Positions 1-64,000 of a stretch of 64,000 bases of DNA are shown here, one piece after another. Source of the DNA: Haladaptatus cibarius D43 (GTDB taxonomy: Archaea > Halobacteriota > Halobacteria > Halobacteriales > Haladaptataceae); NCBI RefSeq assembly GCF_000710615.1, contig NZ_JDTH01000001.1:1-64000 (forward strand), read 5' to 3'. The notes under the pieces are model-generated. The model saw only the letters and a program-made list of their open reading frames with translations. It had not been told where the DNA came from and ran no database searches. The position numbers were made by a program, and so were the translations under genes. Positions within the stretch are counted from its first letter, which is position 1; every line of letters begins with the position of its first letter.

Positions 1-234
1 CCGTCTACCTAATCGGCCGCAATCACATCCTATAGCGCCGGAGCGTTTCCGGCTCCCCGTATTCAAACGTAGGAGCGTTATCCAGTATTAGCCTCAGTTT
101 CCCGAGGTTATGCTGGTCTATAGGGTAGTTTGATCACGTGTTACTGAGCTTTCCGCTACGAATCTAAGTTCGTGCAACTAGCATGGCTAAATCGAACTCC
201 AATAGCAATGGCCTCTGGCAGGATCAACCAGAAT
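1..234 (-). rRNA. 16S ribosomal RNA, 5' part (runs off the window)
   Basis: The reverse complement starts at about 234 with ATTCTGGTTGATCCTGCC, the archaeal 16S 5' end, followed by the conserved helices with GCTATTGGAGTTCG and AAGCCATGCTAGTTG-like 5' domain sequence. About 234 nt of the 5' domain are present; the rest lies left of position 1. The gene is transcribed leftwards from the promoter array at 434-853. The exact mature 5' end is inferred from the family, not measured. Confidence 0.97.
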
Positions 235-410
235 GCCGCTGGACGAATGTCCAGCATGTTAGGCGGAGACACTCTCAGAAGAGAGTGTATCACATATCAC
301 ACGTTCGAGACACCACATCGGTAAACCGACAAGGTGTCACCGAACTACCAAGGCTAACATCAGATTCCATCGTGTACGGCTGACCGCAGGGGTGGAATCC
401 TCATTTCCTT
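235..410 (-). other. Pre-16S leader with processing hairpins
   Basis: Transcribed spacer just before 16S. Clear hairpins are seen: 238-255 (7-bp stem GCTGGAC/GTCCAGC, loop GAAT), 269-288 (8-bp stem ACACTCTC/GAGAGTGT), 309-338 (GACACC/GGTGTC outer arm with an inner CGGT/ACCG stem) and 362-398 (GATTCCA/TGGAATC arms). In haloarchaea this spacer forms the 5' arm of the bulge-helix-bulge stem that the splicing endonuclease cuts; the 3' arm lies outside the window, so that pairing cannot be checked here. Short open frames in this stretch are not genes. Confidence 0.75.
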
Positions 411-433
411 CGGACTTGATTGAAGGCGGAGAA

Positions 434-454
434 GGGTATTAAACCCATCGAACC
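434..454 (-). promoter_or_regulatory. rRNA operon promoter, nearest to 16S
   Basis: On the minus strand this reads GGTTCGATGGGTTTAATACCC: a TTCGATG element directly before a TTTAATA TATA box. It is the last of five similar units. Confidence 0.75.
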
Positions 455-540
455 TTCGTTGTCCGAGATTGCGAAGCGGTTTGAACGCTTCGCAGATCGC
501 GTGTTGAGTCTTTCTTCGCGTTCATATCCGACGTCCCGTT

Positions 541-562
541 TGTACTTAAGGGCGTCGGATTT
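541..562 (-). promoter_or_regulatory. rRNA operon promoter, second from 16S
   Basis: Minus strand reads AAATCCGACGCCCTTAAGTA, matching the haloarchaeal rRNA promoter pattern (CCGACG then TTAAGTA). Its TTAA core lies about 106 nt upstream of the next unit. Confidence 0.8.
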
Positions 563-620
563 CGCTCGTCCTCGGCGAGTGTCGCCGAGGGCGCGTGTCA
601 CATTCAATCCGAATCGCCTT

Positions 621-642
621 GTATACTTAAAGGCACCGAATT
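621..642 (-). promoter_or_regulatory. rRNA operon promoter, third from 16S
   Basis: Minus strand reads AATTCGGTGCCTTTAAGTATAC: TTCGGTG element and TTTAAGTA box. TTAA cores of this unit and the ones on either side are each 82 nt apart, and a TCCGAAT-like sequence precedes the box in more than one unit, as if the units arose by duplication. Confidence 0.8.
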
Positions 643-700
643 AGATGTGTGTTGACCGTCCCAAACCGCGGGACGCCATCGACATTACATCCGAATGCTC

Positions 701-723
701 CTATACACTTAAGGCCATTGGAT
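701..723 (-). promoter_or_regulatory. rRNA operon promoter, fourth from 16S
   Basis: Minus strand reads TCCAATGGCCTTAAGTGTAT: a slightly degenerate element followed by a TTAAGTG box. Confidence 0.7.
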
Positions 724-831
724 TGGGTTTTCTTTCGCCCGACTCCGACTTTCAGCCACAATGGCGTGGGAGTCGAGCAGTCACCCGGTGGGAGACCACC
801 GTGCGACCTTCGCATTTGTACGAATGGCAGG

Positions 832-853
832 CATACATTTAAGCCCGTCGAAT
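832..853 (-). promoter_or_regulatory. rRNA operon promoter, most distal
   Basis: Minus strand reads ATTCGACGGGCTTAAATGTA: good TTCGACG element and TTAAATG box. It lies about 130 nt upstream of the next unit and about 600 nt upstream of mature 16S. Confidence 0.8.
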
Positions 854-859
854 GAGTAG

Positions 860-1121
860 CTCATTGAGGCATATTCACTAGCATTAGAGTGTGCGGACGA
901 AAAACAAGCCGAAGGCTCATCGTAGTCAAAGTATCGCGCGAGTGGAGGCCGAACCGTCATCCCACGCGTCGTGCGTTCAGTCCGGTCGGATGTGCCCCGC
1001 GCATCCCCAACGTTACGTGGAGGAGGCAAAAACCTTTGTCAATGGACTCACGTGCGTGCGAAGAATTATATATTACTTGTGAGTGCCTCGTGAAAGGCAT
1101 AGGTGTCAAAACGAGAACATT
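860..1121. other. Intergenic stretch between MC1 gene end and rRNA promoters
   Basis: No convincing gene. The one notable element is an AT-rich ATATATAAT on the minus strand at about 1066-1074, which could be one more distal start site towards the rRNA operon but lacks the TTCGA element of the other five. Nothing else is recognisable. Confidence 0.4.
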
Positions 1122-1430
1122 TCACTCGTCTAAGTGTTCGATGCCTTGTTTGGAAACGTTCGCTTCAGTGATTTCTCCCGGCATCCAGTCAGGTTTGTCA
1201 TCGGGGGCCTCTTCGTGCCATGCCCATCCTTCGTAGATGTGGACTTTGTCGGTTCCTTTCTCTCGAAGACGCAGTTCTACTCGATCTGCGGCATCCTCGG
1301 AGCTACCGGGGTCGAGCCGTCGCGCTGCTTTGAGCGCGGCCTGTCGCGGGGTGTTGCCCGAGAAGACACTCGATTCATCTCCATCCGTTTGGCGCAGTGC
1401 AAAGTTTCGCTTACCATCGTCACGTACCAT
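1122..1430 (-). CDS. MC1-type non-histone chromosomal protein
   Basis: Small DNA-binding, DNA-bending chromatin protein of the MC1 family known from Methanosarcina and haloarchaea. The 102-aa product shows the family signature: a KRNFALRQ-like first strand, FSGNTPRQAALKAA, LRLREKGTDKVHIYEGW and PDWMPGEI near the C terminus. The start is placed at 1430 rather than the upstream ATG at 1445, because GGAGGAG sits about 5 nt before the 1430 ATG and would overlap the upstream one. A TTTATAG box lies around 1470. The gene points the same way as the rRNA genes and lies upstream of them. Confidence 0.93.
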   Translation of the reverse strand: MVRDDGKRNFALRQTDGDESSVFSGNTPRQAALKAARRLDPGSSEDAADRVELRLREKGTDKVHIYEGWAWHEEAPDDKPDWMPGEITEANVSKQGIEHLDE

Positions 1431-1675
1431 GGTTTTCTCCTCCATGCCAACCCAGCACAGGGGCCACTATAAATATATCGCCGATATGAGCGGTTTTCGG
1501 CGATAGATATTTATACTATGTTTTGCCGTCCCGTGGTTTTTCGAGGGACGGAACGAAGGCCGAGCAAGGTAAGTGGCTTCAGTGTATATGAAATCAGTGA
1601 GAACGGTGAAACAGAACAGTACGGTAGAAAACATTTAAGTAGATGCTACGGCGAAGGACTGGATAAGATACCGCG

Positions 1676-1873
1676 ATGGTACGGAAAAAGAAGCTCAGCC
1701 CGAGTGGCGCGAAAGACGAAGACGGCGAATACCACAACGTTCACGTCAATCTTCATGAAGACGAACTGGCCGTTGCTGGCATGGAAATCGGTGATGAGGT
1801 CTTCGTCCGGGTCCGAGAAGATAAGATTATTATCCAAAAGGCGGACAAAGACGAGGTCGAACACGAGTTCTAA
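1676..1873 (+). CDS. AbrB/SpoVT-like small protein
   Basis: 65-aa acidic protein ending in a short beta-rich half (GMEIGDEVFVRVREDKIII) typical of AbrB-type swapped-hairpin domains, which bind DNA as dimers in transcription regulators and antitoxins. A TTTAAG box lies at about 1633-1638. It ends 47 nt before pyrD and reads in the same direction, so co-transcription is likely. No toxin partner is next to it. The fold call rests on this short motif only; a conserved haloarchaeal protein without assigned role is the safe description. Confidence 0.75.
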   Translation: MVRKKKLSPSGAKDEDGEYHNVHVNLHEDELAVAGMEIGDEVFVRVREDKIIIQKADKDEVEHEF

Positions 1874-1920
1874 CTCGCCGCGGAAACCCGCAGGCGATTT
1901 CCTTCTCAATCGGTACAACG

Positions 1921-2979
1921 ATGTACGGATACGACGCCGTCAGACCGCTGTTGTTTCAGTTGCCCGCAGAAACTGCACACGGAACTGTTCACTCGTTGCT
2001 CAAGGGGGTGCAGGGGACGCCAGTGGAGCAACTGCTCCGCGCGCAGTACCGAGTCGATGACACCAGACTGGCCGTCACCGCATTCGGCCAGTCGTTCCCA
2101 ACCCCAGTGGGTGTTGCCGCGGGGTTCGACAAGAACGCACAGATACCGTCTGCGCTTGCCAGCCTCGGCTTTGGCCACGTCGAAATCGGCGGCGTCACCG
2201 CGGAGGCACAGGACGGCAACCCGAAACCACGGATGTTCCGACTTCGTGAGGACGAAGGCATCATCAATCGCATGGGCTTCAACAACCACGGTGCCGACAG
2301 AATCGGGGCACGCATGGCCATGCAGTCGCTTCCCGACGTTCCTGTCGGTGCAAACATCGGGAAGTCGAAAACCACGCCCCTCGAAAGCGCCGAGGAGGAT
2401 TACCTGTACACCTACGAGCGCGTGTCAGCCCACGCGAATTACTTCGTCGTGAACGTCTCCAGTCCGAACACTCCCGGCCTGCGCGAACTCCAGAACCGCG
2501 AAAATCTGGAGCGAATCCTGACGACGCTTCAGGACGCGGGCACGAGTCCCCTCCTCGTGAAGCTCTCGCCCGACCTGCCGGAACCCGCAATCGAAGACGC
2601 CCTCGACCTCGTGAACGAACTCGATTTGGACGGCGTCATCGCCACGAACACGACGACGGAGCGCCCCGGCAGCCTCCGCAGTCAGTACCGCGACGAAGAG
2701 GGTGGTCTCTCCGGACGGCCCATCCAGTCGCGCGCCACGGAGATGATTCAGTTCACCGCTGAGCATGTGGACGTGCCAGTCATCGGCGTCGGCGGTATCT
2801 TCACTGCGGAAGACGCCTACCGGAAGATTCGCGCCGGGGCGCACGTCGTCCAGTTGTACACCGGCCTCGTCTATCGCGGCCCGTCGATTGCCCGCGAAAT
2901 CAACGAAGGCCTGCTTGAACTGCTCGACAGAGATGGGTTCGACAGTATCGAAGATGCGATTGGTGCAGACCTCGATTGA
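1921..2979 (+). CDS. pyrD: Dihydroorotate dehydrogenase (quinone), class 2
   Basis: Oxidises dihydroorotate to orotate in pyrimidine synthesis, passing electrons from FMN to membrane quinone. The 352-aa product has the class 2 layout: an N-terminal membrane-associating helix region (residues 1-40), GVAAGFDKN around 64-72, INRMGFNNHG about 115-124, and NVSSPNTPGLRELQ at 178-191 with the serine base that marks class 2 enzymes (class 1 uses cysteine). The C-terminal FMN phosphate region GVGGIFTAEDAY is present. Length is normal. It follows the AbrB-like gene by 47 nt. Confidence 0.97.
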   Translation: MYGYDAVRPLLFQLPAETAHGTVHSLLKGVQGTPVEQLLRAQYRVDDTRLAVTAFGQSFPTPVGVAAGFDKNAQIPSALASLGFGHVEIGGVTAEAQDGNPKPRMFRLREDEGIINRMGFNNHGADRIGARMAMQSLPDVPVGANIGKSKTTPLESAEEDYLYTYERVSAHANYFVVNVSSPNTPGLRELQNRENLERILTTLQDAGTSPLLVKLSPDLPEPAIEDALDLVNELDLDGVIATNTTTERPGSLRSQYRDEEGGLSGRPIQSRATEMIQFTAEHVDVPVIGVGGIFTAEDAYRKIRAGAHVVQLYTGLVYRGPSIAREINEGLLELLDRDGFDSIEDAIGADLD

Positions 2980-3041
2980 ACAAAGGACGGTTTCTACGAG
3001 CAATCGAATTTTTCCTCCCTCGATTCGCTAAATACATTTAC

Positions 3042-3254
3042 CATGTGGCGCGCGCTGTCGCAGGGCTGAGGCGCTCACCGCCGAAGCTCTGTGCTGATAG
3101 CGTGCGAGGGATGACCGAAGTGAGTGGAACGAACGCAGGGAATCGGTTGGGGAGGTGTGTGGGCGGTTACGGTGCGGTTGCGGTTTTCATTAGAGTCGTG
3201 ATTTGCTGAAACTACAGTATAATCAAACGGGAGTAGACGAATCACGACTCCAAA
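3042..3254 (+). repeat. Dispersed intergenic repeat, family 1 (copy 1)
   Basis: Fills most of the gap between pyrD and the next gene. It shares with the copies at 11.7-12.1 kb and 32.4-32.8 kb the blocks GCGAGGGATGACCGAAGTGA, GGAATCGGTTGGGGAGG and GCGGTTTTCATTAGAGTCGT. The right end carries an inverted repeat: GAGTCGTGATT (about 3193) facing AATCACGACTCC (about 3241). No protein-coding frame is convincing. The function is unknown; ends are approximate. Confidence 0.75.
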
Positions 3255-3296
3255 CGAAGCCCTCGGTGTTCACTGACGAACCCGTATGGCAAGTCA

Positions 3297-3767
3297 CTAC
3301 AATGAATCCGAGCAAGTCATGCGGAGAAATTCGTACTCGCCGCCGTTGGTTTCCTGCATGAACGTCTCCTGACGTTCGAATCCAACATCCTCGTACACCG
3401 AAATCGCTCGGTCGTTGAACGTCGCCACCGCCAACGAGTAGATTTCGGGACCATACGTCTCCGCCGCAAACTCCATTCCGGCCTCGGCGAACGCCTTTCC
3501 GCGACCCTTTCCAGTCGAGGTGGGATGCATCCCCAGCCCGATTTCGAGAATGTCACCATCGTCGCCCATGTCGAACGAGAAGAAACCGACACGGTCACCT
3601 GCCGAATCGAAAACTGCGTACTTGTCGTCCCGATTCTCGGGATTCGTAAACAACGCCAAATCCTCCGGGTCGCTCTCCATGTCGTAGAAATCGTAGGGTG
3701 GGTCGTAGTGCCACGAGACGATGGCGTCTACGTCGTCAGCAGAGAGCGGGGAAAATTCGTACTCCAT
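3297..3767 (-). CDS. GNAT family N-acetyltransferase
   Basis: 156-aa protein with the single GNAT domain. Strand 4 and the acetyl-CoA phosphate loop are seen as LEIGLGMHPTSTGKGRGKAF (about residues 74-93), followed by the helix and the IYSLAVATFNDRAISVYEDV region (RimI/RimJ-like), with GFERQETF near the end. The N-terminal PLSADDVDAIVSW segment is typical of RimJ-type members. The substrate cannot be told from sequence. It is a single gene convergent with pyrD and next to the pheT end. Confidence 0.88.
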   Translation of the reverse strand: MEYEFSPLSADDVDAIVSWHYDPPYDFYDMESDPEDLALFTNPENRDDKYAVFDSAGDRVGFFSFDMGDDGDILEIGLGMHPTSTGKGRGKAFAEAGMEFAAETYGPEIYSLAVATFNDRAISVYEDVGFERQETFMQETNGGEYEFLRMTCSDSL

Positions 3768-3812
3768 ACCCCGAAATCGTCGAAAGAACTGTCAAACGTT
3801 TCGATTCAGCCC

Positions 3813-5561
3813 CTACTCCAGCGCGTCCAGTCGGAACTCGAATCCGGCGACTGGTAGTTCCAAGTCGTGCTCGACCAGCACTTCGGGATGAATTTCGCCG
3901 ATGACACCGACCGTTTCGCCACCAATCACGACGTCCGCTGCACGGCCGGAGATGAACGTCGGATGCTCGGTCGGTGGCGTTTCGAGGTCGGCGTTGAAGT
4001 TCCGAACGATAGCTTGCAGGCGCGCCTTCGCGTCCTCGTAGGAGGCGTCGTGGCGCGCGAGAACGCCCGCCACGGTTCGGTGTTCCGCGACGCCCGTGTT
4101 CTCCGATTCATCGACCTGCGCCGCCAGACCGATTTCCGCGATGTCCTGCGGATAGGAGCGATGGGTGTTGTTCTCCAGCACCATCATCAGCGAGGGGAGC
4201 GCCCACGTCCGAAGCATGGTGTAGTCCTCGCTGTAGGGATTTTTGATGGCCGCCGGAGTGCCACCGCCGACCACGTCGGTTCCGGCCTCCGCGTCAGTTT
4301 CCGGTTCCACGTCGGATTCCTGTTCTACACGCATCCTTCTGAAGTTCTCTTCTGCGCTAATCATGTGGAAGTTGAGCAGGTCTTCGAAGCCCAAACCAAC
4401 GAGAACCTCGCGGGCCGCGTCTTCGAGTTGTGAGCGTTCGTGTTGCCCACCGACCGTTCCAACGTCGGGATACCGCGGCGAGAGGTCGTTGAATCCGTAG
4501 GCGCGTCCGATGTCGTCCACTATGTCCACCGGGTGAAGTACGTCCACGCGGTATGGCGGAATTTCGACCTCGTAGACGACCGAGTCCTCTTCTTCGCTCG
4601 CTTCCCCGGAGAGTCCAGAACGGGCCAACAGGTCGAGCACTTCGTCCGGCGTGAAGTCGATACCGAGAAGCGTCTCGACTTGCTCGTGGGTGACGGATTT
4701 CGTCGTCACTTCCAAATCCGGCCTGACGAGCATGTGGTCGTCGTAGGTGACTTCGACTTCCTCGATGGTCGCGCCACGAGCGTCCAGCGCGTAGCAGATG
4801 ATGGTACACATCTTGTCGATAGTCCACTGGTCAGTGCCCGTGAGTTCGATGAACAGGTCACGCGAATCCGTGGTGACCTCGGTTCGCCGACCGTTGATGA
4901 CCGGCGGGAACGAGAACAGGCCGATATCGTCGTAGATGGCCGGATATCGGTCGTATTCGGAGACGAGGTCTGCGTACTTCTCGCCGGTCGGGTGCGAGCG
5001 CAGAACCTCATCGGGCGTCATCTCCGCGTCCGAATCGAGCGGAACGAATCGGTCGCCGTCCGATTCGACGCCGACGTACTCGATGCTGTTGCCGCCTTCT
5101 TCGGTCGCAGAGGAACCTTTCAGCATCGTCAGGTCGTGAATCCCAATTGCGCCTTTCGCGCGCTTTCGGCCCATCGTCGCGTGGAGTTTTTCCTGCAACT
5201 GAATGAGCGAGTCGAGCGCCTCCTCGGAGAGGTTTACGCCACGAACAATCGCACCGGTGACGTAGGGACGCTCGTCCGGAACGCTTTCATCGACCGCAAT
5301 CGTCCAGTCAGGGTCGTTCGGTTTCGGGGTGTAAATTCCCCGGTCGTCGCCGTACTGGTAGCGAAGCGACCGCGCCACGCCCTCGATGGAGAGTCGGTCG
5401 AGTCGGTCGGGGGCGAACTCCAACTGCATGTCGCCCTCTTCTGTCTCGCCCTCGAACTCCAAGCCGAGTGCGAACATGTCGTCTTTGAGTTCTTCGTCGT
5501 CCTTTTCGTCGTGGCCGGTCAGTCGGCGCAGTTCGTCGGGGGAAACGTCTACAGTTGGCAT
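3813..5561 (-). CDS. pheT: Phenylalanyl-tRNA synthetase beta subunit
   Basis: Beta chain of the alpha2-beta2 class II synthetase that charges tRNA-Phe. The 582-aa length fits the archaeal/eukaryal-type beta chain. It has the B1 N-terminal module (MPTVDVSPDELRRLTG), the B3/B4 editing domain in the first half, the B5 domain (RVDVLHPVDIVDDIGRAYGF) and the catalytic-like core with NPYSEDYTMLRTWALPSLM. The ATG shares one base with the pheS stop (TGATG), so translation of the two subunits is probably coupled. Confidence 0.97.
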   Translation of the reverse strand: MPTVDVSPDELRRLTGHDEKDDEELKDDMFALGLEFEGETEEGDMQLEFAPDRLDRLSIEGVARSLRYQYGDDRGIYTPKPNDPDWTIAVDESVPDERPYVTGAIVRGVNLSEEALDSLIQLQEKLHATMGRKRAKGAIGIHDLTMLKGSSATEEGGNSIEYVGVESDGDRFVPLDSDAEMTPDEVLRSHPTGEKYADLVSEYDRYPAIYDDIGLFSFPPVINGRRTEVTTDSRDLFIELTGTDQWTIDKMCTIICYALDARGATIEEVEVTYDDHMLVRPDLEVTTKSVTHEQVETLLGIDFTPDEVLDLLARSGLSGEASEEEDSVVYEVEIPPYRVDVLHPVDIVDDIGRAYGFNDLSPRYPDVGTVGGQHERSQLEDAAREVLVGLGFEDLLNFHMISAEENFRRMRVEQESDVEPETDAEAGTDVVGGGTPAAIKNPYSEDYTMLRTWALPSLMMVLENNTHRSYPQDIAEIGLAAQVDESENTGVAEHRTVAGVLARHDASYEDAKARLQAIVRNFNADLETPPTEHPTFISGRAADVVIGGETVGVIGEIHPEVLVEHDLELPVAGFEFRLDALE

Positions 5562-7069
5562 CAGTGAATCACCTCCACGTCGCGGAGCAGTTCGAGGTCA
5601 CACAGCGTCCCGTGAACGTCGCGGATGTCCTCGAAGCCGTACATCAACATGAGCAGGCGTTCGAGGGCAAGTCCCCACGCCATCACGTCGCACTCGACAC
5701 CGAGCGGTTCCAGCACTTCGGGCCGAAACATCCCGCTGTTGCCGATTTCGATAAGTTCGTTCGTCTCGGGGTGCCGTCCGAACAGTTCGAAACTTGGCTC
5801 CGTGTACGGGTTGTAGTGCGGTTTGAACTGGATATCCGTGATGCCGAACTGCGCGTAGAACTCCTCGAAGGTGCCCATCAAATCGCGCACGGAGAGGTCT
5901 TCGGCCATCACCCAGCCCTCGATTTGGAAGAACTCAAGCAGGTGGGTCGGGTCGAGGGTGTCGTTTCGGTACACCTTCTCGACGCTGAAGAATCGCTGTG
6001 GCGGGTCGAGTTCCCCGATAGCGTTCCCGGAGAGATACCGCATCGACAGCGACGTGGTGTGGCCACGAAGCGCGATTGCTCGCGCGAACTCCTCGTCCCA
6101 CGGCGAGTGGTAGCCGTCGCTGTCTTCGCCGATTCCTTCGAGATGCGCCCGGCGAACCTTCCCCACCAACTCCTCCGGCAGGTCACCGATTTCGGTTGGA
6201 TTCGATAGGGCGAATCTGTCCCAGTGGGTCCGCGCAGGATGGTCTTGGGGCATGAACAGACAGTCGTTAATCCAGAAGTCCGCGTCCGCGTGCGGGCCGT
6301 CCATCTCCTCGAAGCCCATCCCGACGAGCACGTCCTTCACCCGGTTCGCCGTCTGACGCAGGATGTGAACCTTCCCGCCGTCGATTCGCTCGGCGTCGGC
6401 GTCAACGTTGTACTCCGCGAACTCCACGTCGCGCCACTGGCCCGTCGTGAGCATTTCCGGCGTCAACTGATCCACCGTCTCGGCGGCCTCGACACCTTCC
6501 ATCAGGGCCGTCACGCCGTCGTCCGTGAGCAACACCGAGCGAACCGTCAATTCGGACAGTTCGATAAGACCACGGCTTTCCAGTTGGTCGAGCGTATCGG
6601 CGTCATCAACCGTTTCGCCAGCGGCGAGCGCGGCCAGCGCGCTCGCCTCCGAATCGTTCTCTGGGTCGGCATCGGGGTCGGCGACGATTTCGCCGCTGTC
6701 GATGCTCCCGTAGCCCTTCCGAGCGTAGTTCGAGAGGGCGATGTTCACCTGCGGGCCGCCCAATCCGGACTGGCCAATCGCTTGGCCCATCTGAATCGCG
6801 TCCTCGTCCGCGCCCGCAGAGAGCGCCGCCTCGTAGAGTTTGATTTCCGGCAAGCCGTCTCCGGCGTACTCCTCGCCCTCTTCTGTCAGCGAGACGGATT
6901 CGTCGGTTCGCTCTTCCACGGAAAGCAAGCCTTCGTCTTCGAGTTCGAAAGCCGCACCCGTCGCCGTCTCGGGTTTCAGGCCCGTCTTGTCGGCCAGTTC
7001 CTCGATACTCTGTTCGTCTGTCGCGCTCGCGGCTTCCAACACCGCGACCTGTGATTCTGGTAGTTTCAT
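5561..7069 (-). CDS. pheS: Phenylalanyl-tRNA synthetase alpha subunit
   Basis: Catalytic chain of the synthetase. The 502-aa product has an N-terminal set of winged-helix modules (residues 1-200, starting MKLPESQVAVLEAA) and a C-terminal class II core: motif 1 region around GKVHILRQTANRVKDVL, motif 2 around HLLEFFQIEGWVMAEDLSV, and motif 3 AWGLALERLLMLMYGFEDIR. First gene of the pheS-pheT operon. About 215 nt separate it from the divergent methyltransferase gene; no strong TATA box was picked out there. Confidence 0.97.
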   Translation of the reverse strand: MKLPESQVAVLEAASATDEQSIEELADKTGLKPETATGAAFELEDEGLLSVEERTDESVSLTEEGEEYAGDGLPEIKLYEAALSAGADEDAIQMGQAIGQSGLGGPQVNIALSNYARKGYGSIDSGEIVADPDADPENDSEASALAALAAGETVDDADTLDQLESRGLIELSELTVRSVLLTDDGVTALMEGVEAAETVDQLTPEMLTTGQWRDVEFAEYNVDADAERIDGGKVHILRQTANRVKDVLVGMGFEEMDGPHADADFWINDCLFMPQDHPARTHWDRFALSNPTEIGDLPEELVGKVRRAHLEGIGEDSDGYHSPWDEEFARAIALRGHTTSLSMRYLSGNAIGELDPPQRFFSVEKVYRNDTLDPTHLLEFFQIEGWVMAEDLSVRDLMGTFEEFYAQFGITDIQFKPHYNPYTEPSFELFGRHPETNELIEIGNSGMFRPEVLEPLGVECDVMAWGLALERLLMLMYGFEDIRDVHGTLCDLELLRDVEVIH

Positions 7070-7284
7070 CGCTACTTGATAGTCGTTGGTCGTATGTCCC
7101 TGTCCGCCGGTTTAGCCCTTCTGAAGACCGTCGGACGACTGTGCTCCAACGGATGACTGCGCCCCATTGGGCCACTGCGCTCGGTTTCATCCTCCCACCG
7201 TGAGAGGAGTCCGCCGCGCGCCTAGACCCCGGTAAAAAATCCGAATCCGGTCGCTGGTCGTGACTGGACTGCGATACTGCCACG

Positions 7285-8034
7285 ATGGGATACGGATGGC
7301 ATGAGTGGAGGATGGCCCAGAATCGACAAAAACGTTCCGGAGAATCGGACGAAAGCCTTCCGGAGGGATTTATCTCGATTTCGAACGATTGGGAGTTCAT
7401 GATGGATTGGGAGCGGTTCTACCGACGTGCCGATTACGACCGTTGTGCCTACATCGGCGGCGAACGGATGGCCGACCTCGTGGAGCGATGTTTCGACTGG
7501 AGGGGCGTCCCCGACGACTTCGCCTCGGTTGGCTGTGGCCCCGCAGTCGTCCCCTTCCTGCTTGCGGAACGCCACCCCGAAACCGAGATTTTCGGCTTCG
7601 ACCTCTCGGAGACGGTCGTTCGGGACAACGCGGAGAAAGCGGAGGAGCAAGGACTCGACAACCTCCAGTTTGCGGTCGATTCGCTTCCCGACCTCGACAC
7701 CGACCAAAAATTCGACGTGGTGTACTGTGTCGCCACGCTCTATTTCGTAGAAGAGCCGAAACGCGCAATCGAGAGTCTGTATTCACGGGTGCGAGACGGC
7801 GGCCACCTCGTGTTGAACTACCCGAACGAAACCAGTCAAGCCCAGTTTGACAGGGAGTTCGAGGGGCGAAAGCGCGAATCGTTCGAGTTGGTGCTGAGTG
7901 GTGCGAACCTGATTAGCGAAGACGTGGTTCAGGAGGCGACTGGTGCCGAGACGCGAAACTACTGGGAACTGGTCGATGCCGAGGGAGAGGAATTTGTCGA
8001 TTCCGCGACTCCCTGCGTCGTCGTCGAAAAGTGA
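7285..8034 (+). CDS. Class I SAM-dependent methyltransferase
   Basis: 249-aa protein with the Rossmann methyltransferase fold: motif I is altered but recognisable as FASVGCGPAVVPFLLAERHP, followed by acidic motif II (EIFGFDLSE), FDVVYCVATLYFVEEP (motif IV region) and RDGGHLVLNYPNE (motif post-IV). The acceptor is unknown. Three starts are possible: 7285, 7312 and 7402 (MDWERFYRR). The last has a GGAG a few nt upstream and removes a poorly ordered segment, so the true protein may be about 210 aa. Confidence 0.85.
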   Translation: MGYGWHEWRMAQNRQKRSGESDESLPEGFISISNDWEFMMDWERFYRRADYDRCAYIGGERMADLVERCFDWRGVPDDFASVGCGPAVVPFLLAERHPETEIFGFDLSETVVRDNAEKAEEQGLDNLQFAVDSLPDLDTDQKFDVVYCVATLYFVEEPKRAIESLYSRVRDGGHLVLNYPNETSQAQFDREFEGRKRESFELVLSGANLISEDVVQEATGAETRNYWELVDAEGEEFVDSATPCVVVEK

Positions 8035-8088
8035 AATGTGAAATTCGGAGGTGCGGGTTTTTGCGTGTCGGAAGCGTAGACGCTCTGA

Positions 8089-8625
8089 ATGTCCTCCATC
8101 ACAACCGAAAGCGAAGTCGTAGCAGGAACGACGCAGTGGCTCCGCGGACTGTGGGACTACTACCGAGAGTACACCCACACCGCGGTTCACGCCGCCTCGG
8201 CGGCGGCGCTCACCGCATTCGGTCTGCTCATCTTCATCGACCGACTGTTCGTGGTACTGGCGATTGTCGCGTACATCGCCCCACCCATCATCCTCTACAG
8301 CATCGGCTCCGACATCGGGAGGGAATCTGACGCGCAGGAAACCGCTACCAACCGACCCACATCCGGGGCAGACGCGAATACCAATCCAAACACCAACTCG
8401 GATACCGGCAACGGGGATGCGGATTCGGATGGCAGTGATGGAGACACCGATTCAGATGGGACTGACAGCGACACCGATTCGGACGGGAGTGATGGAGATA
8501 CGGATTCGGATTCCGACGATGGAGATACGGATTCGGATTCCGACGATGGAGATACGGATTCGGACAGCGATGATGGCGATTCAGACTCTGACGGGGCAGA
8601 TACAGACACCGACTCGGATAGCTAA
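8089..8625 (+). CDS. Small membrane protein with Asp/Ser repeat tail
   Basis: 178 aa. Residues about 33-75 hold two hydrophobic segments (AASAAALTAFGLLIF and LFVVLAIVAYIAPPIILY) after an N-terminal helix containing WLRGLWDYYREYTHTAVH. From about residue 85 the protein is almost wholly D, S, G, T and N, with GDTDSDSDD repeats to the end. The N-terminal half matches a type of conserved haloarchaeal two-helix membrane protein; the tail is a low-complexity, extremely acidic extension that probably lies in solution. No function is assigned. Confidence 0.8.
   Translation: MSSITTESEVVAGTTQWLRGLWDYYREYTHTAVHAASAAALTAFGLLIFIDRLFVVLAIVAYIAPPIILYSIGSDIGRESDAQETATNRPTSGADANTNPNTNSDTGNGDADSDGSDGDTDSDGTDSDTDSDGSDGDTDSDSDDGDTDSDSDDGDTDSDSDDGDSDSDGADTDTDSDS
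8440..8618 (+). repeat. In-frame tandem repeat coding Asp/Ser-rich tail
   Basis: Imperfect 27-nt units coding GDTDSDSDD (for example around 8507-8533, 8534-8560 and 8561-8587, the first two nearly identical) and more divergent TDSDG units before them. The unit length is a multiple of three, so copy-number change keeps the frame. Confidence 0.85.
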
Positions 8626-8685
8626 CTGTTCTGTACTACCTTTTCCCTGCTTTCGAACGGCGACAAAAATGAACCGTGAACCGGC

Positions 8686-10314
8686 TTATCGCCGTGAGGA
8701 TTTCAACTGAATATCCAACTCTTCCAGCAGTTCTTCTGCTTCCTCGCGCTTTTCCTGATGCTCTTCGAGGAACTCCTTCATTAACTCCGCGGCTTGTTCC
8801 TTGCATCCGCCACAAAGTCGTTCGCCGCCGACGCACTCCTCGTACACTTCCGTGGCGAACTCGTCGTCGTCGCCCGACAGCAGGTAGGCGTACAGTTCGT
8901 AGACGGGACATTCGTCGGCCTTGCCACCTTTTTCGCGCTGGAGGTCGGCAGTCTCGCGGCCGCCCGTCGTGGCCGATTTGACCTTGTCATAACCGTCCTG
9001 CGGGTCGTCCATCAGGCTGATGTGACTCGCCGGAACCGACGAGGACATTTTCCCACCAGTCAGGCCGGTCATGAATCGATGGTAAATCGAAGAGGGCATG
9101 ATGAAGCCGTAGCCGTCGTTCTCCATCTCCACCTCGCGGGCGAGTTCCTCGGCTTCCTCGCGCGAGAGGTCGAACACGTCGATGTGTTCGTCGAAAACGC
9201 GCTTTTCGCCGTCGATGGCGTCAATGAGGGCGTGGAAGGCCTCCTCGGTGGCATTTCGGTCGAGGAACCGAACGCGGGGTCGAAGGGGTTCCATTCCTGC
9301 TTCGTCGAGTTTCGCCTTCGCGGACGAGATGGTTTCTGCGTCAACGTCGAGTTCGTCCGGCGTCATCCCGTCGATTGCCTGCGCGACGTGGACACAGCGA
9401 AGCGAATCGTCGTCGAAGTCGGCCGAGTCGAGCGTGCGGTACAGTTCGGCGACGAATTTCTGTTCGTCCTCGTCCAGTTCGAAACTCGCGTAGGCTTCCG
9501 TCACGCCGAAAAACCGCATTCTGACGGCCAAGTCGCGGGCCAGTCTGACGTGCGGGTCTTGGTCGGGGCCGACCGGGATGACGGTCGGTTTCGGTTCGTC
9601 CAGTTGCGGGTAGAGGATGTCGGCCATCTGCGTGACGACGCTCTGGACGTGCGAGACGTTGGTTTCGCCGTCGAAACCGTAGATGGATTGGAACTCCGAG
9701 AAGTTGGCTTTCGACCCGAGTTCGAACGAAAGGTCTTGCAGTTCGCGATTTTCGGACTGACGGTAGAGCGTTCCGTCCTCGGCGTCGAATCCGAGTGCGA
9801 GAAGCGACAGGAGGTAGTCACGCGAGTGTTCATCAATTTCCTCCCACGACAGGCCGCGGGCGCTGTGGGCTTCGAGGTCGGCGATGAGGCCGTAGGTGTC
9901 CCCGCCCTGTTTTTGGTGCCAGATGAGTTCGTCGAACACCAGTTTGTGCCCGATGTGCGGTTCACCCGTTGGCATGAACCCCGACAGCGCCGCGAAAGGT
10001 TCGTCGTTCTGCATCGCCTCGGCAACCCGGCGATAGCCGCGGTTGCCGAAGATGACACCTCTGCGCATCAGATAGTGAGGATTCGGAACCTCGGGAAGCA
10101 CGCCGTCGAACTCCTCGATACCGAACTCCTCGAACAGTTTTCGGTAGTCGGAGACGGTCGCCGACCCCCACGGGTCGAGTGCAACGTCGTCCTCGCCCGC
10201 GGCGGTTCCACCGTCGGGACGGAGTGATGATTCGTCAGTATCGTCAGCGTTGGTAGTGTTGCTCGTGTCGGTTGTGTCAGTGGTGTCAGTGGTGTCAGTG
10301 TCGTCTCGTGTCAT
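8686..10314 (-). CDS. trpS: Tryptophanyl-tRNA synthetase
   Basis: Class I synthetase charging tRNA-Trp. The 542-aa product has the HIGH motif as PHIGH at residues 119-123 and KMSSS in GGKMSSSVPASHISL, plus the archaeal/eukaryal-type core. It starts with about 45 residues of low complexity (TDTTDTTDTTDTSNTT), a halophile-style acidic extension. The C-terminal part has CPVYELYAYLL and a CVGGERLCGGCK cysteine cluster, as in archaeal members. The ATG overlaps the endA stop by 4 nt (ATGA), which fixes the start and argues for translational coupling. Confidence 0.97.
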   Translation of the reverse strand: MTRDDTDTTDTTDTTDTSNTTNADDTDESSLRPDGGTAAGEDDVALDPWGSATVSDYRKLFEEFGIEEFDGVLPEVPNPHYLMRRGVIFGNRGYRRVAEAMQNDEPFAALSGFMPTGEPHIGHKLVFDELIWHQKQGGDTYGLIADLEAHSARGLSWEEIDEHSRDYLLSLLALGFDAEDGTLYRQSENRELQDLSFELGSKANFSEFQSIYGFDGETNVSHVQSVVTQMADILYPQLDEPKPTVIPVGPDQDPHVRLARDLAVRMRFFGVTEAYASFELDEDEQKFVAELYRTLDSADFDDDSLRCVHVAQAIDGMTPDELDVDAETISSAKAKLDEAGMEPLRPRVRFLDRNATEEAFHALIDAIDGEKRVFDEHIDVFDLSREEAEELAREVEMENDGYGFIMPSSIYHRFMTGLTGGKMSSSVPASHISLMDDPQDGYDKVKSATTGGRETADLQREKGGKADECPVYELYAYLLSGDDDEFATEVYEECVGGERLCGGCKEQAAELMKEFLEEHQEKREEAEELLEELDIQLKSSRR

Positions 10315-11342
10315 GGTGTAAGTCGGGTGACCGAAAGCCAGTCGGTTATTCGTTCGTTTTCCGTGACGAGCGCAAAAATCATTTTCTTTCGCACCCCGTG
10401 AGCCAACCGCACGTCCAGCGCGAGGTCGCGGGGCGAGAACGTATGACCGTCCTCAAGCACGCGAATCAGATACTCGGAGTGGCCCAGATTGTCCACCGAC
10501 TCCACGTCCGCGTAGGTTCGGAAATCCGCGCCGAATTTGAAGCCGGTTTTCGGAACCACGTTACCTTCGCGGAGCGCGCGATACACACACAGTCTGCGGT
10601 CGAATCGCTCACCTTTCACGTCCCGTCCCCGGGCGACGATTTCGTCGTACTCGCCCGAAACCGAGAGGTTTCCCTCCGCGACTAGATGCGCCGCCTCAAC
10701 CAGCGATAACTGCAAGACCCCTGCCGGATTTCTACCGCCCATCGGTTGTCCGTAAAACGATTCGTGGTGCAGTTCGTCCGGCGCGTCCCAGACCAGCACG
10801 CGGTCGGCAAGTAACGATCCCGAAACGTTCGTCGGTACGTCGTGGTTCGTCGTGCCCGAAATCTCGATGCGGTCGGTTTCGAAGTAGGTGATTTCGCTCT
10901 CCTCGTCCACGACTGCGAGCACCACGTCTCCCAACTGTGACGCCGGAATCGATTCGCGCTCGCTGGCGACGCGAAGACGGTACAGCACCTCGTCGTCCCA
11001 CGGCCCGCCTCCGCGTGGGTAGACGACGAAATCGGAATCCGAGAGTGGGTCAGACACCCATCCTTCCCGGTCGGGCGAGAGGTAAAACCCGCGTTCTCGC
11101 AAATCGGCGTAGACGAAAAATCGGGCCGCAAAGTCGTCGCCAGTCGAGTCCTGAAGGAACTCGCGGAAATTCATTCCCTCCACCGAATCGAGGTCGTCAC
11201 GAAGCAGGAGATGGGCGGCCTCAACCCGCGAGAGAGCGATTTCGTTCCCGTCGAGTGGTCTGCCGTATCCCCGCGAATCGTAGTAGCGCTGGCGGGCATC
11301 ACCACCAGCGATTACTTCGTCGGCGCGTAGGCGTCCGTTCAT
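10311..11342 (-). CDS. endA: tRNA-splicing endonuclease
   Basis: Cuts bulge-helix-bulge RNA in pre-tRNAs and pre-rRNAs. The 343-aa form is the fused, two-repeat type found in haloarchaea: an N-terminal degenerate repeat (FVYADLRERGFYLSP) and a C-terminal catalytic repeat with CVYRALREGNVVPKTGFKFG (Tyr), GHSEYLIRVL (His) and AHGVRKKMIFAL (Lys). The start at 11342 (MNGRLRADEVIAGG) is preferred over the upstream in-frame ATG at 11441, which would add 33 residues of no family character. It lies upstream of trpS with a 4-nt overlap; haloarchaeal tRNA-Trp precursors carry an intron, so the pairing makes sense. Confidence 0.95.
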   Translation of the reverse strand: MNGRLRADEVIAGGDARQRYYDSRGYGRPLDGNEIALSRVEAAHLLLRDDLDSVEGMNFREFLQDSTGDDFAARFFVYADLRERGFYLSPDREGWVSDPLSDSDFVVYPRGGGPWDDEVLYRLRVASERESIPASQLGDVVLAVVDEESEITYFETDRIEISGTTNHDVPTNVSGSLLADRVLVWDAPDELHHESFYGQPMGGRNPAGVLQLSLVEAAHLVAEGNLSVSGEYDEIVARGRDVKGERFDRRLCVYRALREGNVVPKTGFKFGADFRTYADVESVDNLGHSEYLIRVLEDGHTFSPRDLALDVRLAHGVRKKMIFALVTENERITDWLSVTRLTP

Positions 11343-11475
11343 ACACTTTGTGTGACGTGCGCCGCCAAAGGCACTGCGACTTCGAGAGGATTTTTCCGGA
11401 CAGTGAGAATACCAGACGTACGATAGCGGTAGAAAACACAAAATAGTAATAATACAAAATAATCAATGAGGAAGT

Positions 11476-11682
11476 ATGATTCTGTTCGGGCCGGTTCCAA
11501 GTACATCAGAATCGTTTCTCCAGGTAGTCGTTCTTGTCGGATTCGGGCTGTTTGGAATCTGGTACTGGGGAAAAGACCTTCCACTATTTCGATGGATTCT
11601 GGTACTGGGGAAGCACGAGAGCAATGCCAAAAAGGAAAAGAGAACGGAAAAACAGACGACAAACGCGATAAATGAGCGTTAA
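11476..11682 (+). CDS. Possible small membrane protein
   Basis: 68-aa frame in an AT-rich gap. Residues 11-31 form one good hydrophobic segment (SFLQVVVLVGFGLFGIWYW) followed by a very basic tail (KKEKRTEKQTTNAINER). TGAGGA lies about 5 nt before the ATG. An AT-rich run (AATAATACAAAATAATC) precedes it. There is no recognised family, and its basic tail is unlike most proteins here. It may be a recent or foreign gene, or chance. Confidence 0.4.
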   Translation: MILFGPVPSTSESFLQVVVLVGFGLFGIWYWGKDLPLFRWILVLGKHESNAKKEKRTEKQTTNAINER

Positions 11683-11730
11683 ATAGCAGTCTACTTCTTC
11701 GGATTGTGACGCTGTTTTCAGATTTCTCGG

Positions 11731-11850
11731 AATTAGCCAACTCCCTCGGCGCGTGCGAGCAACGACTGAAACGAGCGACAGCGAGTGAGGGAGTCAGTTG
11801 GGGAGGTCTGTGGGCGGTGGCTGTGGCGGTTTTCACTGGAGTCGTGATGT
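11731..11850 (+). repeat. Dispersed intergenic repeat, family 1 (copy 2)
   Basis: Contains GTCAGTTGGGGAGGTCTGTG and GGCGGTTTTCACTGGAGTCG, matching copy 1 at 3.1 kb. It is followed at once by an inverted copy (11889-12072), so the pair faces each other across about 38 nt. Confidence 0.7.
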
Positions 11851-11888
11851 CCTTACTGCTAACCGAGTAATCTGATTGGTTGTATCTT

Positions 11889-12072
11889 AGGCAAATCGCG
11901 ACTCTAATGAAAACCGCAAACCACTCCACACCGCATCAGCCGCACCCTCCCCAACCGATTCCGTTCCTCACTTCGTTCCGGTACTCATCCCTCGCACACT
12001 GTCAGCACAGCACCGAGGAGTTCACCTCCCCGGTGCTGTGCCAGCGCGCACCACAGTGGTTTGGAAAGTGTA
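11889..12072 (-). repeat. Dispersed intergenic repeat, family 1 (copy 3, inverted)
   Basis: Reverse complement of the family: CGACTCTAATGAAAACCGCA, CCTCCCCAACCGATTCC and CATCCCTCGCACACTGTCAG. It carries an internal hairpin, CAGCACCGAGGAG ... CTCCCCGGTGCTG, where other copies have GGGCTGAGG ... AGCCCTGCC. Thus the base sequence of this arm differs while pairing is kept. Confidence 0.7.
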
Positions 12073-12119
12073 TCTATTCCGAGGTTAACAATCATCTCTA
12101 GAGAGTCAGAAGAGTACAC

Positions 12120-12869
12120 TCACCCTTCCAAATCCTCGCTTTCGAACTCCTCGCAATCGGTGGCCAAACAGCGCCGCCCGGTTCGCGTCCGAAACACCGG
12201 CAGTCCACAGGCGCACGAATCCACGATTCTCCCGTTCGGAACGCCGAAGCCGGTTTCACAATCGGGATAGCGGTCACACCCCGCGATGATTCCACCTCGA
12301 CGCAAAATACGGAGGTCGGCACCGCACTCGGGGCAGTCCCACTCGCGGTCGAATCGTTCCTGGACTGCTGCAAGTACAGTTCCGCAGTTTCGGTCGAGAC
12401 AGAGTTCGAACTCCGCGCCGCGTTCGACGCGCATGGTCGGGAGGCCGCAGTCGCAGGAGTTCCCGCCAACGCTGGCGTTTCGGGGGATGCTGTACTCCCG
12501 GCGACAGCCAAGACAGGAGACGCTCCCTTTCGCTCGGGTCAGTGCGCCGTCACAGTGTGGACAGGTTCCGACCGGAATCCCGGCTTTTGACCCCGGATAC
12601 CGTGAAATGTCGTAGCTAGTGTGGCACTCGACTCGAACCCGGCGGTCGCTGGTCGCCGCGACGAGGGTGAACGTATCGCCGTCGAGACTCGCGTGAGTGG
12701 TTTCCGCCCGTGTGAGCCATTCGACTGGCTGATACCCATCAATATCGTGGACGAGCAGGGTATCGTCGGGTTTCAGGAGCGCGACCATCTCGCCGCGTCG
12801 GTTCTGTTTCGTGTCGCCGTCGGTCGTAATCGTGCAGTCGCCGGCGAACACGCGAATCGTTTCGGTCAT
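12120..12869 (-). CDS. NucS N-domain protein with topoisomerase-type zinc fingers
   Basis: 249 aa. Residues 1-90 resemble the N-terminal DNA-binding beta domain of the archaeal endonuclease NucS (DUF91): GDCTITTDGDTKQNRRGEM, then LLKPDDTLLVHDIDGYQPVEW. The C-terminal half has several C4 zinc modules of the type found at the end of bacterial topoisomerase I (CPHCDGALTRAKGSVSCLGC; CPECGADLRILRRGGIIAGC; CACGLPVFRTRTGRRCLATDC). The NucS nuclease domain is not present. Start at 12869 rather than 13100: a TTTAAAT box at about 12893-12899 predicts a leaderless mRNA starting here. A nucleic-acid-binding role is likely. Confidence 0.85.
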   Translation of the reverse strand: MTETIRVFAGDCTITTDGDTKQNRRGEMVALLKPDDTLLVHDIDGYQPVEWLTRAETTHASLDGDTFTLVAATSDRRVRVECHTSYDISRYPGSKAGIPVGTCPHCDGALTRAKGSVSCLGCRREYSIPRNASVGGNSCDCGLPTMRVERGAEFELCLDRNCGTVLAAVQERFDREWDCPECGADLRILRRGGIIAGCDRYPDCETGFGVPNGRIVDSCACGLPVFRTRTGRRCLATDCEEFESEDLEG

Positions 12870-12945
12870 GGCCCGGAGTGGTCGCGGTTTCGGATTTAAA
12901 GATTCGGGCGAAGGCCTTTGAGGGAACCGGGAGAAGTAAGGGAAA

Positions 12946-13623
12946 ATGGACGGAACGAAAACGAACCGCGAACCACCGAACGCGGTGCTGTTCGACATGG
13001 ACGGCGTCATCGTGAACTCGGAGGATTTCTGGGTCGAACTCGAAGAGGAAACCATCTTCCCGAAAGTGGTCGAAGAAGACGTAACCGCCGACGAAATCAC
13101 GGGAATGAACTACCGCGAAATCTACGACTACCTCGATTCGGAGTACCAAACGACTGCGACCAAAGAGGAGTTCATCGCGATATACGACGAGGCCGCAAAG
13201 CAACTCTACGGCGAACACGTCTCGCTGATGGATGGCTTTCACGACCTGCTCGCCGACCTGCGCGAAAACGGAACCGAAATCGCCCTCGTCTCGTCGTCGC
13301 CCCATCACTGGATAGACATCGTTCTTGACCGCTTCGACCTCAAATTCTCGGAAGTCGTCAGCGCCGAGGACATCAACGCGCCCGGCAAACCGGAACCCGC
13401 GATTTTCGAGCACGCCGCGGGCTTGCTCGGGAAACACGCCGACGAATGCGCCGCAGTCGAGGATTCCGAAAACGGCGTCGAATCGGCGGTTCGCGCGGGA
13501 ACCTACTGCATCGGCTATCCGAACGGTGCGAAGGAGTTGGATTTGTCGTCAGCAGATGTGGTCGTTTCGTCGCCGGAGGAACTGCGGGAGGAACTAATCT
13601 CGAAGGTTGCGGAGACGGCTTAG
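12946..13623 (+). CDS. HAD family hydrolase (beta-phosphoglucomutase-like)
   Basis: 225-aa phosphatase or phosphomutase with the four HAD motifs: FDMDGVIVNSEDFW (motif I, nucleophile Asp at about residue 17), VSSSPHHW (motif II), GKPEPAIF (motif III Lys) and AVEDSENGVESA (motif IV). The alpha-helical cap between motif I and II fits subclass I, like phosphoglycolate phosphatase or beta-phosphoglucomutase. The substrate is not predictable. It is transcribed divergently from the NucS-like gene with 76 nt between starts. Confidence 0.92.
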   Translation: MDGTKTNREPPNAVLFDMDGVIVNSEDFWVELEEETIFPKVVEEDVTADEITGMNYREIYDYLDSEYQTTATKEEFIAIYDEAAKQLYGEHVSLMDGFHDLLADLRENGTEIALVSSSPHHWIDIVLDRFDLKFSEVVSAEDINAPGKPEPAIFEHAAGLLGKHADECAAVEDSENGVESAVRAGTYCIGYPNGAKELDLSSADVVVSSPEELREELISKVAETA

Positions 13624-13680
13624 ATGCTGCTGGAAAAGTCCAAACTGGTACGTGGTTCGAAACGGGAGTAAGGAAGTATA

Positions 13681-14691
13681 CTACCGTGAACGACCGATCA
13701 GACACACGAGCGTCTCAATGACTGCATGGACGTACTTGTCGTCTTTGTCGTCTGGACGGTATGTGAGCGTGACAGTGTCGTGTTTGTGATCGACCGAAAT
13801 ATTCTCGACAGCATCGTACGGTAACTTCTCACTGCCAGTACCAGACGCATCCTCTTCACTCTCGACGCTAACTGTTTCGAGGTCGTCCCTCACTGCTGTC
13901 GCCACCTTGTGGCGAACGTGGTTCGATTCAACGCGCAAGTGCAGCCGAACCGTATTTCTATCAGACGGGACTGAACCGTAAACTTGCGTGACGCTATCGT
14001 ACACATTCGGCGAGGATGCGTCGTTACACGGTACACCCAGAGTGTCGAACGAGAATCGAACGGTCGCCCGGAGCGGTGTGCGTTCGAAAGAGTCCAGTGT
14101 CTCTCCACCGACAGGGTCGCTATCACCATGCCAAACATCGGCAATGGTACGAACGACCTCGGTCGTGCCGAACGCAAACTCGGTATCACCGAGCACCACC
14201 ACGCTCGTCGCACCGGACGTGTACAGCGTTTGGCCCCCGTATGACTCAGTTCGAATCTCCGCTTTTTCTGTCGGGGCGAGGACAGAAATGACATCGTCGT
14301 CGTCCCAGTCGGCCCAAACGACGGCACCACCGCTGTCATCGGATCGGTCCGAACCAACCAACAGCAACTTCCCGACACGGCTCACGTCAACTGAAGATGA
14401 CGAGTTGTTCGCAAACATTCCGGTGAGAACAGTAGGAATGTCATCGAACTGTCTGGCGGCGAGCAGCGTGCTAGCGACGCGCTTCGCTACGTTGTTCTCT
14501 CTGATCTCGCTAGTGTTGATCAGCACGAGTGGGTCGCTCCCGATGGGTGCCGTACCAGCCGTGAATCCGAGCGCGCCGGGTGTCCCGTCGTCCGAGGAGA
14601 ACTCGAAGGGGGAGCCAGCAACGATACCGAGGGTGGCGACGAGACCACCAGCGGCGAGCACGGATCGGCGGGAGGTTTTGTTCGGGGACAC
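13681..14691 (-). CDS. Tat-exported protein of unknown function
   Basis: 336 aa with a twin-arginine signal (SRRSVLAAGGLVATLG, Arg8-Arg9). The mature part is mainly beta and acidic. It has stretches such as LLLVGSDRSDDSGGAVVWADWDDDD and TLYTSGATSVVVLGDTEFAFG, which suggest two related alpha/beta half-domains. No enzyme motif is recognised. The same style of protein, in which an NTSEIRENN...AKRVAS region follows the signal, is known as hypothetical in haloarchaea. It is alone between the HAD gene and the helicase. Confidence 0.8.
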   Translation of the reverse strand: MSPNKTSRRSVLAAGGLVATLGIVAGSPFEFSSDDGTPGALGFTAGTAPIGSDPLVLINTSEIRENNVAKRVASTLLAARQFDDIPTVLTGMFANNSSSSVDVSRVGKLLLVGSDRSDDSGGAVVWADWDDDDVISVLAPTEKAEIRTESYGGQTLYTSGATSVVVLGDTEFAFGTTEVVRTIADVWHGDSDPVGGETLDSFERTPLRATVRFSFDTLGVPCNDASSPNVYDSVTQVYGSVPSDRNTVRLHLRVESNHVRHKVATAVRDDLETVSVESEEDASGTGSEKLPYDAVENISVDHKHDTVTLTYRPDDKDDKYVHAVIETLVCLIGRSR

Positions 14692-14885
14692 AATATCATC
14701 TAGAAATGGGAGTAGTAAGTAAGGACTTTGCTATTAGTCGTTTTGTTGACCCAATATCTGTGCAAATCGAGTCCCCACGCGAGGTCAACATCAATGTCGA
14801 CGATACTCCACTTCTGGAAGTTTCCACAGGTCATTTGGTACCGCGAGACACTCCGACTTCGAACACTGTAAGAACCCGATTGAGA
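14692..14885. other. Intergenic stretch, no feature recognised
   Basis: About 190 nt between the helicase end and the start of the Tat protein gene. It holds the promoter region of the latter; no RNA gene or clear repeat was seen. Confidence 0.5.
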
Positions 14886-17228
14886 TTACTCAACTTTCAC
14901 AGTCCGCGAGTCGGTAATCGGAACTACCGGAAGGTCGGGGAAGGCAACTCGAATCACGAACTCCATTTCGTCGTCGGTGCCGCCGAAGACGCCGACGGGA
15001 ACCGTCGCGTCGGCGTCGATGTACGTCGATTTCGTGGTCATCTCGATGCCGTTGACGGTGACTTCGACGACCGCCTGCTCGCCCTGCCCACGATTTCGGA
15101 GAGTAACCTCCCGCATATCGTTCTCCCCGCGGGCGATTCGGGTTGGGAAGTCGCCCCACTCGATTTCCACGTTGGGAAGTTCGCGGGCGCTCTCTTCTAC
15201 CTGCTCGGCGACACCTTCGGAGAGTCCTGCTTCAATCAGGCCGTCCACGTCCGCCTCGCACACGTCGGCGGGCGTTTCCAGCCCTTCTTTCGCCAACTTG
15301 TTCGCTCGGCCAGCGCCCACGCCGTCGATTGCGGTCAGACCGACGGAACGCTCGTCCACGCCGTTTTCCAATCGCGCTTCGACGCGAGTTGCGAGGTTCG
15401 CGGCCATCGGCTGGTCGAGTCGCTTCAAAAACGCACGCAGTGCGGCGAGGAGTCGCACTGCGTTCTGCTGGATGACCCACGCATCGCTCCGGAGTTCGCC
15501 CGGCGTCGAACCGGTCATGCTGGCGCGGAGGATGGCGAGCACTTTTCGCCCGCCGCCCTCCAAATCGCCCGAATCCTGCCCGACGAGAACGGAGTTGATG
15601 GCGTCACGCTCGGATTGGCGGGCGTTCACGCTGTCGAACTCGGCGGCCCCGGCGACTGCTTCGAGGATGGCGGGCGTGTCGATTTCCTCTTTTTCGGCCA
15701 GTCTACGGAATCGCTCCGCCGTGTCGAGGTCGAGATAGAACTTCGAGGTCAGCATTGCGAGTGCAGTGCCGTCGATTGAAAGGTCGTCGCCGCGTTCCAC
15801 GAAGCCTCGGTCAACGAGGCGTTTGAGCGTGGTTCGGACGCGCTCGCGGATATTCTCGAAATCGTATTTTTCTGGTTTGCTTTGCGCCCGAACGTAGTAG
15901 AACGTCGTTTCGAGCCACGACATCACGTCCTCCAAATCCGAGATGGTGCCCATGGCGATTTCGGCGTTCAAATGGGAATCCAAATCCTCCGCCAGCCGGG
16001 ATTCGATTTCCTTCCCCTCGCGGAGCAGTTTTCGGTATTTGTCAGCGTCCGCGTAGTCACAGACGACCCATCCGTAGCCAACGTCGTCGTAGCCCGGTCT
16101 GCCTGCCCGTCCGAGCATCTGGAGTACGTCTAAGGGACTCATATCCACCTCGCCCTCAAGGGGGTCGTGGAGTTTGGTATCCCGCAAAACCACGCATCTG
16201 GCAGGGAGGTTGACCCCCCACGCGAGCGTGGAGGTCGAAAAGAGGATTTGGATTTTTCCTTGCTTGAACCACTCTTCGACCATGTCGCGGTCGTTTTTCG
16301 ACAGCCCGGCGTGATGGAAGGCAACGCCGTCGAGCACCGAGTTTCGAAGGGTGTCGTTCCGCAGTTCTTGCGTTTCGGTGTGGAAATCGTAGTCTCCACG
16401 CGCGCCGATTGGAATATCTCGCTCCGCTATTTCGTCGCGGGTCTTCTTCGCTGCCTGCACCGTATCCTGCCGCGAAGAAACGAACACGAGGGCCTGTCCG
16501 TCCTCGCGGACGTGCGGCTCTGCGAGGTCGAGCGCGCGATAGAGCCGTCGATATTTGTCCGCAAAGGAGTTGTCCCCGTGAGTGTAGGTCTTCACGTCCG
16601 CGTGCAAATCCACCGGTCGGTAGTCGTCGCCGAACTCGAAGGTGGTTTCTGGCGGTGCATCCAGCCAATTTGCCACGTCCTTCACGTTCGGCATCGTCGC
16701 GGAAAGCGCGACGATTCGGGGGTCACAAAGTCTCCGCAGGCGGGAGATGGTCACTTCGAGGACGCTCCCGCGTTTGTCCGAATCCAGCAGATGAACCTCG
16801 TCGATGACACAGCAGTCCACGTTCGTAATGAACGAATAGCGTGCGGAGTCGTGTTTCCGGGTCGCAGAATCAGTTTTCTCCGGCGTCATCACGAGGATGT
16901 CAGCGCGTTTCGCCCGGCGTGGGTTCAAATCGCGTTCGCCCGTGACGACGTAGACCGAGTAGCCGAGTTCTTCGAAGCGTTCCCATTCGGTTTCCTTTTC
17001 GTTCGTCAGCGCGCGCATGGGCGCGATGAACAGCGCGGTGCCGCCGTCGCCCAGCGCCTTACAAATTGCCAGTTCTGCGAGGGCGGTTTTCCCGCTCGCG
17101 GTCGGCGCGCTGGCGACTACGTTCTCCCCGCTGTCGAGCAGTGCGGGGAGCATCTCTCTCTGCATCCGGTTGAACTCCTCGAAGGCGAACGCCTCCGCGA
17201 ACTCGGGAACCGCCTCGGAGACCTGCAT
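14886..17228 (-). CDS. Ski2-type DEAD/DEAH-box helicase (Hel308-like)
   Basis: 780-aa superfamily 2 helicase: Walker A APTASGKTALAELA (residues about 41-54), DEVHLL (motif II), ALSATMPN (III), HHAGLSKNDR (IV/V region), STSTLAWGVNLPA (V) and QMLGRAGRPGYD (VI). This is followed by a winged helix, a Sec63-like ratchet, a helix-hairpin-helix (TAIDGVGAGRANKLAKEG) and a C-terminal beta domain of about 90 residues. It is close to Hel308, which unwinds stalled replication forks, but may be a separate haloarchaeal branch. Start at 17228 (MQVSEAVPEF); the open frame runs 130 codons further upstream without family character. Confidence 0.9.
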   Translation of the reverse strand: MQVSEAVPEFAEAFAFEEFNRMQREMLPALLDSGENVVASAPTASGKTALAELAICKALGDGGTALFIAPMRALTNEKETEWERFEELGYSVYVVTGERDLNPRRAKRADILVMTPEKTDSATRKHDSARYSFITNVDCCVIDEVHLLDSDKRGSVLEVTISRLRRLCDPRIVALSATMPNVKDVANWLDAPPETTFEFGDDYRPVDLHADVKTYTHGDNSFADKYRRLYRALDLAEPHVREDGQALVFVSSRQDTVQAAKKTRDEIAERDIPIGARGDYDFHTETQELRNDTLRNSVLDGVAFHHAGLSKNDRDMVEEWFKQGKIQILFSTSTLAWGVNLPARCVVLRDTKLHDPLEGEVDMSPLDVLQMLGRAGRPGYDDVGYGWVVCDYADADKYRKLLREGKEIESRLAEDLDSHLNAEIAMGTISDLEDVMSWLETTFYYVRAQSKPEKYDFENIRERVRTTLKRLVDRGFVERGDDLSIDGTALAMLTSKFYLDLDTAERFRRLAEKEEIDTPAILEAVAGAAEFDSVNARQSERDAINSVLVGQDSGDLEGGGRKVLAILRASMTGSTPGELRSDAWVIQQNAVRLLAALRAFLKRLDQPMAANLATRVEARLENGVDERSVGLTAIDGVGAGRANKLAKEGLETPADVCEADVDGLIEAGLSEGVAEQVEESARELPNVEIEWGDFPTRIARGENDMREVTLRNRGQGEQAVVEVTVNGIEMTTKSTYIDADATVPVGVFGGTDDEMEFVIRVAFPDLPVVPITDSRTVKVE

Positions 17229-17378
17229 CGTTTCGTAGGCAGAGTGGTGGGCAGAAAGGCGTTTCTGTACTCGTTCGTGACAGCGGTTTCGTTCCGTCAA
17301 CTCTGCAGGAGAGTACCGTGGTACCGAAATCGGCGTTCCGTGAGAACGTTTATCATTTTTGCAGACCAGTATAGATAC

Positions 17379-17609
17379 ATGAGTCAGGGGGAATCGGAGA
17401 TACAACCGGTGAAAAAGGCGTTTCGGACGGTGACACCACCGTATCACGGGCATCCGGACAGCGAAATGAACGCCATCGGTATCGCGATATTTCTCGGACT
17501 GCTCGTGCTGATGGTGCCACTGTTGCCGTTTCTGGTCATCGTGTGGGCAATCTCGAAACTGACCGAAGCACTTGCACAGAAGGCACCAATCGGTGACGAA
17601 GAGCAGTGA
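17379..17609 (+). CDS. Small single-pass membrane protein, conserved in haloarchaea
   Basis: 76 aa: a soluble N terminus with KKAFRTVTPPYHGHPDSEMN, then a long hydrophobic segment (AIGIAIFLGLLVLMVPLLPF) and an acidic end. The start at 17379 is chosen inside a long chance frame because a TTTATCA box lies about 30 nt upstream, giving a near-leaderless mRNA. The gene is divergent from the helicase. I believe this is one of the small haloarchaeal DUF families (possibly DUF7535), but the name is from memory. No function is known. Confidence 0.75.
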   Translation: MSQGESEIQPVKKAFRTVTPPYHGHPDSEMNAIGIAIFLGLLVLMVPLLPFLVIVWAISKLTEALAQKAPIGDEEQ

Positions 17610-17642
17610 CGAAAACACTGCAGCGAAAATAGCGCGACGAGA

Positions 17643-18632
17643 TTACTGGACGCCGAGGAGGTCGAACGGGTAGCCGTTGTCGTTTTCGTTCGCGTGTTCG
17701 TAGACGACGTGAGCGGCGGCCACGTCCTGAATGGCCAGTCCAGTGCTGTCGAAGACGGTGACGCCGTCATTCTCGGTTCGTCCGGAAAGGTCACCGATAA
17801 CGATGTCGCCGATGTCGCCGTGGATGTCGTCGTCCGAGAGGACGCCCTCGTTGTACGGGACGTTGATTTCGCCGGAGTGGGTCGTCTGTGCGTGGTCGTC
17901 GATGACGAGTTTCGCGTTTAGCAGGATTTCGTCCGCGAGTTCGTGTTTGCCTTCCGCGTCCGCGCCCATGGCGTTGACGTGCGTATGTTCGCCGAGGTTC
18001 TCGGCGGAGACGATCGGGGTTTCGACGGGCGTAACCGTCGAAAGCACGTCGCAGGATGCGGCCTCGGAAATCGAACCCGCGCGAACGTCGAAGTCGTCAT
18101 CGAAGTAGTCGATGAAGTCCGCGACGGCTTCCTCGTTCAGGTCGCTGATGACGACGTCCTCGATCGGGCGAATTTCCGAAATCGCCTCCAACTGCGTGTA
18201 GGATTGGACACCTGCGCCGATGAGGCCCATGCTCGTCGCGTCCTCGACGGCGAGGTGGTCGGTTGCGACTGCCGCCGCCGCGCCCGTGCGCTTCATCGTG
18301 AGTTCGGTGCCGTCCATAATCGCCAGCGGGAACGCGGTTTCGGGGTCGCTGTACACCATCGTCCCCATGACGGTCGGCAGGTCGAACTCCTCGGGATTGT
18401 CGGGGTGGACGTTCACCCACTTGATACCCGCGGCATCCCAGTCGTCCGCGTCGAGGTAGGCGGGCATCGACCGAAAGTCGCCGTTGTACTGCGGCAGGTC
18501 GATATAGGATTTTGCAGGCATCTGTGCGTCCCCGGTTGCATACGCCGCGAAGGCGTCCTCGATGGCCCGGATGAGTTCGGGCATCTGTGTGTTCTCGTCT
18601 ACGGCATCCTGATTGAGCAGGAGTGTTTCCAT
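17643..18632 (-). CDS. Ornithine cyclodeaminase / alanine dehydrogenase family protein
   Basis: 329-aa NAD(P)-dependent enzyme of the mu-crystallin family. An N-terminal substrate domain holds AIMDGTELTMKRTGAAAAVATDHLA with the catalytic Lys and Arg; the Rossmann part starts MGLIGAGVQSYTQLEAI (about residues 125-141). Members either convert ornithine to proline or interconvert alanine and pyruvate (as in Archaeoglobus); sequence alone does not decide. Start at 18632 (METLLLNQD); an in-frame upstream start would add 41 unlikely residues. Confidence 0.93.
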   Translation of the reverse strand: METLLLNQDAVDENTQMPELIRAIEDAFAAYATGDAQMPAKSYIDLPQYNGDFRSMPAYLDADDWDAAGIKWVNVHPDNPEEFDLPTVMGTMVYSDPETAFPLAIMDGTELTMKRTGAAAAVATDHLAVEDATSMGLIGAGVQSYTQLEAISEIRPIEDVVISDLNEEAVADFIDYFDDDFDVRAGSISEAASCDVLSTVTPVETPIVSAENLGEHTHVNAMGADAEGKHELADEILLNAKLVIDDHAQTTHSGEINVPYNEGVLSDDDIHGDIGDIVIGDLSGRTENDGVTVFDSTGLAIQDVAAAHVVYEHANENDNGYPFDLLGVQ

Positions 18633-18801
18633 AGTCGGAGGGAAACGTGGTTCCCACTTAGTTCCATCTTTTGCGGTTTTCGCGCGGCTTTCGCCGAGAG
18701 TTGTGGGGGTTTGGAGTATTTTTCGAGCTATCGTTCCTTGGATAGTCGAGAGCAATGAATCGAGAGAAAGAAAAAAACGGCTCAGGCGTGCTCGCTAGTG
18801 C

Positions 18802-19434
18802 TCAGCACTCACTTTCGTCTTTCTGTCCGCTTTCGTCTTCGTCCGTCTCTCCGTGGTCGTGTTGGTGTTCACTCCCGCGTTGCTGCTCGCTCTCGTCTTC
18901 GTCCGTCGAATCGTCTTCTCCACCGTGTTCGTGGTCGCTCCCCACCATTGTCACGGAATCACGCCCGGAAAAGCCGTGTTCGCCGGAATCGTCTTTCTCC
19001 CAGCGAAGTTCGGCCTCCATTTCGTCGCCGTCGAATCCGGCGTCCTGAACCCGGAAATGGAGAACTAATTCATCATTGCCATCCCCATCGACGTCTTCGA
19101 CGTGTCCACCGTGAATCGGACACGCTCCGCCGCCGTCGGCGACGGCGGCGGGCGATCCGAATCGGTAGCGAACCGCTTCACTGGTCGGGTCGAACTCGTC
19201 GGTTTGGAAAACAGCGACGGGAACGACACCGCGGCCATTGAGATTGATTTCGTTCGAGTCGTCGTCCGGTTTCACGTCGATGTCGAGTTCGTTCGGGAAA
19301 TGTGCAACTGCGGTACTGCTGAGAGTTGGAACCGCGAGGGCGGTCACAGCAACTCCGGCACCGGCCGTGAGGAAATTGCGGCGATTAGTTTGGTGTGAAT
19401 TCGTCTCGTCCGAAGTGTCTTTCTGGGAAGGCAC
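18802..19434 (-). CDS. Tat-exported protein with Ca-loop-like motif and His/Asp/Glu tail
   Basis: 210 aa. A twin-arginine signal (TNRRNFLTAGAGVAVTALA, Arg18-Arg19) is followed by a beta-sandwich-like domain with INLNGRGVVPVAVFQTDEFDP and EDVDGDGNDELVLHFRVQD; the DVDGDGNDEL stretch looks like a calcium-binding loop. After GFSGRDSVTMV comes a tail of about 50 residues rich in E, D, H, S and Q. Similar domains are found in secreted proteins of bacteria. A surface or secreted role is likely, possibly metal binding; function unknown. Confidence 0.82.
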   Translation of the reverse strand: MPSQKDTSDETNSHQTNRRNFLTAGAGVAVTALAVPTLSSTAVAHFPNELDIDVKPDDDSNEINLNGRGVVPVAVFQTDEFDPTSEAVRYRFGSPAAVADGGGACPIHGGHVEDVDGDGNDELVLHFRVQDAGFDGDEMEAELRWEKDDSGEHGFSGRDSVTMVGSDHEHGGEDDSTDEDESEQQRGSEHQHDHGETDEDESGQKDESEC

Positions 19435-19614
19435 AGCAACCGAAAATCATCACGGTGAGAGAATAGCGATTCTGGCACGATTGTCGAAAGGAACTGTAGG
19501 GCTGCCGACTATCCAGAAAACGCACCGCTAGTCGATTGAGGAGCAAAAAATCGAAACGGCCGGAACTGGTTAGAGAGCGGTTCAACCGGCGGTTGTGACC
19601 AGCGCACTCACCGC
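19435..19614. other. Intergenic stretch, upstream region of the Tat protein
   Basis: About 180 nt; no gene seen. It leads into the family 2 repeat that lies beyond the thermosome gene end. Confidence 0.5.
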
Positions 19615-19716
19615 GAGCGAGGAGCAACGCGACGAGTGAGCGGGCCAAGGAACCTCCGGAGGCGCGGCGTTGCCGCGCCGAAGTGAGGTGACGCAGTGCT
19701 TTTGATCCAGCTTTTG
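19615..19716 (+). repeat. Dispersed intergenic repeat, family 2 (copy 1)
   Basis: Contains CGCGAGCGAGGAGCAACGCG, GAGTGAGCGGGCC and GTGCTTTTGATCCAGCTTTT. The same blocks in the same order are found, inverted, at 45139-45272. An 8-bp hairpin GGCGCGGC/GCCGCGCC sits at 19661-19679. It lies just past the thermosome terminator hairpin. Confidence 0.75.
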
Positions 19717-19723
19717 TCAGTGG

Positions 19724-19744
19724 ACGAGCGCCTGTGGCGCTCGT
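19724..19744 (-). terminator. Hairpin downstream of the thermosome gene
   Basis: Perfect 9-bp stem ACGAGCGCC/GGCGCTCGT with a TGT loop, about 20 nt past the stop codon of the thermosome gene. The transcript continues into ACAAAAG. It probably marks the mRNA 3' end. Confidence 0.6.
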
Positions 19745-19764
19745 TCACGCAACAAAAGGTGGTT

Positions 19765-21414
19765 TCACATCGCGCCGCCCATTCCGCCCATGCCACCCAT
19801 GCCGCCTGCTGGTGGGCCGCCTGCGCCCTCGTCGCCACCTTTGTCGGTGGAGAGGTCGCCTGCGGAGATGATGTCGTCGATTTTGAGGACGAGGTTCGCG
19901 GCCTCGGTGGCACTGGAAAGTGCCTGCTCTTTCGCGTGGGCTGGCTCGACGATGCCTGCTTCGAAGGTGTCTTCGACGTCGCTGCTGAAGACGTTCAGAC
20001 CGGCGCGTTTCTCGCCGTCTTCGTGTGCCGCGCGGAGGTCAACGAGCGTGTCGATGGAGTCAAGTCCGGCGTTCTCGGCGAGAACGCGTGGGACGAGTTC
20101 GAGCGAGTCAGCGAACGCTTCGACTGCGAGCTGTTCTCGGCCTTCCACGCTGTCGGAGTAGTCGCGGAGTCGGGAGGCGAGTTCGACTTCGATTGCTCCG
20201 CCGCCGGAGACGACGCGACCGTCGCTGACAGTCTGTGCAACGACGTCGAGGGCGTCCGTGATGCCGCGTTCGAGTTCGTCAACGACGTGGTCGGTGGAAC
20301 CACGCAGGAGAAGCGTGACACCGTGAGCGTCGTCGCCGCCGGAGACGTAGAACAGTTCGTCGCTGTCGTCGCGGGTGATGCTCCCTTCTCCGAGTTCGAT
20401 TTCGGAAGCGCTGTCGAGGTCCGAGACGATGTCCGTGCCGAGAACTTCGCGGAGGAACTGAATGTCGCTCTTTTTCGCGCGTCGGACGGCGAGGATGCCT
20501 TCCTTGGCGAGGTAGTGCTGTGCGAGGTCGTCGATGCCTTTCTGGCAGAAGACGACGTTCGCGCCCGTTTCCTTGATTTGCTCGACCTTCTCTTTCAGCT
20601 GTGCTTCCTCGCGGTCGAGGAAGTTCTTGAGCTGGTCTGGATCGTTGATGGAGATTTCGGTGTCGACATCGGTTTCCTCGACTTCGACGGCTTCGTTGAG
20701 GAGGAGAACCTTGGCGTCTTCGACCGATTTCGGCATGTTGTCGTGGACGGGGTCTTTGTCGATGACTGCACCTTCGAGCAGTTCGGACTCGCCCGCGGAG
20801 CGACCGGTCTGCGTCTCGATGTTGATGAATTCGAGGTCAACGGTGTCCTCGACGGTGACCGCCTGCACGGCGTCAACGATGATTTGGCTGAGAACTTCCT
20901 TATTGAGTTCCGCGCCCTTGCCGGTCATGCTAGTTTCTGCGACCTTGCGGAGGAGGTCTTCGTCGTCGGTGTCGACGTTTTCCGCGATGTTGTCAACTTC
21001 CTCGCGAGCCTTCTCGCTTGCGAGGTGGAATCCTTTGATGACCGCCGTCGGGTGGATGTCCTGTTCGAGGAGGTTCTGCGCGTTCTTGAGGAGTTCGCCC
21101 GTCACTGCGACGGCCGTCGTGGTGCCGTCTCCCGCCTCGTCCTCTTGGGTTTCGGCGACCTCGATAATCATCTCGGCCGTCGGGTTGTCGATGTCCATCT
21201 CCTTGAGGATGGTCACGCCGTCATTCGTGATGGTCACGTCGCCCATCGAATCGACGAGCATCTTGTCCATCCCTTTCGGTCCGAGTGTGGAACGTACAGC
21301 ATCCGCGACCGCTCGCGCCGCGGTGATGTTGTGTTCCTGTGCGTCTTTGTCTTTGACGCGCTGGGAATCCTCGGACATTACGATCATCGGCTGACCTTGC
21401 ATGCGCTGACTCAT
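19765..21414 (-). CDS. thsA: Thermosome subunit (group II chaperonin)
   Basis: 549-aa subunit of the archaeal two-ring chaperonin that folds proteins with ATP. It shows ARAVADAVRSTLGPKGMDKM, the ATP motif GDGTTTAVAVTGELL (about residues 95-109), the GGGAIEVELASRLRDY segment and the haloarchaeal C-terminal tail of Gly-Met repeats (GGMGGMGGMGGAM). A TTTATATAGA box at 21441-21450 lies about 30 nt upstream, giving a very short leader. The choice of A versus B or C paralogue is not certain from this window. Confidence 0.96.
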   Translation of the reverse strand: MSQRMQGQPMIVMSEDSQRVKDKDAQEHNITAARAVADAVRSTLGPKGMDKMLVDSMGDVTITNDGVTILKEMDIDNPTAEMIIEVAETQEDEAGDGTTTAVAVTGELLKNAQNLLEQDIHPTAVIKGFHLASEKAREEVDNIAENVDTDDEDLLRKVAETSMTGKGAELNKEVLSQIIVDAVQAVTVEDTVDLEFINIETQTGRSAGESELLEGAVIDKDPVHDNMPKSVEDAKVLLLNEAVEVEETDVDTEISINDPDQLKNFLDREEAQLKEKVEQIKETGANVVFCQKGIDDLAQHYLAKEGILAVRRAKKSDIQFLREVLGTDIVSDLDSASEIELGEGSITRDDSDELFYVSGGDDAHGVTLLLRGSTDHVVDELERGITDALDVVAQTVSDGRVVSGGGAIEVELASRLRDYSDSVEGREQLAVEAFADSLELVPRVLAENAGLDSIDTLVDLRAAHEDGEKRAGLNVFSSDVEDTFEAGIVEPAHAKEQALSSATEAANLVLKIDDIISAGDLSTDKGGDEGAGGPPAGGMGGMGGMGGAM

Positions 21415-21651
21415 AGTACAGAAGCGACTATGTTTGTGCTTCTATATAAATCTTTATTTCGTGTGTGAGGATACCACTGTAAGACGACAATCGGAAATGC
21501 GAAAAACCGCAAGAGTGCGGTAAGGTGTGTTTAGGCCGTGACGCTAGTTAACATGAATCTCTGTTACTACGTACCGGACTGAAGCGAGGATTTATATACT
21601 GTATTCGGCGATGGTTCCCATTTTTCACGTCGAACCGCGTAGCCCCGGCTA
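21415..21651. promoter_or_regulatory. Divergent promoter region of thermosome gene and rtcA
   Basis: Holds a minus-strand TATA box (21441-21450, TTTATATAGA) for the chaperonin gene and a plus-strand box TTTATATACT at 21591-21600 for rtcA. The rest (about 130 nt) shows no gene. Confidence 0.7.
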
Positions 21652-22674
21652 ATGCACTCGCTCGACGGGTCGTCCGGCGGTGGGCAACTGCTTCGCTCCG
21701 CAGTGTCGCTTTCCGCCCTCTCCGGCGAACCGTTTCGAATGACCGGGATTCGAGCGGGTCGTTCGAATCCCGGCCTCAGGCCACAGCACCTCGCCGCCGT
21801 TCACGCCGTCGCTCGTGCCTGCAACGCGGAACTGTACGGAAATACAATCGGTTCCGAGGCACTGACGTTTCGACCGAAAATCGCCGACGGTGGTAGATTT
21901 TCGATTGACGTGGAAACGGCGGGAAGCATGGTGTTGGTTTTCGATGCACTGTTGCCACTCGCAGTGGCCCTCGGCAAACCCCTCTTAGTCACCGTCACTG
22001 GCGGCACAGACGTTCGGTGGTCGCCGACAATCGACTACTTCCGCCATGTGAAACTCCCGCTCTGTCGCCGATTCGGACTGCTTGCCGGTGTCGATAGTTC
22101 CCGAACCGGCTACTACCCAGCAGGTGGCGGAGAGGCAACGCTGTGGGTCGCACCGTCTTCACTTGCTACAATCGACCTCGTGGAACGCGGGGAACTCACC
22201 GGCGTCCGGATTTACTCGAAAGCATCAACGTCGCTCGCGGAGCAGAACGTCGCGGAACGGCAGGCGGAAACTGCACGCGAACGACTCGGTTCTGCGGGAC
22301 ACTCAGTTCTCGAACGTCGGACGACCTACGCAAAATCGAACTCCACTGGAAGCAGTCTGCTCGTCCGTGGCGAATACGGCGAGATGGGCGAGAACTATTC
22401 CGTCGCTGGATTCGACGGACTCGGCGAGCACGGTGTTCCCGCGGAGGACATCGCAAAACGCGTCGTCGGTACGTTTTCCGCGTTTCAGGACGGCTGTGGA
22501 GTCGTGGACGAGCACATGGCCGACCAACTGTTGATTTTCCTCGCGCTCGCGGGCGGGCGCGCGGCGATTCCGAAAATAACGGCGCACATCGAAACGAGTC
22601 TGGAACTGCTGGCCGCCTTCGGCTACGACGTTTCGCTGGTTCGTGAGCCGAATCCGATGCTGGTCGGCGAATAA
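21652..22674 (+). CDS. rtcA: RNA 3'-terminal phosphate cyclase
   Basis: 340-aa enzyme that makes a 2',3'-cyclic phosphate at RNA 3' ends using ATP (or GTP). It shows DGSSGGGQLLRSAVSLSALS at the start, RAGRSNPGLRPQHLAAV (about residues 33-49), TGGTDVRWSPTIDYFRHV and the catalytic histidine in VDEHMADQLLIFLALA (about residues 283-298). The first loop is two residues shorter than the usual GSxGEGGGQ. A TATA box lies about 55 nt upstream. RNA repair or maturation is its probable role. Confidence 0.95.
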   Translation: MHSLDGSSGGGQLLRSAVSLSALSGEPFRMTGIRAGRSNPGLRPQHLAAVHAVARACNAELYGNTIGSEALTFRPKIADGGRFSIDVETAGSMVLVFDALLPLAVALGKPLLVTVTGGTDVRWSPTIDYFRHVKLPLCRRFGLLAGVDSSRTGYYPAGGGEATLWVAPSSLATIDLVERGELTGVRIYSKASTSLAEQNVAERQAETARERLGSAGHSVLERRTTYAKSNSTGSSLLVRGEYGEMGENYSVAGFDGLGEHGVPAEDIAKRVVGTFSAFQDGCGVVDEHMADQLLIFLALAGGRAAIPKITAHIETSLELLAAFGYDVSLVREPNPMLVGE

Positions 22675-22678
22675 TCGG

Positions 22679-23248
22679 TTATCTGTCCCGTTCCGGAACT
22701 TCGGTGTGGCCGCGGTGGAGGTTCCGATGATAATAGACGTTGATTGCGCCGGAGAGCGTAACTAACACCGCCAGTCCAAGCGCCCAGCCGAAATCCGGAA
22801 CGAGTCCGAGCGGCCCGGCCTCCAACCACGCGCCGGTGACGAGGGCCAGACTGACACAACCGAGGACGAAGTAGTACTGCGACCACGGCAGATCGTTGTC
22901 AGGAACGACCTCCAGATACACCGTCAGTTTCTCTGCCTTGTCCGTCAGCGAAATGTTTCCATGAGCGGGGTCGTACTCCATGAATCCAGTTTCGTCCAGT
23001 TTCGGAAGATGTGCCTGCTGAAGTGTGTTATACACCCGTTTTCGCTGTTGTGAACCTACTTCGGGAATGGAAATGTCGTTTTCCCACGCCGCGATTTGGG
23101 TCGCCAACTCACCGATTTCGACCGGTTGCTCGTGTTGGCGAAGATAATGAAGCGCGTATCGCCGTCGTTGATTGCTCAATATTTGGAACACGACGTCTCT
23201 GGACAGCGGTTCGCCGACCTGCTTCATCTCGCCCGTTTGACTTCCCAT
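22679..23248 (-). CDS. Winged-helix membrane protein (DUF7344 type)
   Basis: 189 aa. Residues 15-105 form a haloarchaeal winged-helix domain: SRDVVFQILSNQRRRYALHY, LATQIAAWENDISIPEV, and QQRKRVYNTLQQAHLPKLDE. Two membrane helices follow (about 120-145 and 150-172). This layout is typical of the DUF7344 family; I infer a membrane-tethered transcription regulator. The gene ends 4 nt after the rtcA stop, convergent with it. Confidence 0.85.
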   Translation of the reverse strand: MGSQTGEMKQVGEPLSRDVVFQILSNQRRRYALHYLRQHEQPVEIGELATQIAAWENDISIPEVGSQQRKRVYNTLQQAHLPKLDETGFMEYDPAHGNISLTDKAEKLTVYLEVVPDNDLPWSQYYFVLGCVSLALVTGAWLEAGPLGLVPDFGWALGLAVLVTLSGAINVYYHRNLHRGHTEVPERDR

Positions 23249-23320
23249 CTGTCGTTACCTCCCGAAAGAATGTTCTTTTCAGGAATGTATCACCACAAGT
23301 ACTTAATTTTTTGTGCTATC

Positions 23321-23938
23321 CTAACAGAAGTTCTGTGTGGCAAAGACGCGCTCGCTGTCGGCGTAGTAGACGCCGATTCCCTCGCGTTCCCAGTTTTCAG
23401 AAAGCATATTTTCGCGGTGGCTCGGCGAGTTCATCCACTGCGTGACGACGCCGCGTGCGAGTTCGTCGGCGGTTCGATAGCGAACGACGGTGCCGTTTTC
23501 CGTTCGCACCCGGCGGTCGAAGTAGGTGTAAGCGATGTTTTCGCCCGCACCCCGAAGGCAGTGATAATCGGCTTCCCGATAGCGGTCACTTGGACTCTCA
23601 CCGGAGGGAGAGACGTGTGAAAAGTAGCTCTCGCGGCCCATCTCCTCGCTGTGATTGCGCGCGATGTCCCGGAGTGCGGTGTCGAACTCGACGGGTTCTA
23701 GCCCGTGGTCGGTTCGCTCCTCGTTCACGTAGCGATGGATGTAGAACTCGGCCCACCGACGAAACTCGGGGTCAGTCGGTTCTGTCACTGCCTCGGGATT
23801 GTCCTCGGGAACCTCGATGACTTCCGCACCTTGAAACGAATCGAGCGTGTCCCCGCCGGGAACCGGATAGCCGACGAAGTACGCGCCGAAAAACAACAGT
23901 GCCGCGAAGACGAGGATTGGAGGGACGAGCGAACGCAT
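23321..23938 (-). CDS. CAP (SCP/PR1) domain protein, membrane anchored
   Basis: 205 aa with one N-terminal hydrophobic segment (ILVFAALLFFGAYFVGY) and then a CAP domain of the bacterial/archaeal YkwD type: INHYRNEER-like HRYVNEERTDHGLEPVEFDT, ARNHSEEMGRESYFSHVSP, GENIAYTY and WMNSPSHRENML. It probably acts outside the membrane; no enzymatic activity is established for this branch. It ends with an unusual short VFATQNFC. Confidence 0.9.
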   Translation of the reverse strand: MRSLVPPILVFAALLFFGAYFVGYPVPGGDTLDSFQGAEVIEVPEDNPEAVTEPTDPEFRRWAEFYIHRYVNEERTDHGLEPVEFDTALRDIARNHSEEMGRESYFSHVSPSGESPSDRYREADYHCLRGAGENIAYTYFDRRVRTENGTVVRYRTADELARGVVTQWMNSPSHRENMLSENWEREGIGVYYADSERVFATQNFC

Positions 23939-24119
23939 TCGGTTTCCCTTCGACCCGGAGAAAGATGAACCCCATGCCCGATCTTAGTTTCAGAGTGAAT
24001 CTGACGCACAGACGAAAACAAAAGTCGTTGGGGAAATCGGCGAAATGATAGCCCGATAGTCCAAAAAACTGGCAGAAAGCAGGGTATTACGTCGGTCGCG
24101 GCCGTCTCTTCGATTGCCG

Positions 24120-24305
24120 ATGAGCAAAGCAACCTTCGAACTGTATCAGGACGCCCGTGAGGAATGGCGCTGGAGACTGGTTCACGACAACGGTAACATC
24201 ATCGCGGACAGCGGAGAGGGATACGAACGGCAGGCAACCGCGGAGCAAGGAATCGAGAGCGTACAGGCGAATGCGTCGAGTTCCAAAATCGACATTCTGG
24301 AGTAG
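24120..24305 (+). CDS. YegP-type DUF1508 small protein (HVO_2922-like)
   Basis: 61 aa with the single DUF1508 repeat: ATFELYQDAREEWRWRL, NGNIIADSGEGYERQATAEQGIESV. The start at 24120 (ATG) is preferred to the TTG at 24114. The family is widespread, often dimeric; its biological role is unclear. It is convergent with the permease gene. Confidence 0.88.
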   Translation: MSKATFELYQDAREEWRWRLVHDNGNIIADSGEGYERQATAEQGIESVQANASSSKIDILE

Positions 24306-24327
24306 TCGGCCGTAGTGGCTTCTGTCG

Positions 24328-25284
24328 TCAGTCGTACCCGACTCGTGGGTCGAGAACGGCGTAGGCGATGTCTTGGAGGAGATTCCCGGCCAGTCCGAGG
24401 AAGACGGGAATCATCGTCGTCGCTAAGATAAGACCCGCATCCCTCGCTCTGATGGCTTGGAACGCGAGGGCACCGAACCCGGGCAGACCGAACACCGTTT
24501 CGACCACGAGAAGCGTGATAAACAGGATTGTAAGGGTTTCCGCAAAAAACAACGAAACGAGTGGCAACGCCGCGTTGCGGATGACGTGACGGCCAACGTC
24601 GCTCGCACGGGCACCGTTCGAGCGAAGCGTTTTCACGAACTCCGCGGGCACGTATTCGAGGGATGTCGAACGAGTGTACCGAATCTGCACCGCGAGCAGG
24701 TTGATGGTCACCACAGCCATCGGAAGGAACATGAAGGGAAGGTTTTCCGGCGACCAAAGACCGTACCGGTCGTCGAAGTACGACGCCTGAATGTCGATTC
24801 GTTCGAGCACGAGCAGGGACGCCCACGACGCGAGCCAGAAACTCGGTAGCCCCAATCCGGGGTAGGTGATTGCGGTAACCAGTCGGTCGATGTAGCCGTG
24901 TTGGTGAACTGCCGAATACAGTCCAATCGCGGAGCCTAAAACGACAGACAGGACGACTGCCGGAACGAGATAGACGAGCGTAATCGGGAGCGCGTCTCCG
25001 AGGCGGTCGGTAACTGGTTCACCTTGAATATCAGTTCCCCAGTCGAGCGTCGTGTAGGCGACTATCCAGTCGATATATCGGTCGAGAATCGGCTTGTCGT
25101 AGTTTCTCGCCTCGGCATAGGCGTTTTCGGCTGCTTCCGCCGACCCGCCACCCAATGCCGCCATGACACCGGCAGTTTCCTGTCCGGGGTCAGGCGCGAA
25201 GGCAAAGACGAGAAAGATGGACGAAAGGAGTAGGTACGCCGCAAACACCGTCCAGAGAACGCGACGGGCGATATATCGGCGCAC
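24328..25284 (-). CDS. Dipeptide-type ABC transporter permease (DppB-like)
   Basis: 318-aa inner-membrane subunit with six predicted helices. It has the N-terminal RYIARRVLWTVF start, the domain GDALPITLVYLVPAVVLS and the EAA loop around VKTLRSNGARASDVGRHVIRNA that contacts the ATPase. The start codon is GTG at 25282-25284. It is transcribed divergently from the partner permease, with the TATA-like ATTTATTCGG at 25431-25440 as its probable promoter. Placing the two permeases on opposite strands is unusual for this family, whose genes are normally in one operon. Confidence 0.92.
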   Translation of the reverse strand: MRRYIARRVLWTVFAAYLLLSSIFLVFAFAPDPGQETAGVMAALGGGSAEAAENAYAEARNYDKPILDRYIDWIVAYTTLDWGTDIQGEPVTDRLGDALPITLVYLVPAVVLSVVLGSAIGLYSAVHQHGYIDRLVTAITYPGLGLPSFWLASWASLLVLERIDIQASYFDDRYGLWSPENLPFMFLPMAVVTINLLAVQIRYTRSTSLEYVPAEFVKTLRSNGARASDVGRHVIRNAALPLVSLFFAETLTILFITLLVVETVFGLPGFGALAFQAIRARDAGLILATTMIPVFLGLAGNLLQDIAYAVLDPRVGYD

Positions 25285-25601
25285 GGCTATCGCAACTCCG
25301 TTGGATGGCTGTGCTCCGTCGGACAGCCATACTCCACCGGCCGCCCGTTTCTATTTCCGGTCGAAACCGTCGATACAGTTTCGGAGACAGTCACTGACTC
25401 CATGGTATTGTCCACCACAATTCGTTCGGGCCGAATAAATGTTTCCGATGTTACAGTCGGGAGGGTGATAAACTACTGCATACCACGACTAAATTGACTG
25501 AAATAAAACCCATATTTTTATACTGTGGCTGCATTAGCTACGGCAGACTGTCACAAAATTGTCTCATTCCGAGGGGACGGGACAGGAGGATTCAACGGTT
25601 T
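25285..25601. promoter_or_regulatory. Divergent promoter region of the ABC transporter
   Basis: 317 nt. Contains ATTTATTCGG (minus strand, 25431-25440) and TTTTTATAC (plus strand, about 25515-25523), plausible TATA boxes for the two permease genes. A short direct repeat TCCGTTGGATGGCTGT / TCCGTCGGACAGCCAT near 25299-25330 is imperfect. No gene seen. Confidence 0.55.
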
Positions 25602-26807
25602 ATGGCCACATCACACGACACATTCGATGCAATCGACTGGGACGAGTACACGACCGCTTCTCGGTCAGTATCGTGGCGAACGAAGCTGTTTTCGCTCGTC
25701 GTAACTGCACTCCTGCTCGGCTTTCTGTACGACGTTTTCGTTCTTCCAGACGACAACCCCATCATTTGGGAATGGAACGTTACTATGCTGGATTGGTTGT
25801 TCATGCTCTCGCTTTCGGTGTTCGCCTTCTACGTTCTCGCGCCGCTGTATCTCAACCGGGAACTGACCCGCGAGCGGTGGCGACAACTTCGCACGAATCG
25901 AGTGGCGGTGGCCAGTCTCTGCTATCTCGTCGTCTTTTTCGTCGGCGGACTGTTCGGCCCGATGGTTCACGAACCCCTCACGAACGCAATCGCGTCCGCG
26001 GACGACTTCGCGTATGGAATGGCACCGTATCAGCCTCCAGTCGGATTTTCCGCCCCGTACTACGGAATCGGCATCACGCACTGCGTCGGCGACATCTCGA
26101 ACAACGCTTGCCACGGCAGTTTCGTCCACCCGTTCGGAACGACGTCCAGCGGGGAAGACCTCTTCCTCAAAATTCTGCAAGGGATGCGAATCGCGCTGCA
26201 GGTGACGCTCATCACGGCGACGCTCATCGCACCCCTCGCAACCGGCGTCGGCATCGTAGCGGCGTACTTCGGCGGGTCGGTCGATGAGGCGCTGATGCGC
26301 TACGTGGACATCCAGCAGGCGATTCCGCCGCTGTTCGTCTTCCTGCTCCTCGAAGCGCTGTACGGCGGCAGTATCCTCCTCATGATAGGTGTATTCGGGC
26401 TACTAAGTTGGGGCAGTACCGCGAGACTCGTTCGAAGTGAAGCACTGCAAAAGCGCGAGTTGGGATACATTCGTGCCGCCCGAAACGCCGGAAGCAGTCG
26501 CCTGAAAATCATTCGACAGCATATTCTTCCGAACGTCTCCAGCACCGTTCTCGTGGCCATCACGCTCCAGATTCCGATGCTCCTGCTCATCGAGGCGATG
26601 CTCGGCTACTTCCAACTGCACGGCCCGGGACAGAACTCGTGGGGGTATCTGATATACGCCGCGTTTTTGAGCGACTTCCACCCGACGCTTCTCTGGTGGG
26701 CCGAAGTCATTCCGGTCGTCTTCCTCATGCTCACCGTGGCCTCGTTCAACTTCCTCGGTGACGCGCTCCGAGAGATACTCGACCCGCGAACCCGGGAGGG
26801 ACTATGA
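25602..26807 (+). CDS. Dipeptide-type ABC transporter permease (DppC-like)
   Basis: 401 aa, longer than typical DppC because of an N-terminal segment with two extra helices (about residues 25-85). The core has GTTSSGEDLFLKILQGMRIAL, the EAA loop ARNAGSSRLKIIRQHILPNV and the conserved LLIEAMLGYFQLHGPGQNSWG. Start at 25602 (MATSHDTFDAIDW) rather than the upstream in-frame start; GGAGG lies 16 nt upstream. The stop overlaps the next ATG by 4 nt (ATGA). Confidence 0.92.
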   Translation: MATSHDTFDAIDWDEYTTASRSVSWRTKLFSLVVTALLLGFLYDVFVLPDDNPIIWEWNVTMLDWLFMLSLSVFAFYVLAPLYLNRELTRERWRQLRTNRVAVASLCYLVVFFVGGLFGPMVHEPLTNAIASADDFAYGMAPYQPPVGFSAPYYGIGITHCVGDISNNACHGSFVHPFGTTSSGEDLFLKILQGMRIALQVTLITATLIAPLATGVGIVAAYFGGSVDEALMRYVDIQQAIPPLFVFLLLEALYGGSILLMIGVFGLLSWGSTARLVRSEALQKRELGYIRAARNAGSSRLKIIRQHILPNVSSTVLVAITLQIPMLLLIEAMLGYFQLHGPGQNSWGYLIYAAFLSDFHPTLLWWAEVIPVVFLMLTVASFNFLGDALREILDPRTREGL

Positions 26808-27838
26808 GTGACCCACTGCTGTCCGTTTCGGGACTTCGGACGACGTTCGATACGCCGCGTGGAACCGTCACGGCGGTCGATGGCATCGACTTCGACGTAC
26901 ATCGCGGCGAGACGGTTTGTCTCGTCGGCGAATCCGGTTCCGGAAAAACCGTCGCCTGCGAATCCATCACGAGATTAATCGCATCGCCGCCCGGCGACAT
27001 CACTGACGGGCGAGTCGTTTTCGACGGCCAGAACGTCCTCGACTGTTCGTCCCGCGAGATTCGCGGCAACAAAATCGCCTACGTGTTCCAGAACCCGCAA
27101 AACGCCCTCGACCCGGTCTACACCGTTGGCGCGCAGGTCGCGGAGTCGGTGCAGTTTCATCAGGACGTGAGCGACGAGGGTGCAAAAGAACGGGCAATCG
27201 ACCTCCTCGACCGCGTCGGGATTCCGAAAGCCGAGGTTCGCTCGAAGGATTATCCACACGAGTTTTCGGGTGGAATGCGTCAACGCGTCGTCATAGCGAT
27301 GGCACTGGCTGGCGAACCCGACCTGCTCATCGCGGACGAACCGACGACGGCATTGGACGTGACCATCGAAGCCCAAATTTTAGACCTCTTGCGCGATTTG
27401 CAAGACGAACGCGACATGGCGATTCTGTTCGTCACGCACGACCTCGGCGTCGTGGCCGAAATCGCCGACAGAGTCGTCGTGATGTACGCCGGAAAGGTGA
27501 TGGAACGCGGGGACGTTCGGGCGATTTTCGACCAGCCTTCGCATCCCTACACGCAGGCGCTTCTCGCCTGTCTTCCGGGACAAGGCAGTGGTTTGCAACC
27601 GATCGGCGGGTCGATGGCCGACCCGATTTCGCCACCCGCTGGCTGTCGATTTCATCCGCGGTGTCCGCATGCAATCGACGCGTGCGCTCAAAACGGACAA
27701 CCGCCGCTACAGGGCGTCGGAACCGACCAGAAAGCGTCGTGCATTTTCCATCGTTCCGACCGTGATTCGTCCGTCGTACTGGACAGAGAGGCAGAAGAAG
27801 CGGGAGAAGCGGAAAGAACGCGGGAGAACGTACAATGA
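26804..27838 (+). CDS. Dipeptide-type ABC transporter ATP-binding protein (DppD-like)
   Basis: 344-aa ATPase with Walker A GESGSGKT (about residues 44-51), signature FSGGMRQRV, Walker B LLIADEPTTALD and switch His in FVTHDLG. The C-terminal oligopeptide-transporter extension (GCRFHPRCPHAIDAC) with paired cysteines, which may hold an Fe-S cluster in related proteins, is present. ATGA overlaps on both sides place it firmly in the operon. Confidence 0.95.
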   Translation: MSDPLLSVSGLRTTFDTPRGTVTAVDGIDFDVHRGETVCLVGESGSGKTVACESITRLIASPPGDITDGRVVFDGQNVLDCSSREIRGNKIAYVFQNPQNALDPVYTVGAQVAESVQFHQDVSDEGAKERAIDLLDRVGIPKAEVRSKDYPHEFSGGMRQRVVIAMALAGEPDLLIADEPTTALDVTIEAQILDLLRDLQDERDMAILFVTHDLGVVAEIADRVVVMYAGKVMERGDVRAIFDQPSHPYTQALLACLPGQGSGLQPIGGSMADPISPPAGCRFHPRCPHAIDACAQNGQPPLQGVGTDQKASCIFHRSDRDSSVVLDREAEEAGEAERTRENVQ

Positions 27839-29196
27839 GCGATCACAGTGAGAATTCAAAGATGAAATCGGATGAGAGCAGTTCGGATGAACAAGCTCTG
27901 CTCTCGGTTCGCGGATTGAAACAGCAGTATCCAGTCACGGAAGGGCCGCTCCGCCGGGAAGTCGGTACCATCCACGCGGTCGATGGCATCGACTTCGACG
28001 TGCATCGCGGTGAAACCCTCGGACTCATCGGCGAATCCGGGAGCGGTAAATCGACAGCAGCGACTGCCCTCTTGCATCTCGAAGACCCAACCGCTGGAAC
28101 CGTTCGCTTCGACGGCAACGAGATTGGAGAGTACGACCGAACCGAACAGAAGGTGTTCAGACGCCGGGCACAGAGGGTGTTCCAAGACCCGACGACGAGT
28201 TTTGACCCACGAATGACCGTCGGCGAATCGGTGGCCGAACCGCTTTCGATTCACGGCATGACCGACGCCGACCAGCGACGTGCGATTACGGAGGACATCC
28301 TCCCGCGGGTCGGTCTGTCCGCGGAGCAGGCAGACCGCTATCCACACGAACTCTCGGGTGGGCAAAAACAGCGAGCAGCACTGGCACGGGCGCTGATTCT
28401 CAATCCCGACCTGCTCGTGTTGGACGAACCGGTGTCAGGACTCGACGTGTCCGTGCAGGCCGAAATTCTCACGCTCCTGTCCGACTTGCAATCCGAGTTC
28501 GACCTCTCGCTGCTGCTCATCACGCACGACATGGGCGTCGTGCGCGAAGTCGCAGACCGCGTGGCGGTGATGTACCTCGGCGAAATCGTCGAACGCGGGG
28601 CGACCGAAGCCCTGTTCCGGAAGCCGCAGCATCCCTACACGCAGGCGCTCGTTTCCGTGATTCCGACGCCCGACCCCGATGCGAAACAACGTCGCGTGAC
28701 GCTCCGCGGCGACGTGCCCGACGCGGCATCGCCGCCGTCGGGCTGTCGATTTCATCCGCGCTGTCCGGCCGTCATTCCGCCCGAAAACTACGATTTCGAG
28801 CAGGACGAGTGGCGCTCGGTGATGGATTTGCGGGTTGCAGTTTCGGACGACGACGTAGACCTCGATTCGCTTCGAACCCTCGTCGTCGCACGAGAGGAAG
28901 CGGAAACTGCGGATGCAGTTTCCGCCGAACAGTTGCAGTCTGCGATTCGGGAAGAGTACGAGATACCAGCGAATTTGAGCGATGAAGACGCTGAAACGGT
29001 GCTGGCGTCCGCGCTCTCGGACATCGTTTCGGGTGACGTTGCCGGTGCAGATGAGCGACTTCAGAGTGAGTTTTCGACGATTTGCGAGCGAGAGAATCCA
29101 CGAGAGCAGTCTACTGATGCGGGCCATCCTGCGGCTTGCCATCTCCACGAGATTGAAGAAACGGACGAAGAGTGGAACTGGGTTTCGGTGGACTGA
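27835..29196 (+). CDS. Dipeptide-type ABC transporter ATP-binding protein (DppF-like)
   Basis: 453-aa ATPase: Walker A GESGSGKST, signature LSGGQKQRAALARAL, Walker B LLVLDEPVSGLD, switch ITHDMG. It is about 120 residues longer than bacterial DppF, because an acidic insert splits the C-terminal cysteine motif: RFHPRCPAVIPPENYDF is separated from AGHPAACHLHE-like HPAACHLHEIEE by a helical Glu/Ala-rich segment. Last gene of the operon; no substrate-binding protein gene follows. Confidence 0.94.
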   Translation: MSDHSENSKMKSDESSSDEQALLSVRGLKQQYPVTEGPLRREVGTIHAVDGIDFDVHRGETLGLIGESGSGKSTAATALLHLEDPTAGTVRFDGNEIGEYDRTEQKVFRRRAQRVFQDPTTSFDPRMTVGESVAEPLSIHGMTDADQRRAITEDILPRVGLSAEQADRYPHELSGGQKQRAALARALILNPDLLVLDEPVSGLDVSVQAEILTLLSDLQSEFDLSLLLITHDMGVVREVADRVAVMYLGEIVERGATEALFRKPQHPYTQALVSVIPTPDPDAKQRRVTLRGDVPDAASPPSGCRFHPRCPAVIPPENYDFEQDEWRSVMDLRVAVSDDDVDLDSLRTLVVAREEAETADAVSAEQLQSAIREEYEIPANLSDEDAETVLASALSDIVSGDVAGADERLQSEFSTICERENPREQSTDAGHPAACHLHEIEETDEEWNWVSVD

Positions 29197-29266
29197 GTCG
29201 GCGTGTGGTTGGAACTGTGTTCGGGGTGCGGAGTTCTAAGAGGCACGAAACCGAATCTGTGGGAGA

Positions 29267-29470
29267 ATGGCATCAGAACGAACGAAACGGGCAGTGCTTG
29301 CGAAACTCGAACGGGCGTATCCGGGGCCGATGACGGGGCGCTCGCTGGTTTCGCTCGTGGAGGACGATTCGCGGGAAACGGTCGAAAAGGCGCTGAGCGA
29401 GTTGGTGGTCGAACAGCGTGTGGAGCGGCGGCGGGAGAAGGGAATGACGAAATATCGGCTGAAAGAATAG
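29267..29470 (+). CDS. Small winged-helix protein
   Basis: 67 aa, basic and helical: KRAVLAKLERAYPGPMTGRSL, ETVEKALSELVVEQRVERRR, then a short wing-like GMTKYRLKE. This pattern fits a compact winged-helix DNA-binding protein. It lies downstream of the transporter operon but separated by 70 nt. No specific family is recognised. Confidence 0.7.
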   Translation: MASERTKRAVLAKLERAYPGPMTGRSLVSLVEDDSRETVEKALSELVVEQRVERRREKGMTKYRLKE

Positions 29471-29533
29471 CTTTGTTTCCCGTTTTAGGGGGCATCCACC
29501 ACGCAGTGCTCACGGTTTTGTTCGCAGAAAATA

Positions 29534-29603
29534 CGCCGGGACTGGGATTTGAACTCGCCGAGACGTTCCGGGCCACTCACTACGTTCGTTTTCCAGGCGT
29601 GCG
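29534..29603 (-). pseudogene. Broken partial copy of tRNA-Ser
   Basis: A 21-nt block at 29534-29554 is identical to the 3' acceptor/T-arm end of the intact tRNA-Ser (29696-29716), and a second block TTCCAGGCGTGCG at 29591-29603 matches its anticodon arm (29742-29754). The part between (V-arm region) has been replaced and is 11 nt longer, one T-stem strand no longer pairs, and the D-arm and 5' acceptor strand are not recognisable. It reads as the remains of a duplicated tRNA gene, or as an attachment-site copy left by an integrated element. Confidence 0.65.
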
Positions 29604-29695
29604 ACTCGTCTGCTCAAATCCAGTCAAATCGTTTCTCGTTCGCTGGTTTGGCGAGCATACGCTACGCGATGCTCCCCGATTAACTCACTCGAAAA

Positions 29696-29777
29696 CGCCG
29701 GGACTGGGATTTGAACCCAGAATCCCATAAGGGAACACGCTTTCCAGGCGTGCGCTTTGCCATTCGGCCATCCCGGC
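29696..29777 (-). tRNA. tRNA-Ser (anticodon GGA)
   Basis: Minus strand: acceptor GCCGGGA/TCCCGGC, D-arm TGGCCGAATGGCAAAGC, anticodon arm CACGC-CTGGAAA-GCGTG with anticodon GGA, long V-arm TTCCCTTATGGGA as required for class II tRNA-Ser, T-arm CTGGG-TTCAAAT-CCCAG, discriminator G. CCA is not encoded. A TTTAAAAG box at about 29805-29812 lies about 30 nt upstream. Confidence 0.97.
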
Positions 29778-29819
29778 CTACCAATTTGTAACCGGGTGGA
29801 GCTTTTAAACCCTTCTGTT

Positions 29820-30008
29820 CTAATCGAGAAGGCCGTCGGCGACGTAGGTCGAAGCCGACGCGCCGACGGCGACGAGGAGCGCCATCCCGACTTTCAGTCC
29901 GATGGAGTACCGATAGTCGGTGAAGAGTTCGTACCCCTGCAAAAGAACGAGAAACGAGAGGAGGCCGACGACGCCCCACAGGAGACTCGCCTTGACGCGG
30001 GGGTGCAT
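29820..30008 (-). CDS. Small two-helix membrane protein
   Basis: 62 aa: MHPRVKASLLWGVVGLLSFL begins the first helix and VGMALLVAVGASASTYVADG forms the second. It starts 3 nt after the ridA stop, so it is in one operon with ridA. Conserved haloarchaeal hypothetical by appearance; function unknown. Confidence 0.72.
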   Translation of the reverse strand: MHPRVKASLLWGVVGLLSFLVLLQGYELFTDYRYSIGLKVGMALLVAVGASASTYVADGLLD

Positions 30009-30011
30009 GGC

Positions 30012-30392
30012 TTATTCCGTGCTGGCGATGGCTTCGATTTCGACGCCGACGCCTTTCGGCAGATTAGCGACCTCGACGGCGCTTCGTGCTGGCGGGTTGT
30101 CTTGGAAATACTCCTTGTAGGAGTCGTTCATCTCGTCGAAATCTTCGATGTCGTCCATGAAGACGGTTACCTTCAGCACGTTCTGCATCGTCAACCCTTC
30201 TTCTTCGAGAATACCTTTGACGTTCTCCAAACTCTGTCGGGTCTGAACCGCGATGTCTTCGTCGTCGAGCAGGTCGCCATCCGGCGTCATCGGAATCTGT
30301 CCAGCGGTGAACAGGATGTCGCCGTTCGTGGTTGCTTGACTGTACGCGCCGACCGCCTCGGGAGCGTCCTGCGTGCTAATAACGCGCTTCAT
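30012..30392 (-). CDS. ridA: RidA-family enamine/imine deaminase
   Basis: 126-aa protein of the RidA/YjgF family, a trimer that hydrolyses reactive 2-aminoacrylate and 2-aminocrotonate to keto acids and ammonia. It shows GAYSQATTNGDILFTAGQIP near the start, VLKVTVFMDDIEDFDEMN and PARSAVEVANLPKGVGVEIEA, with the conserved Arg of PARS. Start is set at 30392, not 30413: a TTTAAG box at about 30417-30422 predicts transcription to begin right at the 30392 ATG. Upstream lies ilvA, whose reaction makes exactly the enamine that RidA clears. Confidence 0.93.
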   Translation of the reverse strand: MKRVISTQDAPEAVGAYSQATTNGDILFTAGQIPMTPDGDLLDDEDIAVQTRQSLENVKGILEEEGLTMQNVLKVTVFMDDIEDFDEMNDSYKEYFQDNPPARSAVEVANLPKGVGVEIEAIASTE

Positions 30393-30512
30393 GTCGGTGT
30401 GTTCGCCCGCCATAACTTAAACCCACGTCAAAAGGAGACGAAAGACAGACGGATTCACCCGGAAATCAGAGCGAACTATAAACGAAAGAACAGAGTGAAA
30501 AAGCGATTCAAA

Positions 30513-31724
30513 TCAGACGAGAACTTCCACGTCGAAACCACTTTCTCGAAGCGATTCGAGCAACGCTTCGACGTGTGCCTCGCCGCGCGTTTCGAGGTCA
30601 AGTTCGACTTCTGTCGCGTTCATGGCGATGTCACGGGAGGTGCGGTCGTGCTGAATGGCGTAGATGTTCGCCTGTGCTTCTTCAATCACGTCGAGCAGTT
30701 GGCGAAGCGACCCGGGGCGGTCTTTGAGGACGGTTTTGATTTTCAGGTAGCGCCCCGTTTCCACCAATCCGCGCATGATGACCGTGGTGAGCATGTTCAT
30801 GTCGATGTTACCGCCGCTCAGAACCGGAACTACGACCTCGTCGTCCTCGAAGTCGAACTTGCCTTCGAGTGTCGCCGCGAGGGTGACTGCACCGGCACCT
30901 TCCACGAGCGTTTTTCCGCGTTCGAGCAGGTAGGCGAGTGCGACCGCGGTTTCCGAATCTGAGACGGTGACGACTTCGTCAACGCGGGATTCGATGATGT
31001 CGAAGTTCTTGTAGCCGACACTCCGAGTTGCGATTCCGTCCGCGATGGTGTCCACGCTGTCGAGCGTTTGTACCGACCCCTTCTGGAGCGAGTCGGCGAC
31101 GCTCGATGCGCCTTCGGATTGCACCCCGACGATTCGTGCGTCCGGATTGTGGCCCTTGATGGCGGTTGCGATGCCGCTGATGAGGCCGCCGCCGCCGATG
31201 GGGACGACGACGGTGTCAACCTCGGGCAAATCGTCCACGATTTCCAAGCCGATGGTTCCCTGTCCGGCCATCACCATCTCGTCGTCGAAGGCGTGGACGT
31301 AGGTGCGTCCTTCTTCCTCCTCGATTTCGTGGGCGCGTTCCGCGGCCTCATCGTAGTCCTCGCCGTGGAGGACGGTTTCCGCGCCGTAGTTCTCGGTGGC
31401 CCGCACCTTCGAAATCGGGGCGTGTTCCGGCATGACGATTTTCGAATCGACATCGCTTCGCGTGGCCGCGAGCGCGACCCCCTGTGCGTGGTTGCCCGCG
31501 CTGGCGGTGACGACGCCTGCGGCCTTTTCGTCCTCCGAGAGCGTCGTGATTCGGTTCGTCGCGCCGCGGATTTTGAACGACCCAGTCCGCTGGAACGTTT
31601 CCAGTTTCAGGTGGACTTCCGCGCCCGTCATCCGAGAGAAAGTGTGTGAGTAGTCGAGCGGTGTGTGCCGAGAGGTTTCGGCGACGCGCTCACGCGCCTC
31701 CTGCACATCCTCTAGTTCTAGCAT
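30513..31724 (-). CDS. ilvA: Threonine ammonia-lyase (threonine dehydratase)
   Basis: 403-aa PLP enzyme making 2-oxobutanoate from threonine, the first step to isoleucine, or catabolic. PLP Lys51 lies in RTGSFKIRGATNRI; the glycine loop is PIGGGGLISGIATAIKG; an ACT domain fills about residues 325-403 (VLKDRPGSLRQLLDVIEEAQ), suggesting regulation by an amino acid. Start at 31724 (MLELEDVQEARERV). Together with RidA downstream it forms a known functional pair. Confidence 0.94.
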   Translation of the reverse strand: MLELEDVQEARERVAETSRHTPLDYSHTFSRMTGAEVHLKLETFQRTGSFKIRGATNRITTLSEDEKAAGVVTASAGNHAQGVALAATRSDVDSKIVMPEHAPISKVRATENYGAETVLHGEDYDEAAERAHEIEEEEGRTYVHAFDDEMVMAGQGTIGLEIVDDLPEVDTVVVPIGGGGLISGIATAIKGHNPDARIVGVQSEGASSVADSLQKGSVQTLDSVDTIADGIATRSVGYKNFDIIESRVDEVVTVSDSETAVALAYLLERGKTLVEGAGAVTLAATLEGKFDFEDDEVVVPVLSGGNIDMNMLTTVIMRGLVETGRYLKIKTVLKDRPGSLRQLLDVIEEAQANIYAIQHDRTSRDIAMNATEVELDLETRGEAHVEALLESLRESGFDVEVLV

Positions 31725-31888
31725 GGTGGTCGGTAGTTTTCGGGTCGCTTTATCGTTTGGGAAGCACACCGGTCGAGTCGGTCGGGAGTTCGGGTAAAAA
31801 CCCGATTTCGAGTGAATAGTTCCGGAAAAGAATGTGTGTTTATGGCAGCTATTGCGACAGGTCGAAAGGCTGAACTAACGGCGATGAG

Positions 31889-32368
31889 TTGGGCCAGCTC
31901 GTGGGCAAGTTCGCCGAAACCGCGCGCGACCACATCCGCGATACCCTCGCCGAGCGTCTGCCGCGGTTCGTCTGGGAGACGGAACATCGGATTCAGCGAA
32001 CGCCAGTTGACGTGGTCGGCCACACTGACGACCATTTCGTCGCCGTCGAACTGGAGTGGCGCAGGGCCGACCCGGTAAACAACACCGCCAAACTGCTCTA
32101 CTACGTGGACGAGGGCAAACTGGCCGAATACGACCAAATTTCCGTCTTTCAGGTGTTTACCGGCTACTACGATTTGGCGTCCGGCGGAATTTCATCGAAG
32201 CGTGAAATCGCCGAATTCGTCGGCGACGTGGCCGCGGACTCTTTTTCGCAGGTTTCGTTTTCGCCGGTAACGTTCGGCCTCGAACCGCCGAAGCGGGGCG
32301 GCGAGTGGCCCGACGAGTGGAAGTCGGTTGCCGAGGAGACTGTCGAGGAGATTGTTCGCCGAGTGTGA
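31889..32368 (+). CDS. Conserved hypothetical, possible PD-(D/E)XK-like fold
   Basis: About 159 aa. The middle reads TPVDVVGHTDDHFVAVELEW, a beta-strand Asp followed by a hydrophobic strand with E-x-E, reminiscent of restriction-endonuclease-like folds, with helix FAETARDHIRDTLAERLPRF before it. No ATG is available in frame: an in-frame TGA stands at 31871, and starts could be TTG 31889 or GTG 31901. The other frame just upstream (ATG at 31842, MAAIATGRKAELTA) would join well after a one-base shift, so an N-terminal frameshift is possible. Nuclease activity is only a guess. Confidence 0.6.
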   Translation: MGQLVGKFAETARDHIRDTLAERLPRFVWETEHRIQRTPVDVVGHTDDHFVAVELEWRRADPVNNTAKLLYYVDEGKLAEYDQISVFQVFTGYYDLASGGISSKREIAEFVGDVAADSFSQVSFSPVTFGLEPPKRGGEWPDEWKSVAEETVEEIVRRV

Positions 32369-32447
32369 GTTGGCGCGATGAGAGTTGTCAGTTGCTACAA
32401 TTTAGATCATCAGAGACTTGTTTCCTACGTAGCTAGCTGTTGCCGAC
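32369..32447. other. Short AT-richer spacer before repeats
   Basis: About 80 nt between the previous gene and the family 1 repeats; nothing recognised. Confidence 0.4.
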
Positions 32448-32560
32448 TCCAAATACCGCAACCGCAACAGACCACTCCCTCCCCAACCGATTCCTTCGCT
32501 CAGTCCTCCCTCGCGCGGGCGAACCGTTGGTTTGCCTTCGCGCGCCACATGGAAACGTTG
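32448..32560 (-). repeat. Dispersed intergenic repeat, family 1 (copy 4, inverted)
   Basis: Reverse complement orientation: GACTCCAAATACCGCAACCG, CCTCCCCAACCGATTCCTTC, CAGTCCTCCCTCGCGCG. It pairs with copy 5 (32588-32805) in opposite orientation, here diverging rather than facing. Confidence 0.7.
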
Positions 32561-32587
32561 AGTTTCGGAATCCTCACAATCACTCTG

Positions 32588-32805
32588 GCGCGTGCGTCGG
32601 CAGGGCTGAGGAAATCCGAAGCCCTGCCGATTACTGCGCGAGGGATGACTGAGTGAGCGTCGAAAGGAGCGAACGAAGGAATCGGTTGGGGAGGCGTGTG
32701 GTCTGTTGCGGTAGCGGTTTCAGTGGAGTTGTGAATTGCCCGCAGAACTCAACTGGGCGGAGAGATCCAGATAGGCAACTCCTGCACCGAATTGGAGTCG
32801 TGAAC
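32588..32805 (+). repeat. Dispersed intergenic repeat, family 1 (copy 5)
   Basis: Contains GGCAGGGCTGAGG with its partner AGCCCTGCC (hairpin), CGCGAGGGATGACTGAGTGA, GGAATCGGTTGGGGAGGCGT and GGTTTCAGTGGAGTTGTGA, then a second GGAGTCGTGAACTGCGGATAG about 60 nt on, duplicating the terminal block. Copy 1 at 3.1 kb has the same order. Confidence 0.75.
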
Positions 32806-32855
32806 TGCGGATAGAATTCAACCAAAACTGTATTTCATTTTCGACGCTACCCTAC

Positions 32856-33308
32856 CTACTCCAAAACGACGAGCTCGTCGTCGAGCATGTCCGACAGTAC
32901 TTCCCGAGCGTGGCCATCCGGGTCAACGCCGTCGTAAACCGCTTCTACCTCACCGCCCGCCAAAACGAACGTCGTCCTTGGGGTGTAATCGTCCTCGACT
33001 TCCACGCCGAATGCGTCGGCAATCTCGCCGTCGGGGTCGGCCAGCAGGTCGAATCCGAGGTCGAACTTCTCGGCGAAGGCCTCGTGGCTCTCCACATCGT
33101 CGGTCGAGACGCCGTACACCGTCGCACCTGCATCGCGGTACGACTCCAGTTCCGCGTTGAACTGCTTCGCTTCGACGGTGCATCCCGGCGTGTCGTCGCG
33201 AGGATAAAAGTACACGACTGTGGGGGCTTCGAACTCCGGCGAAACCGTCTTGCCGTGCTGATTGTTCGCGGTTACTGCGGGCGCGTCGTCACCTGCTTCG
33301 AGCGTCAT
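32856..33308 (-). CDS. bcp: Peroxiredoxin, Bcp/PrxQ type
   Basis: 150-aa thiol peroxidase that reduces hydrogen and organic peroxides. The peroxidatic Cys43 is in YPRDDTPGCTVEAKQF; strands and helices follow the Bcp fold (YGVSTDDVESHEAFAEKFDL; TTFVLAGGEVEAVYDG). The resolving cysteine five residues on is Lys here, and Cys43 is the only cysteine in the protein, so it must work by a 1-Cys mechanism with an external thiol. Confidence 0.94.
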   Translation of the reverse strand: MTLEAGDDAPAVTANNQHGKTVSPEFEAPTVVYFYPRDDTPGCTVEAKQFNAELESYRDAGATVYGVSTDDVESHEAFAEKFDLGFDLLADPDGEIADAFGVEVEDDYTPRTTFVLAGGEVEAVYDGVDPDGHAREVLSDMLDDELVVLE

Positions 33309-33359
33309 GTCCGGCGATTACGCCCGAAGTGGCAAGCCGTTTGTGGTTGCGCTTTCGAA

Positions 33360-33794
33360 TTAGCTGATTTCGATGTTGTGCGAATCGTCGCTCCCGCTGA
33401 TTTTCGGGAGCGTTACCGTCAGCACGCCGTTTCGGTATTCGGCCGAAACGCTCGATTCGTCTACTGGGTCGGGGAGCGAGACCGTTCGGCTGACCGACCG
33501 CTGACTTCGCTCCTGCCGGAGATACTCCTCGCCTTCCTCCTCGACTTCGGATTCGTGTTCCGCGGAGATTCGAAGGCGGTTTTCCTGAAGTGCGATATCG
33601 AGGTCGTTTTTTTCGAATCCGGGTAAGTCGGCGGTAACGACGTATTCGTCGCCGTTATCGACCACATCGACCGAAATCCCGCCGGTCTGCCAGTCCATTC
33701 CGCCGCCGAACTGGCCGCCCATCTCGTCGAACTGCCTGCTCATTCGCTCGAACATCTCCTCTAGTTCATCGAACGGATTCTTTCGTCGTGACAT
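33360..33794 (-). CDS. Hsp20 family small heat-shock protein
   Basis: 144 aa with the alpha-crystallin domain: ISVDVVDNGDEYVVTADLPG, DLDIALQENRLRISAEHESE, RSQRSVSRTVSLPDPVDES and YRNGVLTVTLPKI. The N-terminal arm is Met/Gln/Gly rich. Start at 33794 (MSRRKNPFDELEEMF); the ATG at 33818 would add 8 residues of no family character. A TTTTTAAG box lies at about 33830-33838. Confidence 0.94.
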   Translation of the reverse strand: MSRRKNPFDELEEMFERMSRQFDEMGGQFGGGMDWQTGGISVDVVDNGDEYVVTADLPGFEKNDLDIALQENRLRISAEHESEVEEEGEEYLRQERSQRSVSRTVSLPDPVDESSVSAEYRNGVLTVTLPKISGSDDSHNIEIS

Positions 33795-33871
33795 GCTCTT
33801 ACCTGTAAATCGGTTCAACGCGCTAACGCTTAAAAATTCACGCCGATTTCAACACTGCGCCGAGTCAAATG

Positions 33872-34684
33872 TCAGTTCGACCCGAACAGAACGTGTTCCG
33901 TGTCGTAGGAGCCGAGTTTTCGAACCCAACCGTTTTCCGCGAGCGCTTCGACTTCCGCGAGTGCCTCCTCGGTTCGCTCTTCGTACAGTCCAGCTTCGAA
34001 ATCGACGTGGAAGACGTAATCCCCGAGGCGTTCGCCGCTCGGGCGGGATTCGACCCGCGTAAGGTTGATGTCGCGCTCGGCGAACGGTTCGAGAAGCGAG
34101 AGCAAGAGTCCGGGATAGTTCGCGCTGGGATAGACGACGAGCGATGTCTTGCCGCCTGCACGCGAGCGTTCGCTTGCGGGTGCGACGACGAAGAATCGGG
34201 TTGCGTTCGAGGTTCGTTCCTGAATGTCTTCCGCGAGAACCGTCAACTCCTCGGCGTTGTCCGGATGGGCAATCGCCGCCACGGAGGGGTCTTCGCGGGC
34301 GCGTTCGACGCCGCGAGCGGTGCTTGCGACGGCCTCTCGATTCGCGTCGGGATACTCCGATTCGAGATAGGCCCGGCACTGCGCGAGCGCCTGTGCGTGA
34401 CTGGCAACTGTCTCGAAATCGCCGGTTTGGGAAATCAAGGCGTGGCGAATCGGCGTCACGAGTTCGCGGACGACGGCAACGTCGTTTTCGGCGAGGGCGT
34501 CGAGCGTGGTCGTGACGCTTCCTTCGATGCTGTTCTCGATTGGAACGACACCGCGGTGATACTCGCCGTCGGCGACCGATTCCACGATGGACGTGACCGA
34601 CTCGCGGAACGAAACGTCGTCCGAGACTGCGCGGGCGGCACGATGCGAGTACGTTCCCGCCGGACCGAGCGTAACTGCCTGCAT
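33872..34684 (-). CDS. pheA: Prephenate dehydratase
   Basis: 270-aa enzyme making phenylpyruvate from prephenate. The catalytic half has LGPAGTYSHRAA, VVPIENSIEGSV and SNATRFFVV (the TRF motif, about residues 160-168); the ACT domain has YPGLLLSLLEPFAERDINLT and ESRPSGERLGDYVFHVDFE, with the ESRP motif of phenylalanine feedback inhibition. No chorismate mutase domain is fused. Single gene. Confidence 0.95.
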   Translation of the reverse strand: MQAVTLGPAGTYSHRAARAVSDDVSFRESVTSIVESVADGEYHRGVVPIENSIEGSVTTTLDALAENDVAVVRELVTPIRHALISQTGDFETVASHAQALAQCRAYLESEYPDANREAVASTARGVERAREDPSVAAIAHPDNAEELTVLAEDIQERTSNATRFFVVAPASERSRAGGKTSLVVYPSANYPGLLLSLLEPFAERDINLTRVESRPSGERLGDYVFHVDFEAGLYEERTEEALAEVEALAENGWVRKLGSYDTEHVLFGSN

Positions 34685-34732
34685 GCGGAAGAATCTCTGT
34701 TCGGCGGGGAAAAGCGCGTCGGGGACGGCAAA

Positions 34733-35077
34733 TTAAGCGTGTTCTCTGGCAGTCGTTCTATCGACCAGTTTGTAAAATCGACCCGCATCGCCGTCAGCGG
34801 TTCGTTCCTGATACGCGAACGCAAAATCACCGGCATCGAACGCGTCGAACCACCGTTTCCACGAAACGGGAGATTTGTCGTTTTCGTCACCCGCGTCATC
34901 CGCAGTCGTGTCGTCGTCCGAACCGTCGCCCGGGAACAGAATCCGAGGGATGGTGATGCCCTTTCCACCCGCTTTTTCCACGGCAGGACTGCCACCGTTT
35001 TTCTCGACCCACTGTCTGATAGTCCGGTGGTCTGTCGTCACTCGACTGTGCTCCGTATCGAGATTGGCATCCGTCAT
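34733..35077 (-). CDS. Conserved hypothetical with helix-turn-like N terminus
   Basis: 114 aa: TTDHRTIRQWVEKNGGSPA, then a linker, then SWKRWFDAFDAGDFAFAYQE and a final FYKLVDR. The same order of RTIxxW...GGxPA and W-x-F-FxxFD...LAFxYQ...KLV is seen in a widespread small family that has no assigned function (sometimes mislabelled as glycogen enzymes). It lies 49 nt upstream of pheA in the same direction. No function assigned. Confidence 0.8.
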   Translation of the reverse strand: MTDANLDTEHSRVTTDHRTIRQWVEKNGGSPAVEKAGGKGITIPRILFPGDGSDDDTTADDAGDENDKSPVSWKRWFDAFDAGDFAFAYQERTADGDAGRFYKLVDRTTAREHA

Positions 35078-35304
35078 ATTCTTCTGAACAATATTCCGTT
35101 AGTGAAACGTGTGCCTGAGCCTGATGCTTGCGAATGCAGGGAGATGTGAACGAGTTCGGGCATCTGGTGTGCTGTAAACAGGTTCGGTCGGGAAAGAGGG
35201 TATATGTTGCGTTTCGAACACAGGGAAAACAGCGTTCCGAACACAAAGTAGCGAAATACAACGCGGCGGTCGGATTTAAGACGAAGAACGACGATTCATC
35301 TCGC

Positions 35305-35628
35305 ATGGTAAGTGACTCTGGCGAGCGGCCGGACGAGGAAACTGACGTGGAAAAAATCGAACTCGGACAGGAAATTTACGACGGCGACGGAACCAAACTC
35401 GGCACCATCCGTGGCTTCGACGAATCAGGATTTTACGTCACGATGCGGGAAGGGTACGAAGCATTGTCCGTCGGGCACGCCCGCGCAGGCCACGAGTTCG
35501 GCGAAGCGGAGTTGATGTGGCGCTGTTCGAACTGCGGCGAAATGGGGGATTTGGACGACGGCCTTCCCGACACCTGTCCGAACTGCGATAAGCCGAAAGA
35601 AGAACTCTACTACTGGACTGAAGATTAA
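35305..35628 (+). CDS. Rubredoxin-like zinc-ribbon protein (DUF7130 type)
   Basis: 107 aa. The first 65 residues form a small beta domain (IELGQEIYDGDGTKLGTIRG, GFYVTMREGYEALSV); the C terminus carries two CxxC knuckles, CSNCGEMGDLDDGLPDTCPNC, as in rubredoxin or zinc ribbons. Start at 35305 is set by a TTTAAG box at 35275-35280 (leaderless). The longer in-frame start at 35128 is rejected. Metal binding is likely; role unknown. Confidence 0.85.
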   Translation: MVSDSGERPDEETDVEKIELGQEIYDGDGTKLGTIRGFDESGFYVTMREGYEALSVGHARAGHEFGEAELMWRCSNCGEMGDLDDGLPDTCPNCDKPKEELYYWTED

Positions 35629-35683
35629 AATCGCGTACTGAGCGGAAGACTGCATTTTTCACCGCCCACTTCCTCGGTCGGAT

Positions 35684-36595
35684 ATGGACATCGTCGTGTT
35701 CGGTGCGGGAAGCCTCGGAAGCCTCATCGGTGGGTTGCTCGCCCGAGAGCACAGGGTCACCCTCGTCGCCCGCAACCCGCACGCGACAGCAGTGCGCGAA
35801 TCCGGTCTTCAGGTCTGTGGCGAGTTCGATTTCCACGTTCATCCGAACGCGACCAGCGACGGGAACGAACTGCGGGCCGACTGCGGCATCGTGACGGTCA
35901 AAGCGTTTCAGACAGAGGCCGCTGCCCAGCAGTTGGCGACCGGCGAGTTCGACGCCGTGCTCTCGCTCCAGAACGGAATGGGAAACGAAGAGATTCTTGC
36001 GAAACACCTCGACTGTCCGATTCTCGCCGGAACTGCGAGTTACGGCGCGGTGCTGACCGACCCCGGAACCGTCGAATGCACCGGAATCGGGCAAATTGTT
36101 CTCGGAGCACCAGAAGGGGGCGGTTCCGACGTGGCGCGCCGCGTTGAAACCGCCTTCACGACCGCGGGAATCGAAACGGAACTCGCGGACGACATGCCGC
36201 GACGACTATGGGAGAAACTCGCGGTAAACGCCGGAATCAATCCGATAACCGCACTCTCTCGGGTGGAAAACGGTACCGTGCTGTCCGACGAAGCCAACGA
36301 AATCGCGGCGACTGCGGCTCGCGAAACCGCGCGAGTTGCCCGAGCAGATGGCGTCGAACTAACCGACGAAGACGCCGTTTCTGCCGTCGAAACGGTCGCA
36401 GCTGCGACCGTTTCGAACGTCTCATCCATGCGCCAAGACGTGGAATCGGGTCGGAAAACGGAAATCGGTGCGATAAACGGATTTGTTGTGGCTCGGGGGA
36501 GAGAACACGGTATCGAAACGCCGGTAAACCGGACGCTGTCGGGACTCGTGAAAACGTGGGAGCGCGAAAGCGAAAACAAAAACGAAAACGAATGA
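35684..36595 (+). CDS. panE: 2-dehydropantoate 2-reductase
   Basis: 303-aa NAD(P)H ketopantoate reductase in pantoate/CoA synthesis. It has the GAGSLGSLIGGLLA dinucleotide motif at residues 7-20, SLQNGMGNEE, the catalytic Lys in RRLWEKLAVNAGINP (about residue 173) and the C-terminal SSMRQDVESGRKTEIGAING. The Lys-Asn-Glu tail is probably of no consequence. In archaea PanE feeds CoA synthesis with pantoate kinase, not seen here. Confidence 0.94.
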   Translation: MDIVVFGAGSLGSLIGGLLAREHRVTLVARNPHATAVRESGLQVCGEFDFHVHPNATSDGNELRADCGIVTVKAFQTEAAAQQLATGEFDAVLSLQNGMGNEEILAKHLDCPILAGTASYGAVLTDPGTVECTGIGQIVLGAPEGGGSDVARRVETAFTTAGIETELADDMPRRLWEKLAVNAGINPITALSRVENGTVLSDEANEIAATAARETARVARADGVELTDEDAVSAVETVAAATVSNVSSMRQDVESGRKTEIGAINGFVVARGREHGIETPVNRTLSGLVKTWERESENKNENE

Positions 36596-36613
36596 GACGG
36601 AAAACAGCGGGTG

Positions 36614-37660
36614 TCACGACCGCATAATTACGAACAGCGCCGCCAGACCGCCGATAACGAGAACGAACCAGTAACTCGCAAATCGGTAGATGAGGGTCGC
36701 CGCGACGGCCGACCCCGTCGTAATCGGCGCGAGGCCGACAATGAGGACGACCAGCGCCGCCTCGACGCCCGCCAGTCCGCCCGGCGTCGGCGTCAATCCG
36801 GCCAGCGTGCTTGCAGGAACGATGAACAGGACGAGAAGGAGTCCGAGCGGCAATCCGAGCGATCGTCCGGCGAAGTACAGCGGCAGGGCGAAGAAAACCC
36901 ACCCGGTGTAGGAAAACACCAGCGCGAACAGGAGTTCGCGCGGTTCGTCCGCGATTCGCTCCAACGACGCATAGAACCGCTCGATTCGGGTGCGAATGCC
37001 ATCAACCGTGATTCGGTTCGTCCGACTGGCGAACGGACGAGCAAGCCGAAGGACGAGGTCTTGGACGCGCTCGCGGAAGCGCCATCCGGCGTAGGCAAGT
37101 GCCGGGACACCGAACGCCAGCACGACGAGTCCTTGTGCGAGCGTCTTCGCATTATCCGGAAGCGACGCCTGCAACAGGAGATAGCTCAAGCCGAGGGCCG
37201 CGAAATTAAAGAACGGCAGGAGGTTGAGCAAGTCCGCCGTCACGACGCTGGCGAGGCTATCTTCGTAGCTCGCTTCCGTATCACGGGACAGGATGTAGGC
37301 GATAAACGGCTCGCCACCCGCCTGTCCGAGCGGTGTGACGTAGTTGGCGAACGTCGCCGCGAAATACGTGACGACGAGGCGTTTGAACTCCACTTTGATG
37401 TCGAGCACTGCAAGGACGATTTGCCACGCTTTGCCCCACGCGGCCAAGCCGACGACCGTGGAGGCACAGGCGACCCAAACCCACGTGTAATCCGCTCCCT
37501 GCAGTGCGGAAATCACACGCCGCCATCCGGCGACGACGACGAGCAGATAGAGGAGGACGCCTGCAACGACGAACCCCAGCAGTAGCTTTCCGGTACTCAA
37601 GCGTTCCGAAAGCCCTTCGGACAGCGCTTCTCCGCCGTCCGGTGCCGACTCGTCTGTCAC
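36614..37660 (-). CDS. Flippase-like membrane protein (AglD/UPF0104-LPG synthase TM family)
   Basis: 348 aa with about eight membrane helices. It shows GKAWQIVLAVL, ATFANYVTPLGQAGGEPF (the conserved NxxxPxGxGGEP-like loop about residues 105-125) and ASTLAGLTPTPGGLAGVEAAL. These match the lysylphosphatidylglycerol synthase transmembrane family, which includes haloarchaeal AglD and related lipid/sugar-handling proteins. Start is GTG at 37660 (cac on plus). The gene follows the phosphatase-superfamily gene by one nucleotide and is probably co-translated. Confidence 0.87.
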   Translation of the reverse strand: MTDESAPDGGEALSEGLSERLSTGKLLLGFVVAGVLLYLLVVVAGWRRVISALQGADYTWVWVACASTVVGLAAWGKAWQIVLAVLDIKVEFKRLVVTYFAATFANYVTPLGQAGGEPFIAYILSRDTEASYEDSLASVVTADLLNLLPFFNFAALGLSYLLLQASLPDNAKTLAQGLVVLAFGVPALAYAGWRFRERVQDLVLRLARPFASRTNRITVDGIRTRIERFYASLERIADEPRELLFALVFSYTGWVFFALPLYFAGRSLGLPLGLLLVLFIVPASTLAGLTPTPGGLAGVEAALVVLIVGLAPITTGSAVAATLIYRFASYWFVLVIGGLAALFVIMRS

Positions 37661-37661
37661 G

Positions 37662-39164
37662 TTAGTCGATGTAACCGAGGTCTTGCAATCGACCCTTTGC
37701 GTCGTCGCTCATATCACCCAACACGTCGTCGTCGGAGACGTCCTTCCACTCGCCGCCGACGGATTCTTCGAACTCCGAAAGTGCCGATTCGAGTTCGGCT
37801 TCTTCCTCGCTTCCTTCGCCACGGGCGTCGTGAAGTTCGTCGGGGTCGTCGTCCAAGTGGTAAAACTCGTCCGGGATGCGTTCGTTGCGGATGTATTTAG
37901 CATCCGGACGGCGAGCCGAACGCATCCGGGAGTAGAACCGTGAATCCTTGTCTAACTGAATGTTCGCGCGCTTCGCTTTCTCTTCGAGTTGTTTCAGTTC
38001 AACGACAGGGCGGTAGTACTCCACGAAGGCACAGTCGCCGTCGCCCGGCACATCCTCTGCAAAGGAACGATAATCTTGGTTGAGAAGCGACCGCGCTTCA
38101 TCCAGCGGGCGAGTCGAACGCGACGCGGAGACGCCAGCGTGGTCGAGAACGGTGTGGTACAGGTCGATGAGTTCGACCTGTTCGTCGCTCACGTCGGCGT
38201 CTAGTTCCGGATGTTTGACCATCAGTGGAACGTTGATGAGCGGGTCGTAGATACAGAATTCGTGGCCGTACAGGTCGTGTTCGTCGTGGAGTTCGCCGTG
38301 GTCTGCACAGATGACGACCATCGTGTCGTCCCACTCGTCGTTCGCCTGCATCCACGCGAACAGTCGCTGAAGTTGGTCGTCGATGTGACGAATTTCGGCA
38401 TCGTAGAGACCGCGAATCGCGTCCCACTCTTTGTCGCTGATGTCGCGCGCACCGCAGTTGAACTCCTTCGAGTTCTGGCACACTTTGGTCGAATCGACGT
38501 TCGGCGCGAACTGCTGTCGATACTCCTTCGGCGGATGATACGGCAGGTGGGCGTCCATCAGGTTGATGAACGAGAAGTACGGCCCGTCGGAGTTGTCGAT
38601 GAACTCGATGGTCTGGTCAATGACCTGCGGCGTCTTCGAATCCGCACCCTCGCCGCTGGCGAGATATTCGTGGGCAACGTTGCCGAGACTGACGAGTTTG
38701 TCCGCGACGGTGCGGAGTTTCTCGTTGTCGTTCATCATCTTCCACGCCTTCGCCATCGGCCCGGAGAGGAAGTCACCGGGCATCACTTCGAAGAAGTTGT
38801 CTTGGTCGTCGAAGCCGTCCGTGAGATGGGTGTACGGCGTTATCCACGCATTCGAAGAGTAACAGGAGGTGTCGTATCCGGCGGCAGAAAGCGTTTCTGC
38901 GAGCGTCGTCGCACCCTCGAGATATGGGTTTTCCTGACTCGCGCCGTGTTCGCTGGGGTACATCCCAGTGAACAGCGAGGCGTGAACCGGCAGAGTCCAA
39001 GGGGCGGGAGCAACTGCTTGCTCGAAAACAGTTGCATCCTCCGCAAACCGTTCGAGGCCCGGCGTCGTCGGTTTGTCGTATCCGTAGACGGAGAGGTGGT
39101 CTTTACGCACCGTATCCATCACAACGAATACCACGTTCTTCGCCGTGGCGTCGTCGTTCGTCAT
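37662..39164 (-). CDS. Alkaline phosphatase superfamily (sulfatase-like) hydrolase
   Basis: 500 aa with the sulfatase-family fold: metal ligands in VMDTVRKDHLSVYGY (Asp17) and HDLYGHEFCIYDP, CADHGELHDEHD (about residues 290-301). The nucleophile position is Thr57 (PWTLPVHASLFTG), where sulfatases have Cys or Ser in C-x-P-x-R for formylglycine, and the Arg is His. So it is unlikely to be a sulfatase; a Thr nucleophile fits phosphotransferases or phosphodiesterases acting on lipid- or glycan-linked phosphates. Operon with the flippase-like gene suggests surface glycan or lipid modification. Confidence 0.85.
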   Translation of the reverse strand: MTNDDATAKNVVFVVMDTVRKDHLSVYGYDKPTTPGLERFAEDATVFEQAVAPAPWTLPVHASLFTGMYPSEHGASQENPYLEGATTLAETLSAAGYDTSCYSSNAWITPYTHLTDGFDDQDNFFEVMPGDFLSGPMAKAWKMMNDNEKLRTVADKLVSLGNVAHEYLASGEGADSKTPQVIDQTIEFIDNSDGPYFSFINLMDAHLPYHPPKEYRQQFAPNVDSTKVCQNSKEFNCGARDISDKEWDAIRGLYDAEIRHIDDQLQRLFAWMQANDEWDDTMVVICADHGELHDEHDLYGHEFCIYDPLINVPLMVKHPELDADVSDEQVELIDLYHTVLDHAGVSASRSTRPLDEARSLLNQDYRSFAEDVPGDGDCAFVEYYRPVVELKQLEEKAKRANIQLDKDSRFYSRMRSARRPDAKYIRNERIPDEFYHLDDDPDELHDARGEGSEEEAELESALSEFEESVGGEWKDVSDDDVLGDMSDDAKGRLQDLGYID

Positions 39165-39245
39165 ACTGTCGCCTGCTACACCGTCCGGTGGGATAAATAT
39201 CGTGATTCGGTGCGTGGAATCGGCCGAAAACTAAAAATACTGGCG

Positions 39246-39599
39246 TTAGAAGGGAGCCTGCGGCCCTTCGTCGTCGTCGTCGCCGTCGTCGCTAGTTTCG
39301 CCGGGGAAGGATGGACTCATTCCGCCACCGCCGCCACCCATTCCGGTGTCGGCGTTGACTTTCTCGATTTCCGGGATCTCTTTGACCATTCGGCTCTTGA
39401 TAGCCTGAATCGTCATCGGGGAGATGCCACAACCGCTGCACGCGCCACCGAGCATGATGGTTACTTCACCGGTTTCACGGTCTAAGTGCTGGATTGCGGC
39501 ACTGCCACCGTGCATCTGAATCTGCGGGAAGTTACGTCGCAGGAAGTTGCTGACCCGTTCTTCGAGGTCGTCGCCGTCTCCCTGAGTTTCGGTGCTCAT
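39246..39599 (-). CDS. NifU C-terminal domain Fe-S scaffold protein
   Basis: 117 aa. One NifU C-terminal (Nfu) domain: RRNFPQIQMHGGSAAI, then MLGGACSGCGISPMTIQ with Cys54 and Cys57 that bind the cluster. The C-terminal tail is Gly/Met then Asp rich (GMGGGGGGMS, DDGDDDDEGPQAPF). Start at 39599 (MSTETQGDGDD) rather than 39638; AAGGAGG lies about 25 nt upstream. It is likely to carry or assemble Fe-S clusters. Confidence 0.92.
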   Translation of the reverse strand: MSTETQGDGDDLEERVSNFLRRNFPQIQMHGGSAAIQHLDRETGEVTIMLGGACSGCGISPMTIQAIKSRMVKEIPEIEKVNADTGMGGGGGGMSPSFPGETSDDGDDDDEGPQAPF

Positions 39600-39706
39600 A
39601 TGCCCAGATATGGTTCCAGCCTCCTTAGGCCTTTCCACTGTCCACGAGTCGAATTTGACGAGCTTTGCCGATTGTTTCCGTGGATTCGCGTTATTCGCGG
39701 AAAACG

Positions 39707-40033
39707 TTAGTTACTCGATTGGAGTCCGAACACACGCGTCAGTTCCGACTCGATTCGCTCAACGTAGGCATTGAGGAGTTCTTCTAACTTCTCGTCGTCC
39801 ACGAGTACTCCTTGTACCCGGTCAACCGGGTCGTCGGGTAGTTCGACGCGGAACTCGCCGTCTCCCTCGTAGAACGGTTCGCTCTCGTTCAACACCTGTT
39901 GGTCGATGGCGTGAATGACTTGTGAGTCGTATCTGTCGTTCATGTAGTTGAAGGCGTTTTTGTACGCTCGTTGGAGTTCGTTGAAGTAATGAACGTACTT
40001 GTCCTCGAACTTCTCGGGGTCGAACTCGGTCAT
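39707..40033 (-). CDS. DUF5783-type haloarchaeal protein
   Basis: 108 aa, helical and acidic: EFDPEKFEDKYVHYFNELQR, AYKNAFNYMNDRYDSQVIHA, then EGDGEFRVELPDD, then helix DEKLEELLNAYVERIESEL. I recall this as the haloarchaeal DUF5783 family. No function known. 48 nt separate it from the following gene on the same strand. Confidence 0.8.
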   Translation of the reverse strand: MTEFDPEKFEDKYVHYFNELQRAYKNAFNYMNDRYDSQVIHAIDQQVLNESEPFYEGDGEFRVELPDDPVDRVQGVLVDDEKLEELLNAYVERIESELTRVFGLQSSN

Positions 40034-40081
40034 GGACGAAACGTAGAGAGGGCCGGGTAAAAATGGGACTATTCGAAGCGT

Positions 40082-40438
40082 TCACCACACGACGACGAGA
40101 CCGAGGAGGCCACCGGCAACCAAACCGACGCCGACGAACAGAACTGCATCCACGACGTGAAATGCATTGTCGGCGTTCAGATGCGCGTCTTTCGCAGTGT
40201 AGCCGATTTCGACAGCGGCATGTGCAGTGTTGGCTGGCGTAGCAGTCGTCGCCGCGAAGTAGCCGAGGAGCATGACTGCGCCGAGTCCGGTGCCGAGCAA
40301 CGCGGCTGGCCCGCCGAAGCCAGCAGAGATGCCGAAAACGACGACTGCAACCGTGAGGAGTGCAGTGATTCCGGCAGTCCCGACTGCCGTACCGAGAAGT
40401 CGCCAGTCGATACCGCCAGCCGAACTGTTCGAATCCAT
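40082..40438 (-). CDS. Small membrane protein, conserved type
   Basis: 118 aa with three hydrophobic segments (about 14-36, 39-62 and 96-117). The sequence GGIDWRLLGTAVGTAGITAL begins the first. Start at 40438 (MDSNSSAGG) is chosen over the upstream frame, which would code for more than 100 atypical residues. No family recognised. Confidence 0.7.
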   Translation of the reverse strand: MDSNSSAGGIDWRLLGTAVGTAGITALLTVAVVVFGISAGFGGPAALLGTGLGAVMLLGYFAATTATPANTAHAAVEIGYTAKDAHLNADNAFHVVDAVLFVGVGLVAGGLLGLVVVW

Positions 40439-40574
40439 GACAATACTACTCAACCGTTCGCCATTAGTGTATGGGTGAGTGACACGACTGGTTGGCCGCC
40501 ATGAAAGGGAATATATTCGTGGCGGGACGAACTGGATACACCATAGTTGAGCGAACCGTGAAAGACGCAAATCC
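40439..40574. other. Divergent intergenic region
   Basis: 136 nt between the small membrane protein and the exporter genes. No clear TATA box was picked out with certainty; candidate AT runs include GGGAATATATTCG at about 40507-40519. Confidence 0.4.
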
Positions 40575-40697
40575 ATGATTCGGGTGTTTACAGCACTACA
40601 ACGGTGGGTCGGGAATCTCGACCGGGACTGGCAAGCAGTGCTCGTTGGCCTCTGTCTCCTGTGTCTTGTGCTAGCAGGTGGGGCGGTTCCATGGTAA
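40575..40697 (+). CDS. Very small membrane protein upstream of the exporter
   Basis: 40-aa frame: MIRVFTALQRWVGNLDRDWQ, then one strongly hydrophobic helix (VLVGLCLLCLVLAGGAV) and PW. It stops 4 nt before the ATG of the YeiH-type gene. Its composition is normal for a haloarchaeal membrane microprotein and it fills the gap at the right place for a coupled leader or an accessory subunit. It is too short to match a family by eye. Confidence 0.6.
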   Translation: MIRVFTALQRWVGNLDRDWQAVLVGLCLLCLVLAGGAVPW

Positions 40698-40701
40698 CAC
40701 G

Positions 40702-41697
40702 ATGAAAAGCAGAAAAAATCACCTTCTCGGCGTCCTCCTTCTCTTTGCAATCGGCCTGCTCGGACGAGCGATTTCGCTCGCCCTCCCGTCTCTCGATTAT
40801 CTCATTGCGACGATTTTGGTCGGCGTCCTCGTCGGAAACACGGTCGGAAAACCGGCGTGGGCGAAAGCAGGCGTCGAGACGCACAAACTCTGGCTGGAGG
40901 CGGGAATCGTCCTCCTCGGTGCAAGCGTTGCCTTCGACCGCATTGCCGACGCCGGGACAACCCTCCTCCTACTCATTCTCGGAACGGTCGCAGTCGTCAT
41001 TATCTCCGTCGAACTGCTCTCGCGCCACTGTTTCGGAATCACCGAAAAAACCGGGTCACTGCTCGCCGCCGGGTCGAGCATCTGTGGCGTGTCGGCCGTC
41101 GTCGCGGTTGCTGGTAGTATCGACGCCGACGAGAGCCAAATCGCCTACGCCGCCGGAACCGTCCTTCTGTTCGACACCGTGACGCTCATCGTCTATCCCA
41201 TGTTCGGGCACGCGTTTTCCCTCCCCGACAAAGTCTTCGGCATCTGGGCAGGATTGACGATGTTCAGCACTGGCCCGGCCACTGCGGTCGGATTTTCGGT
41301 TTCGGACACGGCAGGGGAGTGGGCAGTGCTGGTTAAACTGGCCCGAAATGCGCTCATCGGCCTCGCCGCCGCCGGATACGCGCTGTACTATCTCCGAACT
41401 ACGAACGATAGCGAAAGCACACACAAAACTGGCCATCTCTGGCGAACCTTTCCGAAGTTCGTTTTCGGCTTTCTGTTCCTGATGGTTCTAGCCACCGTCG
41501 GCGTCATTGATGCGAACCACGTTACGTCGCTGGAACACGCTTCGAACTGGCTGTTTATGCTCGCCTTTGCCGGGTTGGGTCTGGAGCTCCAACTCGACGA
41601 ACTGCGCGAAACAGGCTTCGAACCGATTGCGGTGGTACTGGTGAGTTTCGTCGTCGTGAGTGGAAGTGTACTTGCAGTGCTCCACGTCGTTCTGTGA
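40702..41697 (+). CDS. YeiH-type (UPF0324) putative sulfate exporter family protein
   Basis: 331-aa membrane protein with about nine helices. Family signatures: LIATILVGVLVGNTVGKP, GIVLLGASVAFDRI, LLAAGSSICGVSAVVAVAG (about residues 117-135), LVKLARNALIG and FAGLGLELQLDELRETGF. The family is called putative sulfate exporter; transport substrate is not established. Start at 40702 (MKSRKNHLLGVLL) rather than 40678, which lies inside the small frame before it. Confidence 0.9.
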   Translation: MKSRKNHLLGVLLLFAIGLLGRAISLALPSLDYLIATILVGVLVGNTVGKPAWAKAGVETHKLWLEAGIVLLGASVAFDRIADAGTTLLLLILGTVAVVIISVELLSRHCFGITEKTGSLLAAGSSICGVSAVVAVAGSIDADESQIAYAAGTVLLFDTVTLIVYPMFGHAFSLPDKVFGIWAGLTMFSTGPATAVGFSVSDTAGEWAVLVKLARNALIGLAAAGYALYYLRTTNDSESTHKTGHLWRTFPKFVFGFLFLMVLATVGVIDANHVTSLEHASNWLFMLAFAGLGLELQLDELRETGFEPIAVVLVSFVVVSGSVLAVLHVVL

Positions 41698-41725
41698 GCT
41701 CGAATTGACGGAACTCAAAAACCGC

Positions 41726-43153
41726 TTATCCCAACTGCTCGCCGACGATTTCGTCGGCGCGCTCGATAAACGCGGATTCCTTTCCTTTCGGCACCGTCGC
41801 CCCGGCAGCAACGTCGTGCCCGCCGCCGTCGCCGCCGACTGCGCGGGACGACTCTTTCATCACGACCGAAAGGTCAAGTCCCTTGCGCGTGAGTCCGGGT
41901 GTCCCTCGTCCAGAGACTTTCACCTCCGCTTCGTTTTTCTCGGCGAAGGCAAAGATTGGCGTTCCGCGGTCGATTCCCTTCGCGCCGACCGCCATTCCTG
42001 CGACGATACCGACGATGGTTTCGCGGACGCGGTCTTCGGCGTGGAACCACTGCACGTTTTCCTCCGTCGTGACACCCGTGGTCTGCACCCAACTGATGGC
42101 TTCCGAAAGATTGCGTCGGTGGTTCGTCAGCAGTGTTCGCGCGCGCTCCAGCGCATCGCCGCGGTCGCCGAGACAGACGGCGAGTCCGACATCCGCCCGT
42201 TCGTACCGCGCTGTTGCGTTGAGCAGGGTCGAAAATTCGCTCACGTCGCGGAGTTCGGTTCCCTTGGGTTCCGAAACGAGCGTGTAGGACGTGCCGACCA
42301 ATCCCTCGATTTTCTTGGCTGGGACGCCCTTCCGCATCGCGCGCTTGACCAATGCGCTGGCGACGGTTTGGCGTTCCTCGTCAGTCAAATCCACCCAACG
42401 CCGCCAGTCGCCGTCTTCCATCAGGTCGATGCCGACGCCGTCGAGGAATCGAAGAACGCCGTTTTTGTTGTTCGAAATACCGGGAATGTAAACGTCAGTC
42501 GCGTATTCGAGCAGTTTCGGGAGCGGTCTGGTCTGTTTCCCGTACAGCGCGAGGTCAGTTCCGGTTTCGACGACACCGACCTCGATTCCTTCCTCGACGA
42601 TTCCCATGTTTGCTCCCACGAGTTCGCCGTCCGAGATTTGCATGTCGCCGACTGCACCGACGACTGCGAGCGCAGCGAGGTCGCGGTTGTCGAGATTTCC
42701 AGCATCGGCGCTTTCGGATTCGAGTGCCCGCGCGAGGACGTAACTCGCCCCAGCACCGGAGAGTTCCGACGAGCCGTCGAGACCGAACAGTAGAGGATTG
42801 AGATGAAATTCGGTGTCCGCGTCGGCTGGCTGGTGATGGTCGGCGATGACGGGCGTAAAGTCGCCAGCGGATTCGTGTTCCGCGATGATGTCGAGTTGGC
42901 CGCTTCCGAAGTCGGTGAACAGCACCGTTTCGTACTCCGTGGCTGCGATTGACGCGATTTCCTCCGCGTCGAGTTGCTTGCTGAACACCGTTTCGAACGG
43001 AATCCCGGCGCGGGAGAGCGCGGACGACGCAATCGCGGCGCTCGTCAGCCCGTCTGCGTCGATGTGCGAAGCGAGGAGAACTTCGTCCGCGTCGCGTAAT
43101 CTATCCGCACAGGCCGTCGCACGCTCGCTTAGTTCCGGAACCGGGACACTCAT
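41726..43153 (-). CDS. DHH-family phosphoesterase, archaeal RecJ-like
   Basis: 475 aa. DHH domain: SHIDADGLTSAA (motif I, about residues 29-40), LFTDFGSGQ (motif II), IADHHQP (motif III, the DHH); the DHHA1 domain near the end has GGGHDVAAGATV. It is related to archaeal RecJ homologues that degrade single-stranded DNA or RNA and associate with the replisome (GAN) in Thermococcales. Haloarchaea have several paralogues, so the exact role is open. The gene ends convergent with the exporter gene. Confidence 0.9.
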   Translation of the reverse strand: MSVPVPELSERATACADRLRDADEVLLASHIDADGLTSAAIASSALSRAGIPFETVFSKQLDAEEIASIAATEYETVLFTDFGSGQLDIIAEHESAGDFTPVIADHHQPADADTEFHLNPLLFGLDGSSELSGAGASYVLARALESESADAGNLDNRDLAALAVVGAVGDMQISDGELVGANMGIVEEGIEVGVVETGTDLALYGKQTRPLPKLLEYATDVYIPGISNNKNGVLRFLDGVGIDLMEDGDWRRWVDLTDEERQTVASALVKRAMRKGVPAKKIEGLVGTSYTLVSEPKGTELRDVSEFSTLLNATARYERADVGLAVCLGDRGDALERARTLLTNHRRNLSEAISWVQTTGVTTEENVQWFHAEDRVRETIVGIVAGMAVGAKGIDRGTPIFAFAEKNEAEVKVSGRGTPGLTRKGLDLSVVMKESSRAVGGDGGGHDVAAGATVPKGKESAFIERADEIVGEQLG

Positions 43154-43180
43154 CGGTACATCCTTGATTCGTCTTCCCGT

Positions 43181-43921
43181 TTAAATCTCCGCCCTGTCGG
43201 TCGTCTCGGTGATTTGTTCGACCGCTTCGCGTGCCAGTCGGTCGAACGAGGCCGTCTGCGGGACGACATCGACACGAATCCCGTGGTCGCGGGCGGTATC
43301 GTGAGTTGGCCCGCCAATCGCGCCAACGGTCACGTCTTCGAGGTTGTTCAGCGTCTCGTCTCGAATTCCGCGCTCTTCTGCGGCCTCCAAGAAATGTTCG
43401 ACCGTAAGCGACGAGGTGAACAAAGCGGCGTCGAGGTCGCCCTCTGCGGCGAGTTCCGTGGACTCTCCCGACCCTTTCGGCCGAACGAGTTCGTAAAGCA
43501 CAGTTTCGTGCACCTCTGCGCCAGCGTCTTCGAGGCCGTCGAGCAACACGTCGCTTCCGTGGTTGCTTCGGGCGACTTCGACGCGTTTTCCGTCCACACG
43601 GTCTGCGAGCACCGCGACGAGGCCGCGCGAGGAGAATTTGTCAGGGACGACATCGACCTCGTAGTCGTGCTCCCGAAGGCTCGCGGCGGTTCCCTCACCA
43701 ATGGCGCAGACTGTGGCGTCGCCGGGATTCCAGCCAGCTTCGTATGCCAGTTCGACGCCCGTCTTGCTCGTCAGAACGACGAAATCCGCGAGTTGGGGCT
43801 TCTTTCCTGCCGGATGAACCGCGAGCATCGGGTCGGGAACCGGGTCTGCGTCGAGTGATTCGAGGAGGGAGACTGCATCCTCCAGTCGCTCGTCGTCCGG
43901 GCGAAAAACGGCGATTTTCAT
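43181..43921 (-). CDS. hemD: Uroporphyrinogen-III synthase
   Basis: 246 aa; cyclises hydroxymethylbilane to uroporphyrinogen III. The family is poorly conserved, but the first strand (MKIAVFRPDDERLEDAVSLL), VVLTSKTGVELAYEAG, FTSSLTVEHFLEAAEE and VGAIGGPTHDTARDHGI are characteristic. Its ATG overlaps the hemC stop by 4 nt, which confirms both start and role. Confidence 0.93.
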   Translation of the reverse strand: MKIAVFRPDDERLEDAVSLLESLDADPVPDPMLAVHPAGKKPQLADFVVLTSKTGVELAYEAGWNPGDATVCAIGEGTAASLREHDYEVDVVPDKFSSRGLVAVLADRVDGKRVEVARSNHGSDVLLDGLEDAGAEVHETVLYELVRPKGSGESTELAAEGDLDAALFTSSLTVEHFLEAAEERGIRDETLNNLEDVTVGAIGGPTHDTARDHGIRVDVVPQTASFDRLAREAVEQITETTDRAEI

Positions 43922-45030
43922 TCGGCATCAGCTCCCGTCTCTTTTCGAGCCTCGGCGATGAGTTCACGAGCACCTTTGTCCGCCAGTTCTGCCGCGACTT
44001 TCTTCGCGCCGGTAACGTGCGTCTGAATCGGAACGTCGCGCTTCATCGAAACGGTTTCCGACCCGTCCTGACTGAACACTTGGACTTCGACGTGGACGTT
44101 CTCGCCCTGAATGATGGCGTGGACGCCAATCGGGGCGATACAACCGCCGTTCAGTTCGCGGAGAATCGTCCGTTCGACGGTCGTTTCGACCCGTGTCCGT
44201 GGGTGGTCGAGTACCGTGTTGATGTCCTGCGAAAGCTCGTTGTCGAGCGTCGTGACCGCCAGCGCACCCTGTCCGGGCGCGGGAACGAACTGGCTCTGTG
44301 GCAGTCGGTCGTATTCGACGTGGTGAGCGAGTCCACTTCGCTGGAGTCCTGCCTCGGCGAGGACGATTGCGTCGTACTCCGTCTCGACCTCACGTTCAAG
44401 TGCCCGCCGTTTGATTTCAGAAAGGTCGTCGAACCACTCCTCGACGCGCTTGTCGTAGGGGAACTCGTAGCTGTCTTTCTTTCCAGAATGGGCCTTTCGC
44501 TCCTTTTCTTCCTCGGTTCGCTCCTCGTGTTCGGCCTGTAGTACCGGCGCGAGCAGTTTCTCGATTCGCGTATCGACGTTTCCGCGGAGCGGTTCGACTG
44601 TGAGGTCAGGTCGGTGGTTCAGCAGTTGTGCTTTCCGGCGAAGGCTGGACGTACCGACCACCGCACCCTCGCGGAGCGCGTCGATGGGCTTTCCATCCGG
44701 CGTGACCAACACGTCGTTCGCGCTCGCGCGCTCGGGGACGCCCGCGACGATGAGTTCGCTCGGATGCTCTGTCGGCATGTCCTTCATCGAGTGAATCGCC
44801 CCATCCACGTCTTCGTCCAGCACTCGCTGGTCTAAATCCCGAACGAACGCACCCGTCTTCCCGAGTTCTGTGATGAGCGCGTCGTCCAGTTTGTCGCCCG
44901 TCGTTTTCACTTCGACCAGTTCAACCGAAAACCGGCGGTCTTCCAGCGCCGCCGTTACCTCCCCTGATTGTCGAATAGCGAGGTCAGATCCTCGTGTCGC
45001 CAATGTAATCTCCTTTCCGCGATTGCTCAT
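43918..45030 (-). CDS. hemC: Hydroxymethylbilane synthase (porphobilinogen deaminase)
   Basis: 370 aa; joins four porphobilinogens. Signatures: LATRGSDLAIRQS, DGAIHSMKDMPTE, GTSSLRRKAQLL, RGNVDTRIEKL, FVPAPGQGALAV and the dipyrromethane-cofactor cysteine in LNGGCIAPIG. It is longer than bacterial HemC (about 310 aa) because of a charged 50-residue insert after RIEKL (AEHEERTEEEKERKAHSGKK region). Operon hemC-hemD. Confidence 0.95.
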   Translation of the reverse strand: MSNRGKEITLATRGSDLAIRQSGEVTAALEDRRFSVELVEVKTTGDKLDDALITELGKTGAFVRDLDQRVLDEDVDGAIHSMKDMPTEHPSELIVAGVPERASANDVLVTPDGKPIDALREGAVVGTSSLRRKAQLLNHRPDLTVEPLRGNVDTRIEKLLAPVLQAEHEERTEEEKERKAHSGKKDSYEFPYDKRVEEWFDDLSEIKRRALEREVETEYDAIVLAEAGLQRSGLAHHVEYDRLPQSQFVPAPGQGALAVTTLDNELSQDINTVLDHPRTRVETTVERTILRELNGGCIAPIGVHAIIQGENVHVEVQVFSQDGSETVSMKRDVPIQTHVTGAKKVAAELADKGARELIAEARKETGADAE

Positions 45031-45093
45031 ATCACACTCTGCGCACCGGACGGTAAAACCATCTTCGCAACCGACCTTTTACGACGGTCAAGA
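45031..45093. other. hemC upstream region
   Basis: Short stretch with the hemC promoter; CCTTTTACGACGG lies at about 45075. Nothing else seen. Confidence 0.35.
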
Positions 45094-45126
45094 GACAGGG
45101 TCTGTGCGATTCGCGCAGACCCTGTC
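45094..45126. terminator. Long perfect hairpin
   Basis: ACAGGGTCTG faces CAGACCCTGT, continued by an inner GCG/CGC pair around ATT. The stem of 13 bp or so is GC rich. It stands between hemC and the family 2 repeat and probably ends or insulates a transcript. Confidence 0.55.
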
Positions 45127-45138
45127 CGTCTCCCTGTA

Positions 45139-45272
45139 AAAGCTCGACCAAAAGCACTCCTCGCTTCCACCGGAAGACCTCCGGTCTTCCGTGCTTCCCC
45201 TCGCTTCGCTCGCGGGAACAGTGGTCGCTCGTCGGCCCGCTCGTTCGTCGCTAGCGCTCCTCACTCGCGGAG
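45139..45272 (-). repeat. Dispersed intergenic repeat, family 2 (copy 2, inverted)
   Basis: On the minus strand it reads CGCGAGTGAGGAGCGCTAGC, GACGAACGAGCGGGCC, then GTGCTTTTGGTCGAGCTTTT, as at 19615-19716. A hairpin GGAAGACC(TCC)GGTCTTCC lies at 45172-45190 where copy 1 has a different hairpin, again keeping pairing but not sequence. Confidence 0.75.
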
Positions 45273-45294
45273 AATTGCTAGCCCTTTGGCGGTT

Positions 45295-45541
45295 GTGTCA
45301 CCGGCAACAGCGCGAGGTAGGTCGGCCTGTTGATTTCAGGATGCGCGGTGAGTGGGCCTGAGCCAGCGGTCGGCGAAGGCCCACGAATACCGGGGAAGAG
45401 AGGGGAATACGAGGCAAGCGTTCTGTCTCGGCTGCGAGCGGGGAGGAACGACCCGCGAGCGCGGACAGTCGTGCGCCAGCGGTCGGCACGACTGTCCGTA
45501 TGCGGATAGCACCAGTTGAAACAGTAGTTAGACGGCTATCC
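45295..45541 (+). ncRNA. Candidate structured RNA of unknown class
   Basis: About 250 nt with no coding frame and unusually many stems: TCACCG (45299-45304) with CGGTGA; CAACAG with CTGTTG inside it; GTGGGCCT/AGGCCCAC at about 45353-45383; GGACAGTCGTGC/GCACGACTGTCC at about 45463-45498; GGATAGC/GCTATCC at 45504-45541. Two of these stems are closed by the same 13-nt tip GCCAGCGGTCGGC. The sequence lacks the signatures I know for archaeal RNase P RNA (no GAGGAAAGTCC) and SRP RNA (no GGAAGGGAGCA). The strand is a guess from the hairpin order. Confidence 0.5.
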
Positions 45542-45575
45542 AAAATTACATATATATAATATTATAGTTATCCAT

Positions 45576-45878
45576 ATGGTATTCGTCGCCGTATTTGTCG
45601 TCGCTCCCGTCTTTTCGGCTCTCGTGTACATGGACGCAACTCGGCGTGGGTTATCAGAACAGAAGCGTCTCCTTTGGACGTTCTCTGTCGGTATTCTGAG
45701 TTTCTGTGGATTTCTACTTCCACACCGCTTCGAAACAACCGTCAATCTCGTATATTATCAGGGCATCAAACCGGAACCTGTCGCTGTCTCACCATACGAA
45801 ACGTTGGTTCTCCATCTAACCGTGGGAGTTGTGATTAGCCTTATTTCCGTCCTTCTGTACTGGGTATTCAGAGAATAG
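45576..45878 (+). CDS. Small membrane protein, three helices
   Basis: 100 aa: VFVAVFVVAPVFSALVYMD, LLWTFSVGILSFCGFLLP and LVLHLTVGVVISLISVLLYW are hydrophobic. A TATATATAAT stretch at about 45550-45560 gives a plausible TATA box 20-25 nt upstream of the start. Lower GC than the neighbours. No family recognised. Confidence 0.7.
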   Translation: MVFVAVFVVAPVFSALVYMDATRRGLSEQKRLLWTFSVGILSFCGFLLPHRFETTVNLVYYQGIKPEPVAVSPYETLVLHLTVGVVISLISVLLYWVFRE

Positions 45879-45905
45879 TAGCGTCAAACACGACAATATA
45901 CTTTT

Positions 45906-46361
45906 TCACGGAACGCCGAGGTTCTGGTGGCGTTCCCGAAGATAGTACAGCGCGAGGGGAACGCTCAGTGCGAATCCAGCGACGAGGGCGAGCGAAATGT
46001 CGATGGTGAGGACGCCGACGAGAATCGCAGAAACGACTCCGAGCAATCCTGCGAGGGCGAAATTTTGACTCGACGGCTCCCAGCCCGTTTCGGCGCGGTT
46101 GATGGCGACCGTATCCTGAAACACTGCCAACGGGAGAATGACGATGAGGATGGCGAACGGAATCCCCATCGCGGCCATCGAGACGAGCAGCGCATGTTCG
46201 AGCGGGTTGTCCGGGCCGAACAGCAAATCAGGTTCCATCGAGATGGCGAACGCGACCCACGCGACGGTCACCAGCCAGAATCCGAAGACGATGGGCACCG
46301 CCGCAATCCAGTACCACCAGCGCGATTGCACCCGGTCGCCGGAAAGCTGTGGGCGTCTCAT
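45906..46361 (-). CDS. Membrane protein, four helices
   Basis: 151 aa: helices around WWYWIAAVPIVFGFWLVTVA, ALLVSMAAMGIPFAILIVIL, FALAGLLGVVSAILVGVLTI and SLALVAGFALSVPLALYYL. Start at ATG 46361 is preferred over GTG 46367. Unknown function; same strand as the next membrane protein gene and separated from it by about 60 nt. Confidence 0.75.
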   Translation of the reverse strand: MRRPQLSGDRVQSRWWYWIAAVPIVFGFWLVTVAWVAFAISMEPDLLFGPDNPLEHALLVSMAAMGIPFAILIVILPLAVFQDTVAINRAETGWEPSSQNFALAGLLGVVSAILVGVLTIDISLALVAGFALSVPLALYYLRERHQNLGVP

Positions 46362-46421
46362 TACCACGTTGTTAGGACGGGGGGATAAAACGAATGTCGC
46401 CTGTGGAACACGGTTCCCGAT

Positions 46422-47234
46422 TTACGCAGACACCGGAACCCGAATTTCGCGGTAGAACGCGACCGAGTACGTCGCCATGAAGCCGCCGAAAATGCCGGAA
46501 AAGACGACGAACAGAGCCCCGATTGCGAGAAGAATCCCGAACGATGGATCGGAAACTGCAATCGGCATCTCGGCGGATTGTGACGCTGGATTCGTGAAAA
46601 TAGACATAATCACACCGAAGACGCCGAAGACGGAACCGGCGACGGTTGCGAGAATCACATAGCCGAACGTGCTCAGGAGGTGGGCACGAACGCATCGGTA
46701 GCTGTGTTTCAATCCGGCGATGGCTCCGATGTCCTCGATGACGATGGCCTGCACGTAGAACTGAAGGAAGAAGAACGTGAGGAAGAACGCGCCGAAAACG
46801 AGTATGGCGAGGAGGGAGAAGACGCCAAGCACCGCGAGACTCGGTTCTCCATTGGTGACGAATATCGTACCGATGCCGACGAAAGCTCCGACGACGAACA
46901 TGATACTAATCACGAATCCAACTGCTATGAGGAGCAGATAGACGCTGAACACTGGGACGTAGTGGGATTTGCCTTCGGAGATGAACGTCCCAAAGCGTGT
47001 TTTTCCTTCGATTCCCTCGTTTGCCATGCCGATAAGTCCGGCTTGAATGAAGGGCGTGACGAATATCATCAGGAGGCTAAGAGCGAGCGACAGTAAGCCT
47101 GCAATGAGGGGATTGATAGCTTGCGCGAGTAGTTGCGGGAGTTGAATCAGCCCGAAGAGGGCTGTAACGAGGATGATAACAGGGTTCCGGAGGACTGCCC
47201 CAGCGGCAGTTCGGAGGGCACTAATGACTGCCAT
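46422..47234 (-). CDS. Integral membrane protein of haloarchaeal type
   Basis: 270 aa with about six helices. Recognisable parts: RNPVIILVTALFGLIQLPQL near the start, FVTPFIQAGLIGMANEG, the amphipathic IEDIGAIAGLKHSYRCVRAH and the last helix GIFGGFMATYSVAFYREIR. This order (IVIEDxGxxxxLKRSxxxVRxN) is common in haloarchaeal DUF families of unknown role. It may be an intramembrane housekeeping protein; nothing more can be said. Confidence 0.8.
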   Translation of the reverse strand: MAVISALRTAAGAVLRNPVIILVTALFGLIQLPQLLAQAINPLIAGLLSLALSLLMIFVTPFIQAGLIGMANEGIEGKTRFGTFISEGKSHYVPVFSVYLLLIAVGFVISIMFVVGAFVGIGTIFVTNGEPSLAVLGVFSLLAILVFGAFFLTFFFLQFYVQAIVIEDIGAIAGLKHSYRCVRAHLLSTFGYVILATVAGSVFGVFGVIMSIFTNPASQSAEMPIAVSDPSFGILLAIGALFVVFSGIFGGFMATYSVAFYREIRVPVSA

Positions 47235-47326
47235 ACATCATTCATCCCAATCCAAACTGATTAAATTTCTTACATTTTGGAGACTCACCCGGTAATCAGA
47301 CGGATTTTAATGATAGCTTTCGCAGT

Positions 47327-48667
47327 CTACAGCGCTTCTTTGTACGCTTCCAACGTTTCCTCGATGTCTTCCTCGGTGTGGGCGTAGCTGATAAACTGGG
47401 ACTCGAACTGGTTCGCCGTGAGGAAGATGCCCTGTTCGAGCATGGCTGGCCAGAAGAGACGTTCCCACCGCTCAGTCTCGGCGCGGTCAACGTCGGTTTT
47501 ATCTTTCGGACAGTAGTCGAATCGCGGACAGTCCGGATTCTGCTGGCATCCTGCCTCGCACTGCCCTTCCAAATCCCGCGGCCCGTCGCGCGTGAAGATG
47601 ACCTTGAACATGCTGTCCTGTCCGACCACGGTGTACTCCGGCGCGCGGTCTGCGAGGATGTCAGTCAGACCCGACCGAAGTTCGTCGCCGAGGCTGTTGA
47701 CGTGGTCGTACACGTCGTTTTTCGCGGCGAATCGAAGCATCTCCAATCCGGCGGTCAGCGAGAGCGGGTGGCCGGAGTAGGTACCCGCCTGAAACACGTT
47801 TCCGGTCGGCGCAAACTGTTCGATGATGTCCGCTCTGCCGCCGATTGCTCCAACCGGGAAGCCGCCGCCGATGATTTTTGCGAAGGTAGTTAGGTCGGGC
47901 GTGACGCCGAATTTGCCCTGTGCGCACTGCAAGCCGCCAATTCGGAACCCGGTCATCACCTCGTCGAAGACGAGCAGAGACCCGTGTTCGTCGGTCAGTT
48001 CCCGCAGGGATTCCAGATAGCCATCGACGGGCGGAACGCTGGCGTAGTTGCCGAGAATCGGTTCGGTCATCACACAGGCGATTTCGTCGCCACGCTCTTC
48101 GAACAGTTCGCGCGCGGCCTCGGCGTCGTTGAACGGAAGCGTGATGGTTTCCTCCGCGAACGCCGCCGGAATCCCACTGGAACTCGGTTCGGAGGTTCGA
48201 CCCGACGCGCCCTGCACCAGCGTCGATTCCTGTGCGCCGTGGTAGCCGCCCTGCATAACCACGATTTTGTCGCGTCCGGTGTAGCCGCGGGCGAGGCGCA
48301 CGGCGGACGCGGTCGCCTCCGTCCCGCTGTTGACGAACCGAATCATCTCGACGCTCGGAACGTGGCGGCTGACGAACTCCGCGAGTTCGACCTCAACTTC
48401 CGCTGGCGCGCCGTACATCGGGCCGTCCGCCAGTTGGGACTGAAGCGCGGACTGCACGGACTGCGGTAGGTCGTGACCCAACAGAAGCGGCCCGTAGCCA
48501 CCCACGTAGTCGAGATATCGGTTTCCGTCGGCATCGATGACGTGCGCGCCGTCGCCACGTTTCACGAAGAACGGATGCGGCCGAACTGCCCGGATTGGGG
48601 AGTTGACGCCGCCCGGCGTCACGGATAGCGCGCGGTCGTACAGGTTTCGAGAGCGCTCGCGGTTCAT
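47327..48667 (-). CDS. hemL: Glutamate-1-semialdehyde 2,1-aminomutase
   Basis: 446-aa PLP enzyme making 5-aminolevulinate from glutamate-1-semialdehyde in the C5 haem pathway. It shows [19 protein letters not shown], the cofactor-binding [28 protein letters not shown] and the PLP lysine in [18 protein letters not shown]. It also has a cysteine-rich insert [20 protein letters not shown] not usual in bacterial HemL but known from haloarchaea. Another haem gene 2.3 kb from hemC-hemD on the same strand. Confidence 0.96.
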
Positions 48668-48874
48668 GGTTGGCGGGTTCGGACTGGTGGGTAAAGTTAC
48701 TGTCGAGAATACATCGTGGAGACGAAGTGTGCTGTTGAACTATCGTCGTCAGTCGAGGAGTCACGACAGAATTTGTGTCTCGTAACGCGACGGCTAATTC
48801 ACAGATTACAGAAATACGAAAATTGACTTCTTTCTGCGAAACGAATTTACATCAACAGTTTGAACAAATCCATA
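48668..48874. other. Divergent intergenic region
   Basis: About 200 nt between hemL and the small membrane protein gene. It contains A/T-rich runs (GAAATACGAAAATTGAC) but no definite gene or repeat. Confidence 0.4.
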
Positions 48875-49117
48875 ATGACGGTTTCCGCCCGTGATGCCCT
48901 CGACTACGCGACTGATGACGAGATGTTGAAACTCTACGGCGTACTCATTGTGTCGTGGGTTCTGGCTTTTCTGTCCCAATTCGTGTTGCAGACCTCCTTC
49001 CAGCCACTCGTCTCATTCGGTGCAGTCGTCCTCCTTCTCGGAAGTGGCATGGCGTTTTTGAGTAGCGTCGTTGCGATTGCTCACAAAGTACTGGCCGAAA
49101 GCTACGCGAGTGAATAG
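48875..49117 (+). CDS. Small two-helix membrane protein
   Basis: 80 aa: soluble start (TVSARDALDYATDDEMLKLY), helices YGVLIVSWVLAFLSQFVL and VSFGAVVLLLGSGMAFLSSV. The ATG at 48875 is preferred to TTG at 48860. No family recognised; convergent with lysC. Confidence 0.65.
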   Translation: MTVSARDALDYATDDEMLKLYGVLIVSWVLAFLSQFVLQTSFQPLVSFGAVVLLLGSGMAFLSSVVAIAHKVLAESYASE

Positions 49118-49148
49118 ACTGGAAAACAACCCTTCAAACCGAATCGGC

Positions 49149-50372
49149 TTACTGCTGGAAGTGGTCTTGCAGGATTTCCAGCGTCTTCTCGCGGTCGTCC
49201 CAGTCCACGAACAACGCAACGCTGGTCGCGCTGGTAATCATGTCGTGGATGTTGATGTGGGCATCTGCGACCGGTTGAACGAGTTCGTGGATGATGCCCG
49301 GTTGGTTCGGGAGTTCGCCACCAGTAATCCGAATCACGGCGATTGGGTCATCGACGGAAACGCTGGATAACGAATCCTCGCCGATAACTTCCTGATGAAG
49401 GATATTTTCGGCGCGTTCTGCGAACTCGGTATCGACGTAGAACGTGATACTGTCCATCCCGCTTGCCACGGCGTCGATGTTGATTTCGCTGTCGCCGAGC
49501 GCGGTGGAGAGGTCGGAAAGGATGCCGGGACGGTTTCGAATCGCACGCCCGGCCAGCGTCATGCAGGCAAGCGGCGATTCGCGCATGTCAATTAAGTTTT
49601 CGAACTTGCCGGTGACGCTCGTTCCACCAGCGAGCAGGTCGCCGTGCTGGTAGTGAACGACGCGAACGTGAAGGTCGTCGTCCTTGTACGAAAGGGCCGA
49701 CGGAGCGACGACTTCCGCCCCGCGGAAGGACAGGTTTCTGAGTTCGTCCACCGTAATTTCGCCGACGTTTCGGGCACCTTCCACGACGCTCGGGTCGCCG
49801 GTCATGACGCCCTCCACGTCGGTCACGATGACGACTTCGTCGGCGTCCATGTAGGTTCCGAGCATTACGGCGGTCGTGTCGCTTCCGCCGCGTCCAAGGG
49901 TGGTGACGCCGCCCTCCTCGTTTTCGGCGAGGAAGCCCGTGATAACCGGAACCGTTCCGTCCAACTCGCTGGCGAGTTCGGCGGCGCGCTCTCTGGTTTT
50001 CTCGGCGTTCACTTCGCCGCGCGCGTCAGTGACGATGGGCCACTCATCCCGGCCCGGTTCGACAAAGAGTGCATCCACCCCGCGCGCGGAAAGGGCGGCT
50101 TTGAGCATTCGAACGCTCGTTCGCTCGCCCATGCTGACGATTTCCGCGCGGTCGGGTTCGTCCGCGTCGAATTTGATTTCGTCCAGCAGTTCGTCGGTGG
50201 TGTTACCCATCGCGCTGGCGACGACGGCGATTTCGTGTCCCGCCTCTACTGCGGCGGCGACGGAGTCTGCGGCCCGGTTGATGCGGTCACCGCTTCCGAG
50301 GCTCGTGCCTCCGAACTTGGCGACTACGCGCACCGAACCACCATCCGTGGTCGGCGATTCATGCGCAGGCAT
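49149..50372 (-). CDS. lysC: Aspartate kinase
   Basis: 407 aa; phosphorylates aspartate as the first step to lysine, threonine and methionine. KFGGTS is at residues 19-24, followed by SMGERTSVRML, LGRGGSDTTAVMLG and two ACT domains at the C terminus (residues about 270-407), the usual site of feedback control. Slightly shorter than E. coli LysC (449). Confidence 0.95.
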   Translation of the reverse strand: MPAHESPTTDGGSVRVVAKFGGTSLGSGDRINRAADSVAAAVEAGHEIAVVASAMGNTTDELLDEIKFDADEPDRAEIVSMGERTSVRMLKAALSARGVDALFVEPGRDEWPIVTDARGEVNAEKTRERAAELASELDGTVPVITGFLAENEEGGVTTLGRGGSDTTAVMLGTYMDADEVVIVTDVEGVMTGDPSVVEGARNVGEITVDELRNLSFRGAEVVAPSALSYKDDDLHVRVVHYQHGDLLAGGTSVTGKFENLIDMRESPLACMTLAGRAIRNRPGILSDLSTALGDSEINIDAVASGMDSITFYVDTEFAERAENILHQEVIGEDSLSSVSVDDPIAVIRITGGELPNQPGIIHELVQPVADAHINIHDMITSATSVALFVDWDDREKTLEILQDHFQQ

Positions 50373-50486
50373 AGCAACGGCGGCAAGATAACTGCTTTCA
50401 TGTCCGGAATTTCTGCCAGTCGCTCGCGTCAGTCACAAGCGCGATGAGAAATTCCGGAAAAGAACGAATAGTACGAACAGGGATGG

Positions 50487-52178
50487 TCAGTACGGCGAAA
50501 TCATCACGCTCGCAAGGTCAGTATCGTCGTTGGAGTCAGTAACTCTGAGTTCGACCATCATCGCTCCGTCGGTCGGTACAGTCACACGAATCGACCGCCC
50601 GGACTCGTCGTATCGACCGTCGCCATTCGTGTTCCATTCGTATCGGAGGTCATGTCCACTCGAACAGCACGCATCGAGGCAGACGGTATCCCCTGGAGAG
50701 AAGTTCTCGGTAGCAGGATCTGGCGTCACCTCGATACATGCCTCGGGTGTCTTCTTGTCGTCCGGTTCGTCGTCCGTTGGAAGACAGTCGCCTCGCTCCG
50801 GTCGCTCGGAAGAGGGTTCAAGGACGAAGAAGTTGGCGTAGTAGGCGTATTTGTAGTCGAGCGTCGCGCCACCGGGATACGTCGCGGTGTACAATTTTCC
50901 GTCCGACACGACGGGCGTTCCGGCGGCGGGTGTGTCGGTCGGCGACGTTTCGAGGTCGTCGCTATCGAGCAAGTACGTCCACGTTCTATCGCCAGTTTCG
51001 GCGTCGATGGCGTGGACGACTGCTCGGCCATCCGATGGATTCCGTTCCGGAACGTACTGCCCGCCGACGTATACGGTTCCGCCCGCCGCAACCGGGCTGC
51101 TGAGATGGCGTCCGTGAACCCACGTCGTCCAAACAGTCGCTCCAGTCTTTGCATCGAGTGCCCTCACCAGCGATTCGTCGTCCTCGGATTGAACGAGGAA
51201 GACGTGGTCGTCAGTGACGGCTGGCCGACCGTCCCAACCGTTAGCGCCATCCGATTCGTACATCCATTCGGACGTGCCGGAATCCGCCAGTCGGGCTTCG
51301 ATAGTAACGCGGTCGTCGTCTCCGACTATGGACTCTGTACGGGTGTAGTACACCAAGTCATCGTTGATCGCCGGAGTACCGAGTATTTCGTCTGCTGGGG
51401 TGACACGCCATTGCGTTGCTCCATCGTCCGCATCCAACGCGACCCCGTCGCTGGTAAAGACGGTTCCATCCACGTGAGCCAGCGCATCACCGACATCGTC
51501 TGCAGTATTGTTTATGCCGGGAGCTTTCCAGATAGTATCGCCACTCTCGGAGTCGAGTGCATACGTTGCATTGCGATTCGAGGTGAATATCCTGTCGTCG
51601 ATGACCGCTGGAGGTGACCAGACGGAATGATCCGTTCGTGTCCATCTCTCCTCCCCGGTAGTGGCGTCAAGGGCGTAGAAACCGCTGTCATCGGGGGACG
51701 AGGCTTCGGGCGAGCCGGTGGCGAAGTAGATAGTGTCGTCGGTCACCGCGGGAGTCTTCAGGTTCGGGAAATCGTTTCGAATCCATCGTCGAGTACCCGT
51801 TTCAGGGTCGTGTGCGCTGACGTATCCGTCAACCTCTCCGGGGGTGTTGTTTGTCACTACCGAGAGAAACACAGTTTCGTCGCTGACGATTGGCTCGACG
51901 TGGAACATGCCCCCATCCAAATCCATCGTCCAGTCGGTTTCAGGATAGGGCGTTGGACCACGTTCGTCGATAGCGCCCGTCCGTTGCGGGCCAGAACGTG
52001 GCCCAGTCCACAGCATACCCCGTGTTTCGTCGTTCGAGTCATCCTCGGATAGCCCGTCGTTTTCATTTTGGATAGCGGAGGTGTTTCCGTAGCCAACGAT
52101 GCTCATCGTGACGCCGACCGTTTTCAGAAACGTTCGGCGATTGTTTCCGACGTCCCAAGTGTGTGATTTCTCACTCAT
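50487..52178 (-). CDS. Tat-exported PQQ-type beta-propeller protein
   Basis: 563 aa. A twin-arginine signal (NNRRTFLKTVGVTMSIVG, Arg14-Arg15) is followed by repeated blades of the PQQ/YncE type: AHDPETGTRRWIRNDFP, ALDATTGEERWTRTDH, ALDSESGDTIWKAPG, ALDAKTGATVWTTW, AIDAETGDRTWTYL. A C-terminal PKD-like domain (about residues 475-563) starts CIEVTPDPATENFSPGD and has LRYEWNTNGDGRYDESG. It lacks PQQ-dehydrogenase active-site signs. A surface protein for binding or scaffolding, by inference. Confidence 0.9.
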   Translation of the reverse strand: MSEKSHTWDVGNNRRTFLKTVGVTMSIVGYGNTSAIQNENDGLSEDDSNDETRGMLWTGPRSGPQRTGAIDERGPTPYPETDWTMDLDGGMFHVEPIVSDETVFLSVVTNNTPGEVDGYVSAHDPETGTRRWIRNDFPNLKTPAVTDDTIYFATGSPEASSPDDSGFYALDATTGEERWTRTDHSVWSPPAVIDDRIFTSNRNATYALDSESGDTIWKAPGINNTADDVGDALAHVDGTVFTSDGVALDADDGATQWRVTPADEILGTPAINDDLVYYTRTESIVGDDDRVTIEARLADSGTSEWMYESDGANGWDGRPAVTDDHVFLVQSEDDESLVRALDAKTGATVWTTWVHGRHLSSPVAAGGTVYVGGQYVPERNPSDGRAVVHAIDAETGDRTWTYLLDSDDLETSPTDTPAAGTPVVSDGKLYTATYPGGATLDYKYAYYANFFVLEPSSERPERGDCLPTDDEPDDKKTPEACIEVTPDPATENFSPGDTVCLDACCSSGHDLRYEWNTNGDGRYDESGRSIRVTVPTDGAMMVELRVTDSNDDTDLASVMISPY

Positions 52179-52406
52179 GCGTTACGGTTATAAAATCACC
52201 GTTCAGAAGTATTGTTATGAGGTTCCTGAATATCTTGCCACATCTTCAGGCAGTCTATAACAATAATATATTCCACTATTAAATGTAATGTGAACCATAG
52301 AGAAACAGAACGTCGGCAAGCGAACACCTCCGGCACGACAGCATCGAACCACTCGTTGAATGCGCGAATGCACATCGGCGAGAGCCAATCCGGAGGAGAG
52401 GACTGA
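52179..52406. other. Upstream region of the beta-helix protein
   Basis: AT-rich at 52255-52290. A small frame from GTG 52290 to the TGA at 52404-52406, coding for 38 residues, ends exactly where the next gene starts, and GGAGGAG lies 8 nt before the next ATG. It may be a leader peptide or chance; I do not call it a gene. Confidence 0.4.
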
Positions 52407-54731
52407 ATGCCGACATACAACATCGTAGAGCAGGGAGCGGACGATACCGGAGACACGGCTATCGACCCCGTGCTTAGCGACCTCGCAGGGGACGACACGA
52501 CCATCATCTTCGAACCGGGCACGTACAGGCTCAACGAACTCGTCGTTCCCGATGGAACAGACGACTTCGAACTCATCGCACCGGACGGGGCGCGTCTCGT
52601 CCCCGGGCGGTCGGGCGACAGTATTCGCTGGATTGACGTGTACTCCAACGGTTTCGTGCTGGATGGCTTCGAACTCGATATGCGAGATGTCGAGGTGCCG
52701 CCGTTCGTGCGGATGAACCCGGAAGCGGGAAACTGGGAACTCAGACGGCTCATCACTCGCGGGGAAGTGAGAGCGGCAACCGATACGAACGTCGGGTCAG
52801 GCACCTCGGGCGACGCACGGACGTATTTTCGGTTGTCCGTCAGCGAGGGGACACGCGGACTCTTACAGGACTGCTATTTCCATGAAGGGTCATGTGAACC
52901 AACAGAGGCAAGCAATCGCCGTGCGGTACTGGTCGAATCCGGAAGCGGTGCGCTCACCTTCAACCGATGTTGGTTCGAATCGTGGGGCGAAAACACGGTG
53001 TACGCGAAGAAACCGGAAGGGAAATTAAAAATATTGAACTGTTTCGTTCGTAATTCACAGAACGGACTTCGACTCGGTGGCAACACGGAGGTTCGCAACT
53101 GCGTCTCCATCAAAAACGCAGAGCATCCACGGCAAGCATGGTCGAACGGGTCGCTCCAGCGCGGTGTGAACGCGGAAGCCACCACCCTCACGGCTTCGGA
53201 GAGAGGAATCAACAGCTACGACGGAACGCTCACCGTCGCGGACAGCGACTTCTACCATCGCTACGTAGACAGCAGTTGCGGTGGGGCTATTACGGCACCA
53301 GCCCCATGCCAGCGACTCGACATCCAAAACGTTAGAATAAGTTATATCTCTACGAAGCAGCACGATGCCATCTACACGCTGAACGGGAGGATGAACAACG
53401 GAACACCGCTGAATCTCGAATATCTTCAACTTGAGAACGTTCACGTTCGCAACGACCACGGCTCACAATACGGCATTTCGATCGAACAAGTTCCGGACAC
53501 GTGGGGAACCGTGTCGGGAGTGCTCGGCGGTACCGGCGCGCAGACCGATTCGGAGTACGTGCGGGAGCGAATGACCGTCAACGGAAATCCGACCGCACCG
53601 GATACGACACCGCCGCTTCCGACCCCTTCACCGCTCGGCGAGATTCCGATGCAGGACGCACAGCTCATTCGAATCGATAACGACGGAAACAGTGCACCGA
53701 CGACGTACCAGATTACCGCCGGGGAATACGTCCTCCCAGCGGCGAACGACGGTGCAACGATGACCATGTCGTGGGGACCGAACGGAGAGCCGAGACGGCC
53801 ACCCAATTCGGCGGTTGCCACTGGAACGGTTCCGGCAGGAAAATCGTACGCCTTCTACGTGACGGGTGGCATCGTCTCGACGGAAGCGGACGGCCCTGCA
53901 ACGTGGACCGTGGATGGAGACGTATACGAGCCAGGAAGCGAGGAAGCACTGCTCGCGAATACCATCGTCAACGGCACATGGCAGTGGAAGCAGGCAGAAT
54001 CGGTCGTGCAACCGAACGGTGTCGTCATTGCAAAGCCGGTGTCGTTTAACGGCGGTGAACCGGTGCACGTCCGTCTCCGGAACGTCGCTGACGGGAACTA
54101 CGAGTATCGACTCGAAGAGTGGGAGTATCAGGATAGTGGACACGTTAGCGAGACGTTTCACACCCTCGCCGCCGAGCAGGGTGAACGCGAGTTACCACTC
54201 GGAGACGGGTCAGTGTATCGGGTGAAATCCGGGCGAGAAACCGTTTCTAGCGAGGAGACGACCGTTTCGTTGAACTCCTTTTTCGATCAACTGCCGGTAG
54301 TTTTGGCACAGTCACAGACGTTCAATGGAAGCGACCCAATCGTCACACGACTGTCAAACGTCTCGACTCAGTCATTCGGAGTCGTGTGTCAAGAAGAAGA
54401 AGAGAACGGAGCCCACACGAACGAGACGGTCGGTTACATCGCGCTCCAACAAGCGGCGGGAGAACTCAACGAGCAATCGTTCGAAGTGCAACGAACTGGA
54501 GACTCGATTACCGACGAATGGACTCGTCTCTCGTTCGAACAGCAGTACGATGACCCGAAGTTCGTTGCCGACATGCAGACGTTCGACGGGCAAGATACGG
54601 CGAATCTCCGGTATCGAAACCTGACCGGAACAGGCGTCGACATCCGAGTGCAAGAGGAGCAAAGCGCCGATACCGAAACGGCCCACACTACGGAAGCAAT
54701 CGGATACGCCGTTTTTGAAGGTTCCATCTGA
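52407..54731 (+). CDS. Right-handed beta-helix protein with C-terminal lectin-like repeats
   Basis: 774 aa. Residues 1-375 form a pectate-lyase-like right-handed beta-helix: a YNIVEQGADDTGD start, then repeated short strands such as NCFVRNSQNGLRLGGNTEVR. After a Pro/Thr linker (about 390-420) comes a domain that may be a beta-sandwich, then three related repeats of about 85 residues, each having a VxxAxxxTFNGxDPxxxRLxNV and a TNETVGYxAL-like core (about residues 545, 630 and 700). No signal peptide is visible, although similar haloarchaeal proteins are usually Tat-exported. It may be phage-tail or surface-fibre related. Confidence 0.8.
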   Translation: MPTYNIVEQGADDTGDTAIDPVLSDLAGDDTTIIFEPGTYRLNELVVPDGTDDFELIAPDGARLVPGRSGDSIRWIDVYSNGFVLDGFELDMRDVEVPPFVRMNPEAGNWELRRLITRGEVRAATDTNVGSGTSGDARTYFRLSVSEGTRGLLQDCYFHEGSCEPTEASNRRAVLVESGSGALTFNRCWFESWGENTVYAKKPEGKLKILNCFVRNSQNGLRLGGNTEVRNCVSIKNAEHPRQAWSNGSLQRGVNAEATTLTASERGINSYDGTLTVADSDFYHRYVDSSCGGAITAPAPCQRLDIQNVRISYISTKQHDAIYTLNGRMNNGTPLNLEYLQLENVHVRNDHGSQYGISIEQVPDTWGTVSGVLGGTGAQTDSEYVRERMTVNGNPTAPDTTPPLPTPSPLGEIPMQDAQLIRIDNDGNSAPTTYQITAGEYVLPAANDGATMTMSWGPNGEPRRPPNSAVATGTVPAGKSYAFYVTGGIVSTEADGPATWTVDGDVYEPGSEEALLANTIVNGTWQWKQAESVVQPNGVVIAKPVSFNGGEPVHVRLRNVADGNYEYRLEEWEYQDSGHVSETFHTLAAEQGERELPLGDGSVYRVKSGRETVSSEETTVSLNSFFDQLPVVLAQSQTFNGSDPIVTRLSNVSTQSFGVVCQEEEENGAHTNETVGYIALQQAAGELNEQSFEVQRTGDSITDEWTRLSFEQQYDDPKFVADMQTFDGQDTANLRYRNLTGTGVDIRVQEEQSADTETAHTTEAIGYAVFEGSI

Positions 54732-54768
54732 TACCGACCGAAGACGGTATCCAACTTCGGCGAACCGC

Positions 54769-55814
54769 TCACTCAGTCGCGTCGATTTCTGTGGATTCGT
54801 CCGTGGGTTGGTGTTCGGGTTCAAATTGTTCGTCGAGCATCTCTTCCGATTTTTCGAGTTCTTCGAGGGGGTCGAACGAAACCGATCCATCTCCACCGGT
54901 GTACTCGCAAGCGACCCACTCGGGAATCGTGAGGACGCCGTTCATCTTCCGGATTCAAATCCGTTTGACCAGTACGTCCTCGATAACTGAGCCGTTCAAC
55001 TGCAAGTCGATGAGGCCGTCCATGACGTAGGCCATGTTGTACGGAAAAACGTCGCCTTCTCCGGCGAAAGTGGCACCCGCAAACACCGGAACGAAGCGAC
55101 CTTTGCACACGTCCGCTCGCACGTCTTTTACGAAATCGTAGGCTTGCACCGGTTGCACCAGCGTTCCGAACTCCGTCAGCGAGTCGATGACGACAATTCC
55201 CGAGTCGCTCATCGACAGCGATTCGAGGCAGTTGTCGAGTTTGTTTTGGAGTTCGCTCGTATCACTGGGGTCGCGCACGGTGGTCGTCGCGGAACTGGTG
55301 ACGCGATGAAGAAACTGGTTCCAATCGTCCATTCGGGCGAACATCCGTTTTCGGTCGCTAACCCGGTAGGTAAAGCAGTCGATGATGTGCAGTTGTCCCG
55401 TTTCGAGGTACGGCAGAACGTTCCACTCCAAGGAGAGAAACTGTTCGACCACGGAGACGGCGGTTCGGTGAAACTAACAACAATCGCGGGGTCATCGCGT
55501 TCGAGCGCCCGCCAGACGAGTTCCGACTGAATCGCACTGTCCCGCGTGCCGCTTTCGCCCGACACGAGGACGAAGGAGTTGCGTGGCAACCCCTGTGGAA
55601 GACTGTTATCCAATCCCGAAACACCCGTGGCAATCTGTCGAAATCCGTGATATTCGGTGAACACCCGGTCGTTTTCCGCCATCTCGTCCCGGCACATCTC
55701 TGAGCAAAATTCGTAGGTGTCCGCCTCGTACTGTGACAGAACAGACTCCTCGGGACAGGGAAGGCGACAGAAATCACACCGATTTCGCTCATTTCCGCCG
55801 GGTATGTTACTCAT
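54769..55814 (-). pseudogene. RAD55-type ATPase, broken by a frameshift and a stop
   Basis: Two frames make one protein family member. From 55814 (MSNIPGGNERNRCDFCRLPC) the product has a zinc-finger-like part, then GVSGLDNSLPQGLPRNSFVLVSGESGT. At about 55460 the frame changes by one nucleotide: TEPP is followed in the next frame by VSVVEQFLSLEWNVLPYLE and DSGIVVIDSLTEFGTLVQP. At 54955-54957 an in-frame TGA lies where an arginine (CGA) is expected, after LVKRI and before IRKMNGVL. The tail runs on in the same frame to 54769. Related haloarchaeal proteins are KaiC/RAD55-like. Confidence 0.85.
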
Positions 55815-55885
55815 GAACAAACGTTGGCACGCGAACGAAATGAAGCTACTCCCACTTTTAATGCGCGAGAGTGAGAACACCACCT

Positions 55886-56278
55886 ATGCGCGTTCGAGAT
55901 GCAGTGGAAGCGGACGGGGGACGCCTCGCGGCACTCGCGGACGTTCCGACCGAAGTGATGGCCGACGTGGTACACGACCGAACCGTCTCCGTGGCCGAAT
56001 CCGACGAGAAAATCGAGGGGTTCGTCGGCTTCGAGGCCGACGAGGAGACGGTTCACGTCACGCACCTGTTCGGTGCGAAAACGGCCTGTGAGCGCCTCAT
56101 CGACGAACCGATTCGGTTCGCCGAACGTGAATCGATGCCGGTCGAAATTCTTCTCCCAGAACCGGAAGAAGACACCGCTGAGGTTGCAGAGAACGCCGGA
56201 TTCGAGGAGTCCGAATCCGGGCCATGGTTCGACGGCCAGCGAACCCGTCGGTTTCGACTGGAGAATCCGGAGAGGTGA
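55886..56278 (+). CDS. GNAT-like acetyltransferase, conserved haloarchaeal protein
   Basis: 130 aa: starts MRVRDAVEADGGRLAALADV as in many GNAT proteins, then FVGFEADEETVHVTHLFG, RFAERESMPVEILLPEPEED and ENAGFEESESGPWFDG. It lacks an obvious RxxGxG/A loop, so it is a divergent or inactive member. Start at 55886 rather than 55871. Substrate unknown. Confidence 0.72.
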   Translation: MRVRDAVEADGGRLAALADVPTEVMADVVHDRTVSVAESDEKIEGFVGFEADEETVHVTHLFGAKTACERLIDEPIRFAERESMPVEILLPEPEEDTAEVAENAGFEESESGPWFDGQRTRRFRLENPER

Positions 56279-56363
56279 GTCGCGTTCGCACGGTAGAGAC
56301 AACCACAGTACACGCCCACTTTCGAAACGTATTTTAATCTCACCGGGTAACCACGATATGCGT

Positions 56364-56438
56364 GTCCGGGTTGGGGTAGTGGACTATCCTCCAGCCTTGT
56401 GGAGGCTGGGACGCGGGTTCGATTCTCGCACCTGGACC
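56364..56438 (+). tRNA. tRNA-His (anticodon GTG)
   Basis: Acceptor GTCCGGG/CCTGGAC, D-arm TTGGGGTAGTGGACTATCC, anticodon arm CAGCC-TTGTGGA-GGCTG with anticodon GTG, T-arm GCGGG-TTCGATT-CTCGC, discriminator C at 56438 as expected for tRNA-His. The nucleotide before is T, so the extra G(-1) must be added after transcription. TTTTAATC at 56331-56338 is a good TATA box. Confidence 0.97.
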
Positions 56439-56458
56439 TTTCTTCCGTACATAACTCC

Positions 56459-56484
56459 GTGAGCACCGCCTAGCGTGTGCTCAC
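56459..56484 (+). terminator. Hairpin after tRNA-His
   Basis: GTGAGCAC/GTGCTCAC, a perfect 8-bp stem with a 10-nt loop, 21 nt after the tRNA end. Confidence 0.55.
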
Positions 56485-56544
56485 GTTGATGTCACTATAC
56501 CGTTCTACCAAAATCCACTGATGAAACGACAGATGCTTCGAAAA

Positions 56545-56775
56545 TTAGAGCGGTTCGTCGCGCTGGCTGGCAGGGTCGTGCTGGTCATCGACCGCCTGCG
56601 TGAACAAGTCGTCGTCCAGTTGGTCGTCGGCGTCGTCAACCGCCCCGTAGGACGAGATACCGAGCGAGAGCAGGTCTTCGACCGCTTTCTCTCGGTTCAG
56701 GAAATCGCCTTGGTCAACGAGACGGTCGATGTCGCTGTCGATACGGTCAGGTATCGCCACTTCGAATTTTGCCAT
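56545..56775 (-). CDS. Small ribbon-helix-helix-like protein
   Basis: 76 aa: first strand AKFEVAIPDRIDSDI, helix DRLVDQGDFLNREKAVEDLLSLG, then a disordered acidic end (DDADDQLDDD, DDQHDPASQRDEPL). The strand-helix-helix order fits the MetJ/Arc/CopG type of DNA-binding dimers. It has no toxin or other partner next to it. A haloarchaeal DUF of this type is common. Confidence 0.7.
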   Translation of the reverse strand: MAKFEVAIPDRIDSDIDRLVDQGDFLNREKAVEDLLSLGISSYGAVDDADDQLDDDLFTQAVDDQHDPASQRDEPL

Positions 56776-56877
56776 ACATCCACTCCGTACCAGAGACGGA
56801 TTAAATAGCCGGATTCGATGCGAGCGTCAGCGACCGGTGAAAATATGTGAGTTCGAGTGCGTCAGAACACCGACTGC

Positions 56878-57552
56878 CTACTCCTCGGCGGAGTATTCGA
56901 CGGTTATCTTGCTGACACCGTAGATGTCGTCCCAGTCTTTGTCCTCGTCCATCAGCAGAATCAGTAGCGTAACCTCACCGTCTGCTCCTGCTTCTTCGAG
57001 GCCACCGGGCCGAACGTCGATGACGTATTCACCGTTTTCGTCTTGGGAAACCTCTTGTGTGCGCTCGATGAGCGTGCCGTCGGTGCGAGCGAAACGCGAC
57101 TCGTTGGTGAGCGACCCGTCAGCGTAGACGAGGAAGTACGGTTCCCCCCGCACAGTGCCGTGTTCCGACGGGTCGATGTTGTCCATCACCGTGTCAGCGT
57201 TGATCTGCAGATTGAAGTTCGAATAGCCGCCACTGCTCGCTTCAGTCGTGTCCACGAGTTCGATATTCTGGATTCGAGGTTCGTCGCGGTCTTCCTCGTC
57301 CATGTTGTTCTGGAGCGGCGTGTTCGGAGAGGTCGGTTCCGACCACGATTCAGAGTCCGATTCGGTGGTCATCGTCGTCGTGGTGGTTGTCGTCGTAGAA
57401 GAGTCCGATGTTTCCGTCGCGGTCTGTTCGGTCGGGGAAGTGCCCGTAGTCGTCGTTTCCGTCGTCGTAGTGTCGGACGAGCCGAAGCCGCTACAGCCAG
57501 CCAACAGGACGATGAAAACGACCGCTATCGTGAGAAGTCCGTTGCGTTTCAT
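56878..57552 (-). CDS. Lipoprotein of unknown function
   Basis: 224 aa. Signal sequence KRNGLLTIAVVFIVLLAGC with a lipobox cysteine (Cys20); a Thr/Ser-rich linker to about residue 75 (SDTTTTETTTTGTSPTEQ), likely glycosylated as in other haloarchaeal surface proteins; then a beta domain of about 140 residues (IQNIELVDTTEASSGGYSNF, DGSLTNESRFARTDG, ISKITVEYSAEE-like end). The binding partner is unknown. Confidence 0.85.
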   Translation of the reverse strand: MKRNGLLTIAVVFIVLLAGCSGFGSSDTTTTETTTTGTSPTEQTATETSDSSTTTTTTTTMTTESDSESWSEPTSPNTPLQNNMDEEDRDEPRIQNIELVDTTEASSGGYSNFNLQINADTVMDNIDPSEHGTVRGEPYFLVYADGSLTNESRFARTDGTLIERTQEVSQDENGEYVIDVRPGGLEEAGADGEVTLLILLMDEDKDWDDIYGVSKITVEYSAEE

Positions 57553-57712
57553 CCATCCTCGTCGTAACGCCGTGGTGGGATTATTATGGACTCCGTAACC
57601 CGCGGATTATGCGTTTCGTAAGCATCAGGAAAAACCATTTGAATCTGAGCAGTAAGCGCACAAAATATAGAAATACAGTTACAGAGGTTCGTTCTCAGTC
57701 CAGAAAAACCGC
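57553..57712. other. Intergenic, nothing recognised
   Basis: 160 nt between the lipoprotein and the SRAP gene; A/T-rich in the middle; the lipoprotein promoter lies here. Confidence 0.4.
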
Positions 57713-58393
57713 TTAGCTAAAATCTCCCAACCCAGTCTGTGCATCCTCCTCCGCCATCACTTCCTCTACCAACTCCGGCGAATCGTTTTTCGGACTGTTG
57801 ACCCGCTTCGAGACGGGATAGGCTCGCATCTCGTTGCCGGGGAACGTATCCAGCACGGATTCCAGTTCACTCTCGTCACCGTGAAGCCACCGTGATTCGT
57901 CCGCTTCCGCCAGAATCACGGGCATTCGATGGTGAATCTCGCCGACGACGTCGTTCGGTTCGGTCGTGACCACCGTGAACGAGGTTTTCTGCTCGCCGTT
58001 CTGCCACGGTTCCCAGAGTCCGGCCATCGCAAACGGCGTTCCGTCCGCTCTGGTCATTCGGTAGGGCTGTTTTCCGGTCGCCGTCTTCTTCCAGTCGTAG
58101 AAGCCATCCACGAGGACGAGACAGCGGCGTTCGCGGTAGGCATCCCGAAACGTCGGTTTCTCCGCCAGCGTCTCCGCACGAGCGTTGATGTGACCGCCGT
58201 CGAACTCGTTGGCCCAGTGGGGAACGAACCCCCACGTCGGAAAGCGCATTTCGTCCGGTGCGTCGTTTCGGACGACCGGATGGTCTTGGCCCGGCGCGAC
58301 GTTGTATCGGGGTCGAATCGGGCCGGCCGGTACTGCGTCGAATCGCTCCGTGAGGTCGGCTTCGGGAGCGAACAGTGAGAGACGACCACACAT
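57713..58393 (-). CDS. SOS response-associated peptidase (SRAP/HMCES family)
   Basis: 226 aa. The catalytic Cys2 is exposed after loss of Met1 (MCGRLSLF), with RPRYNVAPGQ, GFVPHWANEF, INARAETLAEKPTFRDA, VLVDGFYDW and the final EIHHRMPVIL motif with catalytic His. Family members crosslink to abasic sites in single-stranded DNA and protect them. Start is forced to 58393 by the Cys2 requirement; the frame open upstream is not used. Confidence 0.94.
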   Translation of the reverse strand: MCGRLSLFAPEADLTERFDAVPAGPIRPRYNVAPGQDHPVVRNDAPDEMRFPTWGFVPHWANEFDGGHINARAETLAEKPTFRDAYRERRCLVLVDGFYDWKKTATGKQPYRMTRADGTPFAMAGLWEPWQNGEQKTSFTVVTTEPNDVVGEIHHRMPVILAEADESRWLHGDESELESVLDTFPGNEMRAYPVSKRVNSPKNDSPELVEEVMAEEDAQTGLGDFS

Positions 58394-58452
58394 GGAAGAA
58401 CGTTCGCTCGGAACGGAGTTAAACACGACGTTAGGAGTCAACAGGAGGACAG

Positions 58453-59619
58453 TTAGGATGGCTGTTCGCGGGGCGTCAGTTCTTCTTCCGAGCGACCACT
58501 GCTTTTGATGATGTCGAACGCCGTCATCAGGTCGGTTCGGGAGATGATACCCGCAATCTCCCCCTCGGCGTCGATAACGGGGAGGCGACCGATTCCGTGC
58601 TGTTGAATCGTTTCGAGGGCGTCCAAGGCATCGCTGTCGGCAGGAATCGTCTTCACGTCGGTAGACATCACTTCCCGAACTCTGTAGGCGTCGCGTTCGA
58701 CCTGTCGAACGCTCCGCGCGTCGTCTAGGGTTATCATCCCGACGAGTTCGCCGTCGTCAACAACCGGATAGCCGGTGTGGCGCTGTTGAAACATCATTTC
58801 CAGCAGGTCGGCGATGGAGGTGTCCGACGAGACGGTTTCTAAGTCCGCTTCGGCGGTCATCACGTCGCGGACGAGAACGCCGCTGAAAGCCGCCGAGAGG
58901 ACGGTTTGCTGGGCTTCGCCGGTCGCACCGATGTAGATGAAAAAGGCGATACCGATGAGGATGATGTTGCCAGCGAACAGGCCGAACAGGCCGAGGAGGA
59001 TGGCAAACAGTTTTCCGACTTCGGCGGCGGTTTGCGTTGCTTCGGCAAACGGACGGGTTCGAGCAAGCAGTGCGCGCAAGACTCGCCCACCATCCATCGG
59101 GAAACCGGGCAGAAGGTTGAACACAGCGAGGACGATGTTCATGAGCGCGAGGTAGCCGACGACGAACCGAAGCGCTTCCATCTGCACCGGAATGGCGAAC
59201 AGCGCGAGATAGGAACCGACGCCAAGAACGATGCTGACGACCGGCCCCGCGATTGCGATGAGCAGTTCTTCGAGCCAGTTTTCCGGTTGGTCGGTAAGGC
59301 GGGCGATACCCCCGAAAATCCACAGCGTGATGGATTCTATCGGGAAACCGAAACGCATTGCGACGACCGAATGGCCGAGTTCGTGGAGGACGACGCCAGC
59401 AAACAGGCCGACTGCGGCGGCGGTACCGACGACCCACGGCATCATTCCGGTCGTCAGCGGTTCGGTTGTCAGTCCGAGTCCCAACAGTGGATTCATTAGT
59501 TCGACCAAATCACCGACTTGCGTCCCGATGAGCCACGCGAACACGGGCAGGACGAGCAGGAAGGTGAGGTCGAGTTTAATCGGGATGCCGAACGCGCTCC
59601 CGATTCTGAAGCTACGCAT
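58453..59619 (-). CDS. Site-2 protease (M50) with CBS domains
   Basis: 388-aa intramembrane metalloprotease: HELGHS at residues 79-84 and the second zinc ligand in LLPGFPMDGGRVL, between six or so membrane helices; two CBS modules (about residues 255-375) at the C terminus, likely sensing nucleotides. Start at 59619 (MRSFRIGSAFGIPI) with a GTTTAAG box at 59644-59650, 27 nt before. It is divergent from the TnpB-like gene, with 90 nt in between. Confidence 0.93.
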   Translation of the reverse strand: MRSFRIGSAFGIPIKLDLTFLLVLPVFAWLIGTQVGDLVELMNPLLGLGLTTEPLTTGMMPWVVGTAAAVGLFAGVVLHELGHSVVAMRFGFPIESITLWIFGGIARLTDQPENWLEELLIAIAGPVVSIVLGVGSYLALFAIPVQMEALRFVVGYLALMNIVLAVFNLLPGFPMDGGRVLRALLARTRPFAEATQTAAEVGKLFAILLGLFGLFAGNIILIGIAFFIYIGATGEAQQTVLSAAFSGVLVRDVMTAEADLETVSSDTSIADLLEMMFQQRHTGYPVVDDGELVGMITLDDARSVRQVERDAYRVREVMSTDVKTIPADSDALDALETIQQHGIGRLPVIDAEGEIAGIISRTDLMTAFDIIKSSGRSEEELTPREQPS

Positions 59620-59709
59620 GAGAGTATCTAGCGTCGGAAGCGTCTTAAACTTCTTCGCGCTCAAATCGTCTCCGAAGTATTCAAGGGGGCGCTCTGGGGA
59701 GAAAATAGC
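59620..59709. promoter_or_regulatory. Divergent promoter between protease and TnpB-like gene
   Basis: 90 nt. Contains GTTTAAG (minus, 59644-59650) for the protease and GGGGAG with a GTG start 8 nt on for the TnpB-like gene. No transposon inverted end or palindromic TnpA hairpin was seen here. Confidence 0.6.
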
Positions 59710-60951
59710 GTGAGCGGCCCTGAATATTTCAAACGGACAGCAGTAACTCGCCTCGCGGTCGATTCGACTGACCACGAGCACCTGCTAGCGATGGTACGCG
59801 AATGGAAGCGAGGGTGCCAAATCGCGGTTAACACCGCGTGGGGGAACTGCCATACGCGCAGTGAGGTACAAAAACTCGCATACGATGTCCTCCGTGAGCG
59901 AACCGACCTCGGCAGTCAGCACGCTGTCCTTGCCACCCATCGCGCCGCGGAAGCGATAAAGGGCGTTCTCGATAGGAACGACGGCACGACCGAAAACGCC
60001 GAAAAGCCGACTTTTACCAGTCCGACAGTCGTCTACGACACGCGAACGATGACGCTGTTCGACGACAAGGCAGTCAGTTTGACGACGACCGAAGAGCGCG
60101 TTCACTGCGACCTCATTTTTCCTGATGGAAGCTATCAGACGCAGTATTTGAACGATGACCGGTGGAAACCGGCAAAGAGCAACCTCCGCTATCGTGACGG
60201 CCAGTTCGATTTGCATCTCGGCTTTCGGGCAGAGCGACCGGAAATCGCCGCGTCGGACGAAGTCGAATCGAGCGAAAGCGACGCCACGGTTCTCGGGGTC
60301 GCACTCGGCGTCGAAAACGTGGCAGTGACGAGTACGGCCCGATTCTTTTCGGGCGAAGAACTCCACCATCGTCACCGTGAATTTTCGGAACTCCGTACAG
60401 ACCTCCACGAAACGGACACCCGGAGCGCGCTCCGAACGCTTCGACAGGCGGGGGACAGAAACGATAATTTCGCGCGAGATACCCTCCACACTGTCGCGGG
60501 TGGAATTGTCGAGGAAGCCGAAACGCACGGTTGTTCGGTCATCGCATTCGGCGAACTCGAAGCGGTCGGAGAACTGCTTCCTGAGGCCGACGAGTTCCAC
60601 GCGTGGGCGTTGGAGCGACTGTTCGATTTCGTCGCCTACCGGGCAGAAGAGCGCGGAATCAGGGTCGCACAGGTGAATCCGGAGTACACCAGTCAGCGAT
60701 GTACGTCCTGCGGGTTCACGCACCCGCAGAATCGCGATGTCGAACGAACTCATTTCGAATGTTTGAAATGTGGCAACGAGGCGAACGACCACTACAATGC
60801 GGCGAAAAACGTCGGATTTCGATGCATTCGCCGCGGGCCACTCTCGTCGCGGGGCGTCGGCGCGGAATACTGTGCGCTCGGGTCGGGCCGAGTCACACCG
60901 GACGGGGATTTCGTTCCGAACGAGGAACTCGTGGAAGTGCAAAAACCTTAG
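59710..60951 (+). CDS. TnpB-like protein with inactivated RuvC site
   Basis: 413 aa; start GTG 59710 with GGGGAG 8 nt upstream. Related to the IS1341-type TnpB (RNA-guided DNA nuclease of IS200/IS605 elements) of haloarchaea across the whole length: SPTVVYDTRTMTLFDDKA, TVLGVALGVENVAVTSTARF, VIAFGELEAV, CTSCGFTHPQ and CLKCGNEANDHYNAAKN. The zinc-finger cysteines 331, 334, 351 and 354 are intact. The three RuvC acids are not: Ala198 stands where Asp is required (active type VLGVDLGxEN), Gly281 for Glu (AFEEL), and His361 for the last Asp (HADYNAA). Cleavage is therefore unlikely. Codon use matches neighbours, with no frameshift, suggesting a kept function. Confidence 0.9.
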   Translation: MSGPEYFKRTAVTRLAVDSTDHEHLLAMVREWKRGCQIAVNTAWGNCHTRSEVQKLAYDVLRERTDLGSQHAVLATHRAAEAIKGVLDRNDGTTENAEKPTFTSPTVVYDTRTMTLFDDKAVSLTTTEERVHCDLIFPDGSYQTQYLNDDRWKPAKSNLRYRDGQFDLHLGFRAERPEIAASDEVESSESDATVLGVALGVENVAVTSTARFFSGEELHHRHREFSELRTDLHETDTRSALRTLRQAGDRNDNFARDTLHTVAGGIVEEAETHGCSVIAFGELEAVGELLPEADEFHAWALERLFDFVAYRAEERGIRVAQVNPEYTSQRCTSCGFTHPQNRDVERTHFECLKCGNEANDHYNAAKNVGFRCIRRGPLSSRGVGAEYCALGSGRVTPDGDFVPNEELVEVQKP

Positions 60952-60975
60952 CCCCTGCCGCGTGAATGGCGGTGT

Positions 60976-61338
60976 ATGGCCGAGCCAATCGTGCGGAACG
61001 GAGACGAGATAGAGTACGAAACAGTCGGGGCCGCAGAAGGAATGGCGAAAGGCGTCCTCATCGGCGACGAACAGGGCGCGCCGAACTTTGCGATTCGGCG
61101 GTTTACCCTCGAATCCGGGGCAGAAGTGCCGGAACACACGAACGAAGTCGAACACGAACAGTACGTGTTGGAAGGCGAGTACACCGTCGGCATCGAAGAC
61201 GAAGAGTACGAAGTCAGTGCTGGCGACTCGCTGCTCATTCCTGCTGGTGTCGTTCACTGGTATCGAAACGAGGGCGACGAATCGGGCGCGTTCCTCTGTG
61301 CAGTGCCGAACGGGGACGACGAAATCAACCTCGTCTAG
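60976..61338 (+). CDS. Cupin-domain protein
   Basis: 120-aa single cupin: motif 1 GAEVPEHTNEVEHEQYVLEGEYTV (His and Glu ligand positions) and motif 2 AGDSLLIPAGVVHWYRNEG. It starts 24 nt after the TnpB-like stop and is on the same strand, so the two are probably co-transcribed. The stop overlaps the convergent small gene by 4 nt. Substrate or metal not defined. Confidence 0.88.
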   Translation: MAEPIVRNGDEIEYETVGAAEGMAKGVLIGDEQGAPNFAIRRFTLESGAEVPEHTNEVEHEQYVLEGEYTVGIEDEEYEVSAGDSLLIPAGVVHWYRNEGDESGAFLCAVPNGDDEINLV

Positions 61339-61511
61339 CGGTGCTCGGAGAGAGAAATCACGGTGTCGATGGACGCAGATACCCACGCTTCTTCTGCTCG
61401 CGTATCGCGCATTCGGATTAGCGGTTGTTCCTTATCCGAACCGTCCTCTATCTCCAAGATAATCTTTTCGTCGAACCGCTGTGGAAGTGTTTCTTCTTGC
61501 GTGCCGTCCAT
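61335..61511 (-). CDS. Small conserved-type acidic protein
   Basis: 58 aa: MDGTQEETLPQRFDEKIILE, then IEDGSDKEQPL, RDTRAEEAWVSASIDTVISL. The end part with 'W-V-x-(S/A)-D/S-T-V' followed by a short tail is like the haloarchaeal DUF7331-type small proteins, from memory. It overlaps the cupin stop region on the opposite strand. No function known. Confidence 0.6.
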   Translation of the reverse strand: MDGTQEETLPQRFDEKIILEIEDGSDKEQPLIRMRDTRAEEAWVSASIDTVISLSEHR

Positions 61512-61770
61512 TACGTTCTGTCACCTTTGAGGCGCTACTGTGCGCTGACTGGCGCTAACGGATGGACTGGCTTTGTTATGAGCCGGTTGCCGAAACAGTA
61601 TTTTGGGAATAACACCCGTGATCGAGCGTTATTCTATCATTGACGATTTTCAATGGCCGATTTCAGGAGAGCCGATACCACTTGACACGGCTGGAAAACG
61701 GCGTCACTGAACGACGGCGCGATTCGGCCAGTCCGAATCGCTAAAATAGCTTCAGCGTGTAGCACTCGCC
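61512..61770. other. Intergenic, nothing recognised
   Basis: 259 nt before the helicase gene. No tRNA, repeat or clear TATA box apart from A/T-rich GAATAACACC and GTTATTCTATCATT at about 61610-61645. Confidence 0.4.
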
Positions 61771-63825
61771 GTGTCGAAGCAGGCTCAGCAGGTGGAGACG
61801 CTCTTCTGCCACGAAACGGACCGCGGCTATCGAGTCGTCGCCCAGCAGGGCGGAAAGCGGCTGTTCCGGGCAATTCTCGAACTTAAGGAAACGAGTGCCG
61901 GGCCGCGTCCGGCGCGATTTATGCAGAAAGACGGGTCGAGTGAAAAGCCACGCAATCCGGGCGAGTTCATCGAACTCGCCCGGGGTGCAGACCGCATTCG
62001 GATTTCACAGCAGACCTCGCCTAATGGCCGAGCTGAGCTGAAGGAAATGCTGTCGGGGTATCAACTCGATGCCACGGCTGTTCGAACCTGCCGACTCTGT
62101 GCGAACAAGGGAGAATATTCGCCAATCAGCGGTGAGACGGCGATCGATACGGGTGAAGAGTACATCTGTCCCGACTGCGCGACGGAGGAGTTGGAGCGCG
62201 AACTCTCCTTCAGGGGGAACCTAACTGGGTCTGCTCAAGACAGACTCGAAGAACTCCTGCTGGAAGTGCAAGATTTACAGCGAATCACGAACTTGCTCAA
62301 GGGGCGACTCGATCCGGATTTGACGAAGTTCGACGAAATCAGCGCGAACGTTGAAGATGTGGACTTGAAACGAGTCGATTCGCTGAATCTCCATCCCGGT
62401 GTGCAAAATCTACTCGAATCGCGATTCGATACCCTGCTTCCCGTGCAGAGTCTCGCAGTGCAGAACGGACTGCTCGACGGCGACGACCAACTCGTCGTCA
62501 GCGCGACCGCGACCGGGAAAACCCTCGTAGGCGAGATGACCGGTCTCGACCGCGTGCTGAACGGGCAGGGCAAAATGCTCTTTCTCGTGCCACTCGTCGC
62601 GCTGGCGAACCAGAAACACGAGGATTTCAAAGACGAGTACGGCGACCTCGCAAACGTCACTATCCGGGTCGGTGCGAGTCGCGTGCGCGATGACGGAAAC
62701 AGGTTCGACCCGAGCGCAGACATTATCGTCGGCACCTACGAGGGTATCGACCACGCGCTCCGAACCGGGCGGGATTTGGGCGACATCGGAACCGTCGTCA
62801 TCGACGAAGTTCACACCTTGCAAGAGCAAGAACGCGGGCATCGACTCGACGGCCTCATCTCGCGGTTGAAATACTACTGCGAGGAGCGCGCGAAGCAAAA
62901 ACAGAACTACGGCGGCGCGCAGTGGGTGTACCTCTCCGCGACGGTTGGCAATCCACGCGACCTCGGGCAGGCGCTCGAAGCGAATCTCGTGGAGTTCGAA
63001 GAACGACCGGTCGCGCTGGAGCGTCACGTCACCTTCGCCAGCGGGCAGGAAAAACCGAACATCGAGAACAAACTCGTCAAGCGCGAGTTCGACCGCGAAT
63101 CATCGAAGGGCTATCGCGGCCAGACCATCATCTTCACCAACTCGCGGCGACGTTGTCACGAGATTTCACGAAAGTTGGAGTACAACGCCGCGCCGTACCA
63201 CGCCGGACTGGATTACGGACGGCGGAAGAAGGTCGAGCGCATGTTCGCCGAACAGGAGCTTTCGGCCGTCGTGACGACCGCGGCACTGGCAGCGGGTGTC
63301 GATTTTCCTGCTTCGCAGGTCATCTTCGACTCGCTTGCGATGGGTATCGAATGGCTCACCGTACAGGAGTTCCACCAGATGCTCGGACGCGCCGGTCGCC
63401 CGGACTACCACGACCGCGGGAAAGTGTACGTCCTCGTGGAACCCGACGGAAGCTATCACAACAGCATGGAGATGTCGGAGGACGAAGTGGCGTTCAAACT
63501 CCTCAAAGGCGAGATGGAAGACGTTCGCACGCTCTACGACGAAAGCGCCGCAATCGAGGAGACGCTGGCAAACGTCACCGTCGGCGGCAGAGCCGCAAAA
63601 CGCCTGAACGACCGCATGATCGGCGACGTGCCGACGAAGCACGCACTCGGCAAACTGCTAGAATACGAGTTCATCGACGGCTTTTCGCCGACGCACCTCG
63701 GGCGCGTCATCACGAGTCACTTCCTTGCACCCGACGAAGCCTTCCGAATCGTGGACGGCATCAGGAAAGACAGACATCCGTTCGACATCGTTGCCGACCT
63801 CGAACTGTTCGATGATGACGAGTAA
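61771..63825 (+). CDS. Archaeal Ski2-like helicase (ASH-Ski2 type)
   Basis: 684 aa; GTG start at 61771. An N-terminal domain of about 190 residues holds a zinc finger CRLCANKGEYSPISGET...CPDC (about residues 110-140). The helicase core follows: SATATGKTLVGEM (motif I, about residue 248), DEVHTLQEQERGHRLDG (II), YLSATVGNP (III), and QMLGRAGRPDYHDRGK (VI). This layout is the archaeal-specific ASH-Ski2 family, which in Thermococcales works with the 5'-3' exonuclease aRNase J in RNA decay. Gene followed directly by tRNA-Pro. Confidence 0.92.
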   Translation: MSKQAQQVETLFCHETDRGYRVVAQQGGKRLFRAILELKETSAGPRPARFMQKDGSSEKPRNPGEFIELARGADRIRISQQTSPNGRAELKEMLSGYQLDATAVRTCRLCANKGEYSPISGETAIDTGEEYICPDCATEELERELSFRGNLTGSAQDRLEELLLEVQDLQRITNLLKGRLDPDLTKFDEISANVEDVDLKRVDSLNLHPGVQNLLESRFDTLLPVQSLAVQNGLLDGDDQLVVSATATGKTLVGEMTGLDRVLNGQGKMLFLVPLVALANQKHEDFKDEYGDLANVTIRVGASRVRDDGNRFDPSADIIVGTYEGIDHALRTGRDLGDIGTVVIDEVHTLQEQERGHRLDGLISRLKYYCEERAKQKQNYGGAQWVYLSATVGNPRDLGQALEANLVEFEERPVALERHVTFASGQEKPNIENKLVKREFDRESSKGYRGQTIIFTNSRRRCHEISRKLEYNAAPYHAGLDYGRRKKVERMFAEQELSAVVTTAALAAGVDFPASQVIFDSLAMGIEWLTVQEFHQMLGRAGRPDYHDRGKVYVLVEPDGSYHNSMEMSEDEVAFKLLKGEMEDVRTLYDESAAIEETLANVTVGGRAAKRLNDRMIGDVPTKHALGKLLEYEFIDGFSPTHLGRVITSHFLAPDEAFRIVDGIRKDRHPFDIVADLELFDDDE

Positions 63826-63881
63826 CAACCCCGAGCGCGAAACGAAACGCTTTACAGTGCAAGTGCGCTACTCGTGAGTAC

Positions 63882-63954
63882 GGGATCGTGGGGTAGCTTG
63901 GTATCCTTTCGGCCTTGGGTGCCGATAACCCCGGTTCAAATCCGGGCGATCCCA
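63882..63954 (+). tRNA. tRNA-Pro (anticodon TGG)
   Basis: Acceptor GGGATCG/CGATCCC, D-arm TGGGGTAGCTTGGTATCC, anticodon arm TCGGC-CTTGGGT-GCCGA with anticodon TGG, T-arm CCCGG-TTCAAAT-CCGGG, discriminator A. A TTTACA box lies at about 63850. CCA is not encoded. Confidence 0.97.
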
Positions 63955-64000
63955 TTCTTGATTTCTTAGTCCGTGAGCGTCGCTAGCCGTCTGATTTTGG

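What the first reader, a model, noticed from the sequence alone, without database searches (positions are those of the whole stretch)
45295..45541. Unassigned structured RNA with a repeated 13-nt hairpin tip
Seen: five good stems in 250 nt, of which two with unrelated stem sequences carry the same tip GCCAGCGGTCGGC. In the first, the tip is entered by GA on both strands, as in tandem sheared G-A pairs. The region lies between hemC and a small membrane protein gene and lacks coding frames. I could not fit it to RNase P RNA, SRP RNA, or a riboswitch that I know. Repeating a tip on different stems suggests a protein- or RNA-binding site.
Basis: partly seen in the sequence, partly recalled or inferred. 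Interest (0 to 1): 0.68.

Follow-up and report, generated by a model that had tools for sequence, protein, structure and literature searches.

The report
Haloarchaeal interspersed mosaic hairpin repeat
The flagged stretch is one copy of a small family of hairpin-forming repeats scattered between genes in the salt-loving archaeon genus Haladaptatus, whose hairpin stems keep changing while staying paired and whose tip often stays the same; it is more likely a self-rewriting repeat than a dedicated RNA gene.

Summary
In detail: tip GCCAGCGGTCGGC sits at 45362-45374 and 45475-45487 on unrelated stems, with GA/GA under the first; a degenerate third copy lies at 45414-45426. No Rfam family matches. 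It is not a single-copy RNA gene. It is one of 12 copies in this genome of a family found in 8 of 9 genomes of its genus (Haladaptatus). Outside the genus there are only weak hits. The copy is fused upstream to a different, more abundant repeat (from about 45072).

Across 49 aligned matches the two hairpins covary strongly (95% of cells paired; 24 of 29 pairs with double changes). The helices that would close a larger RNA fold do not covary. Stems are replaced wholesale even at orthologous sites, and loops are inverted on unchanged stems, also at the window's own hemC site. Orientation to neighbouring genes is mixed, and no TATA-like box lies upstream of 44 copies. G-U exceeds A-C only mildly.

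Best reading: an interspersed mosaic hairpin DNA element of the REP/BIME/BOX kind, whose stems are kept paired by template switching and exchange between copies. It is unusual in keeping the tip and changing the stems. A multi-locus RNA family is not excluded (about 0.2).

The parts
45072..45157 (+). Upstream abundant haloarchaeal repeat: CGACCTTTTACGACGGTC [hairpin] CTCCCTGTAAAAGCTCGACCAAAAGC
   Evidence: 18 matches in this genome and matches in 38 of 59 genomes for window 45060-45320; pattern in 22 of 40 genomes, 1 match for the reversed-pattern control; several copies lie directly after stop codons
45204..45338 (+). Linking repeat segments: TCGTCGGCCCG..GCTAGCCC and one GGCGGTTGTGTC unit
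   Evidence: Same segments in L046, L051 and several of L089-L107
45339..45505 (+). Core of the tip-bearing element (GGATGCGC .. CCGTATGCGG), in the form with the middle module
   Evidence: R1 hit starting at G000:C1:45339 (E 1.5e-10); start and end match other copies
45352..45384 (+). Hairpin A, with tandem GA/GA below the tip
   Evidence: Fold -21.9 kcal/mol; columns covary in A5
45362..45374 (+). Tip copy 1, GCCAGCGGTCGGC
45390..45409 (+). Purine-rich joiner (CCGGGGAAGAGAGGGGAATA); consensus CGGGGAGGNNNGGGGACG in other copies
   Evidence: A4/A5 alignments
45410..45430 (+). Middle hairpin CGAGGCAAGCGTTCTGTCTCG with a degenerate third tip (45414-45426)
   Evidence: Intact version in L041, L047, L052, L053
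45434..45461 (+). Middle repeat GCGAGCGGGGAGGAACGACCCGCGAGC, shared outside the genus
   Evidence: 22-40 nt matches at 85-100% identity in other genera
45462..45498 (+). Hairpin B, perfect 13-bp arms
   Evidence: the G005 (H. litoreus) ortholog has the same stem with an inverted loop
45475..45487 (+). Tip copy 2, GCCAGCGGTCGGC

Best explanation
The region is one copy of an interspersed, mosaic, hairpin-forming DNA element confined to Haladaptatus (2-12 copies per genome in the 8 genomes that have it). A conserved frame (GGACGCG - hairpin A - purine joiner - optional middle module - hairpin B - GCATGCGG) carries two palindromes. SHOWN: dispersal, old orthologous sites, covarying stems, wholesale stem replacement, loop inversion on the same stem. 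INFERRED: the stems stay paired because DNA synthesis switches template between the arms (which homogenises arms and can invert loops), starting at the short GCC/GGC tip as a fold-back nucleus, and because hairpin cassettes are sometimes exchanged between copies. INFERRED: the element has no single dedicated host function; when transcribed it may incidentally affect the transcript. How new copies arise is unknown.
For: Multi-copy and dispersed: 49 hits at E<=0.01 in 8 of 9 genus genomes, 12 of them in this genome. Old sites: about ten orthologous flanks shared between species, e.g. one intergenic site with hits in 6 of 9 genomes. At one shared site the flanks are 90-96% identical, while the only match within the element is 77% over 78 nt. 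Stem replacement at the window's own hemC site: GTGGGCCTGA in this genome, GGACACCTGC in G005, same tip. Loop inversion on a retained stem: hemC hairpin B (this genome vs G005), ftsY-like-site hairpin A (L048 vs L053), pdcd5-like-site hairpin B (L042, seen, vs L150). Template switching between inverted-repeat arms is reported to homogenise arms and invert spacers (PMC8604942, passages) and to create and maintain hairpins (PMC8794818, abstract). Closing helices: 0 of 4 P1 pairs changed on both sides; own versus swapped end pairing no better, 715 of 2000 permutations reach it. Mixed orientation to neighbours. No TATA-like motif within 120 nt upstream of 44 copies.
Against: In hairpins of A5, G-U cells exceed A-C cells 41 to 21, while hairpins of the neighbouring 5' repeat show 8 to 14. 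This is what folding of the given strand as RNA would favour, though a strand-neutral count gives 42 to 32, and my collapse of orthologs by eye of the list gives about 31 to 19. The GA/GA mismatch persists in 11 of 37 complete copies, which arm homogenisation should remove. Junction motifs stay conserved at sites whose surrounding intergenic DNA has diverged strongly (by eye), which suggests constraint. Nearest-neighbour tests show vertical inheritance above chance (A 12 of 34, chance 2.3; B 13 of 27, chance 2.1) and no clear excess of within-genome similarity (A 6, chance 4.1; B 4, chance 3.0), so current gene conversion within genomes is not demonstrated. Zero TATA-like matches is a weak negative: no control set was run.
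Confidence: 0.6

Rival explanations
1. A genus-specific family of paralogous structured RNA genes (about ten loci) that present a common tip to a protein or RNA partner, with stems free to vary.
For: 24 of 29 pairs with changes on both sides, 95% of cells paired versus 73% shuffled; G-U over A-C 41:21 against 8:14 in control hairpins; GA/GA kept in 11 of 37 copies; sites kept over species.
Against: No TATA-like box upstream of 44 copies; only 19 of 37 A hairpins and 19 of 37 B hairpins have the tip, 5 of these 38 inverted; closing helices unsupported; unrelated stems and tips replace one another in both hairpins.
Confidence: 0.2
2. A cis-acting hairpin of neighbouring transcripts (terminator, 3' UTR stabiliser or processing site).
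For: Nearly all copies lie between predicted reading frames, several soon after a co-directional stop codon, e.g. L109, L048, L140; REPs and BOX elements are reported or proposed to act so (PMC3733652, PMC3049150, passages).
Against: At other sites the element is antisense to both neighbours, e.g. the pdcd5-like site and the hemC site in G005 and G008; a palindrome could still act on both strands.
Confidence: 0.15
3. A non-autonomous transposon (MITE, or IS200/IS605-type palindrome-associated element) currently mobilised in trans.
For: Dispersal; presence limited to one clade at the hemC site; hairpins are typical of IS200/IS605 ends (PMC2817692, passages).
Against: No Y1 transposase (PF01797) in this genome, G001, G004 or G008, which all carry copies; one broken match in G007, which has none of the element. 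No target duplication established. Many sites are old and shared.
Confidence: 0.05

Closest known systems
REP / BIME (repetitive extragenic palindromes; GTAG- and CGTC-tagged families)
   Same: Intergenic palindromes, often paired 20-100 bp apart, with complementary stem changes (PMC3733652, PMC2817692, passages)
   Different: REP families are defined by a GTAG/CGTC tag and a family stem; here stems are replaced and the tip is shared; few copies; archaeal; the window genome has no Y1 transposase
BOX elements of Streptococcus pneumoniae
   Same: Modular: outer parts with an optional middle unit, stable fold, slow spread (PMC3049150, passages)
   Different: No terminal inverted repeat or target duplication shown here; hairpins differ in sequence between copies
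Repetitive hairpin-forming / double-hairpin elements of mitochondrial DNA
   Same: GC-rich hairpins between genes, varying from genome to genome, sometimes as double hairpins (PMC2800124, passages)
   Different: In sponge RHEs stems are conserved and loops vary, the reverse of here; that fungal double-hairpin elements show compensatory change is recalled, not checked

Membership tests
RNase P RNA, SRP RNA, riboswitch or other Rfam RNA | Match to the covariance model | tested here: not met
   No match at gathering score; nothing convincing at E<=10 in 45000-45600, nor in nine relative loci at E<=1
REP/BIME | Interspersed extragenic palindrome in many copies | tested here: met
   49 hits in 8 of 9 genus genomes; copies lie between predicted reading frames; copy number is low
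REP/BIME | GTAG or CGTC unpaired tag beside a family stem | tested here: inconclusive
   GACG (reverse complement of CGTC) precedes both hairpins in many copies, but it was not compared with the CGTC families, and no family stem exists
REP/BIME | Associated REP-type tyrosine transposase (GTAG families) | tested here: not met
   PF01797: 0 matches in this genome; 5 of 9 genus genomes have one
BOX-like modular repeat | Composite with optional middle modules | tested here: met
   Copies with and without the middle module, also at orthologous sites, e.g. L048 without and L053 with it
Transposable element (MITE) | Terminal inverted repeats and target duplication | tested here: inconclusive
   Short ACCGC..GCGGT at the ends of some copies; own versus swapped pairing no better; target duplication not tested
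Structured non-coding RNA gene | Covariation of the whole fold | tested here: inconclusive
   Hairpins A and B yes, closing helix P1 no
Structured non-coding RNA gene | Discrete transcript | not testable with these tools
   No RNA data; no TATA-like box upstream of 44 copies

The most novel reading that the evidence does not exclude
A genus-specific, multi-locus family of structured RNAs in Haladaptatus with two hairpins of freely rewritten stems that present a constant GCC-AGCGGUC-GGC tip, often seated on tandem G-A pairs, to one partner; the tip also serves as a fold-back nucleus that rewrites the stems, so that the RNA evolves by whole-stem replacement.
Probability: 0.2. Interest if true: 0.65.

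Novelty: new variant of a known kind. Interest (0 to 1): 0.4.

Why it matters
The family is a natural record of hairpin evolution: one frame, a recurrent tip, stems swapped in whole, loops flipped at orthologous sites. It shows how compensatory changes, the usual proof of a functional RNA, may arise by DNA-level template switching, and it offers a test set for telling the two apart. It also adds a repeat family of the REP/BOX kind in haloarchaea, where my literature searches (listings only) showed none.

Tried and rejected
Rejected: RNase P, SRP or any Rfam RNA. Rejected: protein coding on the minus strand (no Pfam match for the 81-aa frame). Rejected: plasmid-borne element (no match in the plasmid collection in 'distant' mode). 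Rejected as the main reading: a three-way-junction RNA; RNAalifold proposed a closing helix, but it has no double changes in 49 rows and own-versus-swapped pairing is at chance. Considered and not supported: current mobilisation by an IS200/IS605 Y1 transposase. Considered: K-turn or K-loop; hairpin A has symmetric GA/GA without the 3-nt bulge (recalled definition). Led nowhere: hits outside the genus (G011, G013, G016, G018, G020; best E 8e-6; three near 1e-4) are weak and were not followed. The pattern scan that named organisms also gave two Streptomyces hits, taken as chance.

Limits: E-values of the models are rough (short calibration). Model R1 was built from 10 copies that are again among the 49 rows of A5. 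Rows with the middle module (L040, L047, L052, L054 among others) are partly mis-registered; all rows were kept, one search gives both all rows and 38 rows chosen by length, and searches used 36, 37 and a further filtered set. G-U cells are favoured by the model that picked the rows. At the hemC site G004 was not read because my anchor missed it; the model search has no hit there. At the ftsY-like site G007 was not read; the model search has no hit in G007. Gene names other than hemC (ftsY, pdcd5, idsA, ribL, hemG) are recalled from the protein sequences and were not tested.

Full report
WHAT WAS CHECKED. The window is haloarchaeal: archaeal 16S rRNA at its start, and porphobilinogen deaminase (hemC) at 43918-45030 on the minus strand. 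The tip GCCAGCGGTCGGC is present twice as stated, and a degenerate third copy lies in a middle hairpin. A repeat of 13 nt or more arises in 3 of 2000 shuffles, and the region folds better than all of 200 shuffles (z -3.46). No Rfam family matches.

A DISPERSED FAMILY. The tip occurs 14 times exactly in this genome; with one mismatch allowed it occurs 44 times against 19 for the reversed control pattern. A few of these are single hits without paired arms (L039, L043, L045). BLAST gives 7 matches in this genome, the window itself included, and up to 8 in G005. A covariance model built from ten copies without the middle module finds 49 hits at E<=0.01 in 8 of 9 genus genomes: G000 12, G001 2, G002 5, G003 5, G004 5, G005 9, G006 6, G008 5, G007 none. 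Outside the genus, 5 of 19 family genomes give weak hits (best 8e-6). A second model over 146 order genomes gives 6 genomes, 3 of them in the genus and 3 weak.

ANATOMY. The core is GGACGCG(C) - hairpin A - CGGGGAGGNNNGGGGACG - (optional middle module) - hairpin B - GCATGCGG(T), with short conserved flanks, often ending ..CCGCTTTCA upstream and GCGGTNNTTT downstream. The middle module contains a third hairpin with tip GCAAGCGGTCTGC and a 27-nt GC-rich repeat that also occurs in other genera. In the window the core lies at 45339-45505 and is fused upstream (45072-45338) to a different, more abundant repeat. That repeat gives 18 matches in this genome, occurs in other genera, and in several copies follows stop codons directly.

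COVARIATION. On 49 aligned matches, 95.0% of cells form standard pairs against 73.0% after shuffling. Of 29 pairs, 24 have changes on both sides, and sliding the partner by 1-3 columns drops pairing to 31-51%. All of this comes from hairpins A and B: the closing helix P1 has 0 of 4 pairs with double change, and each copy's own ends pair no better than swapped ends (715 of 2000 permutations reach the observed mean, 36 copies). Two independent hairpins are therefore supported, and a larger junction is not.

STEMS CHANGE, TIP STAYS. In 37 complete copies, hairpin A has the tip (2 mismatches allowed) in 18, inverted in 1, another tip in 18; hairpin B has it in 15, inverted in 4, another in 18. GA/GA below the tip is seen in 11 of 37 A hairpins. 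At the window's own hemC site, hairpin A has stem GTGGGCCTGA in this genome, GGACACCTGC in G005 and a related stem with an inverted loop in G008. Hairpin B has the same stem in this genome and in G005 but an inverted loop. Inversion on a kept stem is also seen at the ftsY-like site (L048/L053) and the pdcd5-like site (L042/L150). Arm homogenisation and loop (spacer) inversion are the reported signature of template switching between inverted-repeat arms (PMC8604942, passages; PMC8794818, abstract and outline). I propose that the short GCC/GGC tip nucleates fold-back synthesis, so that whatever lies 5' of it is copied into the 3' arm. This is inference.

SITES AND MOVEMENT. About ten intergenic sites are shared between species by their flanking genes. 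One, downstream of an ftsY-like gene, has hits in 6 of 9 genomes, a shortened form in G008, and none in G002. The hemC site has the element in G000, G005 and G008 and a remnant in G006. G002 and G007 show only parts of the upstream repeat, G001 and G003 show neither, and G004 was not read. The element was thus gained or lost there within the genus. At one shared site the flanks are 90-96% identical, while the only element match is 77% over 78 nt. Nearest relatives of each hairpin lie at the same site more often than chance (A 12 of 34, B 13 of 27; chance 2.3 and 2.1). Most of the rest lie at other sites, without a clear within-genome excess. No Y1 transposase is found in this genome.

RNA OR DNA. 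For RNA: G-U exceeds A-C in the hairpins, 41 to 21, while hairpins of the upstream repeat give 8 to 14, and the GA/GA motif persists. Against: a strand-neutral count gives 42 to 32; orientation to neighbours is mixed, for example sense at the ftsY-like site and antisense to both neighbours at the pdcd5-like site and at hemC in G005 and G008; no TATA-like motif lies within 120 nt upstream of 44 copies (no control set); loops invert. I weigh this about 60% for a DNA-borne mosaic hairpin repeat without a dedicated RNA role, 20% for an RNA family, 15% for a cis-acting transcript hairpin, 5% for a currently mobile element.

COMPARISON. The nearest kinds are REP/BIME (PMC2817692, passages; PMC3733652, abstract and passages), BOX elements (PMC3049150, passages) and mitochondrial hairpin elements (PMC2800124, passages). 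The modular build and intergenic spread agree. What differs is the reversal: in sponge elements stems are conserved and loops vary, whereas here the tip is shared and the stems are replaced. Palindrome-associated elements of Haloquadratum are recalled only; the paper PMC3119063 was seen in a listing and not read. Literature searches listed no description of this family; the held library is open-access only.

Noticed in passing
window 45072-45300: An abundant haloarchaeal repeat (CCTTTTACGACGGTC..hairpin..TGTAAAAGCTSGAYCAAAAGC), many copies per genome and often directly after stop codons, also in other genera; its hairpins vary between copies too.
   Followed up: partly
window 45434-45461: A 27-nt GC-rich segment of the middle module matches at up to 100% over 22-28 nt in genomes of other haloarchaeal genera, so it is a wider repeat captured by this element.
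   Followed up: partly
window 45546-45878: A 100-aa membrane-protein-like frame with an AT-rich upstream stretch (ATATATATAATATTATAG) sits between the element and the next gene only in this genome among the hemC-site sequences read; no Pfam match above cut-off.
   Followed up: partly
G000:C1:425932-426203, G000:C1:678046-678332, G003:C22:296404-296680: Copies of the element in divergent back-to-back pairs about 50 nt apart recur at three places.
   Followed up: no
window 29530-29554 and 29692-29716: The 3' end of the tRNA gene at 29696-29777 (minus) is duplicated 162 nt away (24 of 25 identical), like the attachment-site scar of an integrated element.
   Followed up: no
window 8383-8625: Tandem 27-nt repeats that would encode Asp/Ser-rich units (reading of the frame by eye).
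   Followed up: no
L056 (G005:C3:408200-411200), about 1440-1560: Near-tandem copies of the middle module (CGAGGCAAGCGGTCTGTCTCG-AAACAGCGAGCGGTGA..) without hairpins A and B, so this module also occurs on its own.
   Followed up: no

What the first reader, a model, noticed from the sequence alone, without database searches (positions are those of the whole stretch)
59710..60951. Haloarchaeal TnpB homologue with all three RuvC catalytic acids replaced
Seen: Ala198 in VLGVALGVEN (active TnpBs have VLGVDLGxEN), Gly281 in VIAFGELEA (active: AFEEL-type with Glu), His361 in ANDHYNAAKN (active: HADYNAA). Also seen: intact zinc-finger cysteines, an open frame of full length, and host-like codon use. 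Known: TnpB needs these three acids to cut DNA; in bacteria, TnpB-derived proteins that lost them (TldR) are RNA-guided repressors. Inference: this may be an archaeal counterpart, a domesticated RNA-guided DNA binder, or a gene with another role such as RNA binding. I do not know of a described archaeal case, but cannot search.
Basis: partly seen in the sequence, partly recalled or inferred. Interest (0 to 1): 0.92.

Follow-up and report, generated by a model that had tools for sequence, protein, structure and literature searches.

The report
Dead, guide-less TnpB kept by archaea
A gene that once belonged to a jumping element and made an RNA-guided DNA cutter has lost its cutting site, its guide RNA and its mobility, yet every well-sequenced member of one family of salt-loving archaea still keeps it intact, so it has probably been recruited for a new, non-cutting job.

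Summary
The 413-aa ORF at 59710-60951 is a TnpB whose RuvC acids are Ala198, Gly281 and His361. It is not a single damaged copy. Twenty-seven of the 28 genomes held for its family carry an orthologue (the exception is 62% complete). They form one clade (100/100) and all share the Glu-to-Gly change. The first Asp is lost only in the 9 genomes of the window's genus, the third Asp in 4 of those: stepwise loss. All 61 other haloarchaeal TnpBs compared are Asp/Glu/Asp. The gene sits at one locus in nearly all genomes, between genes that are direct neighbours in other families (empty site). dN/dS is 0.07-0.15.

The TldR reading is only half supported. Relatives carry a 3' omega-RNA that my covariance model finds in 19 of 20 held-out copies. 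It is found beside none of the 27 orthologues, nor anywhere in the window's genome, which also has no other TnpB and no TnpA. The synonymous constraint that the omega-RNA imposes on active genes is gone. Selection has shifted from the RuvC core to the zinc ribbon and C-terminal tail.

Best reading: an immobilised, vertically inherited, non-cleaving nucleic-acid-binding protein without its own guide RNA. Its ligand is unknown.

The parts
59710..60951 (+). Nuclease-dead TnpB paralogue, 413 aa, GTG start, TAG stop
   Evidence: ORF; Pfam Cas12f1-like_TNB E 2.8e-18; NCBIfam guided_TnpB 117.9 bits, cut-off 100; 27-member orthologous clade 100/100
60301..60303 (+). Codon 198 (GCA, Ala) in place of the RuvC-I Asp
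   Evidence: D in 61/61 other TnpBs; A or S in the 9 genomes of the window's genus, D in the other 18 orthologues
60550..60552 (+). Codon 281 (GGC, Gly) in place of the RuvC-II Glu
   Evidence: E in 61/61 other TnpBs, G in 27/27 orthologues
60790..60792 (+). Codon 361 (CAC, His) in place of the RuvC-III Asp
   Evidence: D in 61/61 other TnpBs; H in 4 orthologues (G000, G003, G004, G001), D in 23
60616..60813 (+). Zinc-ribbon / target-nucleic-acid-binding (TNB) domain, residues 303-368, with Cys 331, 334, 351 and 354 intact
   Evidence: Pfam PF07282; cysteines invariant; codons 326-372 under stronger constraint (pN/pS 0.075-0.132) than in active TnpBs (0.153)
60826..60948 (+). C-terminal tail (residues 373-413), conserved as protein. 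In active relatives this stretch overlaps the omega-RNA; here the synonymous constraint is absent
   Evidence: pN/pS 0.083-0.105 in orthologues against 0.244 in active TnpBs; synonymous observed/expected over codons 361-402 is 0.93 and 1.15 in orthologues against 0.65 in active
59665..59709 (+). Conserved promoter-like block with the invariant 11-mer AAGTATTCAAG at 59675-59685, 35 nt upstream of the start codon
   Evidence: 11-mer in 27/27 orthologues at fixed spacing, a single exact extended site in this genome; 45-nt upstream identity 0.86/0.88, above that of the three neighbours (0.49-0.79)
60952..60975 (+). Spacer where the omega-RNA hairpin and guide would be expected; neither is found
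   Evidence: Covariance model R1 gives no match here; spacer similar only in the closest relatives
58453..59619 (-). M50 metalloprotease with CBS domains, ancestral left neighbour (divergent)
   Evidence: Pfam; neighbour in 25 of 26 other orthologous loci
60976..61338 (+). Cupin protein, ancestral right neighbour
   Evidence: Pfam Cupin_2; directly divergent from the M50 gene in many genomes of other families, start to start 13-124 nt
61771..63825 (+). DEAD/Hel308-like helicase, ancestral neighbour
   Evidence: Pfam DEAD and Helicase_C; synteny

Best explanation
A TnpB gene inserted once between an M50 protease gene and a cupin gene in the ancestor of the family (Haladaptataceae: Haladaptatus, Halorussus, Halomicrococcus). 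It lost the RuvC-II Glu, the omega-RNA and mobility before the genera split, and has been inherited vertically since. In Haladaptatus the first Asp and, in one subclade, the third Asp were lost as well. These steps are shown by sequence comparison. Inferred: the protein now works as a non-cleaving nucleic-acid-binding protein through its WED/REC lobe, zinc ribbon and C-terminal tail, without a guide RNA of its own. Its most likely job is a chromosomal regulator, possibly acting on its own unusually conserved promoter. The identity of the bound DNA or RNA is not shown.
For: One clade with stem 0.48 and 100/100 support. 27 of 28 family genomes have it; best hits outside the family are about 54% identical. 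Synteny in 25 of 26 other loci, and empty sites in other families. Graded loss of D/E/D. dN/dS 0.07-0.15, like the neighbours. No omega-RNA at any orthologue although the model finds 19 of 20 held-out active copies, including TnpBs far more distant than these. None in the whole genome, and no other TnpB or Y1 TnpA there. Synonymous footprint of the omega-RNA lost. Constraint moved from RuvC (pN/pS 0.25-0.33 against 0.14-0.18 in active) to zinc ribbon and tail. 21 of 26 N-lobe positions conserved in active TnpBs are retained. AlphaFold model keeps the full fold (pLDDT 83.7) and best matches are Cas12f/TnpB ribonucleoproteins. Promoter block most conserved of the locus.
Against: No ligand or phenotype is known, and the regulator role is inference. 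A strongly diverged or trans-encoded RNA partner cannot be excluded by sequence search. Halorussus-type orthologues keep two acids and all orthologues gained D360 and E325, so loss of activity is certain only for the window's genus. The AlphaFold pTM is moderate (0.60) and coordinates were not inspected.
Confidence: 0.68

Rival explanations
1. TldR-like RNA-guided repressor that uses a guide RNA which has diverged beyond recognition or is encoded elsewhere in the genome.
For: The TnpB fold and the RNA-binding N lobe are retained. Dead TnpBs with guide RNAs exist in bacteria (PMC13418256).
Against: The omega-RNA model misses all 27 loci and the whole genome, while it detects relatives whose proteins are only 32-36% identical. 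No conserved sequence follows the stop codon. The synonymous constraint is gone. R229, Q233, H241 and R287, conserved in active TnpBs, have drifted.
Confidence: 0.2
2. Decoy or immunity protein that binds the omega-RNAs or target sites of incoming TnpB elements and blocks their homing.
For: Retained RNA-binding lobe, dead nuclease, no own omega-RNA, universal single-copy retention.
Against: Related genomes still carry many other TnpBs (33 matches in G002, 20 in G003), while several genomes that keep the gene have no other copy. No test of inhibition was possible.
Confidence: 0.07
3. Still a nuclease, with D360, E325 or E282 standing in for the lost acids.
For: D360 and E325 are invariant in all orthologues and rare or absent in others.
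Against: E282 is K or D in two orthologues. In the window's genus the core RuvC-I Asp is A or S, and in four genomes the third Asp is His. The RuvC region is relaxed.
Confidence: 0.03
4. A slowly decaying remnant without function.
For: Catalytic residues and omega-RNA are lost.
Against: dN/dS 0.07-0.15, intact frames in 27 genomes of three genera, invariant zinc cysteines and promoter 11-mer.
Confidence: 0.02

Closest known systems
TldR (TnpB-like nuclease-dead repressors; PMC13418256 and the earlier work cited there)
   Same: TnpB homologue with RuvC inactivation, no transposon partner, vertically or host-maintained
   Different: TldR keeps an adjacent guide RNA and is linked to a new partner gene (fliC, csrA and others); here the guide RNA is undetectable, the neighbours are ancestral, and the host is an archaeon
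Active haloarchaeal TnpB of IS200/IS605 (IS1341-type) elements with 3' omega-RNA (sotRNA; PMC12558985)
   Same: 46-54% protein identity to the nearest groups, same domain order and zinc ribbon
   Different: Those have D/E/D, a 3' omega-RNA and multiple mobile copies
Cas12f (solved structures 8dzj, 8j12, 9nzq)
   Same: Best structural and profile matches
   Different: Catalytic triad intact there; no repeat array lies near this gene
Cas12m (PMC10442227)
   Same: Type V relative that represses without cutting
   Different: Works with CRISPR RNA and has a non-canonical but not wholly lost RuvC site

Membership tests
TnpB superfamily | WED/REC, RuvC and zinc-ribbon architecture by sequence and fold | tested here: met
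   Pfam and NCBIfam; AlphaFold and Foldseek
Active RNA-guided TnpB nuclease | RuvC Asp/Glu/Asp | tested here: not met
   A/G/H; E to G in 27/27 orthologues
Active RNA-guided TnpB nuclease | 3' omega-RNA overlapping the end of the gene | tested here: not met
   Covariance model R1; synonymous test
Active RNA-guided TnpB nuclease | Mobility: multiple copies, TnpA or variable position | tested here: not met
   Single copy, no Y1 TnpA, fixed locus
TldR | Inactivated RuvC in a TnpB homologue | tested here: met
TldR | Guide RNA encoded next to the gene | tested here: not met
TldR | Guide matching a host target; repression | not testable with these tools
   No guide identified
TldR | Stable association with a non-transposon partner gene | tested here: inconclusive
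   Flanking genes are ancestral neighbours; the spacer to cupin varies among Halorussus-type genomes
CRISPR-Cas12 effector | CRISPR array near the gene | tested here: not met
   No repeat array in 50000-64000

The most novel reading that the evidence does not exclude
A TnpB exapted into a guide-RNA-independent nucleic-acid-binding core protein of an archaeal family: the RNA-guided machine turned into a protein-only factor.
Probability: 0.5. Interest if true: 0.85.

Novelty: new variant of a known kind. Interest (0 to 1): 0.78.

Why it matters
Dead TnpBs described so far kept their guide RNAs and became RNA-guided repressors in bacteria. This is a lineage-wide archaeal case in which the order of loss can be read: the Glu was lost in the family ancestor, then the first Asp, then the third Asp. 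The guide RNA was lost too, yet the protein stays under selection. It makes testable what a TnpB protein does without a guide, and shows that an automatic label such as 'RNA-guided endonuclease TnpB family protein' (which this ORF passes) can be wrong for a core gene.

Tried and rejected
Rfam was tried as an independent omega-RNA test. It found nothing at the orthologues, but it also missed the active relatives used as positive controls, so it says nothing. RF02656 in the whole genome gave only a chance match. A regulon was sought through the promoter 11-mer: no second exact copy in the genome. Viral contigs gave no relative with the family's motifs, and plasmid and phage records gave nothing above 60% identity. 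PADLOC hits are Cas12 homology only. The two main papers on TldR and TnpB diversity (Nature 2024, PNAS 2023) are not held in the library, so an earlier mention of this clade cannot be excluded. A search for papers naming Haladaptatus or Halorussus with TnpB found none on this gene.

Full report
Observation. The ORF 59710-60951 (+) encodes 413 aa and is a TnpB by Pfam and NCBIfam. Codons 198, 281 and 361 are Ala, Gly and His. In 61 other haloarchaeal TnpBs (32-53% identical) these columns are D, E and D without exception, and a profile of the family aligns them with the catalytic acids of solved Cas12f structures. The zinc-ribbon cysteines are intact in all.

Orthologues. 27 of 28 genomes held for the family have a best match of 63-100% identity; the exception is 62% complete. 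Across the order the best matches outside the family are about 54% identical. The 27 form one clade with 100/100 support and a long stem. Contig lengths identify two members as Haladaptatus litoreus and H. pallidirubidus. NCBI lists Haladaptatus, Halorussus and Halomicrococcus in Haladaptataceae. That the other two genera are Halorussus (17 orthologues) and Halomicrococcus (1) is inference.

Stepwise loss. Gly281 is invariant in 27/27. Asp198 is replaced by Ala or Ser in all 9 genomes of the window's genus and kept in the other 18. Asp361 is His in 4 genomes and Asp in 23. The order is therefore Glu first, then the first Asp, then the third Asp. All orthologues also carry Asp360 (Ala or Gly in others) and Glu325. 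These could be imagined as substitutes, but the window's genus lacks the core RuvC-I Asp and Glu282 is not fixed (K and D occur).

Immobility. In 25 of 26 other orthologous loci the gene lies beside the M50-CBS protease gene, the cupin gene or both, in the window's order. In G009 only the cupin neighbour remains; in G014 only the M50 side was found. In many genomes of other families the M50 and cupin genes are directly adjacent (start to start 13-124 nt), which is the empty site. The window's genome (99.97% complete) has no other TnpB by Pfam and no Y1 TnpA.

Selection. Pairwise dN/dS is 0.07-0.15, similar to or lower than the M50 neighbour. By region, the RuvC core is relaxed against active TnpBs (pN/pS 0.25-0.33 against 0.14-0.18), while the zinc ribbon (0.075-0.132 against 0.153) and C-terminal tail (0.083-0.105 against 0.244) are tightened. 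21 of 26 N-lobe positions conserved in active TnpBs are kept, against 41 of 59 in RuvC plus zinc ribbon.

Guide RNA. Active relatives have a hairpin at the 3' end of the gene that runs past the stop and ends in GTTGAC. A covariance model built from 25 of them finds the element at the 3' end of 19 of 20 held-out relatives (18 at E below 3e-5; the weakest 0.015), including proteins of 32-36% identity. It finds none at the 3' end of the 27 orthologues (23 of them rescanned without filters) and none in the whole genome (best E 0.78). Independently, synonymous change over codons 361-402 is depressed in active genes (observed/expected 0.65, lower than every other window) but not in the orthologues (0.93 and 1.15). 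Nothing after the stop is conserved beyond the closest relatives. Rfam could not serve as a test because it missed the positive controls.

Promoter. The 11-mer AAGTATTCAAG lies 35 or 38 nt upstream of the start codon in 27/27. The exact extended site occurs once in this genome, and the 45-nt upstream block is the most conserved of the four genes compared. This suggests steady expression or an operator; self-binding is speculation.

Structure. AlphaFold2 on a 50-sequence alignment gives the complete WED/REC/RuvC/zinc-ribbon fold (pLDDT 83.7, pTM 0.60). Best PDB matches are Cas12f and TnpB complexes. No coordinates were inspected, so the geometry of the former active site is not judged.

Interpretation. 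Shown: single origin, immobility, vertical inheritance, purifying selection, stepwise loss of the triad, and absence of the recognisable omega-RNA. Inferred: non-cleaving nucleic-acid binding without an own guide, probably regulatory. TldR is the closest known kind, but a defining feature, the adjacent guide RNA (PMC13418256), was tested and not met, so it is not filed as a TldR. A diverged or trans-encoded guide is the main rival.

Noticed in passing
window 60010-60069 (codons 101-120): Synonymous change is low in both orthologue groups (observed/expected 0.72-0.73) but not in active TnpBs (1.22); may be chance or an internal element.
   Followed up: partly
L044 (G009): The Halomicrococcus-type orthologue keeps the cupin side but has lost the M50 neighbour; a ParA/MinD-like gene lies upstream.
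   Followed up: partly
L048, L053, L055, L056: In several Halorussus-type genomes the spacer between the dead tnpB and the cupin gene grows to 1-2 kb: a variable insertion site.
   Followed up: partly
window 59710-60951: NCBIfam guided_TnpB (117.9 bits, cut-off 100) would label this dead protein an RNA-guided endonuclease.
   Followed up: yes
L062-L102 (3' ends): The omega-RNA of this haloarchaeal TnpB group is not matched by any Rfam 15 family, although its terminal hairpin varies in a compensatory way.
   Followed up: partly
window 63882-63954: tRNA gene downstream of the helicase gene.
   Followed up: no
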